Positions 1 to 45,565 of a DNA stretch of 45,565 nt are shown piece after piece. Origin of the DNA: Nitrospira sp. Lineage in GTDB: Bacteria > Nitrospirota > Nitrospiria > Nitrospirales > Nitrospiraceae. How positions within the stretch are numbered: the first letter of the stretch is position 1; every line of letters starts with the position of its first letter. The stretch lies in the NCBI GenBank assembly GCA_005116955.1, contig SWDI01000005.1, forward strand, positions 219,263-264,827, written 5' to 3'. The position numbers and the translations under genes are program-made. A model generated the notes under the pieces. That model was not told the DNA's origin and searched no databases. It worked only from the letters and a program-made list of their open reading frames with translations.

Positions 1-220
1 GATCAAGCAATGTGGATGCCATGCCGGTTCCCGCTCCGCATACGATCGGACACCATCGTGGACGTTGCCAGTCCCGTACTTAGCCGGAGAATAGGGGACG
101 ACCAATCACGATCACCCTTGCACCGGAGATTTCAGCGATAATTCTTCTCTGCCACTACACTCTTTGCTAATCTTTTCTTGCCTATGGAGATACCTCATCC
201 AATAAGCGGAGAACGCCACC
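1..220. other. Upstream non-coding stretch
   Basis: No convincing coding frame is visible in this leading stretch. It should hold the promoter of the three-gene envelope operon that starts at 221, but no clear -35/-10 pair can be chosen by eye. A purine-rich segment just upstream of the tandem ATG codons at 221 and 224 is a weak ribosome binding site. Confidence 0.4.
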
Positions 221-1003
221 ATGATGGCTCTGCCCACTAAGACGTCTGTACTTACAGCCTTCCTGTTTTTCACATTCCTTTCAGCCGCTTCTGCCGAATT
301 TCATACACACCCGGATTTCGAAAAGAGGTCCGCGCATATCAAGCAAATCTCTCTTCTTCCACCACAGATCCATATGTTCGAGATCGGTGCTGGAGGCACG
401 CTCGAAAAGATGGAAGCTTGGTCACAGGCAGCTGGAGCCAATATACGTAAAGCCATGAAAGAAGAATTCACAAAACGGGAATACCTACAGCTTACAGAGT
501 TCGATGAGCTGACCCTTTCTGGCCCCGCCCGCTTGACGTATGACGAAACTTTCCTCCTCTACGATGTGATCTCAAACGATATCTTGACCCATACGTTCTC
601 CACCCCAAGCGTTCACCACACCCGCACTGTTGTAACAACGCCATTTTTCTCCTGGAAGGCCCGAGACTTTTCTTATGCGCTGGGTAAAGAAGTAGGTATG
701 TTTACATCTTCTCATGTCGATGCCTACCTTGTGGTGCGAGGTTTCGACCAGCGATCATCGGGCGGAAGAAAGGCCCTGGGGGTAGGAACAGCTCTTGTTG
801 GAGCAGCACTTGGAGTGGCGATAATTCCCCAGCGTGGAGCGAATCTGTTCTGGGCCTCACTGGTTGATGCTCATACTGGCGACATCCTCTGGTTTTCAAG
901 ATCACTCACTCCGCACGATCTTCGTAATTCTGAAGAAGCCACAAAGCTGGTACTCGAGTTCATGACAGACCTGTCCACCATTGGCCTCCCGGCCAACCCC
1001 TGA
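221..1003 (+). CDS. Secreted protein of unknown function
   Basis: A 260-residue protein with a clear N-terminal signal peptide: basic start, hydrophobic stretch around residues 10-25, and a probable cleavage site after ASA. No cysteine lipobox is seen, so it is probably periplasmic or outer-membrane associated. Around residues 183-202 there is a glycine/alanine-rich stretch (GVGTALVGAALGVAIIP) that could be a membrane hairpin. The following segment (SLVDAHTGDILWFSRS) resembles the end of curli-associated or GNA1162-like lipoproteins, where a 'trait reported to the envelope' domain ends with such a motif, but I do not recognise the family. It sits 2 bases upstream of the M48 peptidase gene and is the first gene of a three-gene operon. 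Start may be ATG 221 or 224. Confidence 0.75.
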   Translation: MMALPTKTSVLTAFLFFTFLSAASAEFHTHPDFEKRSAHIKQISLLPPQIHMFEIGAGGTLEKMEAWSQAAGANIRKAMKEEFTKREYLQLTEFDELTLSGPARLTYDETFLLYDVISNDILTHTFSTPSVHHTRTVVTTPFFSWKARDFSYALGKEVGMFTSSHVDAYLVVRGFDQRSSGGRKALGVGTALVGAALGVAIIPQRGANLFWASLVDAHTGDILWFSRSLTPHDLRNSEEATKLVLEFMTDLSTIGLPANP

Positions 1004-1005
1004 CA

Positions 1006-2166
1006 ATGCGAGTCCTGCAATTTGTGATCATCACAAGCGTATGGTTCCTTACTGGGTGTGGCACCACCCCGTTTGGAACCAGCTCTGATAATACGTTAGA
1101 TGAAGATGAACGACGGCTGTGGGCAGCGGTCACAGAAGAAGAGAAACGGATTGACCAGAGCGGCCTCCTCTACGCCGATTCAGCTGTTAATGACTATCTC
1201 ATCTCCGTCATGCACAAACTTAGCCCGCCGGGATTGACTCCGGATCTCCTGGCGATCGAAGTGCGGGTACTGAAAAACCCTCTCCTCAACGCTTTCGCCT
1301 TTCCTAATGGGAAAATCTACGTTCATACCGGCATGCTGGCGCGGATCGAGAATGAAGCGCAGCTGGCGACACTGCTCGGCCATGAACTCACGCACGCCAC
1401 TCATCGCCATACGATTGAGGAGTTGCGTGGCGTACGACGGGCCACGACAGCCCTGGCCACCCTGCATATGATTGCCCTGCCCTTTGGAGTTTTTGGCCTC
1501 GCGGCTACGACCCTTGGCACAATTGGCACACTGGGATCGGTCACGGGCTATTCCCGTGGAAAGGAGCAGGAAGCGGATGAGGAAGGGATCCGACTCATGG
1601 TCAAAGCGGGCTATTCACCACAGGAGGCGCCGAAACTCTTCGAGCACTTGAAGGAAGAAATCGGCTTTCGAAAGGTGAAAGAACCCTATTTCTTCGGCAG
1701 CCATCCAAAGATCCAAGATCGCATTGATAGCTTTCGTGATCTATTGAAAAGCAAGTATGCCGACCAAAGGGGAGAGATTGGGGCCGACCGTTACGACGCC
1801 GTGATGACACCGTTGGTCATCGACAACGCCGAGACCGATCTGGCCATCGGGCGATTTCAGTTGGCCCAGCGCGATTTGGAGCGGATTCTCAGCAAACAAT
1901 CTCGTCATGCACGAGCACATTATCTTTTAGGCGAAGTCTGTCGGCAACGCAAGGGCGAAGGAGACGCCGAACTGAGCGAAAAACACTATCGTCAAGCAAT
2001 TACAGTCGATCCTCAACTTCCCGCCCCCCACCGGGCACTCGGTTACGCACTGCTCAAGAGAGGAGACCACCAGAACGCCAAGGCGGAGCTTCTCAAGTAT
2101 CTCGAGCTGGCACCCCAAGCCTCCGATCGAGCCTATGTTGAACAAGCCCTCAAGGAGTCGCCATGA
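1006..2166 (+). CDS. M48 family zinc metallopeptidase lipoprotein with TPR repeats
   Basis: A 386-residue protein with a lipoprotein signal peptide (LTGC lipobox near residue 18). The peptidase domain carries the zinc motif HELTH at about residue 126 and the third ligand in EQEAD near residue 187, so both metal-binding elements are intact. A hydrophobic loop lies between them. The C-terminal third (about 270-380) consists of TPR-like helices (ARAHYLLGEVCRQRKGEG, PAPHRALGYALLKRGDHQNA). This architecture is that of the BepA/LoiP class of periplasmic M48 proteases, which survey outer-membrane protein assembly. It follows the preceding gene by 2 bases and overlaps the next start by 4 bases, so all three are probably translated together. 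The peptidase class is certain; the BepA-like role is inferred. Confidence 0.92.
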   Translation: MRVLQFVIITSVWFLTGCGTTPFGTSSDNTLDEDERRLWAAVTEEEKRIDQSGLLYADSAVNDYLISVMHKLSPPGLTPDLLAIEVRVLKNPLLNAFAFPNGKIYVHTGMLARIENEAQLATLLGHELTHATHRHTIEELRGVRRATTALATLHMIALPFGVFGLAATTLGTIGTLGSVTGYSRGKEQEADEEGIRLMVKAGYSPQEAPKLFEHLKEEIGFRKVKEPYFFGSHPKIQDRIDSFRDLLKSKYADQRGEIGADRYDAVMTPLVIDNAETDLAIGRFQLAQRDLERILSKQSRHARAHYLLGEVCRQRKGEGDAELSEKHYRQAITVDPQLPAPHRALGYALLKRGDHQNAKAELLKYLELAPQASDRAYVEQALKESP

Positions 2167-2753
2167 CAGCCCACTATCTTCTCAGTCTCATCCTGATTTT
2201 CTCTATCGGCGGTTGCCTACCCCGTCAAGCTAAATTTTCGCCCGTCGGAGCAGAGGAGCAACTCCCGACTGATCAGATCTGGGCTGATTGGCCGTCTGAA
2301 TGGATGACATTTCGGCCAGCTGAATATGATAAAGACGCCAACAAGGAAGGGACTTTGCTCTTACTCTCCAAGGACGGTTTTAGTTTGCAAACCATTACAC
2401 TGACGAAGCGTCCCGTGGGAAATGATTTCAAACATACCCAGAAGAAACTTACGCCCGGCATGCTCCCACAGGAAGCGGCGGAGATAGTCCTGGATAATGT
2501 GAAGGCGACCCCTCAGGTCGTTGATCTCCAGATTATCGAAAACGGACCGGCCATCGTAGCGGGAGCGCCTGGATTTAAACTCACCTATACCTACCGAGAG
2601 AAATCCGGCCTGACCCGCCAAGCCACTCTGTACGGGACTCTCGATAGAGACACGCTGGTGACGTTGTCCTATGATGCGGTTAAACGTCACTATTTCCAAA
2701 AAGACTTGGCGACTTTCGAAAAGGCCAAGGACAGTTTACGCTGGAAATCCTGA
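2163..2753 (+). CDS. Lipoprotein of unknown function
   Basis: A 196-residue protein with a classical lipoprotein signal peptide ending in the lipobox IGGC near residue 18. The mature part has a GFSLQTITLTKRPVG-type beta segment and a C-terminal half (GAPGFKLTYTYREKSGL, LYGTLDRDTLVTLSYDAVKR) that looks like a beta-rich fold of the kind found in outer-membrane lipoproteins. I do not recognise a named family. Its ATG overlaps the stop of the M48 peptidase gene, indicating translational coupling and a shared envelope role. Confidence 0.8.
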   Translation: MTAHYLLSLILIFSIGGCLPRQAKFSPVGAEEQLPTDQIWADWPSEWMTFRPAEYDKDANKEGTLLLLSKDGFSLQTITLTKRPVGNDFKHTQKKLTPGMLPQEAAEIVLDNVKATPQVVDLQIIENGPAIVAGAPGFKLTYTYREKSGLTRQATLYGTLDRDTLVTLSYDAVKRHYFQKDLATFEKAKDSLRWKS

Positions 2754-2771
2754 TTCCTGGCAAGACAGGCA

Positions 2772-3878
2772 TCAATACGACACAGTCGCCAACGTCGGAT
2801 TCGCCTCACGTTGGCCCTCAACGGTCACCGACACCCGTCCGAGGATACGGCCGTCGGCCGCTTCGATATCGACCCGCCAATCGCCTGGATCCAGGCCCTG
2901 CTTGAAGCTGTATGCCCGATACCCGCCCTCGCGTCCACCTGAGATCTTGAGCGGGATTTTGTCCGCATGTGTAAACGGTCGGCTGTCGTTCGGACGGTAG
3001 TACCAGTGGTGATAGATCGTGGTGTGGAGATCAACCGGCGCAAACACAGCGGTGAAGCAATAGATCGGCTCATTTTCCGGGAAGGTCGTATCTGAACGTT
3101 TCCAGACTTGATACCACCGTTTCTCAAACGACAATTCAAACTGGTCACCAGTTCGCTTAACCTCATGATACATCCCGCCGAACTTCATCGCGAGCGGCAC
3201 GGGCGGAATCCAATTCAGAAAGTAGAATCCAACCAGCATGCCGATCAGTGCCGCGGCAGGAACCGACACCCCAATGGCTTCACGTCGCGATCGGCCGAGA
3301 TTATTCCGATAGATCAGCTGAGCCACGCGCAACGTCACCACGACACTCACGATGGCCCCAATCACAAAAATCGCCGCGTTCATGACTCCGGTGATGACGG
3401 GCAAAAAGAATGTGAAGAACGCAAAGCAGACCACCGCATAGAGACTGATCAGCAGCCTGAGATTCGACAGTCGGTCACGCAAAAACTCATTGGCCACCAA
3501 GAGCAGAATCAGCAGGGCAAAGAAGACCGCAGTACCGGTGAACGTGGCGCTTTTCGAATAGAAAATGGTATAGGCGCTGAACAGGCCGCCCAAGAGAAAC
3601 TGCATGGCCATCGGGTAGTAGGGCCTGGCCTGGACCAGCTTCCGGACTAGGCCCGGAGCACTGGCCTGCTCCTCACCCTCCACCGCGGCGACACCTATTC
3701 GTCCGGTCAAGACGATTAACGCACCGAGCAAGACCAGATAGAGCAGTAAGATCAAATTATCGAGCAACCGGTCGATCCGTGTAAGCGTCAGTGTGTCATA
3801 GGTCACACCCGAGAGAAAAAACACGGCCGGCATGAACGGTTTGGCGAGAACGGACTGAATCTTTACCAGAGGCCTCAT
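2772..3878 (-). CDS. Multi-pass membrane protein with C-terminal DUF2914 domain
   Basis: The protein has about six to eight hydrophobic segments in its first 230 residues, followed by a soluble domain (VKRTGDQFELSFEKRW, IYCFTAVFAPVD, IYHHWYYRPNDSRPF, GGYRAYSFKQGLDPGDWRVD). That last part is the DUF2914 domain, which is usually found in secreted or membrane-anchored proteins of unknown role. I place the start at the ATG ending at 3878 (MRPLVKIQS); a longer open frame reaches 3947, but its extra 23 residues are polar and not typical. It is the last of seven minus-strand genes and converges on the + operon ending at 2753, with only 18 bases between. Confidence 0.85.
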   Translation of the reverse strand: MRPLVKIQSVLAKPFMPAVFFLSGVTYDTLTLTRIDRLLDNLILLLYLVLLGALIVLTGRIGVAAVEGEEQASAPGLVRKLVQARPYYPMAMQFLLGGLFSAYTIFYSKSATFTGTAVFFALLILLLVANEFLRDRLSNLRLLISLYAVVCFAFFTFFLPVITGVMNAAIFVIGAIVSVVVTLRVAQLIYRNNLGRSRREAIGVSVPAAALIGMLVGFYFLNWIPPVPLAMKFGGMYHEVKRTGDQFELSFEKRWYQVWKRSDTTFPENEPIYCFTAVFAPVDLHTTIYHHWYYRPNDSRPFTHADKIPLKISGGREGGYRAYSFKQGLDPGDWRVDIEAADGRILGRVSVTVEGQREANPTLATVSY

Positions 3879-3965
3879 GCCGTTCCTGTGCGAAATCCCG
3901 CTTGATAATTCACGGCACGTACCGAATCGTGCGACAACCCACACCATGTCGGAGACGGATTCTCG

Positions 3966-4133
3966 GGATGCTCAAAACGGTCGTCGTTCATCACCCGCCC
4001 TACCCCGGCGCACCAAGACGCGCCTTATCCCAAGCGAGGCCGCGGACAAGAACATTATTGGAGGCATACCCTCTCGGGTCCATTGAAGATTTTTTCGAGG
4101 CGAGAAGAACGTTGGAGGCCTTGTTCAGCATCC
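3966..4133. repeat. Palindromic intergenic element (MITE/REP-like)
   Basis: The ends are imperfect inverted repeats. The left end reads GGATGCTCAAAACGGTCGTC, and the reverse complement of the right end reads GGATGCTGAACAAGGCCTCC; the first seven bases match exactly. It fills the gap between two minus-strand genes. The termini resemble those of the palindromic element at 38493-38607 (GCTGAACAAGGCC-like), so the two may be diverged members of one family. No coding function. Confidence 0.45.
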
Positions 4134-4135
4134 TG

Positions 4136-5236
4136 TCACACAAATGCGGGCAACGGAGCGTAGGCAACGGGATGACCGATCACCCGTTCCAACCAGGGCG
4201 CCATCGCTTCTTCGGGAAGGGGTGCCTGATTGAGACGCACTTCGATCTTGAACTGTCCGTTGACCCCGACAATGCCAATGATCGCGGAGGCATCGTCCGA
4301 TTCGGGCAAGAGCTCCTGTGTCTGAAATTCACAGAGCGTGGCGTACAGAAGGCCGTGCGGTTGAATCGCCTGCAGCACTTCGGGGAGATCATCCAATGGA
4401 CAATGCACTGAGCACCGATAGGCAAGCCGTGCTCCAGGCTCAATCTGCTGGAATTCCGTCAGTGCCGCTTCGGAAAACCCTGTCAGATAGGCTCGAACAC
4501 CGGCCGGTTCCGGGCCGAATGTCTCCGCGAGCTTGCTGGCCGGTACCAGAAACTCAAACGCATCTGACGTGTTGTACTCGAACTGGCAGGGACCAAACGC
4601 ATCGGGCCAGGAGCAGAAAAATGGAACAGACGTATCAGCCGACTTGAGCACCACCGCATTCTTTTCGACAGAGGTTTCAACCGGCACATTCACGATAGCG
4701 ATGGCTTCCAGAAATGCGGCGCGCCGCTCGTCCAACCAGCGAGCCCGTTCGATATCACCACGTGTTTCACCGGGCGTGATGACCTCCTGCGTTTGAAGGC
4801 GGATCCGGATGAATGAGTGCGCATGCCGGAACCCGATCCAGAACATGCCACGTTGCTCATGAAACCGCAGCACGTCTCGGATGCGCCACGGATGGCTGAT
4901 AGAGCAGTAGGTGCCGATATCCTGAAAGCGCTCGTAGACCGTATGATAGGCTCCAGACAGAAGGAAAAAGTCGCCGCGCCACTGCTCACGCATATGCACC
5001 AGCGTGACATCTTCCGTCGCCCAGGGATCCAGCTGATCGAAGTCATCAGCGGACTCGACAGCCCATTCCTCCACGTAGCAGATCACGTCGCTGGCAGGCG
5101 AGACCGACTTGAGCCCGAGCGTGGCGAGTCGGTCCCCGACGGCAAGCGCCTGACCGAAGGTTAGTGGTCCCGTCGTTTCCCATCGCCGCTCACGCACTCT
5201 GGGGGATCCTTGACAATAGATTGCGGGTGCCGTCAC
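4136..5236 (-). CDS. Conserved hypothetical protein
   Basis: A 366-residue soluble protein with no signal peptide or membrane segment. It is acidic and rich in aromatic residues (EQWRGDFFLLSGAYHTVYER, FHEQRGMFWIGFRHAHSF). It also contains a segment with several cysteines (YRCSVHCPLDD) in the C-terminal third. No family is recognised and no catalytic motif stands out. Alternative starts exist, but the first ATG gives a plausible N-terminus. It lies 42 bases downstream of the lipoprotein gene on the same strand. Confidence 0.7.
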   Translation of the reverse strand: MTAPAIYCQGSPRVRERRWETTGPLTFGQALAVGDRLATLGLKSVSPASDVICYVEEWAVESADDFDQLDPWATEDVTLVHMREQWRGDFFLLSGAYHTVYERFQDIGTYCSISHPWRIRDVLRFHEQRGMFWIGFRHAHSFIRIRLQTQEVITPGETRGDIERARWLDERRAAFLEAIAIVNVPVETSVEKNAVVLKSADTSVPFFCSWPDAFGPCQFEYNTSDAFEFLVPASKLAETFGPEPAGVRAYLTGFSEAALTEFQQIEPGARLAYRCSVHCPLDDLPEVLQAIQPHGLLYATLCEFQTQELLPESDDASAIIGIVGVNGQFKIEVRLNQAPLPEEAMAPWLERVIGHPVAYAPLPAFV

Positions 5237-5278
5237 CGCTCAGGCGCACAGCGCCTCTCACGACTGCGTCACAATAGT

Positions 5279-5935
5279 TCACTCTTGCAGGAGGCGGCGA
5301 GCCGGGCGCAACGCCTTGTTGTCGATCGTCGTGTCGGCGATCAGCCGATCCAGTCCGTCTTTCAAGGTCGCCGCCAGTTGTTCGCGCACGTCATCTTCAT
5401 TGAACCAGAACACCGTTCGACTCCGACCCCCTTCAATGGTACGAATGGTGGTGCTTCGGTCGGCGAGATTCCGAGCCTGAACCGTCAACCGGCTGCTGGT
5501 ATCAATGACGGTGGACAAGACGCGGCTCTTCACGGTCACGGAAAAATCCTGCACCTGTCCACTGATGATAATATCGGCATCCGTGGCAGATCCAGCCGGA
5601 GCCACACGCACATTCCACACCCGATCTCGCCACCCGCGAGTTTTCAAGCGATCGGCGAGTCGCTGGGTGATCGCGCCTGCAGGCCGATCGCCCAACACAT
5701 CGAACTGCGTGGTGCCGCCCCAGAGATGCGTACGCGTGCCCACACGGCTCTTGTCTGCCCGTCGATCGTCAAACGGTTCGATGGCGATCTTGACCGGCTC
5801 AATGTCGGTCACCTGCACCATCGGGGGCTTCTCCCGCAAATCCATATACCGCATCTCTCCTGTTCCCCTACAGCCGGCCAGCAGGGTCGCCATCATGATG
5901 GCACAGCCCACAACACGCAATGACGATTGCTTCAC
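5279..5935 (-). CDS. Lipoprotein, YajG-like
   Basis: A lipoprotein of about 218 residues with lipobox LLAGC. I chose the GTG start ending at 5935 because a strong ribosome binding site (GGGAGGAG) lies five bases upstream; the longer frame to 5959 would overrun that site. The mature region (VKIAIEPFDDRR, GAITQRLADRLKTRGW, ADIIISGQVQDFSV, LKDGLDRLIAD) follows the pattern of YajG/DUF-type outer-membrane lipoproteins. These have a conserved 'I-x-PF-x-D-x-R' strand, a 'L-x-x-G' helix and an 'I-x-G-x-V' strand. The role in these families is poorly known; involvement in envelope biogenesis is inferred. Confidence 0.8.
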   Translation of the reverse strand: MKQSSLRVVGCAIMMATLLAGCRGTGEMRYMDLREKPPMVQVTDIEPVKIAIEPFDDRRADKSRVGTRTHLWGGTTQFDVLGDRPAGAITQRLADRLKTRGWRDRVWNVRVAPAGSATDADIIISGQVQDFSVTVKSRVLSTVIDTSSRLTVQARNLADRSTTIRTIEGGRSRTVFWFNEDDVREQLAATLKDGLDRLIADTTIDNKALRPARRLLQE

Positions 5936-6017
5936 AGGCTCCTCCCGGTCAAAGGTCAAAAAGAGTGGCGGCCCAGTCTACCCAAGTTTGGTGCCAGAGA
6001 CAATTAGGATAAATAAG

Positions 6018-6641
6018 TTACGGGGTGACGAGGGGGAACAGTGACCGAAAGGTTTCGCACGCCAGCTGAGCCAACTGACCCTCCCGTACTCGAGAATCTG
6101 CCAACGGCACGCAGCGAATGACCTTCAGAAACGACCGTTCAGCCAACACGGCAGCAATCTGGGCCTTTCGGTCATGGGTGATCGGCAGCGTATAGCCCTC
6201 CCCCTGTTTACACTCCCATAACGACGGGGCTAGAGAAAGTTCGAGGTCTTTTCCTGCCAGCTGATGAAAGCGACCGAGCAGCTGTCGCTTGTACCGTCCG
6301 ATCTCCGAACCTTCCAACAAGAGCGCACAGACCACATGATGGCCCCACCAGACCAGCGTACGGAACGTGAACATGTTCCCGCCGGAGAAGTGTTTGGGAC
6401 AATCAAGGTATTGATACGGAAAATCTTCCAGATGCTCACCTTTTACCAGCTGATGGAGGTGTGGCTTGAAATCAGGAGGAGCAACAAGCGACAGACCTGC
6501 CAGCTCATTCTGTAAGGCGCCATGCGTTGCCTCAAGCATGGCTCGTATTTTTGTCGTGATCGCAGCCTTTTTCCGAAAGAACTGTGCATCGGCCAGCAGC
6601 AGGGTTTCGTCATCAGTAAACACAGTGGAGTGGGACATCAT
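6018..6641 (-). CDS. Conserved hypothetical protein
   Basis: A 207-residue soluble protein beginning with tandem ATG codons (6641 and 6638). There is no signal peptide. A striking central block (PYQYLDCPKHFSGGNMFTFR, LVWWGHHVVCALLLEG) is aromatic and histidine-rich, and probably forms the conserved core. I do not recognise the family. It is followed on the same strand by the YajG-like gene and preceded, 45 bases away, by the C-H-C-C zinc-finger gene. Confidence 0.7.
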   Translation of the reverse strand: MMSHSTVFTDDETLLLADAQFFRKKAAITTKIRAMLEATHGALQNELAGLSLVAPPDFKPHLHQLVKGEHLEDFPYQYLDCPKHFSGGNMFTFRTLVWWGHHVVCALLLEGSEIGRYKRQLLGRFHQLAGKDLELSLAPSLWECKQGEGYTLPITHDRKAQIAAVLAERSFLKVIRCVPLADSRVREGQLAQLACETFRSLFPLVTP

Positions 6642-6686
6642 GGTAGGGATGTGAAGGTACGATGCTCCCTTCCTCTCAGCTCCGGA

Positions 6687-7058
6687 TTACTTATAGCGTG
6701 TTTCAAACGCCGAGACCGTCAGTTCGTACTGCCGTCGGCAGTCGGCACAGCGCAGCCGTACCAGATCCTGAAAGACATCCATCTCGCGAAGTGTCAAAGA
6801 GGCATGATGAGTTGAAACACACGCCTTGAGGAACTCTTCACCCGGCGGCTCGTCTCGTGAAGTACCTGCTCCCGCCATGTGTTGGGCCGAGGCTGCGTGC
6901 GACGTGACCGTCGCGACCGTCAGATAGTGAGCCGACTTGCATGAACTGCAGATGAGAACCAATGCGTTCTCATCCGTCATTCGCTTAGCGGTCACACACA
7001 GAGGGTGGACAGACCAACACTGCTGAAGAAAGGCCCCACTTCGGATGACCTGCGCCAT
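6687..7058 (-). CDS. Small protein with two C-H-C-C zinc-finger-like repeats
   Basis: A 123-residue protein made of two similar halves. Each half contains C-x3-H, about 18-19 residues, then C-x2-C followed by a Y-x-LTV strand. In the first half these are C14, H18, C37 and C40; in the second they are C80, H84, C104 and C107. The halves (ICSSCKSAHYLTV and RCADCRRQYELTV) clearly derive from each other. This spacing would suit tetrahedral zinc binding. No enzyme motif is present, so an adaptor or nucleic-acid/protein-binding role is possible. It lies in tandem with a PHD/RING-like gene (7268-7558). Confidence 0.65.
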   Translation of the reverse strand: MAQVIRSGAFLQQCWSVHPLCVTAKRMTDENALVLICSSCKSAHYLTVATVTSHAASAQHMAGAGTSRDEPPGEEFLKACVSTHHASLTLREMDVFQDLVRLRCADCRRQYELTVSAFETRYK

Positions 7059-7267
7059 AATTGTTTCAATCAGCCGTCATGCGACATGAGATTTGCGCAT
7101 CAATGTTCAACTGACCGGGCATCATGATCACACGGAAGGAGAGCAGAACCGCTTTTGCCCGATGCCGGCCAGCAAGACCAACAGGACCTTCGTACCGTGA
7201 ATGGCGTTGGAGAAGACACTGAACCGCCCCCGGCGCAAGGGCGCAGGACGAGACGACGAACAGGAAT

Positions 7268-7558
7268 TCATGACGGGACTGCCACAGGAGGCCCATCCTT
7301 CTTCAACGAAGGAGCGACTATCCCCTCCTGAACCGAACGACAGGTTTTGCACACCCGTGGCCGTGCTTTCAGGAAAGAGACCTTCCCACTGGCAAGACAA
7401 CTGTAATGGACGAATTCGTCACAGAGCGTGCAGCGAGACCAGCCTCCTCGGAGCATCGTTTTGTCCCGATAGAGGTTGTCCTGGCACACCCGGCAAAGCC
7501 TGGCCTCGACCCCGAGCAACATCGGCTCCCATTCCCCGCCGCCTTTTCGAATACTCAT
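7268..7558 (-). CDS. PHD/RING-like C4HC3 zinc-finger protein
   Basis: Starting at the ATG ending at 7558, the 96-residue product has C22-x2-C25, C43-x2-C46, H51, C54 and C70-x2-C73. This is the C4HC3 order and spacing of eukaryotic PHD/RINGv fingers and of the small prokaryotic RING families (Prok-RING type). The core reads RCTLCDEFVHYSC. A longer frame to 7597 is open but adds residues with no clear ribosome binding site. Prokaryotic members of this class are often linked to ubiquitin-like or membrane-associated systems; nothing nearby shows ubiquitin-like genes here, so the partner is unknown. A 209-base non-coding gap separates it from the other zinc-finger gene. Confidence 0.6.
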   Translation of the reverse strand: MSIRKGGGEWEPMLLGVEARLCRVCQDNLYRDKTMLRGGWSRCTLCDEFVHYSCLASGKVSFLKARPRVCKTCRSVQEGIVAPSLKKDGPPVAVPS

Positions 7559-7824
7559 AAGAGTCGGAGTATAGCGGGGCGAACAGCTGGAAAACAAGCG
7601 AGAGCGAGGTGCAAAGGGCGAACGGGTGCCGATGGTTATGTTTGACTACAAGACGCCACCCTATCCTTCTATGAATACACCTGTTACGCACATCTTCCGA
7701 TCGCAGTCGCGTGCATCAAAAGAGATTCATGAGGTGAATACAATCTGGGCGATTTTAGTGGGATCGCTCATGAGTAAGGCGAATTGAACACTCCCCACCA
7801 TGCGTTGGGCAATAGGGTTGGACA

Positions 7825-8283
7825 TCATAGACGGCCACTCTTCGTGGCACAGACGAGGTTCAGCTGACGCTCACGTTCTGCGACGGCAAGACGCTTAGCC
7901 TGGCGTTCTCCATAGTGAGACACCATGAACTTGCGCTTACGACTGTCGCCTTGTTCGTCGACCCAGGAGGCCAACCAAAAGACACGAATGGACCCGGTCG
8001 TTGCATTGTCCACTTGTTCGTATCTGCCGACGCCTGGAATACCCGATGTATTGTTCCGACGAAGACGAGTACGGACCCATATAGCATGGGCGTAGGCTGA
8101 GTATCGCCGAAGCAGTTCACCTCGATAGGCCTCAGCCGCCTTCAAGGCCTTGCCTTTCCCTCCATGGATTGCATCGGAGAACGTCTTCACGGCGATATGG
8201 TTGTGTCGTTGCACCGTGACCCGCCACGCATGGGTTCGGCTTGCCTCATGATCGATGCGGGTAATGTTGCGGAAAGCAGGCAT
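7825..8283 (-). CDS. AP2/ERF-like DNA-binding domain protein
   Basis: The product of about 152 residues contains two related segments. The first runs NITRIDHEASRTHAWRVTV followed by a K-AxxY helix. The second runs NNTSGIPGVGRYEQ, then FWLASWVDEQG, KFMVSHYGERQAKRLA and a final R-rich helix. The second has the layout of bacterial AP2 domains (S/T-G-I-x-G-V, W-x-A-x-W, a beta strand, then A-x-x-x-A helix), which bind DNA and often occur in mobile-element endonucleases. No nuclease motif is visible, so a transcription factor or remnant of a homing element is possible. The start is uncertain; ATG codons end at 8283, 8295 and 8346. Confidence 0.6.
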   Translation of the reverse strand: MPAFRNITRIDHEASRTHAWRVTVQRHNHIAVKTFSDAIHGGKGKALKAAEAYRGELLRRYSAYAHAIWVRTRLRRNNTSGIPGVGRYEQVDNATTGSIRVFWLASWVDEQGDSRKRKFMVSHYGERQAKRLAVAERERQLNLVCATKSGRL

Positions 8284-8840
8284 GTTGTAAAGCATTCTCG
8301 GCGGCGCGGAGCAGCCAGAGGTTGTACAGCCGCTGGTTCGGGACACACTTCGCGGTTCGAATTACGAGTGCTTACCGCGAAACAGTTTGAGTGACGCAAC
8401 GCGTCGCCCAAACAATGTTTAGCCCATTCATACAAGAGCCGGATCTTCGACTAATCCGTGACTCGCCAATGATTCGTCGGAATCATGCGCCACAATCATC
8501 CCTACTCCGATCAGTGAGAACGGCACCTGTTCCTGTTGGACCAACACATTGCGAAACACGACGCATTTTCCTCTGATCCAGTGATACCGTCAAGATTCAC
8601 CCTCGGGCACATGACGATCACCCACCCCTGATTCCTTTTACATAACCCGCATTGTCTCATAATTACGCGCATGTACCGAGCACCTCCCATAACCATAAAC
8701 CTCAAATCAATCTCGCGTGCGCGGTGCGCGAGCACAGGAGACCATCAAGCTCACTCCCACCCTACCCCGTTTGACTCATCTTTAATCGTTTGTTACTCTC
8801 CGCGCGAGTGAGGCCAGTTTCCCAACGAGAGCACAATTTC
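8284..8840. other. Non-coding region upstream of ispA
   Basis: No convincing gene is visible between the divergent AP2-like gene and ispA; open frames here are short and overlap on both strands. A small GC hairpin lies at 8712-8732 (CTCGCG, nine-base loop, CGCGAG). The stretch must contain the promoters of both flanking genes, but none is clear by eye. Confidence 0.4.
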
Positions 8841-9731
8841 ATGAACATTGCAGATTATCTGGAACAGAAACGCATTGAGGTTGACCGTTTTCTCGACTTT
8901 GTGGCCCCACCGACCGCGGTGCCGCCGACGACCTTGCACGAGAGCATGCGTTATAGCCTAATGGCAGGAGGAAAACGGGTGCGGCCGATTCTGACGATTG
9001 CAGCAGCGGAAGCATTGGGGCAGACCCCACCTGGTCTCATGGCAGTCGCCTGTTCGCTGGAATTCATCCATACCTATTCGCTAATCCACGACGATCTGCC
9101 TTCTATGGATAACGATGACTTTCGCCGGGGAAAACCAACGAATCACAAAGTCTATGGCGAGGCGATGGCCATCCTTTCCGGGGATGCCCTGCTCACAATG
9201 GCCTTCAACCTGGTTAGCCGGCCAGATCTCATGAAGGCCTGCGATCCGGTGCGGCAAGTCCGCATCATTCAAGAATTGTCTTTTGGCTCCGGCAACATTG
9301 GCATGGTGGGTGGCCAGGTGTTCGATATCCAAGCTGAAAATAAGGACATCGATCTCCCAACCCTTCAGAACATTCATAAGCACAAGACCGGCATGCTCAT
9401 GCGCGCTGCGGTCCGCATGGGCGCCATTGCCGCTGGAGCAAGCGACCGGCAGCTTGATGACATGACCGGCTATGCTGAAGACATCGGGTTGGCCTTTCAA
9501 ATCGCCGATGACGTGCTGAATGTGACCGGCACCAGGGAAGAGCTGGGGAAGAATCCCAACACCGATGCTGAGCGCGGGAAAAAAACCTACCCGACGTTCT
9601 ACGGCGTGGATGGGGCGAAAAAACTGGCCGACGACTGTGTGACCCGCGCCATCAATCGCCTGTCTTCGTTTGGGCCTTCCGCCGATCCCTTGCGGGAAAT
9701 CGCGCGATATATCACAAGCCGCAAGAACTGA
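8841..9731 (+). CDS. ispA: Farnesyl/geranylgeranyl diphosphate synthase
   Basis: A trans-isoprenyl diphosphate synthase of about 296 residues, starting at MNIADYLEQKR. It condenses isopentenyl diphosphate with allylic diphosphates to make C15/C20 chains for quinones, carotenoids and other isoprenoids. The substrate-binding region GGKRVRP, the first Asp-rich motif (HDDLPSMDND followed by RRGKPTNHK) and the second motif (FQIADDVLN) are all present, as is the LGK...D...K-TYP signature. The second motif ends in Asn, as in some bacterial GGPP synthases, rather than the usual Asp. The window frame opens at 8790, but the ATG at 8841 matches the family N-terminus. It is followed by a carotenoid gene, supporting a role in that pathway. 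Confidence 0.93.
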   Translation: MNIADYLEQKRIEVDRFLDFVAPPTAVPPTTLHESMRYSLMAGGKRVRPILTIAAAEALGQTPPGLMAVACSLEFIHTYSLIHDDLPSMDNDDFRRGKPTNHKVYGEAMAILSGDALLTMAFNLVSRPDLMKACDPVRQVRIIQELSFGSGNIGMVGGQVFDIQAENKDIDLPTLQNIHKHKTGMLMRAAVRMGAIAAGASDRQLDDMTGYAEDIGLAFQIADDVLNVTGTREELGKNPNTDAERGKKTYPTFYGVDGAKKLADDCVTRAINRLSSFGPSADPLREIARYITSRKN

Positions 9732-9818
9732 GGCTCCCTGCGGACAGGTCTTGCACAATCATGACGCTTGTTGGCACCGCTATTACCGGCCCATTGAGAA
9801 CTCACAGCTTACAACTTG

Positions 9819-10628
9819 ATGGAAGTCTTTGACCTCTTTCTCAAGACGATCCTCCTCCGCCCCTATGTCTTTGCGTTCCTGACCGCATTTCTCTTCGCCG
9901 CGATTCAACTGATTGGCTGGCCACGAACCTGGCGCTTCTGGCTCATCAGCTGGGCAACGGCGTTCGCCTGTGAGTTCTCGTCCACGCGAACCGGCATCCC
10001 ATTCGGCTGGTACTTCTACAATGGCTCGACGGTCGGTCAGGAACTCTATTTTTTCGACGTGCCATTCATGGATTCCATCTCGTTCAGCTTCCTGCTGTTT
10101 GCTTCCTACTGCGTCGCGCTCGGGCTGCTGCTGCCACGTACATCATCGCAAACAGATGCCCGTTTTCCTCTACGGCAGCTGAACTTCGATCTCAGTATGC
10201 GAACGAGTTGGGGTGTCTATGCCCTCACCACGTTCCTCTTCGCCTTTGTCGATATGGTGATTGATCCGGTCGCCCTACGCGGCGACCGTTGGTTCTTGGG
10301 CAAAATCTACTATTACCCCGACCCGGGCTGGCATTTCGGTGTTCCCGTGGCCAACTACATCGGCTGGGCTGTGGTGGGACTCATTTCACTGGCTCTCTAT
10401 TTCCCGCTGGACCGACGGCTCACCCCTCCCTCGCCACCTCAGTTACTCACTCAGCGGCTATTGCTAGGAGTCGGGCTCTATTATGGAGTCTTGGCCTTCA
10501 ATCTCAGCATGACATTTTGGATCGGCGAAACGTTCATGGGCCTGTGTGGCTTGCTCATGCATCTCCCTATCTTCGTCCTGCTCGTTGCCCGCCTTTCTCA
10601 CGTTCGGCAATACCATCTCACCAAATAG
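9819..10628 (+). CDS. Carotenoid biosynthesis membrane protein (DUF422, CruF-like)
   Basis: A roughly 269-residue protein with about seven hydrophobic segments. Diagnostic motifs of the DUF422/COG2324 family are present: FACEFSSTRTGIPFGWYFY near residue 50 and the later ALRGDRWFLGKIYYY-PDPGWHFGVPVANYIGW. Members such as CruF hydrate the psi ends of linear carotenoids. It lies 87 bases downstream of ispA on the same strand, consistent with isoprenoid flow to carotenoids. A TTG three bases upstream (9816) could also initiate. The exact substrate is not deducible. Confidence 0.85.
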   Translation: MEVFDLFLKTILLRPYVFAFLTAFLFAAIQLIGWPRTWRFWLISWATAFACEFSSTRTGIPFGWYFYNGSTVGQELYFFDVPFMDSISFSFLLFASYCVALGLLLPRTSSQTDARFPLRQLNFDLSMRTSWGVYALTTFLFAFVDMVIDPVALRGDRWFLGKIYYYPDPGWHFGVPVANYIGWAVVGLISLALYFPLDRRLTPPSPPQLLTQRLLLGVGLYYGVLAFNLSMTFWIGETFMGLCGLLMHLPIFVLLVARLSHVRQYHLTK

Positions 10629-10763
10629 TACGGTGGTATTCACGCTGAAGAATTTGTATAGTGAGATAACGTCTCCTGTGGTCATGGAGAGAAGAGACGG
10701 TGGTGCAATCCTGAACTGCCGCAGAGCCCCATCTCGCGACCCATACGCTTGATAGACTTCGTT

Positions 10764-11108
10764 ATGGCGAAACATTTCAACTTCATCACCGTCATCGTGC
10801 TCCTGCTCACGTCCTTGTGGCTCTCCCCTGTGGTTTTGGCCAAAGGCCCAGAACTCCTGCACGTGCTCGGCATTGTGACCTTGATCGATGCGAAACATCT
10901 TGAAGTGAAAACTACCAAAGGGCCGATTGTGTCGGTTCTGCTCACCAAGCAGGTGAAATATAAGAACAAGAGCAACCCGAAATCACTCGATCCACCCGCT
11001 GTAGGCGACCGTGTCATTATTGAAGCGTCGAAAGATGAGAAGAACAAGAAGGTTATGGCGACGGTCGTGCATTATTCACCAATCAGGAACACTCCAGCCC
11101 CTCGGTAA
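10764..11108 (+). CDS. Small secreted protein, DUF5666-like
   Basis: Beginning at the ATG at 10764, the product of about 114 residues has a signal peptide (TVIVLLLTSLWLSPVVLA) and a mature domain of alternating beta strands (VLGIVTLIDAKHLEVKTTKG, VSVLLTKQVKYK, VGDRVIIEAS). This is the pattern of small OB-like domains often annotated DUF5666. Such proteins are exported, but their function is unknown. A TTG upstream at 10749 is less likely. It is followed by the phage-holin-like membrane protein gene. Confidence 0.7.
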   Translation: MAKHFNFITVIVLLLTSLWLSPVVLAKGPELLHVLGIVTLIDAKHLEVKTTKGPIVSVLLTKQVKYKNKSNPKSLDPPAVGDRVIIEASKDEKNKKVMATVVHYSPIRNTPAPR

Positions 11109-11180
11109 TCAATGCCAACGATTCGTTTTGCGAGAACTGTCCAAGAATCCCCGTTCCACGGAGGAGTACGCCATGCGCTC

Positions 11181-11570
11181 ATGCGTATTCTCATCACAGG
11201 AATCGCGGTCTTCTTGGCGATCTCGATCGTCCCCGGCCTGGAAGCAGACAGTCTGACGGCCGGCATTGCCGCCGTGCTGATCCTGACGGTCTTGAATGTG
11301 ATCCTGCGCCCTATTCTCTTGCTGCTCGCTTTGCCATTAATCGTGTTTACACTCGGCCTCTTTCTCGTGGTCTTGAACGCCTTGTTGCTGGGTTTGACCG
11401 CGTTCCTGGTCAAGGGGTTTACCGTCTCAGGGTTCTGGCCTGCTGCCGGTGGGGCGCTTATCATCAGCTTGGTCACCACCATCCTCAACAGATGGACCGT
11501 CGACCGTCGTCCTCTCGCAGAGGTTCCCGACGAACCGCGACGCCCTCCCAAAATTATCAATCCTGATTGA
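11181..11570 (+). CDS. Phage-holin-4-2-like membrane protein
   Basis: A protein of about 130 residues with four hydrophobic segments, including LTAGIAAVLILTVLNVILRP and LLALPLIVFTLGLFLVVLNA, then a FTVSGFWPAAGGALIISL segment. This is the hallmark of the PF04020 (phage_holin_4_2) family. Despite the name, these are common chromosomal inner-membrane proteins of unknown function. Start assigned at MRILITGIAV; the purine-rich GGAGGAG lies 14 bases upstream, a long spacing. The frame extends upstream to 11112. Confidence 0.8.
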   Translation: MRILITGIAVFLAISIVPGLEADSLTAGIAAVLILTVLNVILRPILLLLALPLIVFTLGLFLVVLNALLLGLTAFLVKGFTVSGFWPAAGGALIISLVTTILNRWTVDRRPLAEVPDEPRRPPKIINPD

Positions 11571-11639
11571 TCCACGAAGACCGCACGTTCAAGCGGAATG
11601 GCTACTCGCTGGTTGGAGCAATTTCCTTTTGACAGTTAC

Positions 11640-11668
11640 GGCACGCCGATCGGAATCACCGGCGTGCC
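11640..11668. terminator. Perfect hairpin, terminator-like but no T-run
   Basis: GGCACGCCG, an 11-base loop, then CGGCGTGCC; nine perfect base pairs. It lies 70 bases downstream of the phage-holin-like gene, so it may stop or stabilise that transcript, although no T-tract follows. Confidence 0.45.
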
Positions 11669-11923
11669 ATGCACATGTGACAGCAACAGCTCGTCACAAC
11701 CCGTTCACACTCTTTTGACGATCAGGCCTTCAATCGGCTCGTTTTTCATAGACCATCCCCTCCTGGTGATTCCCCTCATGACTCGCTCGACCTATGTGAT
11801 ACATGAACATCATCAGCATCATGATTGAAGTGTTTATCGAAACCCAAATCGTTATCATCGCCATATCACCAAACATAATATCCTTTCCTTTCCTTCATAG
11901 GATCGTAAATGGTTGTATACCTC

Positions 11924-11950
11924 TAAGATTCGGTGGCGCCGCCAATCTTA
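11924..11950. repeat. Compact inverted repeat
   Basis: TAAGATT and AATCTTA flank a GC-rich centre (GGTGGC/GCCGCC) so that nearly the whole 27 bases can pair, with one bulged C and one G-T pair. There is no T-run. The role is unknown: it could be a transcript end, a protein-binding palindrome or a repeat remnant. Confidence 0.4.
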
Positions 11951-12693
11951 TGACTATCACTACGTAGACGTACAGCAACTTGCGTGCCTGCGGCCATGTC
12001 GTTCGTTGTTGACGATTACCTGATCGTAAGTGTTGGAAAAAGCTGACCAGCGCCGATCGGGATCATGCGATCAGCATTGGGGTGACGCACTCTGATCGAG
12101 AGGAATGGATCTGATACGTACAGCCGCCGTATCGGTTTCGATACGAAGAGACCCATGGCAAACCATCTGTTCTGTTGATCTGTGCGACTCGTTTACCAGC
12201 GGTGCAGAGTAGTTTCCTTCATAAACTGACAGGAGCCTACAGCGCAGCTATAGGTCACTTACCGACGAGCTGCTTTTCATCACGTGCTGACCAGAGAACA
12301 CCTGCACCGCCTGTTGGATCGCTGCAAGAATCTCGCGATGTCTACGAGGTCTTCGCGAACTCAGAAACTGGCAGTCGCCTCTTCGACCACACGCTTGATC
12401 TCCGAGGATTTGCTGGTTGAGATCTCTCGTATGCTCTTAATCAAGACCTATCCTGTTTCATGATAGAACAAGCGAGTGATGCGTGGTTTTCCCGCGTAGG
12501 TCACGACCTTCATATCTACACTCTGCCACACAATTATTATTCCTACTCATCTGTGAACTCTGCGCGTCTAGGCTGAAAACGCTTGATACTGTGGATGATC
12601 TGGGCTCTTGACCACGAGGAGCTGCTATCCCGATTGAGAGGTATGCCTCTTGCTGTCCGTAAACTATCACTCATTTATACAGAGGAGGATTAC

Positions 12694-14256
12694 ATGGAGC
12701 CAACATTGGCCATTCGACAGCCACAGAAAAGGCGTACGACACATCGCCTCTTGTTCTTCCATCCACGCGCAATGGTCCTGTGCCTGTGCATGACCGCACT
12801 CGGCATCCCCACTGCCGGACTTTGCGCATCGACGCCATCTGACCTTCCACTGTTTCTGGATGCCCCAAGCAATGTTCCCCCTGCGATTGACCAAGCATTT
12901 TCGTCACCTCAGATGTCCAAACGATGGGTGCGCCGTCACCGAAATGTCGGGCTCAATCCTGCTGCGTTGGAGGCCATGAAACGCGCACGCAAGGAGACGA
13001 AACCTGGCCTCACGCTGGACCTGTTCGATGCCGGGACTCGCACACTGGAGATCGATGAACCGGAAATCCAACCCAATAAGGCGAAGGTGTGGCGCGGACG
13101 GGTGCGAGGTGAACAGGACAGCGACATTACCTTGGCGGTACGCGGTACCAAGATGGTCGGAACCATTACCTCGGGTCAGCGACTCTACAAAATCGAGCCG
13201 ACCGAGGACAACCGCCACCGTCTCGTCGAAATAGATGAAGACGCCATGCGACCGGACCACCACCCACTCATGGTGCCCGATGATGGCACTCCCGCAGAAC
13301 CTCCCGCCCCAGAGCCCAACCTCCAGCAGCCTGATGCCCGTTCGGCTGCCACGACCGACACCGTGACAACCGCAGCCGCGACGACGAACACCGTCGTCGA
13401 CCTATTAGTCGTCTACACCTCTACGGCAAGAAGCAAGCAGGGTGGCCAGGCTGCCATGAATGCGTTGATTGCGATGGGCGTCGATTTGGCCAATCAAGCT
13501 TACAAAAACAGCCAAATCGCCATGCAGCTCAGGCTGGTCCGCGCTGCTGAGGTCACCTATGTGGAAACGGGCAACATCAGCACTGATCTTTCGCGCTTGC
13601 AAAGAACCAGCGATGGTTTTCTGGATCAGGTTCATCAATTGCGCAATCAATATAAGGCCGACCTGGTCGCGATGATCGTGGACAACGGCGGGCCTTATTG
13701 CGGCATCGCCTATGTCATGGCGAACGGCCCACGGGCGAGCTTTGCCAGTTGGGCATTCAGCGTGACAGATCGCGACTGCGTGTCGAATAACACCCTCACC
13801 CACGAACTGGGACATAATATGGGGGATGCGCATGATCGCGCGAGCGGCGGCACCGGTGTCTTTGCCTACTCATATGGATATCGGGATCCCATCGGAAAAT
13901 TCCGAACGATCATGGCCTACGCCTGTCCCAATGTCTCCTGCCCGCGCGTGAAGTATTTCTCAAACCCGAAGATCTTGATCAACGGTCGGCCGGCCGGGAT
14001 CGATCACAGGATCAACCCGACAAACTCCGCGGACAATGCCCGCTCCATGAACGAGGTCCGGAACGTCATTGCGGCCTGGCGCACAGGAACTGCAACTTCC
14101 GCCGCAGCTCCCGACGGCTTGAAAGATTCCCGTGCAAAGTTGCGCGAAGATTCTCGCGATGATTCGGATGATGATTCGGATAACGACTCGGATGACGACT
14201 CAGACGATAAATCAGGTAACGATTCTCGGGGAAAGTCTCGTAGAACTCTCCCTTAA
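12694..14256 (+). CDS. Secreted reprolysin-like metzincin protease
   Basis: A 520-residue preproprotein starting at MEPTLAIRQ, chosen because AGAGGAGG lies just upstream. A signal-like hydrophobic region follows (LCLCMTALGIPTAGLCAS, about residues 29-46), then a pro-region (about 60-190) and a catalytic domain from about 235. Zinc site HELGHNMGDAHD begins at about residue 370 and fits HExxHxxGxxH; the Met-turn is near residue 407 (TIMAYAC). Metzincins of this kind degrade extracellular proteins. The final 40 residues are an unusual Asp/Ser repeat (DDSDDDSDNDSDDD), probably calcium-binding or a flexible tail. The next gene resembles its pro-region. Confidence 0.9.
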   Translation: MEPTLAIRQPQKRRTTHRLLFFHPRAMVLCLCMTALGIPTAGLCASTPSDLPLFLDAPSNVPPAIDQAFSSPQMSKRWVRRHRNVGLNPAALEAMKRARKETKPGLTLDLFDAGTRTLEIDEPEIQPNKAKVWRGRVRGEQDSDITLAVRGTKMVGTITSGQRLYKIEPTEDNRHRLVEIDEDAMRPDHHPLMVPDDGTPAEPPAPEPNLQQPDARSAATTDTVTTAAATTNTVVDLLVVYTSTARSKQGGQAAMNALIAMGVDLANQAYKNSQIAMQLRLVRAAEVTYVETGNISTDLSRLQRTSDGFLDQVHQLRNQYKADLVAMIVDNGGPYCGIAYVMANGPRASFASWAFSVTDRDCVSNNTLTHELGHNMGDAHDRASGGTGVFAYSYGYRDPIGKFRTIMAYACPNVSCPRVKYFSNPKILINGRPAGIDHRINPTNSADNARSMNEVRNVIAAWRTGTATSAAAPDGLKDSRAKLREDSRDDSDDDSDNDSDDDSDDKSGNDSRGKSRRTLP

Positions 14257-14267
14257 CCGTTATGACA

Positions 14268-14296
14268 CAGGAAGGACCGGCTTCCGGTCCTTCCTG
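14268..14296 (+). terminator. Perfect 13-bp hairpin after the protease gene
   Basis: CAGGAAGGACCGG, three-base loop CTT, CCGGTCCTTCCTG. It lies 11 bases after the stop codon. There is no T-run, so it may act with Rho or as a transcript-stabilising stem. Confidence 0.6.
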
Positions 14297-14331
14297 CCAT
14301 GATCGCGCCGAGATGTCACGTTTGATAGAAT

Positions 14332-14859
14332 GTGCGGCGTGTGAGGCTAGTCCGGAATGACGATTCTGTGATTCACCGATTCAGCTATGTTCTCCTCGCT
14401 GTGGTCGTGGGGGTCATTATTGGCCAGATTGCGTGGGCTGATGAGCCACCGACACCAAAGGGCTTGTGGCACTCCGTCCTGACTTCTCCCTCCGCTGGCC
14501 AACCACCGATGCCACGAAAGCCGTGGATGCTTCGCGAGCGAGAGATCACACTCGACAACTCGCTCCTCCAGACCCTAAAGGATGCAGGAGCCAGACCGCT
14601 TCCTAGAATCACCATCGAGCTCTTCGACAATACCAACCCTGAACTGGACGTCAACTCCACGGTCTCCCGTATCAACGACACTGCCGTCATTCGCGGGACC
14701 TTCAAGCCTCCTATCCAAGGCGACTTCACCTTCGTCATCACCGGCAATCTTCTGATCGGAACCATCCAGATTGGTGATCGGATCTATAAAACCGACCACA
14801 TCGCCAATGGACGATTGCGATTGGTTGAACTCGACCCCGACAAAATGCCGCGAGATTGA
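14332..14859 (+). CDS. Secreted stand-alone pro-region-like protein
   Basis: A 175-residue protein (GTG start; later in-frame GTG codons are alternatives) with a hydrophobic signal segment (YVLLAVVVGVIIGQIAWA). Its C-terminal half resembles the pro-region of the preceding metalloprotease: IELFDNTNPELDV against LDLFDAGTRTLEI, then GTIQIGDRIYK against GTITSGQRLYK, and RLRLVELDPDKM against RHRLVEIDEDAM. There is no catalytic domain. It may inhibit or chaperone the protease, or be a decayed tandem copy. Placement 75 bases downstream, beyond the hairpin, supports duplication. Confidence 0.65.
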   Translation: MRRVRLVRNDDSVIHRFSYVLLAVVVGVIIGQIAWADEPPTPKGLWHSVLTSPSAGQPPMPRKPWMLREREITLDNSLLQTLKDAGARPLPRITIELFDNTNPELDVNSTVSRINDTAVIRGTFKPPIQGDFTFVITGNLLIGTIQIGDRIYKTDHIANGRLRLVELDPDKMPRD

Positions 14860-15633
14860 TGCTCGGAGATCAGCGCCAGTAGAAGGATGGTTTAGGGGCA
14901 GCTCCTACTTCTCAGACCCTATTTCTTCTCGCGGAAGAATTCTATGAATCGTACACCAGGGACTTGAATCTCCCAGTCCTGCGAGCTGCCCAACGGCAGT
15001 GGGCATACAGGTCCCATCACGTCCGGCCCCATCAAGCCTGCGCTTATGTGACACCCGCCGAGTGCCTTGCCCACCACTGCCGCACCGCGCTCCGAGTATC
15101 ACATGACCTCAAAGAACGGCTTGACCAGTAAAGGGCAGCTTCGGCATACTCCCGCGACACATTTTGTCTACTTCACGGATCCGTGGAGGCACACTGTTGT
15201 TACGCCTGCGCGCCATGATATTCCTAACCCCAGTGCGGTCATGGCTTCGGCAGGGATCAGCTTCTCCTCCCAGCGTCAGCGGCGCTCTTCCTTCTGATAC
15301 CGACGTCAATTTGCCGCGTGCATGTCATTCCTGTGATGAAGCGGGTTGAGTGTGCCCACCGCCTCGTCAGAAGGGTACGAACGTGTCGATCGAGACAACC
15401 AATGTGAGGCGTTTTAAAGTGAAGAAGGGATGCACGAATGCGAGGGCCGCTTCCGTATGCAGCAGTTGTTCGGACAGCAAAACCGTCTACGCCGGCCAGA
15501 GAACGGGAAAGCGTTACAGCAAGCGCTAACGACGACGGTGGTGTGGGGTCGGACCATGCCACTGGTTTCCCAACGGGGTCACGCGACAAAATGATGGCAT
15601 TCGAGTACCCCGATGCAAGGAGGACGCGACAGT
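14860..15633. other. Non-coding stretch before the secreted cluster
   Basis: About 770 bases with only short overlapping frames and no recognisable protein or RNA. A segment near 14960-15000 looks superficially like a tRNA T-arm on the minus strand but does not fold. The end carries AAGGAGG just before 15634. The promoter of the secreted-protein cluster probably lies here. Confidence 0.4.
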
Positions 15634-16134
15634 ATGTTCGAAGGTAGAAACACGCAACGCTTGATGTTCTGGCATCTAGGACTATTCGCTGTGGGGATGC
15701 TGGGGGCGGTGCTTAGTAATGGTGCGAGCGCCTTCGCCGAGATTCGTGACGAACTGCTACCCTATGACCCGTCGTCCCCCTGTGCGTCATTTGAGCAGGC
15801 CGCGCACAATTTACGCGATATGCAGGAGAGTTATCAGCAGTCGCAGCGGCAGGATGAGAACCTGCTGCTCATGCAGCAACTCGGGAATTTCGGGCAAGAA
15901 ATGGCAAAGCAGTTGACCAAGCAATGTAATCCGTCATCGTTCGACTGTATCAACGAGATGAGCCAACAAAACCTGCAGGCGCAGAGTCACTTTGACCAGC
16001 GGCAGGCCGGGCGGAACTTCGAGATGTCACAGCTCAGTTCGAAGCTGGACCGATTGCGGTTTGAGCAGCGCCAGTGTGAGGACATGGTCGAACGGTTTGT
16101 AACTAAGCTGCGTGAAGTCCAAAGATCGAGATGA
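15634..16134 (+). CDS. Secreted glutamine-rich coiled-coil protein
   Basis: A 166-residue protein starting at MFEGRNTQRL behind an AAGGAGG site. It has a signal peptide (LGLFAVGMLGAVLSNGASAFA). The mature part is helical and very rich in Gln/Glu (YQQSQRQDENLLLMQQLGNF, MSQQNLQAQSHFDQRQAG), with four cysteines (PSSPCASF, KQCNPSSFDCINE, RQCEDM). No family is recognised. Coiled-coil and disulphide bonds suggest a periplasmic or surface structural part. It heads the run of secreted genes at 15.6-25.3 kb. Confidence 0.75.
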   Translation: MFEGRNTQRLMFWHLGLFAVGMLGAVLSNGASAFAEIRDELLPYDPSSPCASFEQAAHNLRDMQESYQQSQRQDENLLLMQQLGNFGQEMAKQLTKQCNPSSFDCINEMSQQNLQAQSHFDQRQAGRNFEMSQLSSKLDRLRFEQRQCEDMVERFVTKLREVQRSR

Positions 16135-16178
16135 GGGGGAAAGCTGCCACGGATCGGTAGATTTCCTTGGAGGGAGCC

Positions 16179-16225
16179 ATGCAATCTGGTTTTCATGAGA
16201 GGTGGTGTTGGCAAGGGGTGGGGGG
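16179..16225 (+). other. Poly-G tract causing -1 frame break at the gene start
   Basis: An ATG at 16179 sits four bases behind GGAGGGAG, a far better start than the GTG at 16202, but its frame ends after 22 codons. Near 16220-16225 a run of six G's occurs. Adding one G, or a -1 slip at G-GGG-GGC, joins this start to the long frame. The result would be a normal signal peptide. It is either an under-called homopolymer or a slippery/phase-variable tract. Confidence 0.55.
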
Positions 16226-17623
16226 CTCATACTCGGCATCACCTTAATGGGGCCGGTGGGGCCGGCTCAGGCTGGCGTCGATGTCATCACCGGACCAGCC
16301 TGCCTGGAGAAGGTGGTGCGGATTCAGTTGAGCCAAGTGGTGCCGCCCTTGGTAGGCAACCCGGTGGTGCACGAAGGGGTGACGCATCTAGCGTATGTCG
16401 ACAATCTCACCTATCAGACAGTCCAGGCAGAGGTTCCCATTCGATACTGGGGGGAATATCACGTCTGGGGCAGCCGGGCTTTGGAAATCGAACAGGGAGA
16501 ACGAGCGTCGGTGGAACGGATTGATACCGTGACCGTCGGCTATGTGACGGTGCCGCCTCACGCGAAACGACAGTTGATGGGGATAAAAATCGGTCGGCCG
16601 CAGGATGTGTTTCAGTATCCCCCAGAACCGGTCGATACGATACGGATGCCAGAATATGAACTGGCGCCAGAAGGTGCGAAATGTGTGCTGGCAGGTAAAG
16701 CGATCAGACAATCGCCCGTGCCCAGCCGGACAGCGCCCTTACCAGTCCAAGAGGCCCGAGCGCGGCCCTATGAAGGCCCGTCAAGTGGGTCGCCGGGAGC
16801 TGGAGGAAAGGATGATGGCGTACCAATGGTATTGGTCAAGGGTGGCGAATTCACCATGGGGAGCATGAGCGGATCAAGAGACGAGCTGCCCCCCCATCGG
16901 GTCCAGCTCGACGCCTTTTATCTCGACACCTATGAGGTCACGAACAAGCGCTTCCGGCAGTTTGTGGAGGACACGAAATATCAGACGACCGCACAGGCGG
17001 AAGGCAGCGGGAAACTTCTGGGATCGGATCTCAAATGGGTGGCAGTGGCAGGCGCCCATTGGCTGAAGCCTGAGGGCGGCGAGTCCGTGTTTGCTTCGAA
17101 CCGGGAGGAACATCCGGTGGTGCAGGTGTCGTGGGGTGACGCCGAGGCCTATTGTGCTTGGGCGGGCAAGCGCTTGCCGACGGAAGTGGAATGGGAATAT
17201 GCGGCACGGGCGGGGGCCACAACTGCACATTGGTGGGGTGATGGGCCTCCAGGGTCGCGCCGTGTGGAGAATGTAGCAGATGTGACCCATAAGCAGGCGT
17301 TTCCTGCTCGGTCTTTGCCCATCATGGAAGGCTACACGGATGAGTTTGCTCGCACGGCACCGGTGGGGATGTTTGAGGCGAATCCCTGGGGTCTTCATGA
17401 CATGGCGGGGAACGTCAGCGAATGGGTGAGCGACTGGTATGGCGAACGTCATATGGACAGTCCATTACGGAATCCGACAGGCAAGGCACGGGGTGAGTTC
17501 AAGGTGATCCGTGGCGGGTCGTGGTTCAATACTCCGCGGACCCTGCGATCTGCGTACCGGAACGACGCCCTGCCGTCGTATCGGAACTACGTTATTGGGT
17601 TCCGATGCGCGAAGACTCCCTAG
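16202..17623 (+). CDS. Secreted FGE/SUMF1-fold protein lacking catalytic cysteines
   Basis: The long frame encodes 473 residues. It has a signal-like start (GLILGITLMGPVGPAQA), an unfamiliar N-terminal domain (about 25-180, with two cysteines), a short Ser/Gly/Pro linker, and a C-terminal FGE-sulfatase domain (about 208-473). Family signatures are MVLVKGGEFTMGS, HRVQLDAFYLDTYEVTNKRF, HPVVQVSWGDAEAYCAWAGK, RLPTEVEWEYAARAG, GLHDMAGNVSEWVSDWYG and VIRGGSWFNTP...GFRC. True formylglycine-generating enzymes need a pair of cysteines after the GGS motif, which is absent here, so it is probably a binding or structural domain. The start is disturbed; see the poly-G entry. Confidence 0.85.
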   Translation: MVLARGGGLILGITLMGPVGPAQAGVDVITGPACLEKVVRIQLSQVVPPLVGNPVVHEGVTHLAYVDNLTYQTVQAEVPIRYWGEYHVWGSRALEIEQGERASVERIDTVTVGYVTVPPHAKRQLMGIKIGRPQDVFQYPPEPVDTIRMPEYELAPEGAKCVLAGKAIRQSPVPSRTAPLPVQEARARPYEGPSSGSPGAGGKDDGVPMVLVKGGEFTMGSMSGSRDELPPHRVQLDAFYLDTYEVTNKRFRQFVEDTKYQTTAQAEGSGKLLGSDLKWVAVAGAHWLKPEGGESVFASNREEHPVVQVSWGDAEAYCAWAGKRLPTEVEWEYAARAGATTAHWWGDGPPGSRRVENVADVTHKQAFPARSLPIMEGYTDEFARTAPVGMFEANPWGLHDMAGNVSEWVSDWYGERHMDSPLRNPTGKARGEFKVIRGGSWFNTPRTLRSAYRNDALPSYRNYVIGFRCAKTP

Positions 17624-17765
17624 TCCTGGCCCCTTGGGCCTTGGCTGTTGTTTCGGAAGAGGCCGGGTGGATCGGGTGCCTGCAGGATGTACCGTGAGGG
17701 CCAAGGAGTGAGTCGATTCGACACAATTCTATAGCGGGCAACAGCAAGATGGAGGGAGGCACGTG

Positions 17766-18332
17766 ATGCGACAGGTCTGGGTGATGCCCTTGAAGGGGCT
17801 GTTCAGTGCGAACGAGGCTAGGACGGCACGAGGGAACTGGGTGACCTTCTTTGGGGTGTTTCTGCTTATAGTAAGTGTGGCACAGCCCGGAGCAGCTGGT
17901 CTGTATTCCGAGGACTGCGAGCGGGATCAGGAAGCGGCAAAGGCGCGCGGGGATTATTCCTACTCGGCGTATCAATGCGAGCAATGCCGCAAATGGGCCC
18001 GGGAAGGCAAGACCGTCCCGGAGCTAACCTGCAAGCCCTATGTCTCCTCCTCCGGTAGAAGTAATTCCTCATCCCGCTACGGCTCCTCTTCCGGCGGTGG
18101 CGAATCCGAAGGGTCCGGGGGGCGCCGCTTCCTGCGGGATGACAGCTGCCTGACGGTGGAAGTGGGCCGAGAGTCGCTCGGAACCGTCCCGATCAATTTC
18201 AACAACCAGTGCGGCGAGCCCATTCGAGTGGACAACATCTGTTCGAGTGCGGGTCTGTCCCCTCTGAGTTCAGGCTCCGATAGCATGACGGTGTCCACCG
18301 GCAGAGATCAGAAGATGTGCAGCACCCGCTGA
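17766..18332 (+). CDS. Secreted cysteine-containing protein with Ser/Gly linker
   Basis: A 188-residue protein starting at the ATG at 17766, behind a strong GGAGGGAGG site. After a signal/membrane segment (FFGVFLLIVSVAQPGAAG, around residues 29-46) there is a cysteine-containing helical part (YQCEQCRKWAREGK), a Ser/Gly-rich linker (about 95-120) and a C-terminal module of about 60 residues (DDSCLTVEVG, NFNNQCGEPIRVDNICSS, GLSPLSS, KMCS). This module is found again in the next gene. No known domain is recognised. Disulphide-bonded beta module is likely. Confidence 0.75.
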   Translation: MRQVWVMPLKGLFSANEARTARGNWVTFFGVFLLIVSVAQPGAAGLYSEDCERDQEAAKARGDYSYSAYQCEQCRKWAREGKTVPELTCKPYVSSSGRSNSSSRYGSSSGGGESEGSGGRRFLRDDSCLTVEVGRESLGTVPINFNNQCGEPIRVDNICSSAGLSPLSSGSDSMTVSTGRDQKMCSTR

Positions 18333-18365
18333 GCAGCTGAGACAAGGCCTCGACACCGAAAGACG

Positions 18366-19595
18366 ATGAACCACTCCCAGACGCGCCTCGCGGTGATGAT
18401 TGCCACTGTGGTGGCACTGATGACGGTCCTCCCTGCGAGCCCGTTGTGGGCCCAACGGGTCAGCGGAGACGAATCGGTGCTTGGATCGGGCTTCGAATCC
18501 GGCACGAGCCGCGTCACACGCCAGGCGGGAAAGGTGCAGGAGCTGGTGGACAAGGGCCTCGAGATCTACGACATGGGCGAGAAGGCCGCGTCGGTCACGA
18601 CGATTCTGCAGCGCATTCAGGACACTGACCGCCGGATTAACGAACTCAAGGATCTTCCTGAGGCGGAGCGTGGAATCGCAGAGAAGAACGAGATGGCCCA
18701 GCTCGTCACCAGTCTGAAGGACGACGTGCGGAGCCTTGGGTCCGGGAGTGTCCTGGTCTCCACCCTCGTGGACCAGCTCAAAGCCAAGCTCCCCATCCTC
18801 AGTGGCCAGGTGCGCGCGATCGAGGTGCCGCCGAAGGCCGACTTCTCCTTCCTCAAGCAGACGGCCTATGAGGCGGCCAGTGCGAATCCTGCCGAGGCCT
18901 GTGCCGTCGTCACCCGGCTCGCCGCGGGTAAGCAAGGGATCACCGGCACCCTCACGCAGCTTGAGAAGACCATCGAAGCCTTGAACGGTGTCCACACCAG
19001 GCTGACCTATGCGGAAGACCTGGTCAACAAAGTCTGGGCGCTCCTCAGCGTGCCGGTGGTGAACATCCCGATCTATGGGTTCGCACCTGATCTGTATGAA
19101 CTAAATGAGGCCATCGGGCCGGTTATTGCCGATGTGGCGGACAAGCGCCGGCAGCTCGAACGAGCACGGGATTTCGATAAGAAAGAACTCGCCGCCCGTA
19201 CTCCTGAGATCGACCGCACCCTCGCGCTCTACCAGGCCAAACACAAGGCCGACCCTTGCCAAGCCACGGCCCAACAGGCAAAGAAGGCCGTGCCGCCTTG
19301 CACCGATAAGGCCAGCTGTCCTGAACCGGGAAAAGCAGCGAAGGCCAAACAACCACCGCCCGCCTTGTCTAGCCGCACCGTCCAGACCCTGATCGATCCA
19401 TGTCTGAGCTATACGATCACGTCGCGCTCAGCCTCATACGTCAACCTGCGCATTGAAAACACCTGCGAGCGTGAGACGGTCAAGGTCGAGCACGCCTGCA
19501 CCAGCATTGGGCTCAAACCCATCTGTACCAGTTGCGACAACGCCGTCGCTTTGTGGGGCAGCGCTTCCAGCAAGACATGTGCGCCTGGGAAATAG
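18366..19595 (+). CDS. Large secreted helical protein with shared C-terminal cysteine module
   Basis: A 409-residue protein with signal peptide (ATVVALMTVLPASPLWA). Residues about 40-310 are mostly helical and probably coiled-coil (VQELVDKGLEIYDMGEKAA, LTQLEKTIEALNGVHTRL). A Lys/Pro-rich linker with cysteines follows (CQATAQQAKKAVPPC). The final 65 residues (IDPCLSYTITSR, LRIENTCERETVKVEHACTS, IGLKPICTSCDN, KTCAPG) align with the C-terminus of the preceding protein. Unknown family. The 33-base gap to the previous gene suggests a common transcript. Confidence 0.75.
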   Translation: MNHSQTRLAVMIATVVALMTVLPASPLWAQRVSGDESVLGSGFESGTSRVTRQAGKVQELVDKGLEIYDMGEKAASVTTILQRIQDTDRRINELKDLPEAERGIAEKNEMAQLVTSLKDDVRSLGSGSVLVSTLVDQLKAKLPILSGQVRAIEVPPKADFSFLKQTAYEAASANPAEACAVVTRLAAGKQGITGTLTQLEKTIEALNGVHTRLTYAEDLVNKVWALLSVPVVNIPIYGFAPDLYELNEAIGPVIADVADKRRQLERARDFDKKELAARTPEIDRTLALYQAKHKADPCQATAQQAKKAVPPCTDKASCPEPGKAAKAKQPPPALSSRTVQTLIDPCLSYTITSRSASYVNLRIENTCERETVKVEHACTSIGLKPICTSCDNAVALWGSASSKTCAPGK

Positions 19596-19667
19596 TGAGC
19601 GGGGTAAACTGAAGGGAATAAGTATGGGAAACGGGCCTGCAATCTTACATCAGAGGGGAGGTTTTCG

Positions 19668-20408
19668 ATGAAGCGTTGGCTGATATGGGCGACGGTCGGC
19701 TTGATCGGCCTTTCAGTCTCCGTAAACATTTCACCCTCCTGGTCTCAGTCAAGGGAGAAAGCGACCGAAGACGGGCCATCATTGGAGGACACATTTGCAT
19801 TTATCAAGGATACATTTCTGGGCTGCGGAGGGTTTTTGGCCCAGGAAACGATAGGCCAATACACAGATAAGAATGGAAATCCAATTACCGGTCCGATTCA
19901 TCATGAGTCTTTCGCTGAAAGTATCTTGCTCCAATCTCCTTATCACGTCCGACTTGAGATACGGTCGAGGTGGAGGCTGAGCCATATGGGAGAGGGAAGG
20001 AAATCAAAGATCGCTGCCAATCCAATATTGTATTCTTTCGAATTCAATCTGAACGAACTCAACCCCGGATCAGCAGTTGCAGCCTTTGATTCCAATTTGA
20101 AGATATGGGTGGTTGGTTTCAAATGTAGTAGAGGAGCATGTATCACAATCGACTTTACGCATTTGGATAGCGCGTACAAACCATTTAAGCTCGAGGAAGC
20201 TTTAGACATTAACAAAGAATTACTCCTCCGTGAGATTCGTGTTGGTTGGCTAGAATCCCTTAAAGGGCTTGTAAAGTCAAAATACCAAGAACAAATTAAG
20301 CAAAATGAGCTTGCTATTTCTGTCTGCAACGAGGATTCGGCTCAAAGCCTCGCCAAGGCCTTCACCCATGCCATCAGCAAAGCCGGTGGGAAGAAGCCGC
20401 TATTTTAG
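19668..20408 (+). CDS. Secreted protein of unknown function
   Basis: A 246-residue protein with a signal peptide (WATVGLIGLSVSVNISPSWS), ribosome binding site GAGGGGAGG upstream. The mature part has about four cysteines, beta-rich in the middle (YHVRLEIRSRWRLSHMGEG, ILYSFEFNLNELNPG) and helical at the end. No recognised domain. Codon use looks slightly more A/T-rich than the neighbours, perhaps reflecting horizontal origin. Confidence 0.7.
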   Translation: MKRWLIWATVGLIGLSVSVNISPSWSQSREKATEDGPSLEDTFAFIKDTFLGCGGFLAQETIGQYTDKNGNPITGPIHHESFAESILLQSPYHVRLEIRSRWRLSHMGEGRKSKIAANPILYSFEFNLNELNPGSAVAAFDSNLKIWVVGFKCSRGACITIDFTHLDSAYKPFKLEEALDINKELLLREIRVGWLESLKGLVKSKYQEQIKQNELAISVCNEDSAQSLAKAFTHAISKAGGKKPLF

Positions 20409-20457
20409 GTCGTGGAGGAATCGGGCAAACGATCTGGCATGAAGAAAGGAAGCGTGT

Positions 20458-21090
20458 ATGACGAACAGTCAGAGTAGAGCGTTGCGGTGGACACGAGTCG
20501 TGGCCGTGCTGGCGATCGCGAGTGTGACCTACGGAGCGCCGACAATCAGCGTTGCGCAGAAGGGTGGAACGGGCGCGACCCGTCAGTTGGACGGCTGGCA
20601 GAAAGCCAAGTTCGGCATGACGCTGGAGCAGGTGCAAGCGGCGTATCCGGAGGGGCAAGTTGATGTCGAACTGGTCAAGAGTTGCAGGAATATTGCGAGG
20701 GAACTCCTGGCTGTTGATAGGTACAAGCGCATATTTGAAGACGGCTATGCAGATTTATCGGAATCGTCCTCTTTCGATTGCCGCAAGTGGGAATTGCAAG
20801 AATATAACCTTGGCCGAGATAAATTTGATGTGGAGTTCTTCTTCTCCCGGAGTGATCAACGGTTGGAGAAGGTGGAGCTATTGAGCATAAAGATGGATTC
20901 GCAAGCCTACAGCTACTACAAGCAGATTCTCGAAGCCAAGTACGGACAAGGACGGGAAGCCAACAATCAGGAGCAGGTCCAGGCCACGTGTGCTTCGATT
21001 GAGGCGCGGCTAAAAAGAAACGATCAGTCGTTAAGGGGGGGGGAAATATTGTGGCGAATCAGTATGTCCTTCAGACGGAATTCCAGTTAA
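20458..21090 (+). CDS. Secreted protein, upstream part of a frame-broken gene
   Basis: The first frame encodes 210 residues. It starts behind AAAGGAAG and has a signal peptide (VVAVLAIASVTYGAPTISVA). The mature start (GWQKAKFGMTLEQVQAAYPE) is a motif common in periplasmic proteins of unknown role. The frame runs into a nine-G tract at 21035-21043 and then ends after 15 meaningless residues. The -1 frame continues with good protein-like sequence to 21257. An intact product would have about 266 residues. Confidence 0.7.
   Translation: MTNSQSRALRWTRVVAVLAIASVTYGAPTISVAQKGGTGATRQLDGWQKAKFGMTLEQVQAAYPEGQVDVELVKSCRNIARELLAVDRYKRIFEDGYADLSESSSFDCRKWELQEYNLGRDKFDVEFFFSRSDQRLEKVELLSIKMDSQAYSYYKQILEAKYGQGREANNQEQVQATCASIEARLKRNDQSLRGGEILWRISMSFRRNSS
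21035..21043 (+). repeat. Nine-G homopolymer at frame break
   Basis: Nine consecutive G's where the upstream and downstream parts of a secreted-protein gene change frame. One additional G restores one continuous reading frame: ...LRGGGNIVANQYVLQ... This is a candidate phase-variation tract or an assembly homopolymer error. Confidence 0.7.
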
Positions 21091-21257
21091 GTAATGGTGC
21101 CGTTCGTCTCAAGCAGTCAATCGTGGCCTATTGTAAAGGCTATGCTGACATGCCGAAGGTTCAAGAAACCTTTGACTTATTTAGCGAGGACATTAGGCTC
21201 TACATTACATACGAAAGCAGTCCAACCGTGTCTCCTTCTGATCTGAAGAACTTTTAG
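21044..21257 (+). pseudogene. Downstream part of the frame-broken secreted protein
   Basis: In the -1 frame relative to the gene at 20458, the sequence encodes about 70 residues (NIVANQYVLQTEFQLSNGAV, IVAYCKGYADMPKVQETFDL, IRLYITYES). It lacks its own start or ribosome binding site (a GTG at 21051 only). It is clearly the C-terminus of the preceding protein after a single-base break. Alternating hydrophobic strands fit a beta-rich periplasmic domain. Confidence 0.65.
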
Positions 21258-21306
21258 CAAGAATTCTCCAGAGTTTAACCACCTCTCACCCGAAGGAGGT
21301 TCGAGC

Positions 21307-21699
21307 ATGAGAATGTTTGTCGTCTGGGTGTTGAGCATTTCACTGGCCCCTGTGCTTCTTCCTGCGCCCTCTGCCCTAGCCGAGGGGTGCGCAGTCTGTT
21401 GCACAAACAACTGCCAGGATTGTTCGGCCTGTACGCCTATGACGGGTGACGAGGCGGCTGTCGGCACGACCCAGTGGGCCAGCACGCCAGGTCCAACAGG
21501 ACAAGGTCTCACGGCAGATGCGCCCCCCTTCGTGGTGGCCGCCGTGGTGAAGTGCAGCGAGTGCATGGGGAAGTGTTCGACGGCCTATTACAACTGCAAG
21601 AGCCAGTGCGCACCCAACGATCGGGCCTGCCTCATCCAGTGTCAGGAGCTGTCGGGCCAGTGCCAGCAGAATTGCAAAGACGTGCTTCAGTGTGAGTGA
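21307..21699 (+). CDS. Small secreted cysteine-rich protein
   Basis: A 130-residue protein behind a strong GAAGGAGG site. After the signal peptide (VVWVLSISLAPVLLPAPSALA) come two cysteine-dense blocks: residues about 28-42 (CAVCCTNNCQDCSAC), and the C-terminal about 83-129 with C-x2-C-x3-C, then C-x3-C, C, C-x3-C, C-x3-C and a last C. The second block (KCSECMGKCSTAYYNCK, QCQELSGQCQQNCKDV) has the repeated C-x3-C helix pattern of disulphide-linked helical hairpins. No family recognised. About 19 cysteines in the mature protein suggest tight disulphide packing or metal binding. Confidence 0.78.
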   Translation: MRMFVVWVLSISLAPVLLPAPSALAEGCAVCCTNNCQDCSACTPMTGDEAAVGTTQWASTPGPTGQGLTADAPPFVVAAVVKCSECMGKCSTAYYNCKSQCAPNDRACLIQCQELSGQCQQNCKDVLQCE

Positions 21700-21850
21700 T
21701 CAGTTTCGAATCCGGGGCACAAGGCGGTGACTGACGCGACCACTACCACGCGGAGCATGGAACGGTTGACAGTCTTATCAGGAAGTCTCAGACAGTACCA
21801 TGTGGGGCAACACCGGGTTGCCTAAAACCATTTCTTTCAAAGGAGTCATG

Positions 21851-22141
21851 ATGAAAACGATGTACGCGGTGATCGTGTTGGGGCTATTGATGGGCATGTC
21901 AGAACCGGCGGCGGCTGATCCGGAACAGGCCTATCAGGGCGGGAAAGCCATCAAGGATACAATGACGGGCAACAAAGATAAAGTTGATGATCGGGACTTC
22001 GAGGAGCGCATGCGGGCCCTTGCGCGCGAACAGGGCGCGAAAGCCGGAGGTGCAGGCAAATCGGAGAGCCACGACAAACAGACGACCTCAGGCCGGAATC
22101 AATCGGAGCAGCCACGGACCGACAATCCGCGACGGCCATAG
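21851..22141 (+). CDS. Small secreted charged protein
   Basis: A 96-residue protein starting at MKTMYAVIVL behind AAAGGAG (ATG codons at 21848 and 21851). The signal peptide (VIVLGLLMGMSEPAAA) is followed by a short, strongly charged, probably disordered sequence (DDRDFEERMRALAREQGAK, ending in a hydrophilic tail). No domain. Without cysteines, unlike its neighbours. Confidence 0.65.
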   Translation: MKTMYAVIVLGLLMGMSEPAAADPEQAYQGGKAIKDTMTGNKDKVDDRDFEERMRALAREQGAKAGGAGKSESHDKQTTSGRNQSEQPRTDNPRRP

Positions 22142-22314
22142 TCTTCCCCAACGGCGGCGAGCTGACCTTACGGCGTGGTGTGTTTGAGATCGAGCATCGG
22201 CGCGCCCTCTTTCCGGTCGACGCTGATGGACGTATCAGTCCCGATTTTGAGACGACGGTCATGGGCCCTGTCGCGCATTCGCTCGTGGTCTTGTACCTGC
22301 TCCCGCTGGCGTGA
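22142..22314 (+). other. Gap with open frame, possible gene remnant
   Basis: Frame 22141-22314 is open, ends in TGA and reads plausibly as a protein (FEIEHRRALFPVDADG, TTVMGPVAHSLVVLYLLPLA), but has no start except an internal ATG at 22261. It may be a 3' fragment of a lost gene. Its stop overlaps the next gene's upstream region. Confidence 0.3.
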
Positions 22315-22346
22315 GGGTTTACACTGTCCGACGTAATGGAGGTGCC

Positions 22347-23252
22347 ATGGCCAGGAACCAATGGAGTGGGCTAACTGCTGTGCTTCAAATAATGCTCTTC
22401 GTCACAATTCTTCTTGTCGGCACGCTGAGTTCGTGGGTCCCAGATGCTGGGGCTCAATGCACGAGTGACCAGGACTGCAAGCTGGGACGCATCTGCGCCA
22501 AAGGGGAGTGTCAGACGCCCTTGCCAGTTGAACCCGTACCAATCCCCGATAAAAAGGAAAAGGAACCGAATCCCTCAGCAGAGGGGGGGATGGCATTTGA
22601 CTGGTCTCAACATAGAGGATGCGGAATCCTTGGGGCAAATGTAGGCGCGTTTGGCAGACAGATAACTCTACATCCCCAGAGTGGGCACCAGATTGTTGAC
22701 CAATACTATCAAGCGGAGCTCGCTCTCTTACGGCAGGCGTTCGGAGTCTTCCCCGGTTTTTCATTTTTTGATGACAGTCAGAGCCCCAATGCCTTTGCCA
22801 CCACTTCGCCGGTTGTTCCTGGGGGTGTCGATGGTTCGGTGGTGTTCGGCAAGACTCTGTTGCAACAAGAAATATCTAAATTTGGGCATGACACAGCCGG
22901 TGCTGCTATTGCAGGAATCATGGCGCATGAGTTTGCGCATATTGTTCAATTTAAAAATGGATTGGGAGGTGGTGCTGTGCCTCCGAAGGAATTACAGGCC
23001 GATTGCTTAGCTGGATGGTACATGGGGGAAAAACAGATCCACCTTTGGGGGCCACATGGCGTACAGATCGCTATACGGTCGCTTTTCACGAGCCTGTTCG
23101 ACAAAGGGAACTACAACTGGAACAACCCAAATTGGCATGGCACTCCTGAACAGCGAGCCAAGATGGGAATGGTGGGTTGGCAGCTGGCGCTCAGCGGTCA
23201 GCATAATCCTTCTGTTGCATTCCAGCAGTGTCGCCAAGCTGTAGGGTTTTAG
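22347..23252 (+). CDS. Secreted neutral zinc metallopeptidase-like protein with cysteine module
   Basis: A protein of about 301 residues starting at MARNQW behind TGGAGG. After the signal peptide (LQIMLFVTILLVGTLSSWV) there is a cysteine module (CTSDQDCKLGRICAKGEC), a Pro/Lys linker, then a peptidase domain. That domain contains HEFAH at about residue 194 and KELQADCLAG at about 215, the pattern of COG2321-type zinc peptidases (HExxH plus E-x-Q-AD). Both zinc elements are intact. The cysteine module recurs in the genes at 23638 and 24270. Substrate unknown; presumably acts outside the cytoplasm. Confidence 0.8.
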   Translation: MARNQWSGLTAVLQIMLFVTILLVGTLSSWVPDAGAQCTSDQDCKLGRICAKGECQTPLPVEPVPIPDKKEKEPNPSAEGGMAFDWSQHRGCGILGANVGAFGRQITLHPQSGHQIVDQYYQAELALLRQAFGVFPGFSFFDDSQSPNAFATTSPVVPGGVDGSVVFGKTLLQQEISKFGHDTAGAAIAGIMAHEFAHIVQFKNGLGGGAVPPKELQADCLAGWYMGEKQIHLWGPHGVQIAIRSLFTSLFDKGNYNWNNPNWHGTPEQRAKMGMVGWQLALSGQHNPSVAFQQCRQAVGF

Positions 23253-23273
23253 GGTCGGGTGTCGTAATGGTTT

Positions 23274-23561
23274 GTGCTGAGAACTCACGTGGCAAAGAAG
23301 CCTTGCGGAGGGTTTGCTGAAGTTCTGTTCCCTGGCATGCTGATATGGGTGGTTGTGTTTCCATGGGCAGATAGCTCGACGTTTGCCTGTACCAGTAAGA
23401 AGGGCAGAAACGAATTATTACTAAGTTGGAAAGAAGATCCGCATGGCCTTTGCTGGCAGGCATGTCAGCATCAGTTGAGAGAGCAAAGCCCCTATACCTA
23501 TCCATTCGTACACATAAAGCAGCCTGTAGATTTCCGTTGTCCTATGGGACCCACCCATTGA
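23274..23561 (+). pseudogene. Internally deleted FGE-fold relic
   Basis: The frame encodes 95 residues whose start (GMLIWVVVFPWADSSTFACTS) matches the signal peptide of the gene at 24270 (GMLIWVVVILWANSSGFACAS), with codon-by-codon alignment beginning at a GTG. Its end (LLSWKEDPHGLCWQACQHQL ... DFRC) matches the C-terminus of the same protein (LLVWEKDHLCWETCKGYL ... GFRC). The central cysteine modules and most of the FGE domain are missing. It is a relic of an older tandem duplication, although a short secreted peptide could still be made. Confidence 0.6.
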
Positions 23562-23637
23562 ATGTACAACTCGCATTATGTCCAAACCTATATGGCCACA
23601 CTCGGTTGAGGATTGGGCAAGTCTTGGAGGAAGCAGA

Positions 23638-24255
23638 ATGATAAGAATGGACAGGCTGTTGACGTGGGTAGGGTGCTGTGTCTTTGCTGTCAGCATCACG
23701 ATTCTAGGATTACCCGGCCGTGTGGATGCAGGGTGCACTTCAGACCGGGAGTGTAAAGGCGACCGGATTTGTGAAAATCAAAAATGCGTCGATCCTCGCT
23801 TGTCAGGACTGGGGGCCTCATGCAGTAAAGATAAGGATTGTCCAGGGGATGATCTTGTCTGCCAGAAACGGCAATGTGTCCAAGCAACTCTGAAAGATAT
23901 ACCTGCAGGTCGTGCTTGTCCGGGTGGAGATGAGTTCACTCCGCCAGGATGCAAGGAGACAGATCGGTCGCAACGAGAACGCAAGGCACATAACAAGAAA
24001 GCAGAGGCGGAGGAACGGAAAAAAAAGGAAGAAGCCCAAGAAGAACGGAAGCGTCAGTGCGCGGATCAGAAAGACGGCGCGGAAGAGCAAGTATCCCAAT
24101 CAGAGCGACAATGTTCCAACCAATGTGACATGATGAGGGCCAACCCGTACGCCTGGATTAATTGTACTGACAATTGCAGCTCGCAAGAGGAAGCGGCTAG
24201 CAAACGGATTGAACAAGCCTACCAGCAGTGCGTAAGAGGCAAACCCGATCAATAA
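23638..24255 (+). CDS. Secreted protein with cysteine modules and charged coiled coil
   Basis: A 205-residue protein starting at MIRMDRLL behind TTGGAGG. Signal peptide (VFAVSITILGLPGRVDA), then two cysteine modules (CTSDRECKGDRICENQKC and CSKDKDCPGDDLVCQKRQC). A long Lys/Glu helix follows (about 115-150, KAEAEERKKKEEAQEERK), then a cysteine-containing helical tail (RQCSNQCDMMRANPY, NCTDNCSSQ). The modules have the pattern C-x4-DC-x2-G/D-x2-C-x4-C, shared with its two neighbours and reminiscent of Dickkopf-like motifs in myxobacterial surface proteins. Probable surface or periplasmic stalk. It is followed 14 bases later by the FGE-fold gene. Confidence 0.75.
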   Translation: MIRMDRLLTWVGCCVFAVSITILGLPGRVDAGCTSDRECKGDRICENQKCVDPRLSGLGASCSKDKDCPGDDLVCQKRQCVQATLKDIPAGRACPGGDEFTPPGCKETDRSQRERKAHNKKAEAEERKKKEEAQEERKRQCADQKDGAEEQVSQSERQCSNQCDMMRANPYAWINCTDNCSSQEEAASKRIEQAYQQCVRGKPDQ

Positions 24256-24269
24256 GGGGGATGGCACAC

Positions 24270-25301
24270 GTGGAAAGGAAGTTTTTCGGAAGGTTAGGTA
24301 ATGCTCTGATTTCTGGCATGTTGATATGGGTAGTTGTGATTCTATGGGCAAATAGCTCAGGGTTTGCCTGTGCTAGTCAGCAGGATTGTAAGGATGGCCG
24401 GATCTGTGTGAACCATCAATGCACGGCAGCTCCCCCCAAGGTGACGCCCAAGAAATGCGAAAAGGATGTGGACTGTCCTGGCCAGGAGGTGTGTGAGGCG
24501 AATCAGTGTCGCGTGCCCGGTGGGGGCGCCGTGACCTCTGCAAAGTATCCGATTGAGATCATCGGCAAGGACGGAGCACCGATGCGATTGGTGCCGGCCG
24601 GGAAGTTCACTATGGGTAGCACGCAGAAGGATGGGGAGCAACAAGTCGATCTAAAAGACTATTACATGGATGTCTACGAAGTAACTGTGGCTAGATATGT
24701 GGCGTTTCTTCGCCAGAGTGGGCATAAAGATGAGTTTGGGTGGAATGCCTCGGTGTTGAAACAACATGCGGACGGCAAAGAGGGCACGACACTGCCCTAT
24801 AGTTCAGCCGCCACAGCTGATGCGATGGCCTATTGTCATTATTATGGGAAACGTGTACCCACGGAAGCAGAATGGGAAAAAGCGGCTCGCGGAACGGATG
24901 GGCGGGACTATCCCTGGGGCGATGAGGACCCCACTCCCCAACACGCGGCTTTTGGATCCATGGACTCCTCCCGGGTGCCCCTGAAACCTATAGGATCCTT
25001 CGAAAAAGGTAAAAGTCCCTACGGCATGTATGACATGGCCGGCAATGCGGCTGAACTTGTATTTGATGAGGACTCGTCATCATTGAGCCGAAAATACGGG
25101 GCGGGGGAATTTGAATTTCTTAATTTGCGTGGAGGCGCGACTTACGACGATAAGATGAAGCTGCTCGTCTGGGAAAAGGACCATCTCTGTTGGGAAACTT
25201 GCAAGGGTTATTTGCGAGATCCGGATCTCTATAAGGCGGAGTTCGGTGGTACAAATAAAAGACATATAGGCTTCCGTTGTGCTGCCGATCCTTCGCGGTA
25301 G
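24270..25301 (+). CDS. Secreted FGE/SUMF1-fold protein with two cysteine modules
   Basis: From the GTG at 24270 the product has about 343 residues. I prefer this start because AAGGGGG lies nine bases upstream; the in-frame ATG at 24261 touches that site. Signal peptide (ALISGMLIWVVVILWANSS), two cysteine modules (CASQQDCKDGRICVNHQC and CEKDVDCPGQEVCEANQC), a short linker and an FGE-sulfatase domain (MRLVPAGKFTMGS, DVYEVTVARYVAFL, RVPTEAEWEKAARGTDGRDY, GMYDMAGNAAELVFDED, RHIGFRCAAD). The catalytic cysteine pair of true FGE enzymes is absent, although a CWETC pair lies near the end. Probably a structural or ligand-binding domain. Confidence 0.83.
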   Translation: MERKFFGRLGNALISGMLIWVVVILWANSSGFACASQQDCKDGRICVNHQCTAAPPKVTPKKCEKDVDCPGQEVCEANQCRVPGGGAVTSAKYPIEIIGKDGAPMRLVPAGKFTMGSTQKDGEQQVDLKDYYMDVYEVTVARYVAFLRQSGHKDEFGWNASVLKQHADGKEGTTLPYSSAATADAMAYCHYYGKRVPTEAEWEKAARGTDGRDYPWGDEDPTPQHAAFGSMDSSRVPLKPIGSFEKGKSPYGMYDMAGNAAELVFDEDSSSLSRKYGAGEFEFLNLRGGATYDDKMKLLVWEKDHLCWETCKGYLRDPDLYKAEFGGTNKRHIGFRCAADPSR

Positions 25302-25879
25302 GATCCTGTTGGAATGATTGACCACACACGTTCAGGTGAGTCGTGCGGATTACCGAAGAAACGGCCAGATCTGCCCCTCTTACCAGCCCATGCCAATCAG
25401 GAATGGAAAGCGATGTTCGGCATCCCAATGCAACACAGCCCTTTGCCAATACAGGCCTTGATGCGACCGGGAGGCTATCCCTCGTAGAGGAAAGCGGGAC
25501 ACCACGTAATCAACGAGCAGTCTTTACAGTGGAGCCCCTCCCAATCATGGGCCGCCATTGAGATCTGGCACACTAGAACCGATCTCAAAATCGATTCTGG
25601 CTGGAATCACCGCTCCGGTTTATGCACCTCGTCCGTAAACAAACTGCCAAATCACTGGGAATACCGTGCTCCATTCTCTGGTGCGGCTCCAGTGATGGAC
25701 GGGACCTACCCCTCTCTTACAGACTATGATCCAGTCGAGGGCAAGATCACACGGTGCATCAATCAAGGGGCACCTAGCGGTCCACTTTTGTCCTGTCGAG
25801 CTCATCGCCTACGACGGGGGAACAGCGATGCCTTTCAGCCCGGCCGTTGCTACAGTTCAGAGAGAGAGGGTAGCTATTC
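25302..25879. other. Non-coding stretch between secreted cluster and kinase
   Basis: About 580 bases with no supportable gene; frames are short and overlapping. GAGAGAGAGG at the end is the probable ribosome binding site of the kinase gene. Sequence shows no tRNA or clear terminator. Confidence 0.4.
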
Positions 25880-27748
25880 ATGAACGTTCCCGCTACAATG
25901 CCGCGGTTCAAAGTTGAACGTATGACTACTGTACCTGCTCAAACCAAACCGGCCCCGGAAACGCTTCTTCAACGGACGTTGAATGCCGCGTTGAACGACA
26001 TCGGCACGGATGCCGCAATGGCGGCCATCTTCCACCAAGAAAATGGCCCACTTGTTGAGCATGCGTCGCGCGGATTCACACCGAGAGATGTCCAAGCTAT
26101 TCTCCGCACGCTCTCGACGCAACGTGCCGCCGCCTTGACTCCAACGACCCAAGATCCTGACGGTGGGCGTGCCATCCGCCTGCGGGTGATCACCCCCGGG
26201 GCGAAATCCCTGCTGATCATTCCGCTTCGCCATGTCAATACCGTGTACGGGTGCCTGGTCATCGGACGGAAGGAGAACGCCGCGTTCTCCAAAAAGGACA
26301 AATCTCAGCTGGAGCAGATGTGCGACGGCATGACCAAGACACTGGACCGCGAAGGACTCTTCAACACCAGCGTGATGTTGAGTCGTTCTTACGTCACCCA
26401 GGAGCCGAGTCCTCCTCAACAAACCGGAGCGGACTTGTTTCCACCGATGGCCAAGCACTTTTCACCCGAACTCCAAGAAAAGATCGAGTCGGTGTTGGCT
26501 GACGCGCATGAATATGTGGCCTATGATCGGGCCTGGGCGTGCTGCTACGATCCGCTGGCGGGCAATGTCGAGGTCTTGGGATCTGCCGGTGATGTGAAAC
26601 TCGACCCCAAAGACGCCAAGAAAGATTTAAAACCCGGTCAACGTCTGACGCTCGACAGTTCGGCGGCGGGATGGGCCGTCCGCCATCGTAAACCACGCGT
26701 GGATCATGATCTGGCGTCTACCCAAGGTCGCTTTCTCGATCACAAACATCTCTTCAAGGACCGGTTTCAGTCGTCACTTGTCATCCCCTTCTTTGTCAAG
26801 GGCCAAGTCGGCGGGACGTTTACACTGGGATCGAAGGATCCACAACGATATCAGACGACCGATGCCCGCACGCTGGAGCCTATTATTCTTAAACTCGCGG
26901 AGCTCTTACAGGCACCGGCGCCGCAGGCTGCCACTCCTTCTCCGACGACAGACCTCGACGGAACCGCGGGCCCATGGCCACCCATAGCCGTCCCGTCTGA
27001 GCCGATCATTCGAAAACAAGAACGTCAGGCCGCGATCGGCGAATTCAGCGCATTCTTGGCGACGGAAATTCGCGAGCCGCTCGCGTCTATTCGCTCGCAA
27101 CTCGAAGAAGTGACCGGTGAAGGGATCCTCGACTTCGACCCTCAGACACGAGTTGAGAATGCCATGCGCGACTTGATCCGGATTGAGGCGATCCTCAATG
27201 AGATTCTCGACTTTGCCAAGCCGCTTGAGCTGAATCGCCATCTCTGCCGCATTCCGGAGGTACTCGAAAGCGCCCTCGTGGTGGTCGGAACCGACCTGGA
27301 AGCGACTCGTATTCAGGTCACCAAAGACTACGCTAATATCATTGCTCCGGTGCGCGGCGATGAAGCCAAGCTCCAACAGACGTTCTTGAGCATTTTCCGG
27401 AACGCGTGTGAGGCCATGTCTCCCGGCGGCCACCTCCATATCCAGGTTTCACAACATCGTGCCGGACGGGGGTTTGAAGTTCAGATTCTCATCAAGAACG
27501 ACGGGGTTCCGATTCCCGCTGAAATCGTCGACAAAGTCTTCGAACCATTTTTCACCACGAAGAGCTCAGGCATTGGCCTCGGTCTGCCCAGCGTTAAGAA
27601 AATCATCGAAGAACACAGTGGATCCATTGCGATCGGGAGCGCTACCGGCGAGGGCACGACCGTCACCATCCGTCTGCCTGGTGTCAGCCGAGGACCGGCA
27701 TTTCGACACCGTGGGCGTGGACGCCGTCCCGCTCGTCGACCGAGCTGA
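25880..27748 (+). CDS. GAF-domain sensor kinase with altered H-box
   Basis: A 622-residue soluble protein. Two GAF-like domains (about 30-150 and 190-345) precede a histidine-kinase core: dimerisation region about 380-450, and ATPase domain about 470-600 with NACEAM (N box), VFEPFFTTKSSGIGLGL (G1/F/G2 region) and a final GEGTTVTIRLP. The H-box reads LATEIREPLASI where kinases have AHEIRNPL; the phospho-accepting His is Thr (about residue 395). The ATP-binding parts look intact. It may therefore act without autophosphorylation at this site, or partner another kinase. No response regulator is adjacent. Basic C-terminal tail is probably unstructured. Confidence 0.85.
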   Translation: MNVPATMPRFKVERMTTVPAQTKPAPETLLQRTLNAALNDIGTDAAMAAIFHQENGPLVEHASRGFTPRDVQAILRTLSTQRAAALTPTTQDPDGGRAIRLRVITPGAKSLLIIPLRHVNTVYGCLVIGRKENAAFSKKDKSQLEQMCDGMTKTLDREGLFNTSVMLSRSYVTQEPSPPQQTGADLFPPMAKHFSPELQEKIESVLADAHEYVAYDRAWACCYDPLAGNVEVLGSAGDVKLDPKDAKKDLKPGQRLTLDSSAAGWAVRHRKPRVDHDLASTQGRFLDHKHLFKDRFQSSLVIPFFVKGQVGGTFTLGSKDPQRYQTTDARTLEPIILKLAELLQAPAPQAATPSPTTDLDGTAGPWPPIAVPSEPIIRKQERQAAIGEFSAFLATEIREPLASIRSQLEEVTGEGILDFDPQTRVENAMRDLIRIEAILNEILDFAKPLELNRHLCRIPEVLESALVVVGTDLEATRIQVTKDYANIIAPVRGDEAKLQQTFLSIFRNACEAMSPGGHLHIQVSQHRAGRGFEVQILIKNDGVPIPAEIVDKVFEPFFTTKSSGIGLGLPSVKKIIEEHSGSIAIGSATGEGTTVTIRLPGVSRGPAFRHRGRGRRPARRPS

Positions 27749-27945
27749 TGCGTCCGTCCTTTTCTCACTTTCACCACCCGCGACTCATCACGACACGATG
27801 GGATTCGAGAGACACTGTCCGTCAAGTCTCGCCCGTTTGACAGAATGACCCTCCATCGCTATGATTCACCCCTCAGTTAGAGTCATCCAAATTGAATACG
27901 CTGAATGATGTTTATCCATTGTCATAGCTCAAAGGGAGAATGGGT

Positions 27946-28311
27946 ATGAAACTCGTGACCGCTGCAGTTGCAACAGCCTCCGCAGTCCTATTTGGAATTT
28001 CCATGGCATCGGCCAATCCGGCGCTGCTCCCCAAACATGACGGTTATCCGATGAAGAACTCCGGCAGCCCCGTGACCGGCCAACCAACAGCAAACGATCC
28101 AGGCCAATCGGATGCGTACGGAACCTCCTCACTGCTGAAATCCGCAGATTCGGTCAAGAACGCGGAACAGAAACTGATGAAAACCGATAATGAGCGTATC
28201 ACGGAAGGGCAGGGAGCCGGCAGACTTCCAAATGTCCAGGGACCTCAGATCACAATTGCTCCGCCGGTGACCTCTGCAACCAAAATTACCGGTGATCGTA
28301 AAATCGACTAA
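27946..28311 (+). CDS. Small secreted protein of unknown function
   Basis: A 121-residue protein; I prefer the ATG at 27946 (MKLVTAAV) because AAAGGGA lies eight bases upstream; ATG 27940 is an alternative. Signal peptide (VATASAVLFGISMASA), then a hydrophilic mature region with no cysteines and repeated small residues. No recognised domain. A strong terminator follows. Confidence 0.7.
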   Translation: MKLVTAAVATASAVLFGISMASANPALLPKHDGYPMKNSGSPVTGQPTANDPGQSDAYGTSSLLKSADSVKNAEQKLMKTDNERITEGQGAGRLPNVQGPQITIAPPVTSATKITGDRKID

Positions 28312-28330
28312 CGGCAGATTCGGTCAATAG

Positions 28331-28368
28331 AAAAGGGGAAGTCCCGGGAAACCGGACTTCCCCTTTTT
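28331..28368. terminator. Bidirectional rho-independent terminator
   Basis: AAAAGGGGAAGTCC, a nine-base loop, GGACTTCCCCTTTT plus one more T; fourteen perfect base pairs. The A-run on one side and T-run on the other make it functional in both directions, ending the + gene at 28311 and the minus gene whose stop is at 28413. Confidence 0.92.
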
Positions 28369-28412
28369 GTTGGCTCACTGGATCATGATTCCTATCTGGT
28401 CAACCTTCACCC

Positions 28413-28958
28413 CTATACCCCGTCATCAAGTAATCTAAACCGCCAGGGTTTCTTTGCCCAGGCCCCTGCATAGTCGACACCGATTCTAGGGAACGTTCCA
28501 ACCTGTTTACGCGCAACCCGTTCACCTCGGTCTTCGAACCAGAGTTGGCTTCCATGCGTCATGTCAAGTCGATGCAACGCCCGATCGATCCCTAGCTCGC
28601 GGCAGAGCTTCCCAGGACCATCGATCAATTCGCCGTCGACTTCAATCGCCCGGATCAACACAGCAGCTGGAAATTCAGCCCGCTCCGTGACCACGTTCAA
28701 CATGTGGTACATGCCGTAGATCAGGTAAACATAGGATATCCCTGGAGGGCCGAACAGCACCTCCGTCCTTGCCGTCCTCCCTTTTGACGCATGACAGGCC
28801 TTGTCCTGTGAACCAACATAGGCCTCCACTTCGATGATTCTCCCAGCAACGGTCCCATTCCCGCTCTCACGCACCAAGTACTTGCCGACCAGCGACCGAG
28901 CCACGGCCAGCGTAGGGCGGTTGAAAAACGTTCGTGGGAGAGTCTTCGATATCGTCAT
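28413..28958 (-). CDS. 3-methyladenine DNA glycosylase (AAG/MPG family)
   Basis: A 181-residue protein that removes alkylated purines from DNA in base-excision repair. Family motifs: LARSLVGKYLVRE-like N-terminus (VARSLVGKYLVRE), IIEVEAYVG containing the general-base Glu, ACHASKGRTART, VYLIYGMYHMLNVV (DNA-intercalating Tyr region), AVLIRAIE and GPGKLCRELGID. Length matches bacterial members. Transcribed toward the bidirectional terminator. The start is unambiguous. Confidence 0.95.
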   Translation of the reverse strand: MTISKTLPRTFFNRPTLAVARSLVGKYLVRESGNGTVAGRIIEVEAYVGSQDKACHASKGRTARTEVLFGPPGISYVYLIYGMYHMLNVVTERAEFPAAVLIRAIEVDGELIDGPGKLCRELGIDRALHRLDMTHGSQLWFEDRGERVARKQVGTFPRIGVDYAGAWAKKPWRFRLLDDGV

Positions 28959-29047
28959 GATCAGTGATGAATATGCGTCGCTGGTGCATGTTTAGATTGA
29001 TGCATTCACCTCAGCGATTCGCCATACAACATAAACCATTCGGCAGT

Positions 29048-31114
29048 TCAAAAGTACCACGCGACTCCGGCCATCACCGTCCGCGGATTACCCGGCACGA
29101 AGTGAATATCGTTGACTCCTGCTCCCTCATTGCGGAGTCGGGATTCGAACGCAAAGATCGCTTGTTCCCACTTGGTATTGAATAGGTTTTGAACAAAGAG
29201 AAACGCTTCCAGCCGTCCATGAGGCAACTTGACCGGCACACGGTACCGCTCCGAGAGATCGAACGTGATCCACGAAGGCGACTTGATGCTTCGATCTTCG
29301 ATAAGGGGCCGAACGCCAAGATACGTGGCTTGCAGTTGCGAGGTGAGCCCTTCAGGCCATTGTAAGATGGCCGCTCCATAGGCGGTGTATTCCGGTGCCA
29401 ACGGAACAGCATCGCCATTGCGAAACTCCGCATGGGTCCAGGTAAAACTGCCGTTGACATAGAGCGGGCCCCAGACTTGCCCCCGAGCAGCAACTTCCAC
29501 CCCCTGACGCCTGGTGGCACCGCGAATCTCTGTTGTCCCCTCGTCGCCGACCAGGACAAGTTCCGACTTGAGATCCAGTCGCCATGCCGTCGCGATCAAC
29601 TCAAGCCCCTCCGGGCCCCATGGTCTTGAGCGAACCCCGACCTCATAGCTTCTCGCCCTCGCCAACGGAGAGACTCCGATGGCTACCGCTGATCGGGCGT
29701 CATTGCTGTGGAACCCTTCGCCGTAGTTGACAAAGAACTCAGTCCTGGCCCAAGGCCCAAAAATCATGCTCATCTTCGGAAGGACAATGCCGGAACCTTT
29801 TCGACCGTCTGGTTGCTCGACACAAGTCGTACACCGGTTGCTCACATCAAATGTGAAAAACTCCCCTCGCACCCCTCCAGAAAGCCTCAGCCAGGAAAAC
29901 GGCTGGACTTCAGCCTTGACGAAAGGGGAATAGGATACGCTACGGACATCACTGTCTATGGTGGTCCCGGTCTGAGTCCGCAGGGTCTGAGTCCCCAACT
30001 TTGTATGAACATCGTCGACTCTCGTCTGAAACCCCACCGTCCCAATGATCGGCATGCCCAGCAGTTCGATTCGCTGCTTGAAGCCAAGGTCGCCACCATA
30101 GATAGCCCGGCGATCGAACTGGGCAAAACCATCGCCATTGACCGGATCATTGAGGAAGAATGTAAAATCCGTGAACAGATCCAGTCGATAGTATTGGCCG
30201 TACGCGTTCGCAAACAACTGACCACCTGTGGTGGTGTCATAGTGATAGTTCAAGTTCCCCGTCGTTCGGAGTGTGTTGCCTCCTTCATACGGATTGATGG
30301 AACCGAACCGGTCCAGAAGACCCGTACTCACGGCACGGAATGGAATTTCACCGGAACCATCCCATTTGGAATGCAGGAAGGTTGCCTTGAAACTCACCTC
30401 GTCTCTTCCGGTCAGATTCGTCGTGACCTTGCCCAACAGATTGGTCCGATAATATTGATTGTCGTTGAGGTACGGGCCGTTCGTATAGAACCCCTCAGCG
30501 GCAAACAGCGTGCGCACGCGGTCTTTAGTCGGAGAGAACATGAGCAGGTACCGCTGCGTGCTATATTCCCCGCCCGTTCCCTGAATGACTCCTTCTTTCA
30601 CCATGTTGCGCGTCCGAAAATTCACGGCCCCCGCTGTCGCAAAGTCTCCGTACTCCGGTACGTAAGAGCCCTTGTGCACATCGACCCCCTCGATTGTCTC
30701 TGGGATAATGAAGTTGAGGTCCGTGTAGCCTTGTCCATGCGCATGGGTTCGCAGATTGATCGGCATCCCATCGAGGAAGAAGCCGACGTCTGTCCCATGG
30801 TCCGCGTCGAAGCCTCGAAGAAAGTATTGATCTGCTTTCCCCGCGCCACCGGAATGTTCCACGGCCACCAAACCGGGAATCAACCGAAGAATCTGCGCAG
30901 GGCGTCCTTGGGGTTGCAAGAGAATCTCTTTGTCGGGGATGAATTGTTGAGAAGACGCCGCCACTGGTTTTTCACCAAGCACAGCGATCTCCGGCACTTC
31001 CAGCTCAGGCTCGTCGGGATCATGCGCCGATGCACTGTCTCCCCAACAGAGGGCCGACACCAGGCACACACACAAGGTCACGGACAACCATCGCTTGCTC
31101 AATATAGGTTTCAT
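29048..31114 (-). CDS. TonB-dependent outer-membrane receptor
   Basis: A 688-residue receptor with signal peptide (LCVCLVSALCWGDSASA). A TonB-box-like stretch (EIAVLGEKPV) follows, then a plug domain (ILRLIPGLVAVEHSGGAGKA, QYFLRGFDADHGTDVGFFLD, YGDFATAGAVNFRT) and a C-terminal beta barrel ending with aromatic residue (VAWYF). Such receptors import metal chelates, vitamins or siderophores using TonB energy. It follows nikR by 10 bases on the same strand, and a NikR-like palindrome precedes the operon, so nickel-complex uptake is the best inference. No TonB/ExbBD genes adjoin, but a TonB-like gene lies at 35277. Confidence 0.93.
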   Translation of the reverse strand: MKPILSKRWLSVTLCVCLVSALCWGDSASAHDPDEPELEVPEIAVLGEKPVAASSQQFIPDKEILLQPQGRPAQILRLIPGLVAVEHSGGAGKADQYFLRGFDADHGTDVGFFLDGMPINLRTHAHGQGYTDLNFIIPETIEGVDVHKGSYVPEYGDFATAGAVNFRTRNMVKEGVIQGTGGEYSTQRYLLMFSPTKDRVRTLFAAEGFYTNGPYLNDNQYYRTNLLGKVTTNLTGRDEVSFKATFLHSKWDGSGEIPFRAVSTGLLDRFGSINPYEGGNTLRTTGNLNYHYDTTTGGQLFANAYGQYYRLDLFTDFTFFLNDPVNGDGFAQFDRRAIYGGDLGFKQRIELLGMPIIGTVGFQTRVDDVHTKLGTQTLRTQTGTTIDSDVRSVSYSPFVKAEVQPFSWLRLSGGVRGEFFTFDVSNRCTTCVEQPDGRKGSGIVLPKMSMIFGPWARTEFFVNYGEGFHSNDARSAVAIGVSPLARARSYEVGVRSRPWGPEGLELIATAWRLDLKSELVLVGDEGTTEIRGATRRQGVEVAARGQVWGPLYVNGSFTWTHAEFRNGDAVPLAPEYTAYGAAILQWPEGLTSQLQATYLGVRPLIEDRSIKSPSWITFDLSERYRVPVKLPHGRLEAFLFVQNLFNTKWEQAIFAFESRLRNEGAGVNDIHFVPGNPRTVMAGVAWYF

Positions 31115-31124
31115 CGGAACACTG

Positions 31125-31541
31125 TTAGCGGAGAGATTTCCCCGTTGTGGTCATCGTCAACTTCCCGTGCTTCACACCCTTGACCGACACCAGGGCATCT
31201 GCCACCTTCTTGATCTCCGTCCCCTTGCCTTTCACCACCAGCACTTCAAGGCAATGATTGTGATCAAGATGCACATGCATCCCCGAAAGAATCTGCCCAT
31301 GATAGTCATGCTGAATATCGGTCAACTTGCTCGTCAGGTCTCGCACATGATGGTCGTATACAAACGTAATGGTGCCGACCGTCTCCTTATCGTCATCCCA
31401 CTCATCTCCCACCAAATTGTTGCGGATCAGATCACGGAGTGCCTCCGAGCGATTCGTGTAATGCCTCCGCCTGATATGACGGTCGAACTCCGCCAAGAGA
31501 CGTTGATCCAACGACACGCCGAACCGAACCAGCTCGTCCAT
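31125..31541 (-). CDS. nikR: Nickel-responsive regulator NikR
   Basis: A 138-residue protein with an N-terminal ribbon-helix-helix domain (VRFGVSLDQRLLAEFD, RSEALRDLIRN) and a C-terminal nickel-binding ACT-like domain. The high-affinity nickel ligands of E. coli NikR are matched: HVH at about 89-91, Cys at about 97 (HNHCLEV), and a His in QHDYH near 78-81. NikR represses nickel uptake genes when nickel is sufficient. It is co-transcribed with the downstream TonB receptor and probably regulates itself through the palindrome at 31562. Confidence 0.95.
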   Translation of the reverse strand: MDELVRFGVSLDQRLLAEFDRHIRRRHYTNRSEALRDLIRNNLVGDEWDDDKETVGTITFVYDHHVRDLTSKLTDIQHDYHGQILSGMHVHLDHNHCLEVLVVKGKGTEIKKVADALVSVKGVKHGKLTMTTTGKSLR

Positions 31542-31561
31542 ACCGCCTCCCTCTCATCCGT

Positions 31562-31589
31562 AGCATGAAATGTATTTTCGTAGCATGCT
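31562..31589 (-). promoter_or_regulatory. Candidate NikR operator
   Basis: AGCATG, sixteen bases, CATGCT: a perfect 6-16-6 palindrome with the geometry of the E. coli NikR site (GTATGA-N16-TCATAC). It lies 21-48 bases upstream of the nikR start and overlaps a plausible AT-rich promoter region, so binding would repress the nikR-receptor operon. Confidence 0.7.
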
Positions 31590-31692
31590 TCGGTAGAGAT
31601 CGCAACCCAGATGGAACTGTTCCTCTTTGCTCTACGACTCGACCTGTTTGTTTGGATTTATGAGCGAAAGGAAAACGGCGCCAGACGAAGCG

Positions 31693-32613
31693 CTATTGCA
31701 ACATCTCGTTCTGGGGAGAGGAGATCACGAGTAGCAGGCATCCCTCATCCGTCGACGTATCATGGTGGACCGTCCCGGCTTCGGCACGGTGATAATCCCC
31801 AACCGCCATCTCACGCCCGGCGATACTACAGCCGCCTTCAAGCACCAACAGCTCTTCCACTTCGGTGTGGCGATGAGGGGCATAGCTGGTGCCCGGGGTA
31901 AAACGAAGCAGTGTAGTGGTCCGCCGTGAAACTAAATCGAAAGAGAGCAGCTTCGCCGTCACCCCTGGAGCGATGCCCCTCCAAGCCCCTTCCGACGTCC
32001 TGATGAAGGTGAGCCCCTTTGTCGGCTGTTGAAGAGTGATCTTGGCCTTCCAATATCGGATCCGCTCGGAGGTCGCGGAACGAATCACCAGTGTCCGCAG
32101 GAAGCTTGAAACGACTGCCCGACAAGACCGCAGCCATGTGACAAAAGAATCACCTCCTTGAGAAAGAGGCCGCTCACCTAGACTTTCCCCTCCCTCACCC
32201 GCTAGAGCAGGCGCTTCACCCGGTGCATACGTGGAGTCTGTAACTTCACGTGGGGCATCCGAATGCGTTTCGATTCTTGAAAGAAGCTGCTCCCGCACCA
32301 ACGCTCGTGGCTTCACAGGAGCGACACCTAATGCCAGTGTATTCGCGGCCAGTTCAAACTGTTCCGTTTCGCGAGCGGCCTCCAACGCAATGTGGCTGAC
32401 AAGCCGTTCGCGAAGGGTCGCGGGAGGCGCAACAGGAGCCACTACAGATGCCAAGACACCCGTGATCGCTTGATACGCCATCACCGCTTGGCGTAGCGAG
32501 GATTCCTCTGTCAGTTTCATTCTAAAGGCCTCACGCTCTTCAGGATCCAGAACCTCAAGGGCATGGAGTATCGCCTGTTCTTCCAATTCTTCTGGTAACC
32601 TGGTTTCACTCAC
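31693..32613 (-). CDS. ChrR-like cupin anti-sigma factor
   Basis: A 306-residue soluble protein. The N-terminal part resembles anti-sigma regions (EEQAILHALEVLDPEEREAF), with a second similar helical segment (LREQLLSRIETH-type). The C-terminal 100 residues form a cupin domain (FTPGTSYAPHRHTEVEELLV, GDYHRAEAGTVHHDTST) with the histidines expected for metal binding. ChrR proteins hold their ECF sigma factor inactive and release it after oxidative or metal stress. The classical N-terminal H-x3-C-x2-C zinc motif is not seen, so the signal may differ. ATG overlaps the sigma factor stop by 4 bases. Confidence 0.85.
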   Translation of the reverse strand: MSETRLPEELEEQAILHALEVLDPEEREAFRMKLTEESSLRQAVMAYQAITGVLASVVAPVAPPATLRERLVSHIALEAARETEQFELAANTLALGVAPVKPRALVREQLLSRIETHSDAPREVTDSTYAPGEAPALAGEGGESLGERPLSQGGDSFVTWLRSCRAVVSSFLRTLVIRSATSERIRYWKAKITLQQPTKGLTFIRTSEGAWRGIAPGVTAKLLSFDLVSRRTTTLLRFTPGTSYAPHRHTEVEELLVLEGGCSIAGREMAVGDYHRAEAGTVHHDTSTDEGCLLLVISSPQNEMLQ

Positions 32614-33212
32614 GATACGAGACCTGTCTCATAGGGCGCGAGCGCTTCGCGCAATTTGATCATGCCCAGCCGGATTCTCGTCTTAACGGTGCCCAAGGGC
32701 AGCTGCAGTTGCTCGGCGATTTCGCTTTGACTCAACCCATAGAAATAGGCCAGTGCAATGGCTTGCCGCTGCTCCACGGTCAAGACTGCCAATGCCTGCT
32801 GCACGAATTTCCGACGCTCTTGTCCTTCAACCTCTTGCTCCGGCGTATCTGCGTCACTGGCAAACAACTGAGCGGCATCTAACGATTCAACCCGTCCATG
32901 CTCAGCGGCTCCCGCACGAAACCGATCGATCGCTCTTGCTCTGGCCAGCATCATCAACCAGGCGCCAGGCGTCCCCCTGGTTCGGTCATAGGTATTGGCC
33001 TGACGCCACACCTGAGTGTACACGTCCAGCGTGACTTCTTCGGCTGCTTCACGATTGTTGAGAATTTTAAGAATGAGCCCAAAGACCTGTGGGCTCGTGC
33101 GGTCGTACAACGTCGCGAGCGCGGCCTGATCGCCCTGGGCCGTTCGGGTAATCAGGTGGCCCCACTCCTGTTCCTGAATCAGCCTGCTCGTTTCTAGAGA
33201 CATCCCCAACAT
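32610..33212 (-). CDS. ECF (extracytoplasmic function) sigma factor
   Basis: A 200-residue sigma factor from the ATG at 33212, chosen for its GGGGGAG site; the frame extends to 33338. Region 2 (ATLYDRTSPQVFGLILKIL, EEVTLDVYTQVWRQ, AWLMMLARARAIDRFR) and region 4 (LTVEQRQAIALAYFYGLSQS, LPLGTVKTRIRLGMIKLREA) are well preserved. It directs RNA polymerase to stress or envelope genes and is held by the overlapping anti-sigma gene. It is divergent from the DUF4331/TonB/HupE operon, which is a likely target. Confidence 0.93.
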   Translation of the reverse strand: MLGMSLETSRLIQEQEWGHLITRTAQGDQAALATLYDRTSPQVFGLILKILNNREAAEEVTLDVYTQVWRQANTYDRTRGTPGAWLMMLARARAIDRFRAGAAEHGRVESLDAAQLFASDADTPEQEVEGQERRKFVQQALAVLTVEQRQAIALAYFYGLSQSEIAEQLQLPLGTVKTRIRLGMIKLREALAPYETGLVS

Positions 33213-33366
33213 AGAGTCTCCCCCAACTATTTCTACGAGAGGATGGAGGAGATTGGATTTATGGTTGTGACACTTTTTTTCGTTGCCTTTTGAAGCAGTG
33301 ACTATAGCACCAGGCAAATCACAGCAACAAGAATTCACCTAGCAAGAACAGATCCAAATGAACATT

Positions 33367-33389
33367 GGTCTCGTAATTACAAACAGACC
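33367..33389. promoter_or_regulatory. Weak inverted repeat upstream of DUF4331 operon
   Basis: GGTCT, thirteen bases, AGACC in the divergent gap between the sigma factor and the small lipoprotein gene. It could be an operator or the ECF promoter region, but the match is short. Confidence 0.25.
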
Positions 33390-33459
33390 GCCGGCAGGTG
33401 CTGATGTCAAAGACAGATTTCTAACTATAACATTTCACCATGAGGAGGAGCACTGAACC

Positions 33460-33684
33460 ATGAAATCATCCATCGTTTGGCCTCTGGGAGTCGTTTGCGC
33501 CGTCGGACTCATGTCCGGCTGTGGCGGAAGCGATAACGTGCCCATCATCACACCACCTGGTGCACCCGTCGCAACGGTGGACGATCAGCGCACGCTCGAG
33601 TCGGATGCGCTGACGTCGGAAGAAGCCACACTGGTGAGCCAAGCTGACTCGGAGCCCGATCCGGCTCCTAAGGCGGATCTGTAA
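33460..33684 (+). CDS. Small lipoprotein
   Basis: A 74-residue protein behind a GAGGAGGAG site, with lipobox LMSGC near residue 21. The mature part is short, acidic and probably disordered. No domain. It heads the metal-uptake-like operon, 42 bases before the DUF4331 gene. Confidence 0.75.
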   Translation: MKSSIVWPLGVVCAVGLMSGCGGSDNVPIITPPGAPVATVDDQRTLESDALTSEEATLVSQADSEPDPAPKADL

Positions 33685-33726
33685 GGAACCCACTCACAAA
33701 GCAGATTCATTCAGAAGGAGGAGACC

Positions 33727-35217
33727 ATGTTCGCTCGAATTCGACCACTCATGTTGACGCTACTGGCAGTGCTCACCGCGTCGCCGGTAATGGCCGCCAG
33801 CCATCGTGAGGCTCCGTTGATCGCCAATGACCCAGCGGCCGATATCACCGACTTTTATTTCTTCCGGAGCTGGCAGGATCCCGACAAAGCAATTCTGCTC
33901 ATGAACGTGATTCCAAGTCAGGAGCCGGGATCCGGCCCCAACTACTTCAACTTTGCTGATGACGTGCTGTACGAAATTCATATCGATAACAATAAGAACA
34001 ACGTCGCGGGAAACATCGTCTATCAGATCCGATTCAAGACGGAGATCCGTCAGCCAGGCAATGTGTTTCCCTTAGCCTATGTCGCATTGCCGCCCATCAC
34101 AGCCCTCACCGGTGGAGGATCGGAGGGCCTGCTTGTACGGCAAAGCTATACCGTCACCGAACAGCGCTTTGGCCAACCATCGCGTGATCTCGGCACCGGC
34201 CCGATGTTCGCGGTGCCGTCGAATGTCGGCCCACGTACCATGCCGAAATATGAAGACCTGGCTGCGAAGGGACTTTTCCCTCTGAAAAACGGAGGAAGAG
34301 TCTTTGCGGGCCAGCGGGATGAGACCTTCTACATTGACTTGGGAGGAACATTCGACACCTTGAATCTGCACATCTCGCCGATCCTGTCTAATGCCGATGA
34401 TGCCAACGACGCCATTATTGTCGGAGCACCGGATGCCGGCACCGCCGATACATTCAGCGGCTTCAATGTGAACACGATCGCGCTGGAAATTCCCATCAGC
34501 GAGCTTCTCGGCCCGAACGGCAATAAGGTGCTCGGCGCCTATGCCAGCACAAGCCGACCCAAGGTCAGCGTCATCAAGAAAAACGGCGGCCGTGACAACA
34601 GTAGCCGCTTTGTTCAGGTGGCACGTATGGGCAATCCGCTCGTGAACGAGTTGATCATTGCGACGAACATGAAGGACAAGTGGAATGCCACGGATGCGGA
34701 AGACGAGAACGAGTTTGTCCCGTTCTACTGTAACTCCGCGCTGGCCACGGCGCTCAATACTGTGTTCGGCACCGGCTTCCCAACGGCAAATCGGGAAGAT
34801 CTCGTGAATGCATTGCTTCGCTATGCACCGGGTCCGGCGGTCTGCGGCTCCGGCAAAACTAATGAAGCACTGGCCGATCTCCTGCGTGTCGATCTGGATG
34901 CCCCCGCAACTCCGGCGGCAGGTCAAAAGCGACTTGGCCCCCTGGCACATGATGCATCGGGCAACGCCACACCCGACAGAGCTGGCTGGCCGAACGGACG
35001 TCGTCCAAACGACGATGTCACGGACGTGGCCCTGCGCGTCGTGGCCGGAATTCTGACCAACCCCGCCGTGCCGAACCTTGGGGACGGCGTGAATTTCAAT
35101 GTCGGTTCAGTCGGCAACAACAAGACGGCCAACGGCATTGCAACGGTGTTTCCTTTCCTTCCGACACCGTTGGATGGGCGAGATCGTCGACACATCGATC
35201 CAGGAGAGCCACAGTAG
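33727..35217 (+). CDS. Secreted DUF4331 protein
   Basis: A 496-residue protein behind AAGGAGGAG with signal peptide (MLTLLAVLTASPVMAAS). It begins with the DUF4331 signature SHREAPLIANDPAADITDFY, and continues with family features (YEIHIDNNKNN, VPSNVGPRTMPKYEDLA, FAGQRDETFYIDLGG, VNTIALEIPISELLG, SVIKKNGG). DUF4331 proteins are periplasmic or surface proteins of unknown function often found beside TPR and HupE/UreJ genes, as here. Role in metal handling is inferred from this neighbourhood. Confidence 0.92.
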   Translation: MFARIRPLMLTLLAVLTASPVMAASHREAPLIANDPAADITDFYFFRSWQDPDKAILLMNVIPSQEPGSGPNYFNFADDVLYEIHIDNNKNNVAGNIVYQIRFKTEIRQPGNVFPLAYVALPPITALTGGGSEGLLVRQSYTVTEQRFGQPSRDLGTGPMFAVPSNVGPRTMPKYEDLAAKGLFPLKNGGRVFAGQRDETFYIDLGGTFDTLNLHISPILSNADDANDAIIVGAPDAGTADTFSGFNVNTIALEIPISELLGPNGNKVLGAYASTSRPKVSVIKKNGGRDNSSRFVQVARMGNPLVNELIIATNMKDKWNATDAEDENEFVPFYCNSALATALNTVFGTGFPTANREDLVNALLRYAPGPAVCGSGKTNEALADLLRVDLDAPATPAAGQKRLGPLAHDASGNATPDRAGWPNGRRPNDDVTDVALRVVAGILTNPAVPNLGDGVNFNVGSVGNNKTANGIATVFPFLPTPLDGRDRRHIDPGEPQ

Positions 35218-35227
35218 CCAGTACCTA

Positions 35228-35257
35228 GCGGGTGCCGCACAATGATGCGGCACCCGC
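35228..35257 (+). terminator. GC-rich hairpin between DUF4331 and TonB-like genes
   Basis: GCGGGTGCCGCA, six-base loop, TGCGGCACCCGC; twelve perfect base pairs, 11 bases after the stop codon, with no T-run. It may attenuate the distal genes or protect the upstream message. Confidence 0.6.
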
Positions 35258-35276
35258 ATCATGACAGGACCAGGGC

Positions 35277-36182
35277 GTGAACCAAGACACGACGATACAA
35301 GAGTCAAGAATGCCATGCCGGCAGGGATGGCTCGGGTCGATTGCGCTCCACGGACTCGTGTTTCTCAGCCTCTTTCCCCTCTTCCGTCAGTCACTGATTA
35401 CTATTCCCAACGAAGCGTTTCACTGGGATGTTGCGCTTGTGCAATCGACACCGACGGCTCACGAGTCAGTTCAAACCGCCGATGCCACCAAACCACCCGT
35501 ACCGAAGCCACCAAATCGAACACCTACAGCCTCTCTCGCCAACCGCACGACCCGTCAACTAGCCCCATCTGCTGAATACATCACCTCATCTGGACCAAAG
35601 ACTGAAGCCCCAGTCACGTTGACACCCATCCCTGACAGTTCTTCATCGGTCACATCACCTAATGAAATAGCCACAAGCTCTATACCGAATGAATTGCTCC
35701 CTCCTCTGGTCCAGGCACATGAACCTCCACGACAACCGACTGACACGCCGGTCAGCTCAACGACACAAGTACCACAACAGGAAGTAGCCGCTGCCGTCGC
35801 TCCACTCAAAGACAATACTCCCCCTACCGACACCACCCAGCCATCGCCAGTACCGCCTACAGCATCAGATACTCCCGCTGCTTCCGCGATACGGCCTGAC
35901 TACGGATGGCTTCAACAGGCGATCTTCCGGCGGTTGGAGGAACTCAAACGATCGTCTCACCCCTCACTCGATGACTCACACCCCCTTAAAGTCACGGTCA
36001 AGGCAGTGGTCTCACGGGAAGGGATCTTGCTGGACTCTGCAGTGGTGAAGAGTTCCGGCCTGGATCGCATCGATCAGGAAGCAATGGCACTCGTACAGCG
36101 GGCCTTCCCGATGCAACTTGACCACCCACTAGACCGACAGCAAGTCGCCATGCGCATCCCCATCATCTATTCACGCGAGTAA
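35277..36182 (+). CDS. TonB-like energy transducer
   Basis: A 301-residue protein starting at GTG 35277. A single membrane segment near residue 20 (WLGSIALHGLVFLSLFPLF) is followed by a long Pro/Thr/Ser-rich periplasmic spacer (about 60-200) and a C-terminal TonB domain (about 220-300; LKVTVKAVVSREGILLDSAV, DRIDQEAMALVQRAF). TonB couples the inner-membrane proton gradient to outer-membrane receptors. With no ExbB/ExbD beside it, it may use a shared pair. The receptor at 29048 is a natural partner. Confidence 0.85.
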   Translation: MNQDTTIQESRMPCRQGWLGSIALHGLVFLSLFPLFRQSLITIPNEAFHWDVALVQSTPTAHESVQTADATKPPVPKPPNRTPTASLANRTTRQLAPSAEYITSSGPKTEAPVTLTPIPDSSSSVTSPNEIATSSIPNELLPPLVQAHEPPRQPTDTPVSSTTQVPQQEVAAAVAPLKDNTPPTDTTQPSPVPPTASDTPAASAIRPDYGWLQQAIFRRLEELKRSSHPSLDDSHPLKVTVKAVVSREGILLDSAVVKSSGLDRIDQEAMALVQRAFPMQLDHPLDRQQVAMRIPIIYSRE

Positions 36183-36185
36183 CCC

Positions 36186-37373
36186 ATGATTCGATCGCTC
36201 ACCGTTGTCAGCGTGGTCGGATGGTTCGTATTGAGCGAAGTCGGCGCTGCGTACCCCGAACCCTACCAGCCGACGGAGGATGCGCAGGTTCTCCAGCGGC
36301 TCAGCTTCAGGGCGTCCGATCCTGTCGCGCATGAGCTCGACAGTCTGCGTACCAATCTACGACGGAATCCGCGCGATCTTGAATCAGCCGTGAAACTGGC
36401 CACTCGCTACATTGAACAGGGCCGATCGGAAGGCGATCCCCGTTTTCTCGGGCAAGCACAGGCAGTCCTCAGTCCCTGGTGGAGCGAGCCGACCCCCCCA
36501 CCTGCCGCACTCCTCTTACGGGCAACGATCCGGCAGAACGCCCACGAGTTCAACGAGGCCCTTATCGACCTCGACCAGGTGTTGGCGGCTGAACCAAACA
36601 ATGCCCAGGCGTGGCTCACCAAAGCGTCGATTCTCCAGGTACAAGCACGTTACGACGAGGCACGCCGAGCCTGTCAGCGACTCACACGCTTGGCCTCCGC
36701 TCATGTGCTGCTCGGATGCTTGAGCGATATCGCGGGAGTGACTGGTCAATCGATGAAAAGCCGTGAGTTACTCCGGCAGGTACTGTCGGAAACACCTCTC
36801 TCGGGACGCGAGCACATCTGGGTTGCGACAATTTTGGCTGAAACAGCCAGCCGCACCGGGGCCATCCGTGAGGCTGAGAAGTCTTTCGCTGAGGCCTTCA
36901 AGGTCGGCACCAAGGATCAATACTTGCTCGGCGCCTATGCGGATTTCCTGCTGGATCAATGCCGTTATCAGGACGTCATGTCCCTGCTCCGATCTGAAAC
37001 GAAGGCTGATGGACTACTCCTACGTCTGGCGCTCGCAGAGCAGGCGCTGAAGCTGCCCATATTCCAAAACCATACAGCTGAACTGGCAGCCCGATTTACC
37101 GCTGCCCGAGAGCGAGGAACGACCGTCCATGTTCGAGAAGAAGCGCGATTCACATTGGCCTTGTTGCACGATGCTCGCCGAGCACTGCCGCTAGCCCAGG
37201 CCAATTGGAAGGTGCAGAGAGAACCGGCGGACGCCAGGATCCTCCTCGAAAGCGCGCTTACCGCGAAGAACTCACCGGCGGCCCAACCGGTGCTTGACTG
37301 GATGACGAGTAATCACGTGGAAGACGTTCATCTGCAACAACTTGCGAAGCAGATTCAAAAGGCACCATTCTGA
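36186..37373 (+). CDS. Secreted TPR-repeat protein
   Basis: A 395-residue protein with an N-terminal signal segment (VVSVVGWFVLSEVGAA). The remainder is TPR-like helical hairpins (ALLLRATIRQNAHEFNEALI, NAQAWLTKASILQVQARYDE, IWVATILAETASRTGAIREA, LGAYADFLLDQCRYQDVMSL). TPR proteins act as scaffolds. It is linked tightly to the TonB-like gene upstream (3 bases) and to hupE downstream (1-base overlap). Confidence 0.87.
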   Translation: MIRSLTVVSVVGWFVLSEVGAAYPEPYQPTEDAQVLQRLSFRASDPVAHELDSLRTNLRRNPRDLESAVKLATRYIEQGRSEGDPRFLGQAQAVLSPWWSEPTPPPAALLLRATIRQNAHEFNEALIDLDQVLAAEPNNAQAWLTKASILQVQARYDEARRACQRLTRLASAHVLLGCLSDIAGVTGQSMKSRELLRQVLSETPLSGREHIWVATILAETASRTGAIREAEKSFAEAFKVGTKDQYLLGAYADFLLDQCRYQDVMSLLRSETKADGLLLRLALAEQALKLPIFQNHTAELAARFTAARERGTTVHVREEARFTLALLHDARRALPLAQANWKVQREPADARILLESALTAKNSPAAQPVLDWMTSNHVEDVHLQQLAKQIQKAPF

Positions 37374-38494
37374 TGCGTATTCTGCTCGTCATTGTCTCGC
37401 TTGTGCTTGCACAGCCGGCTTGGGCCCATAAGCCAAGCGACAGCTACCTCTCACTGTCTGTTCAGAACAATCACATTGAAGGGCAATGGGACATCGCCTT
37501 ACGCGATCTCGCCGATGCAATCGGATTGGACAGTGATGGAAACGGTCAACTCACCTGGGGAGAGGTCCGCAGCAAGCATGACGAGATCAGGGTCTATGCA
37601 CTGTCACATCTTGCCTTATCGGCTGACCAGCAGGCTTGTACGACTCAAGTGCTGGAGCAACTCATCGATCATCACACAGACGGGACCTACTCAGTCCTTC
37701 GTTTCCGGTCGAATTGCGATGCGCCCATTGAACGGCTTGCGGTGGACTACCGCCTCCTATTCGATATCGATGCACAACACAAGGGACTCTTGCGTCTGAC
37801 CCAAGGTGGACAGACCAGCACGGCCATTTTCAGCCGAGAATCCACGGCCCAGGAATTCTCAGTCACTACACGGTCACGCTGGACTGAGAGTATGCAATTT
37901 ATTCACGAGGGGAGTTGGCACATCTGGATGGGATTCGACCATGTCCTGTTCTTGCTTGCCCTCTTACTTCCCTCAGTCTTGATTCGAGCGGAAGGACGCT
38001 GGCAGGCGGCAGGTGATTTTGCATCGGTGTGCTGGAACGTCCTCAGCATCGTCACGGCCTTTACCCTGGCCCATTCTTTGACCTTGAGCCTGGCCACCCT
38101 GGATATCATCCAGCTCCCATCTCGATTAGTGGAATCGACCATTGCTGCATCGGTTGTACTCGCAGGGCTTGGCAACTTATATCCCACGATAATGAGTCGT
38201 CGTTGGATGATTGCCTTTGGGTTTGGCCTGATCCATGGGTTCGGATTTGCTGCTGTGCTCACCGATCTCGGGTTGCCTCAGGATTCACTATTGCTGAGTC
38301 TCGTCAGCTTCAACATCGGGGTGGAAATCGGCCAGCTTGCCATCGTCGCGGCATTCTTACCATTAGCCTATCTGATTCGCCACTCCTGGTCATACCCCAG
38401 ACTGGTCCTTACTGGCGGATCACTCGCGGTAATCGCCATTGCCCTCATCTGGTTCACCGAACGCGCCTTTAATCTTCAGCTGTTTCCTCTCTAG
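37373..38494 (+). CDS. HupE/UreJ family membrane protein with EF-hand loop
   Basis: A 373-residue protein with signal peptide (ILLVIVSLVLAQPAWA). The N-terminal soluble domain contains an EF-hand loop at residues 53-64 (DSDGNGQLTWGE). Six or seven transmembrane helices follow. The HupE/UreJ signature HIWMGFDHVLFLLALLLP is present, as are later histidine motifs (AHSLTLSLA, GLIHGFGFAA, FNIGVEIGQL). These proteins transport nickel or cobalt for hydrogenase and urease. The 1-base overlap with the TPR gene indicates coupling. An additional 3' relic of another copy lies at 40094. Confidence 0.9.
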   Translation: MRILLVIVSLVLAQPAWAHKPSDSYLSLSVQNNHIEGQWDIALRDLADAIGLDSDGNGQLTWGEVRSKHDEIRVYALSHLALSADQQACTTQVLEQLIDHHTDGTYSVLRFRSNCDAPIERLAVDYRLLFDIDAQHKGLLRLTQGGQTSTAIFSRESTAQEFSVTTRSRWTESMQFIHEGSWHIWMGFDHVLFLLALLLPSVLIRAEGRWQAAGDFASVCWNVLSIVTAFTLAHSLTLSLATLDIIQLPSRLVESTIAASVVLAGLGNLYPTIMSRRWMIAFGFGLIHGFGFAAVLTDLGLPQDSLLLSLVSFNIGVEIGQLAIVAAFLPLAYLIRHSWSYPRLVLTGGSLAVIAIALIWFTERAFNLQLFPL

Positions 38495-38607
38495 CAGGCT
38501 GTTGACAAAGTCCGCCAGCTGCGTTCTCGCGACGTTCAGAGGCTCAACGTACGGCAGAGAGTACGATTCGCCTCTTCGCTTGCTGCGGCCTTGCTGAACA
38601 ACCTGCT
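38493..38607. repeat. Palindromic intergenic repeat (MITE/REP-like)
   Basis: About 115 bases starting inside the hupE stop codon. The left end AGCAGGCTGTTGACAAAGTC and the reverse complement of the right end AGCAGGTTGTTCAGCAAGGC form terminal inverted repeats. The centre (CGTACGGCAGAGAGTACG) folds on itself. It would form a long cruciform or RNA hairpin and may terminate hupE transcription. It has no coding frame. Confidence 0.7.
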
Positions 38608-38620
38608 GGCAAAATGGCAC

Positions 38621-39613
38621 TCATAGCTGCACGACGACCTTCCCAACGTTGGTATGTTGTTCCAGCATTGTATGGCCGGCGCGGAGATTCTCGACCGTCA
38701 GTCCATTCAACACACGGTTGGCCGTTGTGCGCATCTTGCCGGATTCAATCAAGCTCTTCACCTCCCGCAGAATCTCCCCCTGAGAATCCACACGATAGTC
38801 AAGACTCGACTTCGTGAACATGAGTTCCCAATGCAGGCTCGCCGATTTCGACTTGAACAGGGAGAGGTCCAGTCCCTCCCCATCATCGATGATCCCCACT
38901 TCCCCAAATGGGGCAATGATGTCCGCCATCTTCGACCAATGCTGCCCAGAGTGCGTCGTGCTGAAGATGAAATCGACAAACTTGAACCCCAGCCCCCTGA
39001 TATCAGCCACAAGCGTCTGATGAGAGACCACGTGATCAGCGCCAAGACTGCTGACCCACTGTTTGCTCTCCGGTCGTGACGCGGTGGCAATCACCGTCAT
39101 GGGGGTTTTCAACTTGAGCAGCTGGATCGCTTGCGACCCGACGCCGCCGGCGCCGCCGATAATCAGGATCGTCCGCCGATCCGACCCGGTAAGGTGCATC
39201 TTCTCAAAAAGCATCTCGTACGCCGTCAAGCTGGTCAGCGGAAGCGCTGCCGCTTCCGTAAAGGAGAGGGTGTTCGGTTTCAAGGCCACCAGCCGTTCAT
39301 CCACCAGTTGCCGCGTCGCATAAGACCCTGCTCGGTTGAGATCTCCGCTGTAAAAGACTTCGTCGCCGATATTGAACCGTGTTGCCTCCTGACCGCGAGC
39401 CCGCACAATGCCTGCTGCATCCCACCCTAAAATGACCGGCTGTTCAGCGGAACCGGATCGCCAGCTTCGAATCTTGTAGTCTACAGGATTCAACCCGACA
39501 GCCTTCACCTCAACGAACAGATCACGACCGCTGGGTGTCGGATCCGGCAACTCCATGGGTTGCAGATTGAATTGATCCAGCGAATGGGCCTTCGTATAAC
39601 TAATGACTTTCAT
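38621..39613 (-). CDS. Zinc-type alcohol dehydrogenase-like quinone reductase
   Basis: A 330-residue protein of the medium-chain dehydrogenase/reductase family, starting at MKVISYTKAH (the frame reaches 39625). Features: N-terminal GroES-like fold (VEVKAVGLNPVDYKIR, PVILGWDAAGIV), cofactor motif GGAGGVGSQAIQLLK, and C-terminal substrate region. Classic zinc ligands are missing, as in NADPH:quinone oxidoreductases. It is divergently paired with an HxlR regulator, a common arrangement for electrophile- or quinone-responsive reductases. Confidence 0.9.
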   Translation of the reverse strand: MKVISYTKAHSLDQFNLQPMELPDPTPSGRDLFVEVKAVGLNPVDYKIRSWRSGSAEQPVILGWDAAGIVRARGQEATRFNIGDEVFYSGDLNRAGSYATRQLVDERLVALKPNTLSFTEAAALPLTSLTAYEMLFEKMHLTGSDRRTILIIGGAGGVGSQAIQLLKLKTPMTVIATASRPESKQWVSSLGADHVVSHQTLVADIRGLGFKFVDFIFSTTHSGQHWSKMADIIAPFGEVGIIDDGEGLDLSLFKSKSASLHWELMFTKSSLDYRVDSQGEILREVKSLIESGKMRTTANRVLNGLTVENLRAGHTMLEQHTNVGKVVVQL

Positions 39614-39687
39614 AACCACCTCCATATTTGTTACCTAGAGATACGGCTTACGATACATAAAGACAAGTACGCACATTTCCGTCAGTC

Positions 39688-39705
39688 GGTATCTCATAGG
39701 ATACC
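39688..39705 (+). promoter_or_regulatory. Candidate HxlR operator
   Basis: GGTATC, TCATAG, GATACC: a perfect palindrome in the 103-base divergent gap between the reductase and hxlR-type genes, 11 bases before the regulator start. Its position suits auto-repression and control of the reductase. Confidence 0.5.
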
Positions 39706-39716
39706 AAGGAGCAATC

Positions 39717-40049
39717 ATGGCGAAACGCCGCTTTACACCCTGCATCGAAGGCTGTCCGGTCGAGGTCACGTTGAATGTGATCGGAGGGAAGTGGAAAGGC
39801 GTTGTCCTCTACCATTTATTCAAACAGAACGTGCTGCGCTTCGGAGAGCTCCGCAAGAGGATGACCGGAGTGACGCAGGGCATGTTGACGACACAGCTCC
39901 GTGAGCTGGAGCGGGACGGCCTCGTTTGCCGAACGGTCTTTCCGGAAGTGCCGCCTAAAGTGGAATATTCCCTGTCTTTCAAAGGCGAAACGCTTCGCGA
40001 GATCATTCGTTCTCTGGAGCGATGGGGCGTCGAACATCGTGGGGACTAA
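39717..40049 (+). CDS. HxlR-family transcriptional regulator
   Basis: A 110-residue winged-helix protein. HxlR signatures: CPVEVTLNVIGGKWKGVVLY, LRFGELRKRMTGVTQGMLT, LRELERDGLVCRTVFPEVPP, VEYSLSFKGETL. It has two cysteines near the N-terminus (C9 in TPCIEGCPV and C14), like redox-sensing QorR/YodB/HypR regulators where such a Cys senses diamide or quinones. Likely controls the divergent reductase through the palindrome at 39688. Confidence 0.92.
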   Translation: MAKRRFTPCIEGCPVEVTLNVIGGKWKGVVLYHLFKQNVLRFGELRKRMTGVTQGMLTTQLRELERDGLVCRTVFPEVPPKVEYSLSFKGETLREIIRSLERWGVEHRGD

Positions 40050-40093
40050 TGCATAGCCGGTCCGATCTCCATGCCTGGCCGTAGCCGAGGTTG

Positions 40094-40183
40094 ATGCCCT
40101 CCAGTAGATTACTGGCCGGCATTAGCATCACTCTCGTCTGGTTTACCGAACGGACCTTCGATATTCCGTTGTTTTCTCTGTAG
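40094..40183 (+). pseudogene. 3' relic of a second hupE gene
   Basis: The frame encodes RLLAGISITLVWFTERTFDI PLFSL then TAG, closely matching the last 27 residues of the intact hupE product (IALIWFTERAFNLQLFPL and a preceding GG helix). An upstream TAG in the same frame and no gene 5' of it mean only the 3' end remains. It is separated from hupE by the reductase/HxlR pair. Confidence 0.7.
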
Positions 40184-40207
40184 CCCACCACTCAAGATAT
40201 GCGCTGT

Positions 40208-40831
40208 TCAGGAAGGCTTGGGAATGTAGTTCTCAAAGAATTTAGCCAGAGAGGAAAAGTCTCCCTGATCAGCGTCCCGTATGGCGGCAATATATTGCGA
40301 TCGGATTTGATGGCCTTCAGACATAAGCTGGGTTTGAGGCCATTGCGGCAAAGGATGTCCGCGAGAATAAAAGAAGATGTCGGTGATCAGTCGTGCATGC
40401 CGTCCATTCCCATTTCTGAAGGGATGAATCTTTGTCAGTCTGTTCTGCAGCCGTGCCGCCACCTCCAAGACCGGCATCGGTGACGCGGGCGAATCCCAAT
40501 AGAGAAAGTCATCACATAACAAGCGAATCTGTTCTGGCACGATCCGCCAGTCCATTCCGATATTGAGATTGTCAGTCCGGTATTTCCCCGCCCACTTCCA
40601 GATGGATCCAAACATATCGTGATGGACTACACAGATAAACTCATTGGTGAGCCATCGCGCGCCACGCTTCTTCCTGCGGGCCTCAAACACGTATTTGTCG
40701 TAGGCCAGACTAATGGCATGGGCTTCAGCTGCGTTCCGTTCGGCTCTCGTCGTGAGCCGAGTCAGAATCAGCCCTGAGGTGTCATCGCCTGCAGTCTCAC
40801 CATCGGGCTGTGTTTCGTCCGCGATGCTCAT
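40208..40831 (-). CDS. Fic-domain protein (mobile mystery protein B type)
   Basis: A 207-residue protein with the Fic catalytic motif HPFRNGNGRHAR, which fits HPFxxGNGRxxR and implies adenylylation (AMPylation) activity. The N-terminus contains a helical LTRAE...E segment that may include an inhibitory motif. Length, Fic motif and pairing with the next gene match the 'mobile mystery protein B' family. Its ATG overlaps the stop of the HTH gene, so the two are co-translated. It may act as toxin with the HTH as partner. Confidence 0.88.
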   Translation of the reverse strand: MSIADETQPDGETAGDDTSGLILTRLTTRAERNAAEAHAISLAYDKYVFEARRKKRGARWLTNEFICVVHHDMFGSIWKWAGKYRTDNLNIGMDWRIVPEQIRLLCDDFLYWDSPASPMPVLEVAARLQNRLTKIHPFRNGNGRHARLITDIFFYSRGHPLPQWPQTQLMSEGHQIRSQYIAAIRDADQGDFSSLAKFFENYIPKPS

Positions 40832-41292
40832 CGAGCTGATAGTCGTTTACGAGGGCTGCGGAGAATATCGTCGGTCCGTTTCTCAAGAAGCTGCTTGAAT
40901 GTGTCCTCATCAGGTGCTTGGTCCTCAAGTGCCATGGTTCCCATCGTTTGCTTCAGTCGTTTGAGGGCCACAGCACGGGCACGATCTCTCGTAAGTTCTT
41001 CCAGAGGTTTGTGGAGCAGCGGTTCAAGGTTAAGCTCACAGCCTAAGCCTTCATAGATTCGGCGGAGTGTCCCGACTTGGGGGTCCACTTTCCCAGACTC
41101 AATCGCAGCCAGATTGGGCTGCGTAATATAGGCACGTTGAGCCAGCTCAACCTGCGTCATTCGTAGCCGATTCCGAAGCAGACGGATCCAGTCCCCGGCC
41201 GTAAGTTTGCTCGTATCTCTTGACGTCCGTACTGTCAGTCTTGATAAAGCTATATCATCGAGCAGCGTTGTGAATGTTTTTCTCATGGCCAT
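40828..41292 (-). CDS. HTH regulator (mobile mystery protein A type)
   Basis: A 154-residue protein with a Xre-like helix-turn-helix (WIRLLRNRLRMTQVELAQRA, ITQPNLAAIESGKVDPQ) and the C-terminal segment LKRLKQTMGTMALEDQAPDE typical of 'mobile mystery protein A'. This family sits upstream of Fic-like partner genes, often on mobile elements. It probably autoregulates the pair. The start abuts the repeat at 41302 by about 10 bases. Confidence 0.85.
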   Translation of the reverse strand: MAMRKTFTTLLDDIALSRLTVRTSRDTSKLTAGDWIRLLRNRLRMTQVELAQRAYITQPNLAAIESGKVDPQVGTLRRIYEGLGCELNLEPLLHKPLEELTRDRARAVALKRLKQTMGTMALEDQAPDEDTFKQLLEKRTDDILRSPRKRLSAR

Positions 41293-41301
41293 TAATTATA
41301 C

Positions 41302-41486
41302 ATGGAAAGCCGCCAAGTCCGCAAGTCCGAAGCCTACCGAAAGCTGTTCCTCGAACGCATCGCCTTCGACCTGCTGCTGCGCTAAGCACGCACCTCGTAA
41401 AGCGTCGTGCCCGACGGTTTCAAGTTTCATGTTTCGAGTTTTAGGTTGTTTGGAAACTTGAAACCTCAAACCTGAAACTGCTTCTG
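41302..41486. repeat. Direct repeat copy 1, with gene 3' end and imperfect hairpin
   Basis: About 185 bases nearly identical to 42305-42489. The first part encodes the last 25 or so residues of an unknown protein (RQVRKSEAYRKLFLERIAFD then LLLR and TAA at 41383-41385). The second part is an imperfect palindrome with arms GGTTTCAAGTTTC and GAAACTTGAAACC. The repeat lies between the HTH/Fic pair and the ParE/RelE pair. Confidence 0.8.
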
Positions 41487-41636
41487 AACCGTTGAACATG
41501 AAACCTGGAATTCAGGATCGAAGAACCGAACGGCGCACGACGCGCCTCACGGCCTGCTGCGAGCAGCCGCCGGGGCAAATGGCTGCGGTGGATCTGGCTG
41601 TCTTTGTCGAGAAGAGAAAGGAAATTTCAGTGCCGC

Positions 41637-41933
41637 TCAGATTCGTTTCTGCCAGCGAATGGGGTCTCGTTTGCTGTGGATACAGGCGGCGATGAGGATC
41701 TCGTCATCGTGAACGATATAAATCACACTGTAGGGAAACCGCCGCAACACTGCGCGTCTCGCACTGCCGAACACGATTGGGTAGAGCGCAGGACGGCGCT
41801 GCACCTGAGCGATGACCGCATCGAGCGAGCGCAGAAGTTCCGCCCCCAATCCTTGGCCACGCATTTCGTACCAGTCCACCGCCTCAGCCAATTCGGCCTC
41901 CACCTCGGGGCGAAAGACGATACGCCGCGTCAT
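41637..41933 (-). CDS. ParE/RelE-family toxin
   Basis: A 98-residue toxin starting at MTRRIVFRPE (the frame reaches 41948). Pattern is that of plasmid-stabilisation RelE/ParE proteins: VEAELAEAVDWYEMRGQGLG, LRSLDAVIAQVQRRPALYP, VLRRFPYSVIYIVHDDEIL, AACIHSKRDP. Such toxins cleave mRNA or poison gyrase. It overlaps the antitoxin gene by 4 bases, confirming a two-gene module. It lies between direct repeats. Confidence 0.92.
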   Translation of the reverse strand: MTRRIVFRPEVEAELAEAVDWYEMRGQGLGAELLRSLDAVIAQVQRRPALYPIVFGSARRAVLRRFPYSVIYIVHDDEILIAACIHSKRDPIRWQKRI

Positions 41934-42157
41934 CCCAGACGCGACCATAGGCGTGCGCGCACATCCTCCCAGCTGAGGGCTGAGCTTGGGTCACGCGCAT
42001 GCTCGGCGACGCGCCGTTCAATTTCCTGGCGCTGATCGTCGGACAGCGCCGGCAGAAGGTCTGGCCGCGCGGCGACACTGTCCCACAGATCTTCGGCGAG
42101 CTGGATACGCTCTGCCGGGCTGAGCTTCAGGAGTTCCGCTATCACAGCATTCTTCAT
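41930..42157 (-). CDS. Addiction-module antitoxin
   Basis: A 75-residue protein starting at MKNAVIAEL (the frame reaches 42196). It has the pattern of the TIGR02574 'putative addiction module' antitoxins: LLKLSPAERIQLAEDLWDSV, ALSDDQRQEIERRVAEH and a final WEDVRARL. It neutralises the downstream ParE/RelE toxin and probably represses the operon. Its stop overlaps the toxin start. Confidence 0.9.
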   Translation of the reverse strand: MKNAVIAELLKLSPAERIQLAEDLWDSVAARPDLLPALSDDQRQEIERRVAEHARDPSSALSWEDVRARLWSRLG

Positions 42158-42229
42158 GTTTGTGTGCCCTTCATAGAAGAGAAACTGTCCTTTCAATTAT
42201 AGCTTGTTACAGGTACGGTTTCTATCTGA

Positions 42230-42388
42230 TCAGCCGGGCTTCTCGACCATGAACATCAGATCTCCGACACGGACGGCTTCCTCATCATCGACGACTCCAA
42301 TCCGATGGACAGCCGCCAAGTCCGCAAGTCCGAAGCCTACCGAAAGCTGTTCCTCGAACGCATCGCCTTCGACCTGCTGCTGCGCTAA
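42230..42388 (+). pseudogene. 3' fragment of an unrecognised gene
   Basis: A 52-codon frame without start (GLLDHEHQISDTDGFLIIDD, SNPMDSRQVRKSEAYRKLFL, ending FDLLLR-TAA) lies just before and into repeat copy 2. Copy 1 at 41302 contains only its last portion. It looks like the truncated end of one gene, duplicated around the toxin-antitoxin pair. Family unknown. Confidence 0.55.
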
Positions 42389-42489
42389 GCACGCACCTCG
42401 TGCAGCGTCGTGGCCGACGGTTTCAAGTTTCATGTTTCGAGTTTTAGGTTGTTTGGAGACTTGAAACCTCAAACCCGAAACTGCCTCTG
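42305..42489. repeat. Direct repeat copy 2
   Basis: Matches 41302-41486 at a constant offset of 1003 bases with only scattered mismatches. It includes the gene 3' end and the GTTTCAAGTTTC/GACTTGAAACC palindrome. Similarity continues beyond it toward the third copy (44690-44935), including CTTCACG-TTTCAC and GTGCGCGAAG motifs. Confidence 0.8.
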
Positions 42490-42750
42490 GAATACCGTGC
42501 GCGAAGTGTCAAACATCCCAATTCGGAAACATGAGACGCTTCCCCTTTCACGGATAACGAGCGCCGAGCTGGACGTAGCGCGTATCAGCCTTGCCCGTAC
42601 GTGCCGCACGCCGACAGGCGGTTCCAGTGGAAGTACGTTGACTAACTTGATATCTTTGAACGAGATACGCTCGCCTCGTGGAGCAGCAGGCGAAGCGGGC
42701 TTCACGTTTCACAAACAACGAATCTTTTTACAGCGGAAGAGTGCTGAATC
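42490..42750. other. Non-coding spacer after repeat 2
   Basis: No gene is seen. Parts of it (GTGCGCGAAG near 42498, CTTCACGTTTCACAAA near 42700) reappear after repeat copy 3, showing that the repeated unit is larger than the near-identical core. Confidence 0.4.
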
Positions 42751-43686
42751 ATGCGGGCTAGAGAGAGAGGCTCGATGTTGGCTGTCGCCGGCGGTTCATC
42801 GCTCTCCGTCCGTCCGCTCGCCTGGAACCTGTTCTTCGCGCGTCAACCGGAGCCGAGTCTGGAATTCACGGAAGTGTGGCCGGACGAGGCCACGATTGGA
42901 TCGCCTTCGCCCGCAAAGCCCCCCAAGCAATCACACGGTCGCCCGCTTCTGTGGGTCTTGGTCTTCGTGCTGATCGGCGGTGGCGCCTATGTCGCAACGG
43001 AGCCGGAGATGGTCACGGAGTCTCTCAGGCCGCTCCTCGACGAAATCCCGGCACCGCAACCAGCGGTGGCTCAGAATCCAACGCCTGCAACACCTGCGCC
43101 GTCAAAGCAGGTTGAACAAGACTGGGCGTTCCTCACCCCAGCTGACACACCAACTCCCTCGTCCCCGACTGCCACACCGATACCGGCGGCCTCCACTCCT
43201 GTAACGGCTCCTCCAACAGCAACACCGGCAAACCAGCCTGAACAGAATTGGTCCTTCCTCGCCCCAGATCAACCCATCACCCCATCCTCCCCGGCTGCGG
43301 CACCGATACCGACGGCCTCCGCTTCAGCAACAACATCCCCAACCTCCGCACCGGCGAAGCAGGTTAAACAGGACGAGGCACTCCTCGCCAAAATTGAAGC
43401 CTTCAGACGGGAGCGGAATTCAGTGCCGGGGACGAGGGGAGCTCCAGTCCCGACGTTTCACGAGGGACAGAGAGTCAGCGTGCGGCCAGATCTCAACGCG
43501 CCCAGTTGGGCCGTCCTGCTTCGCCAAGACGCCGAGGGCACACAGCCGGGACCGGCCCTTCCACTAGGAACCGTACTCACCATCCTTGATGGGGAATTGC
43601 AAGGACGCAGCTGGGTCTACTTCGTTCGCAGTGACGTCGGCAGCGAGGGGTGGCTGGCTGAAGGGCAGCTCAGATTGACACGCTGA
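42751..43686 (+). CDS. Membrane-anchored SH3-like protein with Pro/Thr-rich repeats
   Basis: A 311-residue protein; start at ATG 42751 or 42775. A single membrane segment (PLLWVLVFVLIGGGAYVATE, about 66-86) is followed by a Pro/Ala/Thr-rich region with two and a half copies of a roughly 42-residue unit (each with EQ-D/N-W-A/S-FL, then P-SSP-T-A-PIP). A C-terminal bacterial SH3-like domain follows (VSVRPDLNAPSWAVLLRQDA, LPLGTVLTILDGELQGRSWV, GSEGWLAEGQLRLTR). SH3b domains often bind peptidoglycan, so a cell-wall role is inferred. Confidence 0.75.
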   Translation: MRARERGSMLAVAGGSSLSVRPLAWNLFFARQPEPSLEFTEVWPDEATIGSPSPAKPPKQSHGRPLLWVLVFVLIGGGAYVATEPEMVTESLRPLLDEIPAPQPAVAQNPTPATPAPSKQVEQDWAFLTPADTPTPSSPTATPIPAASTPVTAPPTATPANQPEQNWSFLAPDQPITPSSPAAAPIPTASASATTSPTSAPAKQVKQDEALLAKIEAFRRERNSVPGTRGAPVPTFHEGQRVSVRPDLNAPSWAVLLRQDAEGTQPGPALPLGTVLTILDGELQGRSWVYFVRSDVGSEGWLAEGQLRLTR

Positions 43687-43748
43687 TTGTTGCGGCGACC
43701 AAGTCGACGGATGCCCAGCAACGGGCACAACGCACATAGCGGCGACGC

Positions 43749-44423
43749 TCAGTTCTCTCGCCGATGGAGGGTTGCCACCGCCTGCACGCCTTCTTCCCTA
43801 CCGCCGTTCATGAAATGGACGACGATCTCCTGATCGGTTACTGTTCCAACGAATCGCGAGGCAATCCCATAGGTGATATTTTCTACGATTCCGTGAGAGT
43901 GGCCCTGTTCAACTGTTCCCGAAATCTTCAGCCGTTCTCCCGAGCTCATTTCCCCGGAGCCAGTCACCGTATCGCCCGCCTGCTGAAGGCTCACGCGAAA
44001 CAATCGACCCAGAGAAACCATGCTGCCATCGCTTACGCTGGACTCTTGCGACAACACACCGTGCCAATCCCCTGATAGGCCTGCTCCCCGCCGAGGGGCG
44101 AGCGCAATGGTCCTTGCCTGCTCAGGAGCGGCCGGTACGGCCATCCGTTCCGTCATGGCATCGCTCCACGACAGAACTGATTGATCCGTCTCGGCTGCGC
44201 GCACAGAACGCTGCTCAAAAAGTTGCGGCGGATTCAGCTCCGTCACGGGTGCGTTCCCGTACGGGATGCCGGTGCAGGCACAGAGGAGAGATGATGTGAA
44301 TAAAGCAAGAAAAGGACCTTGCTTTACGATTGTCCTGCGAGCTGTCTTCCCCAGCTTGGCAGAAATGAGTTGTGTACGCGCGGTGGTGATATGGCTGAGC
44401 ATCTGTTCGCAGAATGTCTTCAT
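43749..44423 (-). CDS. Secreted lipoprotein-like protein
   Basis: A 224-residue protein starting at MKTFCEQMLS behind GGAGGTT (the frame extends to 44519). A basic N-terminus of about 40 residues precedes a hydrophobic segment (GPFLALFTSSLLCAC) with a lipobox-like LCAC. The mature part is beta-rich at the end (LSGDWHGVLSQESS, LGRLFRVSLQQAGDTVTGSG, LKISGTVEQGHSHG, RFVGTVTDQEIVVHFMNGG), typical of a small beta-barrel domain that follows SGDWxG. No named family is certain. Confidence 0.7.
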   Translation of the reverse strand: MKTFCEQMLSHITTARTQLISAKLGKTARRTIVKQGPFLALFTSSLLCACTGIPYGNAPVTELNPPQLFEQRSVRAAETDQSVLSWSDAMTERMAVPAAPEQARTIALAPRRGAGLSGDWHGVLSQESSVSDGSMVSLGRLFRVSLQQAGDTVTGSGEMSSGERLKISGTVEQGHSHGIVENITYGIASRFVGTVTDQEIVVHFMNGGREEGVQAVATLHRREN

Positions 44424-44689
44424 GATGGTGAACCTCCAGTCATGTCTGGGTTTCGGCAGGCTGCAGCTCTCGGAGAAGCTATGCCGCATATTTTTCTGCA
44501 TGATGCCCCACGACCTCACGTATGACTACTGAATCTGCAATTCCGACACTCACACGGCATTGACCGGAGACGTATTCCGGGGAGGGTCAGCACCGATCGA
44601 TCATCAGGCGATGAGGAATTACACCTTGGAGAGCTGTGTCTAGACGAGCTCACATGACTCATGACTGTTTGTGGCGAAATCGCATTCCT

Positions 44690-44935
44690 CGTGAGGCGGA
44701 TCACGTGACGCGTCTTGGCCACGGTTTCACGTCTCATGTGTCGAGCTTCAGGTTGATCGAACAGTTGGAACTTGGAACCTTAGACGTAAAACTATCTCTG
44801 GAATGTCGTGCGCGAAGGGTGACGCGTATCTCGCTCCGGATTCGGACACTTCACGCTTCACGAATGACGCTTCACACTGTAGATCGACGATTGAAGCAGA
44901 AGCGCTCATGAACAATGCGGGTTAGGGGGAGAGTC
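44690..44935. repeat. Diverged third copy of the repeat unit
   Basis: GTCTTGGCCACGGTTTCAC, TCATGTGTCGAG, TTGGAACTTGGAACC, CTCTGGAATGTCGTGCGCGAAG and ATGCGGGTTAG match, with drift, successive pieces of repeat copy 2 and its downstream flank. The gene-3'-end part is not evident here. Confidence 0.55.
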
Positions 44936-45025
44936 CGGTTTGCCTGTCGCGTGATTCAACCAAGCTCTGGCTTCATTCAGCATGTCCCCCGTTCGGTGTC
45001 CCCCTGAATCATTGCCTTGGTGGAG

Positions 45026-45049
45026 ACTGGTCTATATACTGGTCTACAT
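45026..45049 (+). promoter_or_regulatory. Tandem 12-bp repeat, candidate TA operator
   Basis: ACTGGTCTATAT followed directly by ACTGGTCTACAT, 26 bases before the antitoxin start. Antitoxins of the Phd family autorepress through repeated sites, so this is a plausible operator overlapping a TATATACT -10 element. Confidence 0.5.
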
Positions 45050-45075
45050 GGCGGTTCGAATGATAGGAGAGCCTC

Positions 45076-45318
45076 ATGAAGATCGAAATTGGTTCGTATG
45101 AAGCGAAAACAAAGCTCCCTGAATTGCTGCGGCAGGTCAAAGCCGGAAAAAGCTTTACCATCACCAATCGCGGGGAAGCCATTGCGGATCTGGTGCCGAG
45201 CGCAGGGGTGAGGGCGAAGGACACAGTTGCGGCAGCAAAAAAATTGAAGGCATTCATGCTGGCCGCTCCGGTGCGTGGGGTCAACATTAAAGCGCTCATC
45301 GAGGAGGGGCGTGCGTGA
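45076..45318 (+). CDS. Phd/YefM-family antitoxin
   Basis: An 80-residue protein: KIEIGSYEAKTKLPELLRQV, KAGKSFTITNRGEAIADLVP matches the Phd/YefM DNA-binding domain (strand, helix with A-K-x-x-L, then I-T-x-R-G-x-x-x-A-x-L-x-P). The C-terminal tail (LIEEGRA) binds the toxin. It precedes a PIN-domain toxin whose GTG overlaps its stop. Confidence 0.93.
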   Translation: MKIEIGSYEAKTKLPELLRQVKAGKSFTITNRGEAIADLVPSAGVRAKDTVAAAKKLKAFMLAAPVRGVNIKALIEEGRA

Positions 45319-45565
45319 GCTTCGTCCTTGATAATTCGGTGACCATGCGCTGGTTTTTCGGTGACGGCAAGCCACAAGACCTTGCCTATGCAGGCAGAGT
45401 GCTCGATGCGATGCAAGATGTCAAAGCACTTGTCCCCATGACCTGGGGACTCGAAGTGGCCAATGTCATCGCCAAGGCGGAAGAGAAAGCCTTGGTGACA
45501 GAAGCGCGAAGCGGGGCATTTCTTGAGATGCTGGAAGATGTCGATATTGAGGTGGACGCAGCCAC
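45315..45565 (+). CDS. VapC-like PIN-domain toxin, cut by window end
   Basis: The open frame begins at GTG 45315, overlapping the antitoxin stop (GTGA), and reads FVLDNSVTMRWFFGDGK, then LVPMTWGLEVANVIAKAEEK to the window edge. The first Asp (near residue 6) and the Glu in LEVAN are acidic positions of PIN ribonucleases. The C-terminal acidic residues lie outside the window. Partial, at least 83 residues. Confidence 0.88.
   Translation, partial: MSFVLDNSVTMRWFFGDGKPQDLAYAGRVLDAMQDVKALVPMTWGLEVANVIAKAEEKALVTEARSGAFLEMLEDVDIEVDAA

Follow-up and report, generated by a model that had tools for sequence, protein, structure and literature searches.

The locus analysed here raises the question of what a small, stand-alone two-zinc finger might do in a bacterium. 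Most known two-zinc fingers of the FYVE/PHD class are eukaryotic and serve to read histones or membranes. The window (the whole stretch of DNA analysed, 45,565 nucleotides) carries on its minus strand a gene for a 96-residue protein (7268..7558; ATG at 7558-7556, stop at 7270-7268), identified as a two-zinc (C4HC3) finger by its translation, order-wide conservation and ligand invariance. The coordinates, the count of eight ligands and their C-C-C-C-H-C-C-C order, as given in an initial annotation, were borne out by the translation, with the strand established as minus. The ligands of this protein (P0001) are C22, C25, C43, C46, H51, C54, C70 and C73, spaced C-x2-C-x17-C-x2-C-x4-H-x2-C-x15-C-x2-C, and no cysteine lies outside this set. 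All eight fall within a computed zinc-binding core of residues 22-73 (7340..7495, minus), whose columns are conserved in both alignments described below. The gene is single-copy in the window's genome. Its order includes the nitrite-oxidising Nitrospira, and almost all genomes of that order keep this protein without a described function.

Of the 79 genomes from the genus, 72 carry a relative of the finger; for the order the count is 183 of 196, and 147 of 150 when only high-quality genomes (≥90% complete, ≤5% contaminated) are considered. Profile searches covered the window's own phylum. Of 269 genomes searched from the class, 210 had the finger, and of 395 from the phylum, 139; all 139 belonged to the window's order, and the phylum search gave no match in the listed genomes from the other families of the class. 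A single-protein scan of the genome collection reached close relatives, and the best 80 of 129 confirmed loci were used. The window and 76 of these 80 loci made up an alignment of 77 rows (A3); a second alignment of 27 rows (A2) was picked from four families. Two scan records stand under other names, 'Nitrosospira' (L060) and 'Proteobacteria' (L080), and we take both for mis-binned contigs: L060 groups among Nitrospira loci in a tree made from two neighbouring proteins of 71 loci plus the window, and L080, outside the tree, was placed by its syntenic neighbours alone. One further genome (G192) has the finger split over two reading frames.

Loss of the ligand cysteines in homologues was the observation that the initial annotation had named as fatal to its claim, and the ligands proved stable. 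All eight are invariant in A3 (77/77 rows) and present in 26 of the 27 rows of A2. The remaining row carries H51 to Cys, an exchange of one zinc ligand for another; H51 is thus the sole varying ligand and the other seven are invariant. Exactly seven cysteines were counted in 25 of the 27 rows, one of the exceptions being the H51 to Cys row. Twelve non-ligand residues (R31, T34, G38, G39, W40, R42, V50, L55, K64, R66, P67 and R68) are also invariant in A2, and the net charge of the core is +5 to +15 in every row. Thirteen dN/dS comparisons were made against the window; dS was saturated in two, and the remaining 11 gave values of 0.06-0.25. Judged by these sequence comparisons, the finger is a real, constrained gene.

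Conserved neighbours were compared, as had been proposed for this locus. In other lineages a gene for a protein of approximately 111 residues, here called c5, lies directly downstream of the finger gene. Its product carries a conserved YEFxY. Of 17 loci, 9 encode a version with three hydrophobic stretches, 7 a version with two and a single locus one with four; c5 is probably a membrane protein, and the stretches would form membrane helices. No good Pfam or NCBIfam match was found for c5; a weak match to MerT (best E 0.0036) was seen in 2 of 15 rows. Of the 196 order genomes, 142 have the gene. Where both genes could be placed, c5 followed the finger on the same strand with 150 bases or fewer between match ends in 133 of 136 genomes; in the three exceptions it was approximately 310-320 bases off (two genomes) or on another contig (one). 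The two reading frames overlap by four bases in 9 of 17 loci when the longest ORFs are taken. In the window, the place held by c5 in sister lineages is a gap (7059..7267, minus) with no c5 match, and none was found elsewhere in the window's genome. Sequence was sufficient to judge 79 Nitrospira loci; c5 is present in 43 and absent from 36. Its absence needs two changes on the tree, which means two losses of c5, each with the finger retained. Because the window's lineage lost c5 yet a constrained finger stayed, c5 is not the finger's sole partner, and the lineages without it point to a second one.

Our preferred reading, which we hold tentatively at a probability of roughly 40%, is that the finger is a basic cytosolic zinc adaptor of the FYVE/PHD class, ancestrally docked at the membrane with c5 and translated from a leaderless message. 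The protein would fold around two zinc ions as a treble clef of this class and act as a binding adaptor, with no enzymatic role. In the ancestral state it would have been made together with the c5 protein encoded directly downstream, would most likely have docked on the inner face of the cytoplasmic membrane via c5, anionic lipid or both, and would there have held a further partner. In the window's lineage c5 would have been lost and the finger kept under strong constraint. A promoter at the start codon would yield the leaderless message. The profile is that of a binding module, since the protein is small and basic, is without a recognised catalytic family and has invariant non-ligand residues. 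Docking at the cytoplasmic membrane is the simplest reading because the gene usually found beside that of the finger encodes a probable membrane protein. Contact of the finger with c5 or with lipid would follow from this scheme, and adjacency of genes does not prove it. The suggestion in the initial annotation that such a finger recruits partners agrees with the conservation, the predicted fold and the near-constant neighbour.

Five rivals were weighed; in order of falling weight these were nucleic-acid binding, sequential zinc sites, a redox or zinc sensor, a toxin-antitoxin pair and a RING-like ligase. The first, somewhat unlikely in our view, holds that the finger is a nucleic-acid regulator whose basic surface sits on DNA, RNA or the ribosome, with c5 a separate or sequestering partner. 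The core is basic in 27/27 rows, R31, R42, K64, R66 and R68 are invariant in A2, and the finger stays where c5 is lost, all of which would suit such a role. The near-constant adjacency to the gene of a probable membrane protein would be unexpected, however, and no Pfam or NCBIfam family exceeded its cut-off for the finger where scores were seen. The structures matched by the predicted fold are mostly protein- or lipid-binding fingers, which also counts against nucleic acid as the target.

Sequence-family comparisons were made with the 27 rows of A2 and with decoys, the latter being 12 rows in which the eight ligands were fixed and all other positions shuffled. Pfam matches in A2 were all below threshold and comprised C1_1 (26/27 rows), PHD (24/27), zf_VAL1_N (24/27), PHD_4 (23/27) and DZR (11/27). 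The decoys matched C1_1 in 7/12, PHD_4 in 6/12 and PHD in 4/12. PHD (PF00628) scored 15.2 bits on the window's protein and at best 18.2 bits (E 0.0026) among the 27 rows, against a cut-off of 24, and the best E-value of the decoys was similar. Since decoys that share only the ligands match too, the PHD and C1 matches are weak evidence of homology, and the argument from Pfam similarity to kinship with PHD or C1 was dropped. Ligand spacing would explain much of the similarity; matching is commoner in real rows, and some of the signal may be real. The zf_VAL1_N and DZR profiles matched 0/12 decoys and so separated the real rows, although they were below cut-off where bits were seen.

The initial annotation had described the spacing as PHD/RINGv-like, and here its two halves parted. 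PHD fingers have C4HC3 ligands with x4 between the second and third ligand pairs (a spacing shared with FYVE), and the finger fits this pattern; RINGv has C-x1-C and x7 before the histidine, which the finger does not fit. In comparison with the families it had named, PHD was weak and below cut-off as described, RINGv matched 3/27 rows (best E 0.054) and Prok-RING had no match to the window's protein in the Pfam scan. The zf-RING_2 profile scored 12.6 bits on the same protein against a cut-off of 27.3. No FYVE match stood among the 25 of 55 Pfam families listed for the 27 rows. Searches of NCBIfam and PHROGs gave nothing convincing for the finger, and a finger profile searched against PDB sequences reached a best E of 0.021, which was also unconvincing.

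Structure prediction, likewise proposed for this protein, was run with AlphaFold and draws nothing from Pfam. The best model from A3 had a mean pLDDT of 67, with 64-84 in the ten-residue blocks that hold the ligands; the remaining four averaged a poor 41-46, and a model from an earlier alignment (A1) reached 57. Among the best 50 of 295 PDB matches from Foldseek, FYVE and PHD domains dominated; the best E was 0.022, and no match listed had E ≤ 0.001. VIA-align placed the FYVE-like finger of melanophilin first (Z 6.7), followed by other Rab-effector, RIM and FYVE fingers (Z 5.0-5.7); the eleven best rows were all FYVE or FYVE-like, and PHD fingers reached Z 4.5, where Z below 8 may reflect a common arrangement and rows within 1 are tied. 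The Foldseek and VIA-align matches listed were eukaryotic by title. As the model is of moderate confidence, no Foldseek match listed has E ≤ 0.001 and Z stays below 8, a two-zinc treble clef of the FYVE/PHD class is likely, not proven. Zinc binding and the cross-brace pairing of the ligands would follow from this predicted fold, and the two-zinc PHD-like finger of the initial annotation fits both the conservation and the model, which stands no further from FYVE-like fingers than from PHD. Passages of a treble-clef survey (PMC4999995) describe PHD and FYVE as cross-braced and name a joint FYVE/PHD group.

The moderate confidence of the model also leaves some room for the second rival, that the two zinc sites follow one another along the chain (a double zinc ribbon or a pair of knuckles) instead of interlacing the eight ligands in a cross-brace. 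The four C/H-x2-C pairs are compatible with two ribbons, and the double zinc ribbon profile, DZR, matched 11 of 27 real rows (best E 0.022) against 0 of 12 decoys. The Foldseek and VIA-align matches listed are, however, mostly cross-brace FYVE/PHD fingers, and the x4 between the second and third ligand pairs is PHD/FYVE spacing. Sequential sites were judged unlikely.

The finger shares traits with each of the known classes compared and differs from each in others. It shares the C4HC3 order and spacing of PHD (PF00628, PF16866), and PHD structures are among its fold matches; PHD fingers have a conserved Trp two residues before the seventh ligand, whereas the finger has Arg68, invariant in A2. 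C1 (PF00130) is the Pfam family that matched most rows, but its best score of 23.6 bits is below the cut-off of 26.5, it covers part of the core and it matched decoys as well. The FYVE and FYVE-like fingers (Rab effector, Slp/rabphilin type) have the nearest predicted fold and similar ligand spacing. FYVE motifs comprise an RRHHCR-type basic motif, WxxD and RVC, with Cys at the position matching His51. The window's R68-V69-C70 reproduces RVC, and R68 and C70 are invariant in A2; GGWSRC and WEPM stand in place of the RRHHCR-type motif and WxxD, and the finger has His51 where FYVE uses Cys. FYVE domains bind phosphatidylinositol 3-phosphate. For the finger, the Arg two residues before the seventh ligand makes lipid binding a lead, which the absence of the RRHHCR-type motif leaves speculative. 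A fuller version, in which membrane targeting of the FYVE type has a core-genome equivalent in bacteria, is unlikely; here the finger, standing alone and present across the order, would recognise both anionic lipid and a dedicated small membrane protein at the cytoplasmic membrane and would be made from a conserved leaderless message.

The surrounding genes were compared across the 80 loci, with counts limited by contig ends. The next gene downstream in the window encodes a 123-residue protein with two CxxC pairs (6687..7058, minus) and is syntenic in 78/80 Nitrospira loci; no Pfam match exceeded its cut-off. It evolves faster, its identity falling to 39% where that of the finger is never below 66%. 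The five genes after the finger (123-residue CxxC protein, 207-residue protein, lipoprotein-like protein, 366-residue protein and DUF2914 protein) were found in 78, 79, 77, 74 and 66 of the 80 loci, respectively. On the promoter side lies a divergent polyprenyl synthetase gene (ispA-like; 8841..9731, plus; PF00348, 1.8e-60), present in 53/80. Between it and the finger, the window has a gene for a 173-residue protein with two AP2 stretches (7825-8346, minus; PF00847, 29.2 bits against a cut-off of 33.3); it was found in 5/80 loci and is probably a recent insertion. Further out is a reprolysin-like M12 metalloprotease with an Asp/Ser-rich C-terminal run (12583-14256, plus; PF13688, 1.3e-21), found in 8/80 loci, to which flank limits apply. 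In more distant families the genes further downstream differ and c5 remains. In three loci of family f4 (L176-L178) the finger-c5 pair lies away from ispA, near genes which, from the look of their sequences, we take to be HflK and HflC.

These neighbours bear on the third rival, in which the ligand cysteines react or give up their metal and the finger serves to sense zinc or thiol redox state, or to store zinc. The protein is small and stand-alone and all the cysteines of the window's copy are ligands, as this would have it. No redox or metal-transport gene was recognised as a constant neighbour, the likeness of c5 to MerT being weak, and the invariant G38, G39, W40, R42, V50, L55, K64, R66, P67 and R68 suggest a specific binding surface instead, which makes a sensor or store rather improbable.

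Mobile elements were also searched. Checking of 24 pattern-matching stretches in viral contigs gave no confirmed relative of the finger, and there was no match among 72,556 plasmid records or 50,697 phage records; a mobile or viral origin was rejected on these results. A toxin-antitoxin pair, with c5 as the small membrane toxin, would account for two small, tightly coupled genes and for loss of c5 while the finger remains, but the order-wide rather than sporadic presence and the absence from those plasmid and phage records make it very improbable.

Least probable of all is a role for the finger as a RING-like E3, or within some bacterial system of ubiquitin-like conjugation: it has the C4HC3 order, described for prokaryotic RINGs in part of a review (PMC11354881), but the best RING-type E-value among the 27 rows was 0.018 and scanning of 11 neighbouring window proteins gave no match to a ubiquitin-type family. 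The ubiquitin-like process put forward in the initial annotation thus found no counterpart among those neighbours, which include no E1, E2, ubiquitin-like or JAB gene. A search for Prok-E2_B was positive in 0/57 genomes, with controls also at 0/14, and so speaks neither for nor against such a system. The adjacency of c5 hints at membrane work rather than a ubiquitin-like pathway.

Among the open-licence papers listed, none was recognisable as describing the finger family, which is best taken as new within a known fold class. As a kind, two-zinc treble clefs have already been recorded in bacteria (Burroughs et al. 2011, as cited in part of PMC4506424). In the same part of that source, which cites Burroughs, Iyer and Aravind 2011, prokaryotic B-boxes are linked to folding, stability and proteolysis of membrane proteins. 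The finger resembles the prokaryotic RING/B-box binuclear treble clefs described there (PMC4506424) in being a bacterial two-zinc finger. It differs in that no membrane or peptidase domain is fused to it, a separate gene encoding the membrane protein, and in that the window's protein gives no Prok-RING match. The family would be set apart by being stand-alone, order-wide and tied to c5, with a model nearest to FYVE-like fingers. A near-universal, constrained finger with a probable membrane partner would give a testable bacterial case outside ubiquitin-like and defence settings.

Upstream conservation marked a -10-like box, TATACT, 9 bases before the ATG (7568..7573, minus) and a -35-like TTGTTT 18 bases before that box (7592..7597, minus). 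Of 105 distinct upstreams, 101 have TATACT with its end 6-10 bases from the ATG; the four exceptions are the three f4 loci (L176-L178) and L182. The control set comprised 557 in-frame ATGs close to where neighbouring ORFs begin, many of them not genuine start codons; 4 had the box at this distance. A TTG lies a further 17-18 bases upstream of the box in 100 of the 101 sequences that have TATACT; in 51 it is TTGTTT at 18. With a -10 box so near, transcription is predicted to begin no more than a few bases from the ATG; therefore the finger mRNA is probably leaderless or near-leaderless, and translation would be leaderless too. The motif was also considered as the mark of a regulon and rejected, the genome search with GCTATACT-N6-10-ATG giving 10 matches and its reversed control also 10.

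The C-terminus of the finger varies among loci. It is VGS in L061, L062, L064-L067 and L069-L110 (AGS in L095), and four loci with this ending (L071, L072, L075 and L077) are without c5. In the window's clade the end differs from VGS, for example as PS or MP types. The window's finger ends in CCGTCATGA (7268-7276, minus), as do L031-L037. This ending recalls the four-base ATGA overlap with c5 seen in other lineages and is possibly a vestige of it.

What the first reader, a model, noticed from the sequence alone, without database searches (positions are those of the whole stretch)
41302..42489. Toxin-antitoxin pair bracketed by 185-bp direct repeats carrying a gene 3' end
Copies at 41302 and 42305 (offset 1003) each hold the last codons of one unknown gene plus a palindrome, and flank only the ParE/RelE pair. 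Integration at a gene 3' end that duplicates the target would leave this pattern, yet no recombinase lies inside. The HTH/Fic pair abuts copy 1, and a third diverged copy precedes the Phd/VapC pair. The three addiction-type modules seem linked to this repeat, which may define an undescribed cassette-like capture site.
Basis: partly seen in the sequence, partly recalled or inferred. Interest (0 to 1): 0.62.

Follow-up and report, generated by a model that had tools for sequence, protein, structure and literature searches.

The report
Toxin-antitoxin cassettes between duplicated gene ends
In this Nitrospira genome, small toxin-antitoxin gene pairs sit between an intact host gene and an extra copy of that gene's end, sometimes stacked several in a row, which suggests that these 'addiction' genes enter chromosomes as recombinase-free cassettes that leave the host gene working.

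Summary
The 185-bp repeats (96% identical, offset 1003) each carry the 3' end of a fused MFS/spermidine-synthase-like gene plus about 100 bp after its stop codon. The intact gene lies about 80 kb away on the same contig. Relatives show the history: G019 has gene, post-stop repeat and downstream genes joined with no TA pair (empty site); G048 has the full gene, TA genes, then a second 3' end. The repeats are a duplicated host-gene end bracketing a 750-bp TA-only insert. Copy 1 was truncated when a ~32-kb block relocated, which is why Fic/HTH abuts it; Fic/HTH is not part of the unit. The 'third copy' holds only the dispersed post-stop repeat. The pattern recurs: 7 of 26 ParE/PIN loci are bracketed, with tandem TA arrays at wecB (four modules) and glnE (two). 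Direct repeats of 120 bp or more bracket 6/26 TA loci and 0/708 control windows. No recombinase lies inside and the sites share no sequence, so an integrase or integron is unlikely. Closest precedent: restriction-modification genes inserting with long target duplications. The mechanism (homologous recombination, kept by addiction) is inferred.

The parts
41302..41385 (+). Copy 1, coding part: last 27 codons and stop of the MFS/spermidine-synthase-like gene (left end truncated by a later rearrangement)
   Evidence: 100% identical to the intact gene over 84 bp; homology to G019/G006 Fic/HTH block ends at 41300/41301
41386..41486 (+). Copy 1, post-stop dispersed repeat with an imperfect heptamer-based palindrome
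   Evidence: 94% to 42389-42489; other copies at C5:263966, C2:686270, 689188, 697632
41487..42236 (.). Inserted unit of 750 bp containing only the TA pair
   Evidence: Absent between gene 3' end and downstream genes in G019 contig C18 (L058)
41637..41948 (-). ParE/RelE-family toxin, 103 aa
   Evidence: PF05016 E=1.2e-6
41930..42196 (-). Antitoxin, 'putative addiction module component' (Unstab_antitox); ATG likely at 42157
   Evidence: PF09720 E=8.8e-18; 84% aa relative beside a second MFS 3' end in G048
42237..42388 (+). Copy 2, coding part: last 50 codons and stop of the same gene
   Evidence: 95.4% to the intact gene over 152 bp; contiguous with downstream genes and 94% to G019 over 2.3 kb
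42389..42489 (+). Copy 2, post-stop dispersed repeat
42751..43686 (+). Gene native to the right flank (311 aa, no Pfam hit)
   Evidence: Follows the MFS gene directly in G019 and follows the duplicated 3' end in G048
43749..44519 (-). Lipoprotein-like gene of the right flank
   Evidence: Same order in G019 and G048
44704..44822 (+). 'Third copy': post-stop dispersed repeat only, upstream of Phd/VapC
   Evidence: 75-79% to copy 2 post-stop part; in G006 the corresponding repeat lies directly between the MFS gene and Phd/VapC
45076..45318 (+). Phd-type antitoxin; VapC/PIN toxin follows from 45315 past the window end
   Evidence: PF02604 E=3.9e-5, below Pfam's own cut-off; next to the MFS gene in G006, G008, G056, JZ-4
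40208..41292 (-). Fic toxin plus HTH antitoxin; neighbour of copy 1, not part of the unit
   Evidence: PF02661, PF01381; unlinked to the repeat in G019:C27 and G006:C61

Best explanation
The feature is a TA-only insertion of 750 bp at the 3' end of a host gene, accompanied by a duplication of that gene end (about 250 bp in this lineage) so that one gene copy stays whole. It is one of several such sites in this genome. Most likely mechanism, inferred: a TA module that has become joined to a piece of a host gene end carries that piece as its own homology. As linear or excised circular DNA it recombines (RecA-type, not site-specific) with the same gene end in another chromosome, restores the gene and adds one more copy of the end. 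Repeating this builds arrays. The reverse reaction, collapse of the direct repeats, deletes the TA and should be penalised by post-segregational killing, which would explain why TA modules in particular stay bracketed. In this lineage copy 1 lost most of its gene when the adjoining ~32-kb block ending in the intact gene moved, leaving an 84-bp scar next to Fic/HTH. Shown: repeats, gene identity, empty site, shared junction with G048, other brackets and arrays, absence of a recombinase inside. Inferred: route of entry, circular form, role of addiction.
For: Empty site in G019: the gene 3' part, post-stop repeat and downstream genes are contiguous, 94% over 2.3 kb, with no TA. Filled site in G048: full gene, VapBC plus a truncated antitoxin, then a second 3' end, with the same antitoxin/gene-end junction as in the window. 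In G056, JZ-4 and G006, Phd/VapC lies between the full gene and decayed MFS pieces. Ancestral order A-B-C in G019 explains Fic/HTH adjacency and truncated copy 1. Genome-wide: 7/26 ParE/PIN loci bracketed; repeats of 120 bp or more 6/26 against 0/708 windows (Fisher 1e-9; 2.6e-6 after collapsing overlapping windows). Brackets are ends of host genes. wecB: intact gene plus four 3'-end copies separating four TA or TA-like modules. glnE: intact gene plus two copies separating HEPN/MNT and ParE modules. In the crcB case relatives carry one crcB followed by the flank that in this genome follows the fragment. hypD: insertion shared by four relatives and absent in ten or more. The two hypD copies differ in a ~50-bp block: fragment one type and full gene the other in G000, the opposite in G019, as expected if a cassette carrying its own gene end recombined at different points within the repeat.
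Against: The two MFS copies within G000 and within G048 are each other's near neighbours, as an in-place duplication or later gene conversion would also give. The hypD block swap could be two gene conversions. No circular form or junction read was seen. Only 3 of 59 TA loci from other genomes have brackets of 120 bp or more, so the pattern is strong in this genome and weaker elsewhere in the sample. G019's contig C18 is short (5.3 kb) and ends inside the gene.
Confidence: 0.55

Rival explanations
1. Insertion with in-place long target duplication (template switching or joining of a TA fragment between staggered breaks), as reported for restriction-modification genes; no donor gene end and no later cassette behaviour.
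For: Variable duplication length (86 to about 350 bp; remnants spanning about 1 kb of the gene in G056); both 5' and 3' ends of genes involved; MFS copies sister-like. Literature: some RM systems insert with long, variable (order of 100 bp) target duplications (PMC3874152).
Against: wecB copies share closely similar boundaries through four repeats, unlike independent random breaks; hypD copies in G000 are not sisters.
Confidence: 0.27
2. CIME-like or integrase-dependent elements: the repeats are attL/attR sites and a recombinase acting in trans moves the TA cassettes.
For: Gene 3' ends are classic integrase targets, and restoring the gene end is typical of such elements (own knowledge: ICESt1/CIMEs, e14).
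Against: The anchor genes have different repeat sequences with no common core noticed, and two brackets are 5' ends; no recombinase inside any bracket read, and none recognised by eye in the adjoining 20 kb.
Confidence: 0.08
3. Survivorship only: tandem duplications and insertions of all kinds occur, and those containing TA modules persist because collapse is lethal; TA modules have no special way in.
For: Explains the enrichment with no new mobility; direct repeats of this size are expected to be unstable (own knowledge).
Against: Does not by itself explain serial arrays with similar boundaries or the foreign-looking hypD block. Partly overlaps the best explanation.
Confidence: 0.1

Closest known systems
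Insertion of restriction-modification genes with long target duplication (Nobusato et al. 2000; Furuta et al. 2010; reviewed in PMC3874152)
   Same: Addiction-type gene pair inserted without a carrier element, flanked by a long (order of 100 bp), variable direct duplication of the target; linked to rearrangements
   Different: Here TA modules rather than RM; one copy of the gene stays intact; tandem arrays at one gene end. The two original papers could not be read, only the review's account
CIMEs and tandem accretion of integrative elements at gene 3' ends (e.g. ICESt1 at fda)
   Same: Recombinase-less segments between copies of a gene 3' end, able to stack
   Different: No integrase, many unrelated anchor genes, 5' ends too, units of only 0.6-0.9 kb (own knowledge for the comparison)
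Chromosomal integron cassette arrays rich in TA modules
   Same: Arrays of small TA units separated by repeats
   Different: Repeats are coding-gene ends of the local anchor, no IntI seen nearby, no shared attC-like site between arrays
E. coli chromosomal TA loci in intergenic hotspots (folA-apaH, relA-mazG)
   Same: Different TA modules occupying one locus in different strains; the mechanism is called unelucidated (PMC7167474)
   Different: No gene-end duplications are mentioned in the passages read there

Membership tests
Type II toxin-antitoxin module (ParE/RelE type) | ParE-superfamily toxin adjacent to and overlapping a small antitoxin gene | tested here: met
   PF05016 and PF09720 hits, ORFs overlap by 19 bp
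Type II toxin-antitoxin module (ParE/RelE type) | Toxicity neutralised by antitoxin | not testable with these tools
   Needs expression assay
Insertion with long target duplication | Empty site in a relative with a single copy of the repeated sequence | tested here: met
   MFS: G019 C18; crcB: G011, G004, G084, G053, G054; hypD: ten or more relatives
Insertion with long target duplication | Two repeat copies derive from one target in place (sister sequences) | tested here: inconclusive
   MFS sister-like; hypD not; crcB unclear
Integron cassette | Common attC-type recombination site between units of different arrays | tested here: not met
   Repeats are ends of different genes at each site
Integron cassette | IntI integrase at the array | tested here: not met
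   No integrase seen by eye in the ORFs of the wecB and glnE regions fetched; integrase not searched genome-wide
CIME / integrase-dependent island | att core shared by element ends and recognised by one recombinase | tested here: inconclusive
   No recombinase inside the brackets; the anchor genes have different sequences and 5' and 3' ends are both used; genome-wide integrase search not run

The most novel reading that the evidence does not exclude
TA modules form a recombinase-free cassette system: each carries a host-gene end as portable homology, enters by homologous recombination, leaves the gene intact, can stack into arrays of four or more, and is kept from collapsing by its own addiction effect.
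Probability: 0.4. Interest if true: 0.82.

Novelty: new variant of a known kind. Interest (0 to 1): 0.66.

Why it matters
[quoted passage not shown] A genome in which about a quarter of the sampled TA loci carry a scar showing how they went in, with empty and filled sites in relatives and tandem arrays, makes that question directly testable. It also offers a reason for finding TA modules at gene ends without any carrier element, and a possible role for addiction in stabilising direct repeats.

Tried and rejected
One universal repeat as capture site: rejected, because each bracket is the end of its own neighbour gene. Post-stop palindrome as the mobile site: it is a dispersed repeat of about eight copies in this genome, several of them away from TA genes, absent after either G048 copy, with a weak hairpin. 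Fic/HTH as part of the unit: rejected by synteny in G019 and G006. RNA element: no Rfam hit. Plasmid vehicle: toxin relatives on plasmids are all under 60% identical. Usp genes as control (0/30 bracketed) are imperfect because Usp domains occur in tandem, so random windows were used as the main control. Furuta 2010 is not held.

Full report
WHAT IS THERE. The window lies at G000:C5:219263-264827 of a Nitrospira-type genome (3.65 Mb, 8 contigs, 99.8% complete); named relatives found with the MFS gene are Nitrospira MAGs. The repeats 41302-41486 and 42305-42489 are 96% identical over 185 bp. Their left half is the 3' end of a gene whose intact copy lies at C5:341063-342631 (522 aa, membrane part plus Spermine_synth domain). 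Copy 1 holds 27 codons, copy 2 fifty (from 42237). Their right half, about 100 bp after the stop codon, belongs to a dispersed repeat with about eight recognisable copies in the genome. Between the copies lie only a ParE-type toxin and its antitoxin.

EMPTY AND FILLED SITES. In G019 (isolate RSF1) contig C18 runs from the MFS gene through its stop and post-stop repeat straight into the two genes that follow copy 2 in the window, 94% over 2.3 kb, with no TA. In G048 (UW-LDO-01) the intact MFS gene is followed by VapBC, a truncated version of the window's antitoxin, and then a second MFS 3' end with the same downstream genes. The junction between the antitoxin's upstream region and the MFS end is recognisably the same in G000 and G048, so the insertion predates their split or was exchanged. 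In G056, JZ-4 and G006 a different TA, Phd/VapC, sits between the intact MFS gene and decayed MFS pieces. Phd/VapC is 90% identical between G000 and G056 while MFS is 73%, so the TA has moved between species at this locus. In G019 the first 182 codons of an MFS copy are followed by yet another TA pair. Several relatives have no TA there. The MFS 3' end is therefore a TA hotspot.

WHY COPY 1 IS SHORT AND FIC/HTH ABUTS IT. In G019 the order is Fic/HTH block, then a block homologous to C5:310784-341609 ending in MFS, then a block homologous to the region beyond the window. In G000 the middle block lies further downstream. Fic/HTH homology ends at window 41300/41301 and copy 1 begins at 41302. Copy 1 is thus the 84-bp scar of the MFS gene that once stood left of the TA. 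Fic/HTH has no tie to the repeat.

THE PATTERN IN THE GENOME. ParE and PIN searches gave 26 loci. Seven are bracketed by direct repeats with a gap of 628-900 bp: MFS 3' end (185 bp), crcB 3' end (290), cytochrome-c peroxidase gene 3' end (86), glnE-like 3' end (244), wecB 3' end (170), hypD 5' end (182) and a lipoprotein gene 5' end (352). In the cases read, one copy belongs to an intact gene, or to an array anchored on one, and the other is a fragment. At wecB the intact gene is followed by four more ~180-bp 3'-end copies that separate DUF2442, DUF433/DUF5615, PIN_3 (with DUF2283) and ParE modules. At glnE two copies separate HEPN/MNT and ParE modules (HEPN/MNT named by eye from the sequence). 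Brackets with repeats of 120 bp or more: 6/26 in this genome, 3/59 TA loci of other genomes (one is a ribE 3' end around ParE, L104), 0/708 control windows, 0/30 Usp loci. Fisher tests: 1e-9, or 2.6e-6 when overlapping windows are collapsed.

MECHANISM. crcB: relatives have one crcB, and in five of them the sequence that follows the fragment in G000 follows about 0.25-0.5 kb after that single gene; the left copy keeps the native upstream, the right copy the native downstream. This is what an insertion with duplication of the target, or integration of a cassette carrying its own gene end, leaves behind. The two differ in whether the copies are sisters. MFS copies look like sisters. hypD copies do not: a ~50-bp block is of one type in the fragment and another in the intact gene in G000, and the reverse in G019, while a related species without the TA (G055) has the second type. 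Single crossovers of a cassette with its own gene end at different points of the repeat would give both states; paired gene conversions are the alternative. The closely similar boundaries of the wecB copies also fit reuse of one homologous segment better than independent breaks. No recombinase was found inside any bracket, the anchor genes share no site, and both 5' and 3' ends are used, which speaks against an integrase. I therefore favour homologous recombination of TA-plus-gene-end units, with addiction protecting the repeats from collapse. This last step is inference.

COMPARISON. A review of RM and TA systems reports long variable target duplications for RM systems and does not mention them for TA systems in the passages read (PMC3874152). 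A TA review calls the integration mechanism unelucidated (PMC7167474). Literature searches for TA with target duplications found nothing closer, though most subscription papers are not held.

LIMITS.

Noticed in passing
L233 5358-9761 (G000:C2:443357-447760): Four TA or TA-like modules in a row, separated by ~180-bp copies of the wecB 3' end, next to intact wecB (9549-10652 -).
   Followed up: yes
L234 3230-7261 (G000:C3:233229-237260): glnE-like gene followed by HEPN/MNT and ParE modules, each followed by a ~230-bp copy of the glnE 3' end.
   Followed up: yes
L104 1045-2872 (G018): ParE module between ribE and a 187-bp copy of its 3' end (86%), a bracket in another species.
   Followed up: partly
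L076 1501-2580 (G019:C27:368112): First 182 codons of an MFS/spermidine-synthase gene followed directly by a RelE-type TA pair.
   Followed up: partly
L221 1246-1426 and 2295-2475 versus L332: A ~50-bp block of hypD is swapped between fragment and intact gene in G000 and G019.
   Followed up: partly
G000:C5:310784-342632: Block of about 32 kb that in G019 lies between Fic/HTH and the TA region has moved about 50 kb downstream without inversion.
   Followed up: partly
window 43084-43335: Imperfect tandem 126-bp repeats inside a 311-aa gene (proline/threonine-rich linker).
   Followed up: no
L027 2877-3612 (G000:C2:481 kb): Another copy of the dispersed post-stop repeat lies just upstream of an unrelated Phd/VapC pair.
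   Followed up: no
L266 418-2546 (G075): VapC/AbrB-type pair between 331-bp repeats (90%), next to a gene that looks like a replication initiator.
   Followed up: no
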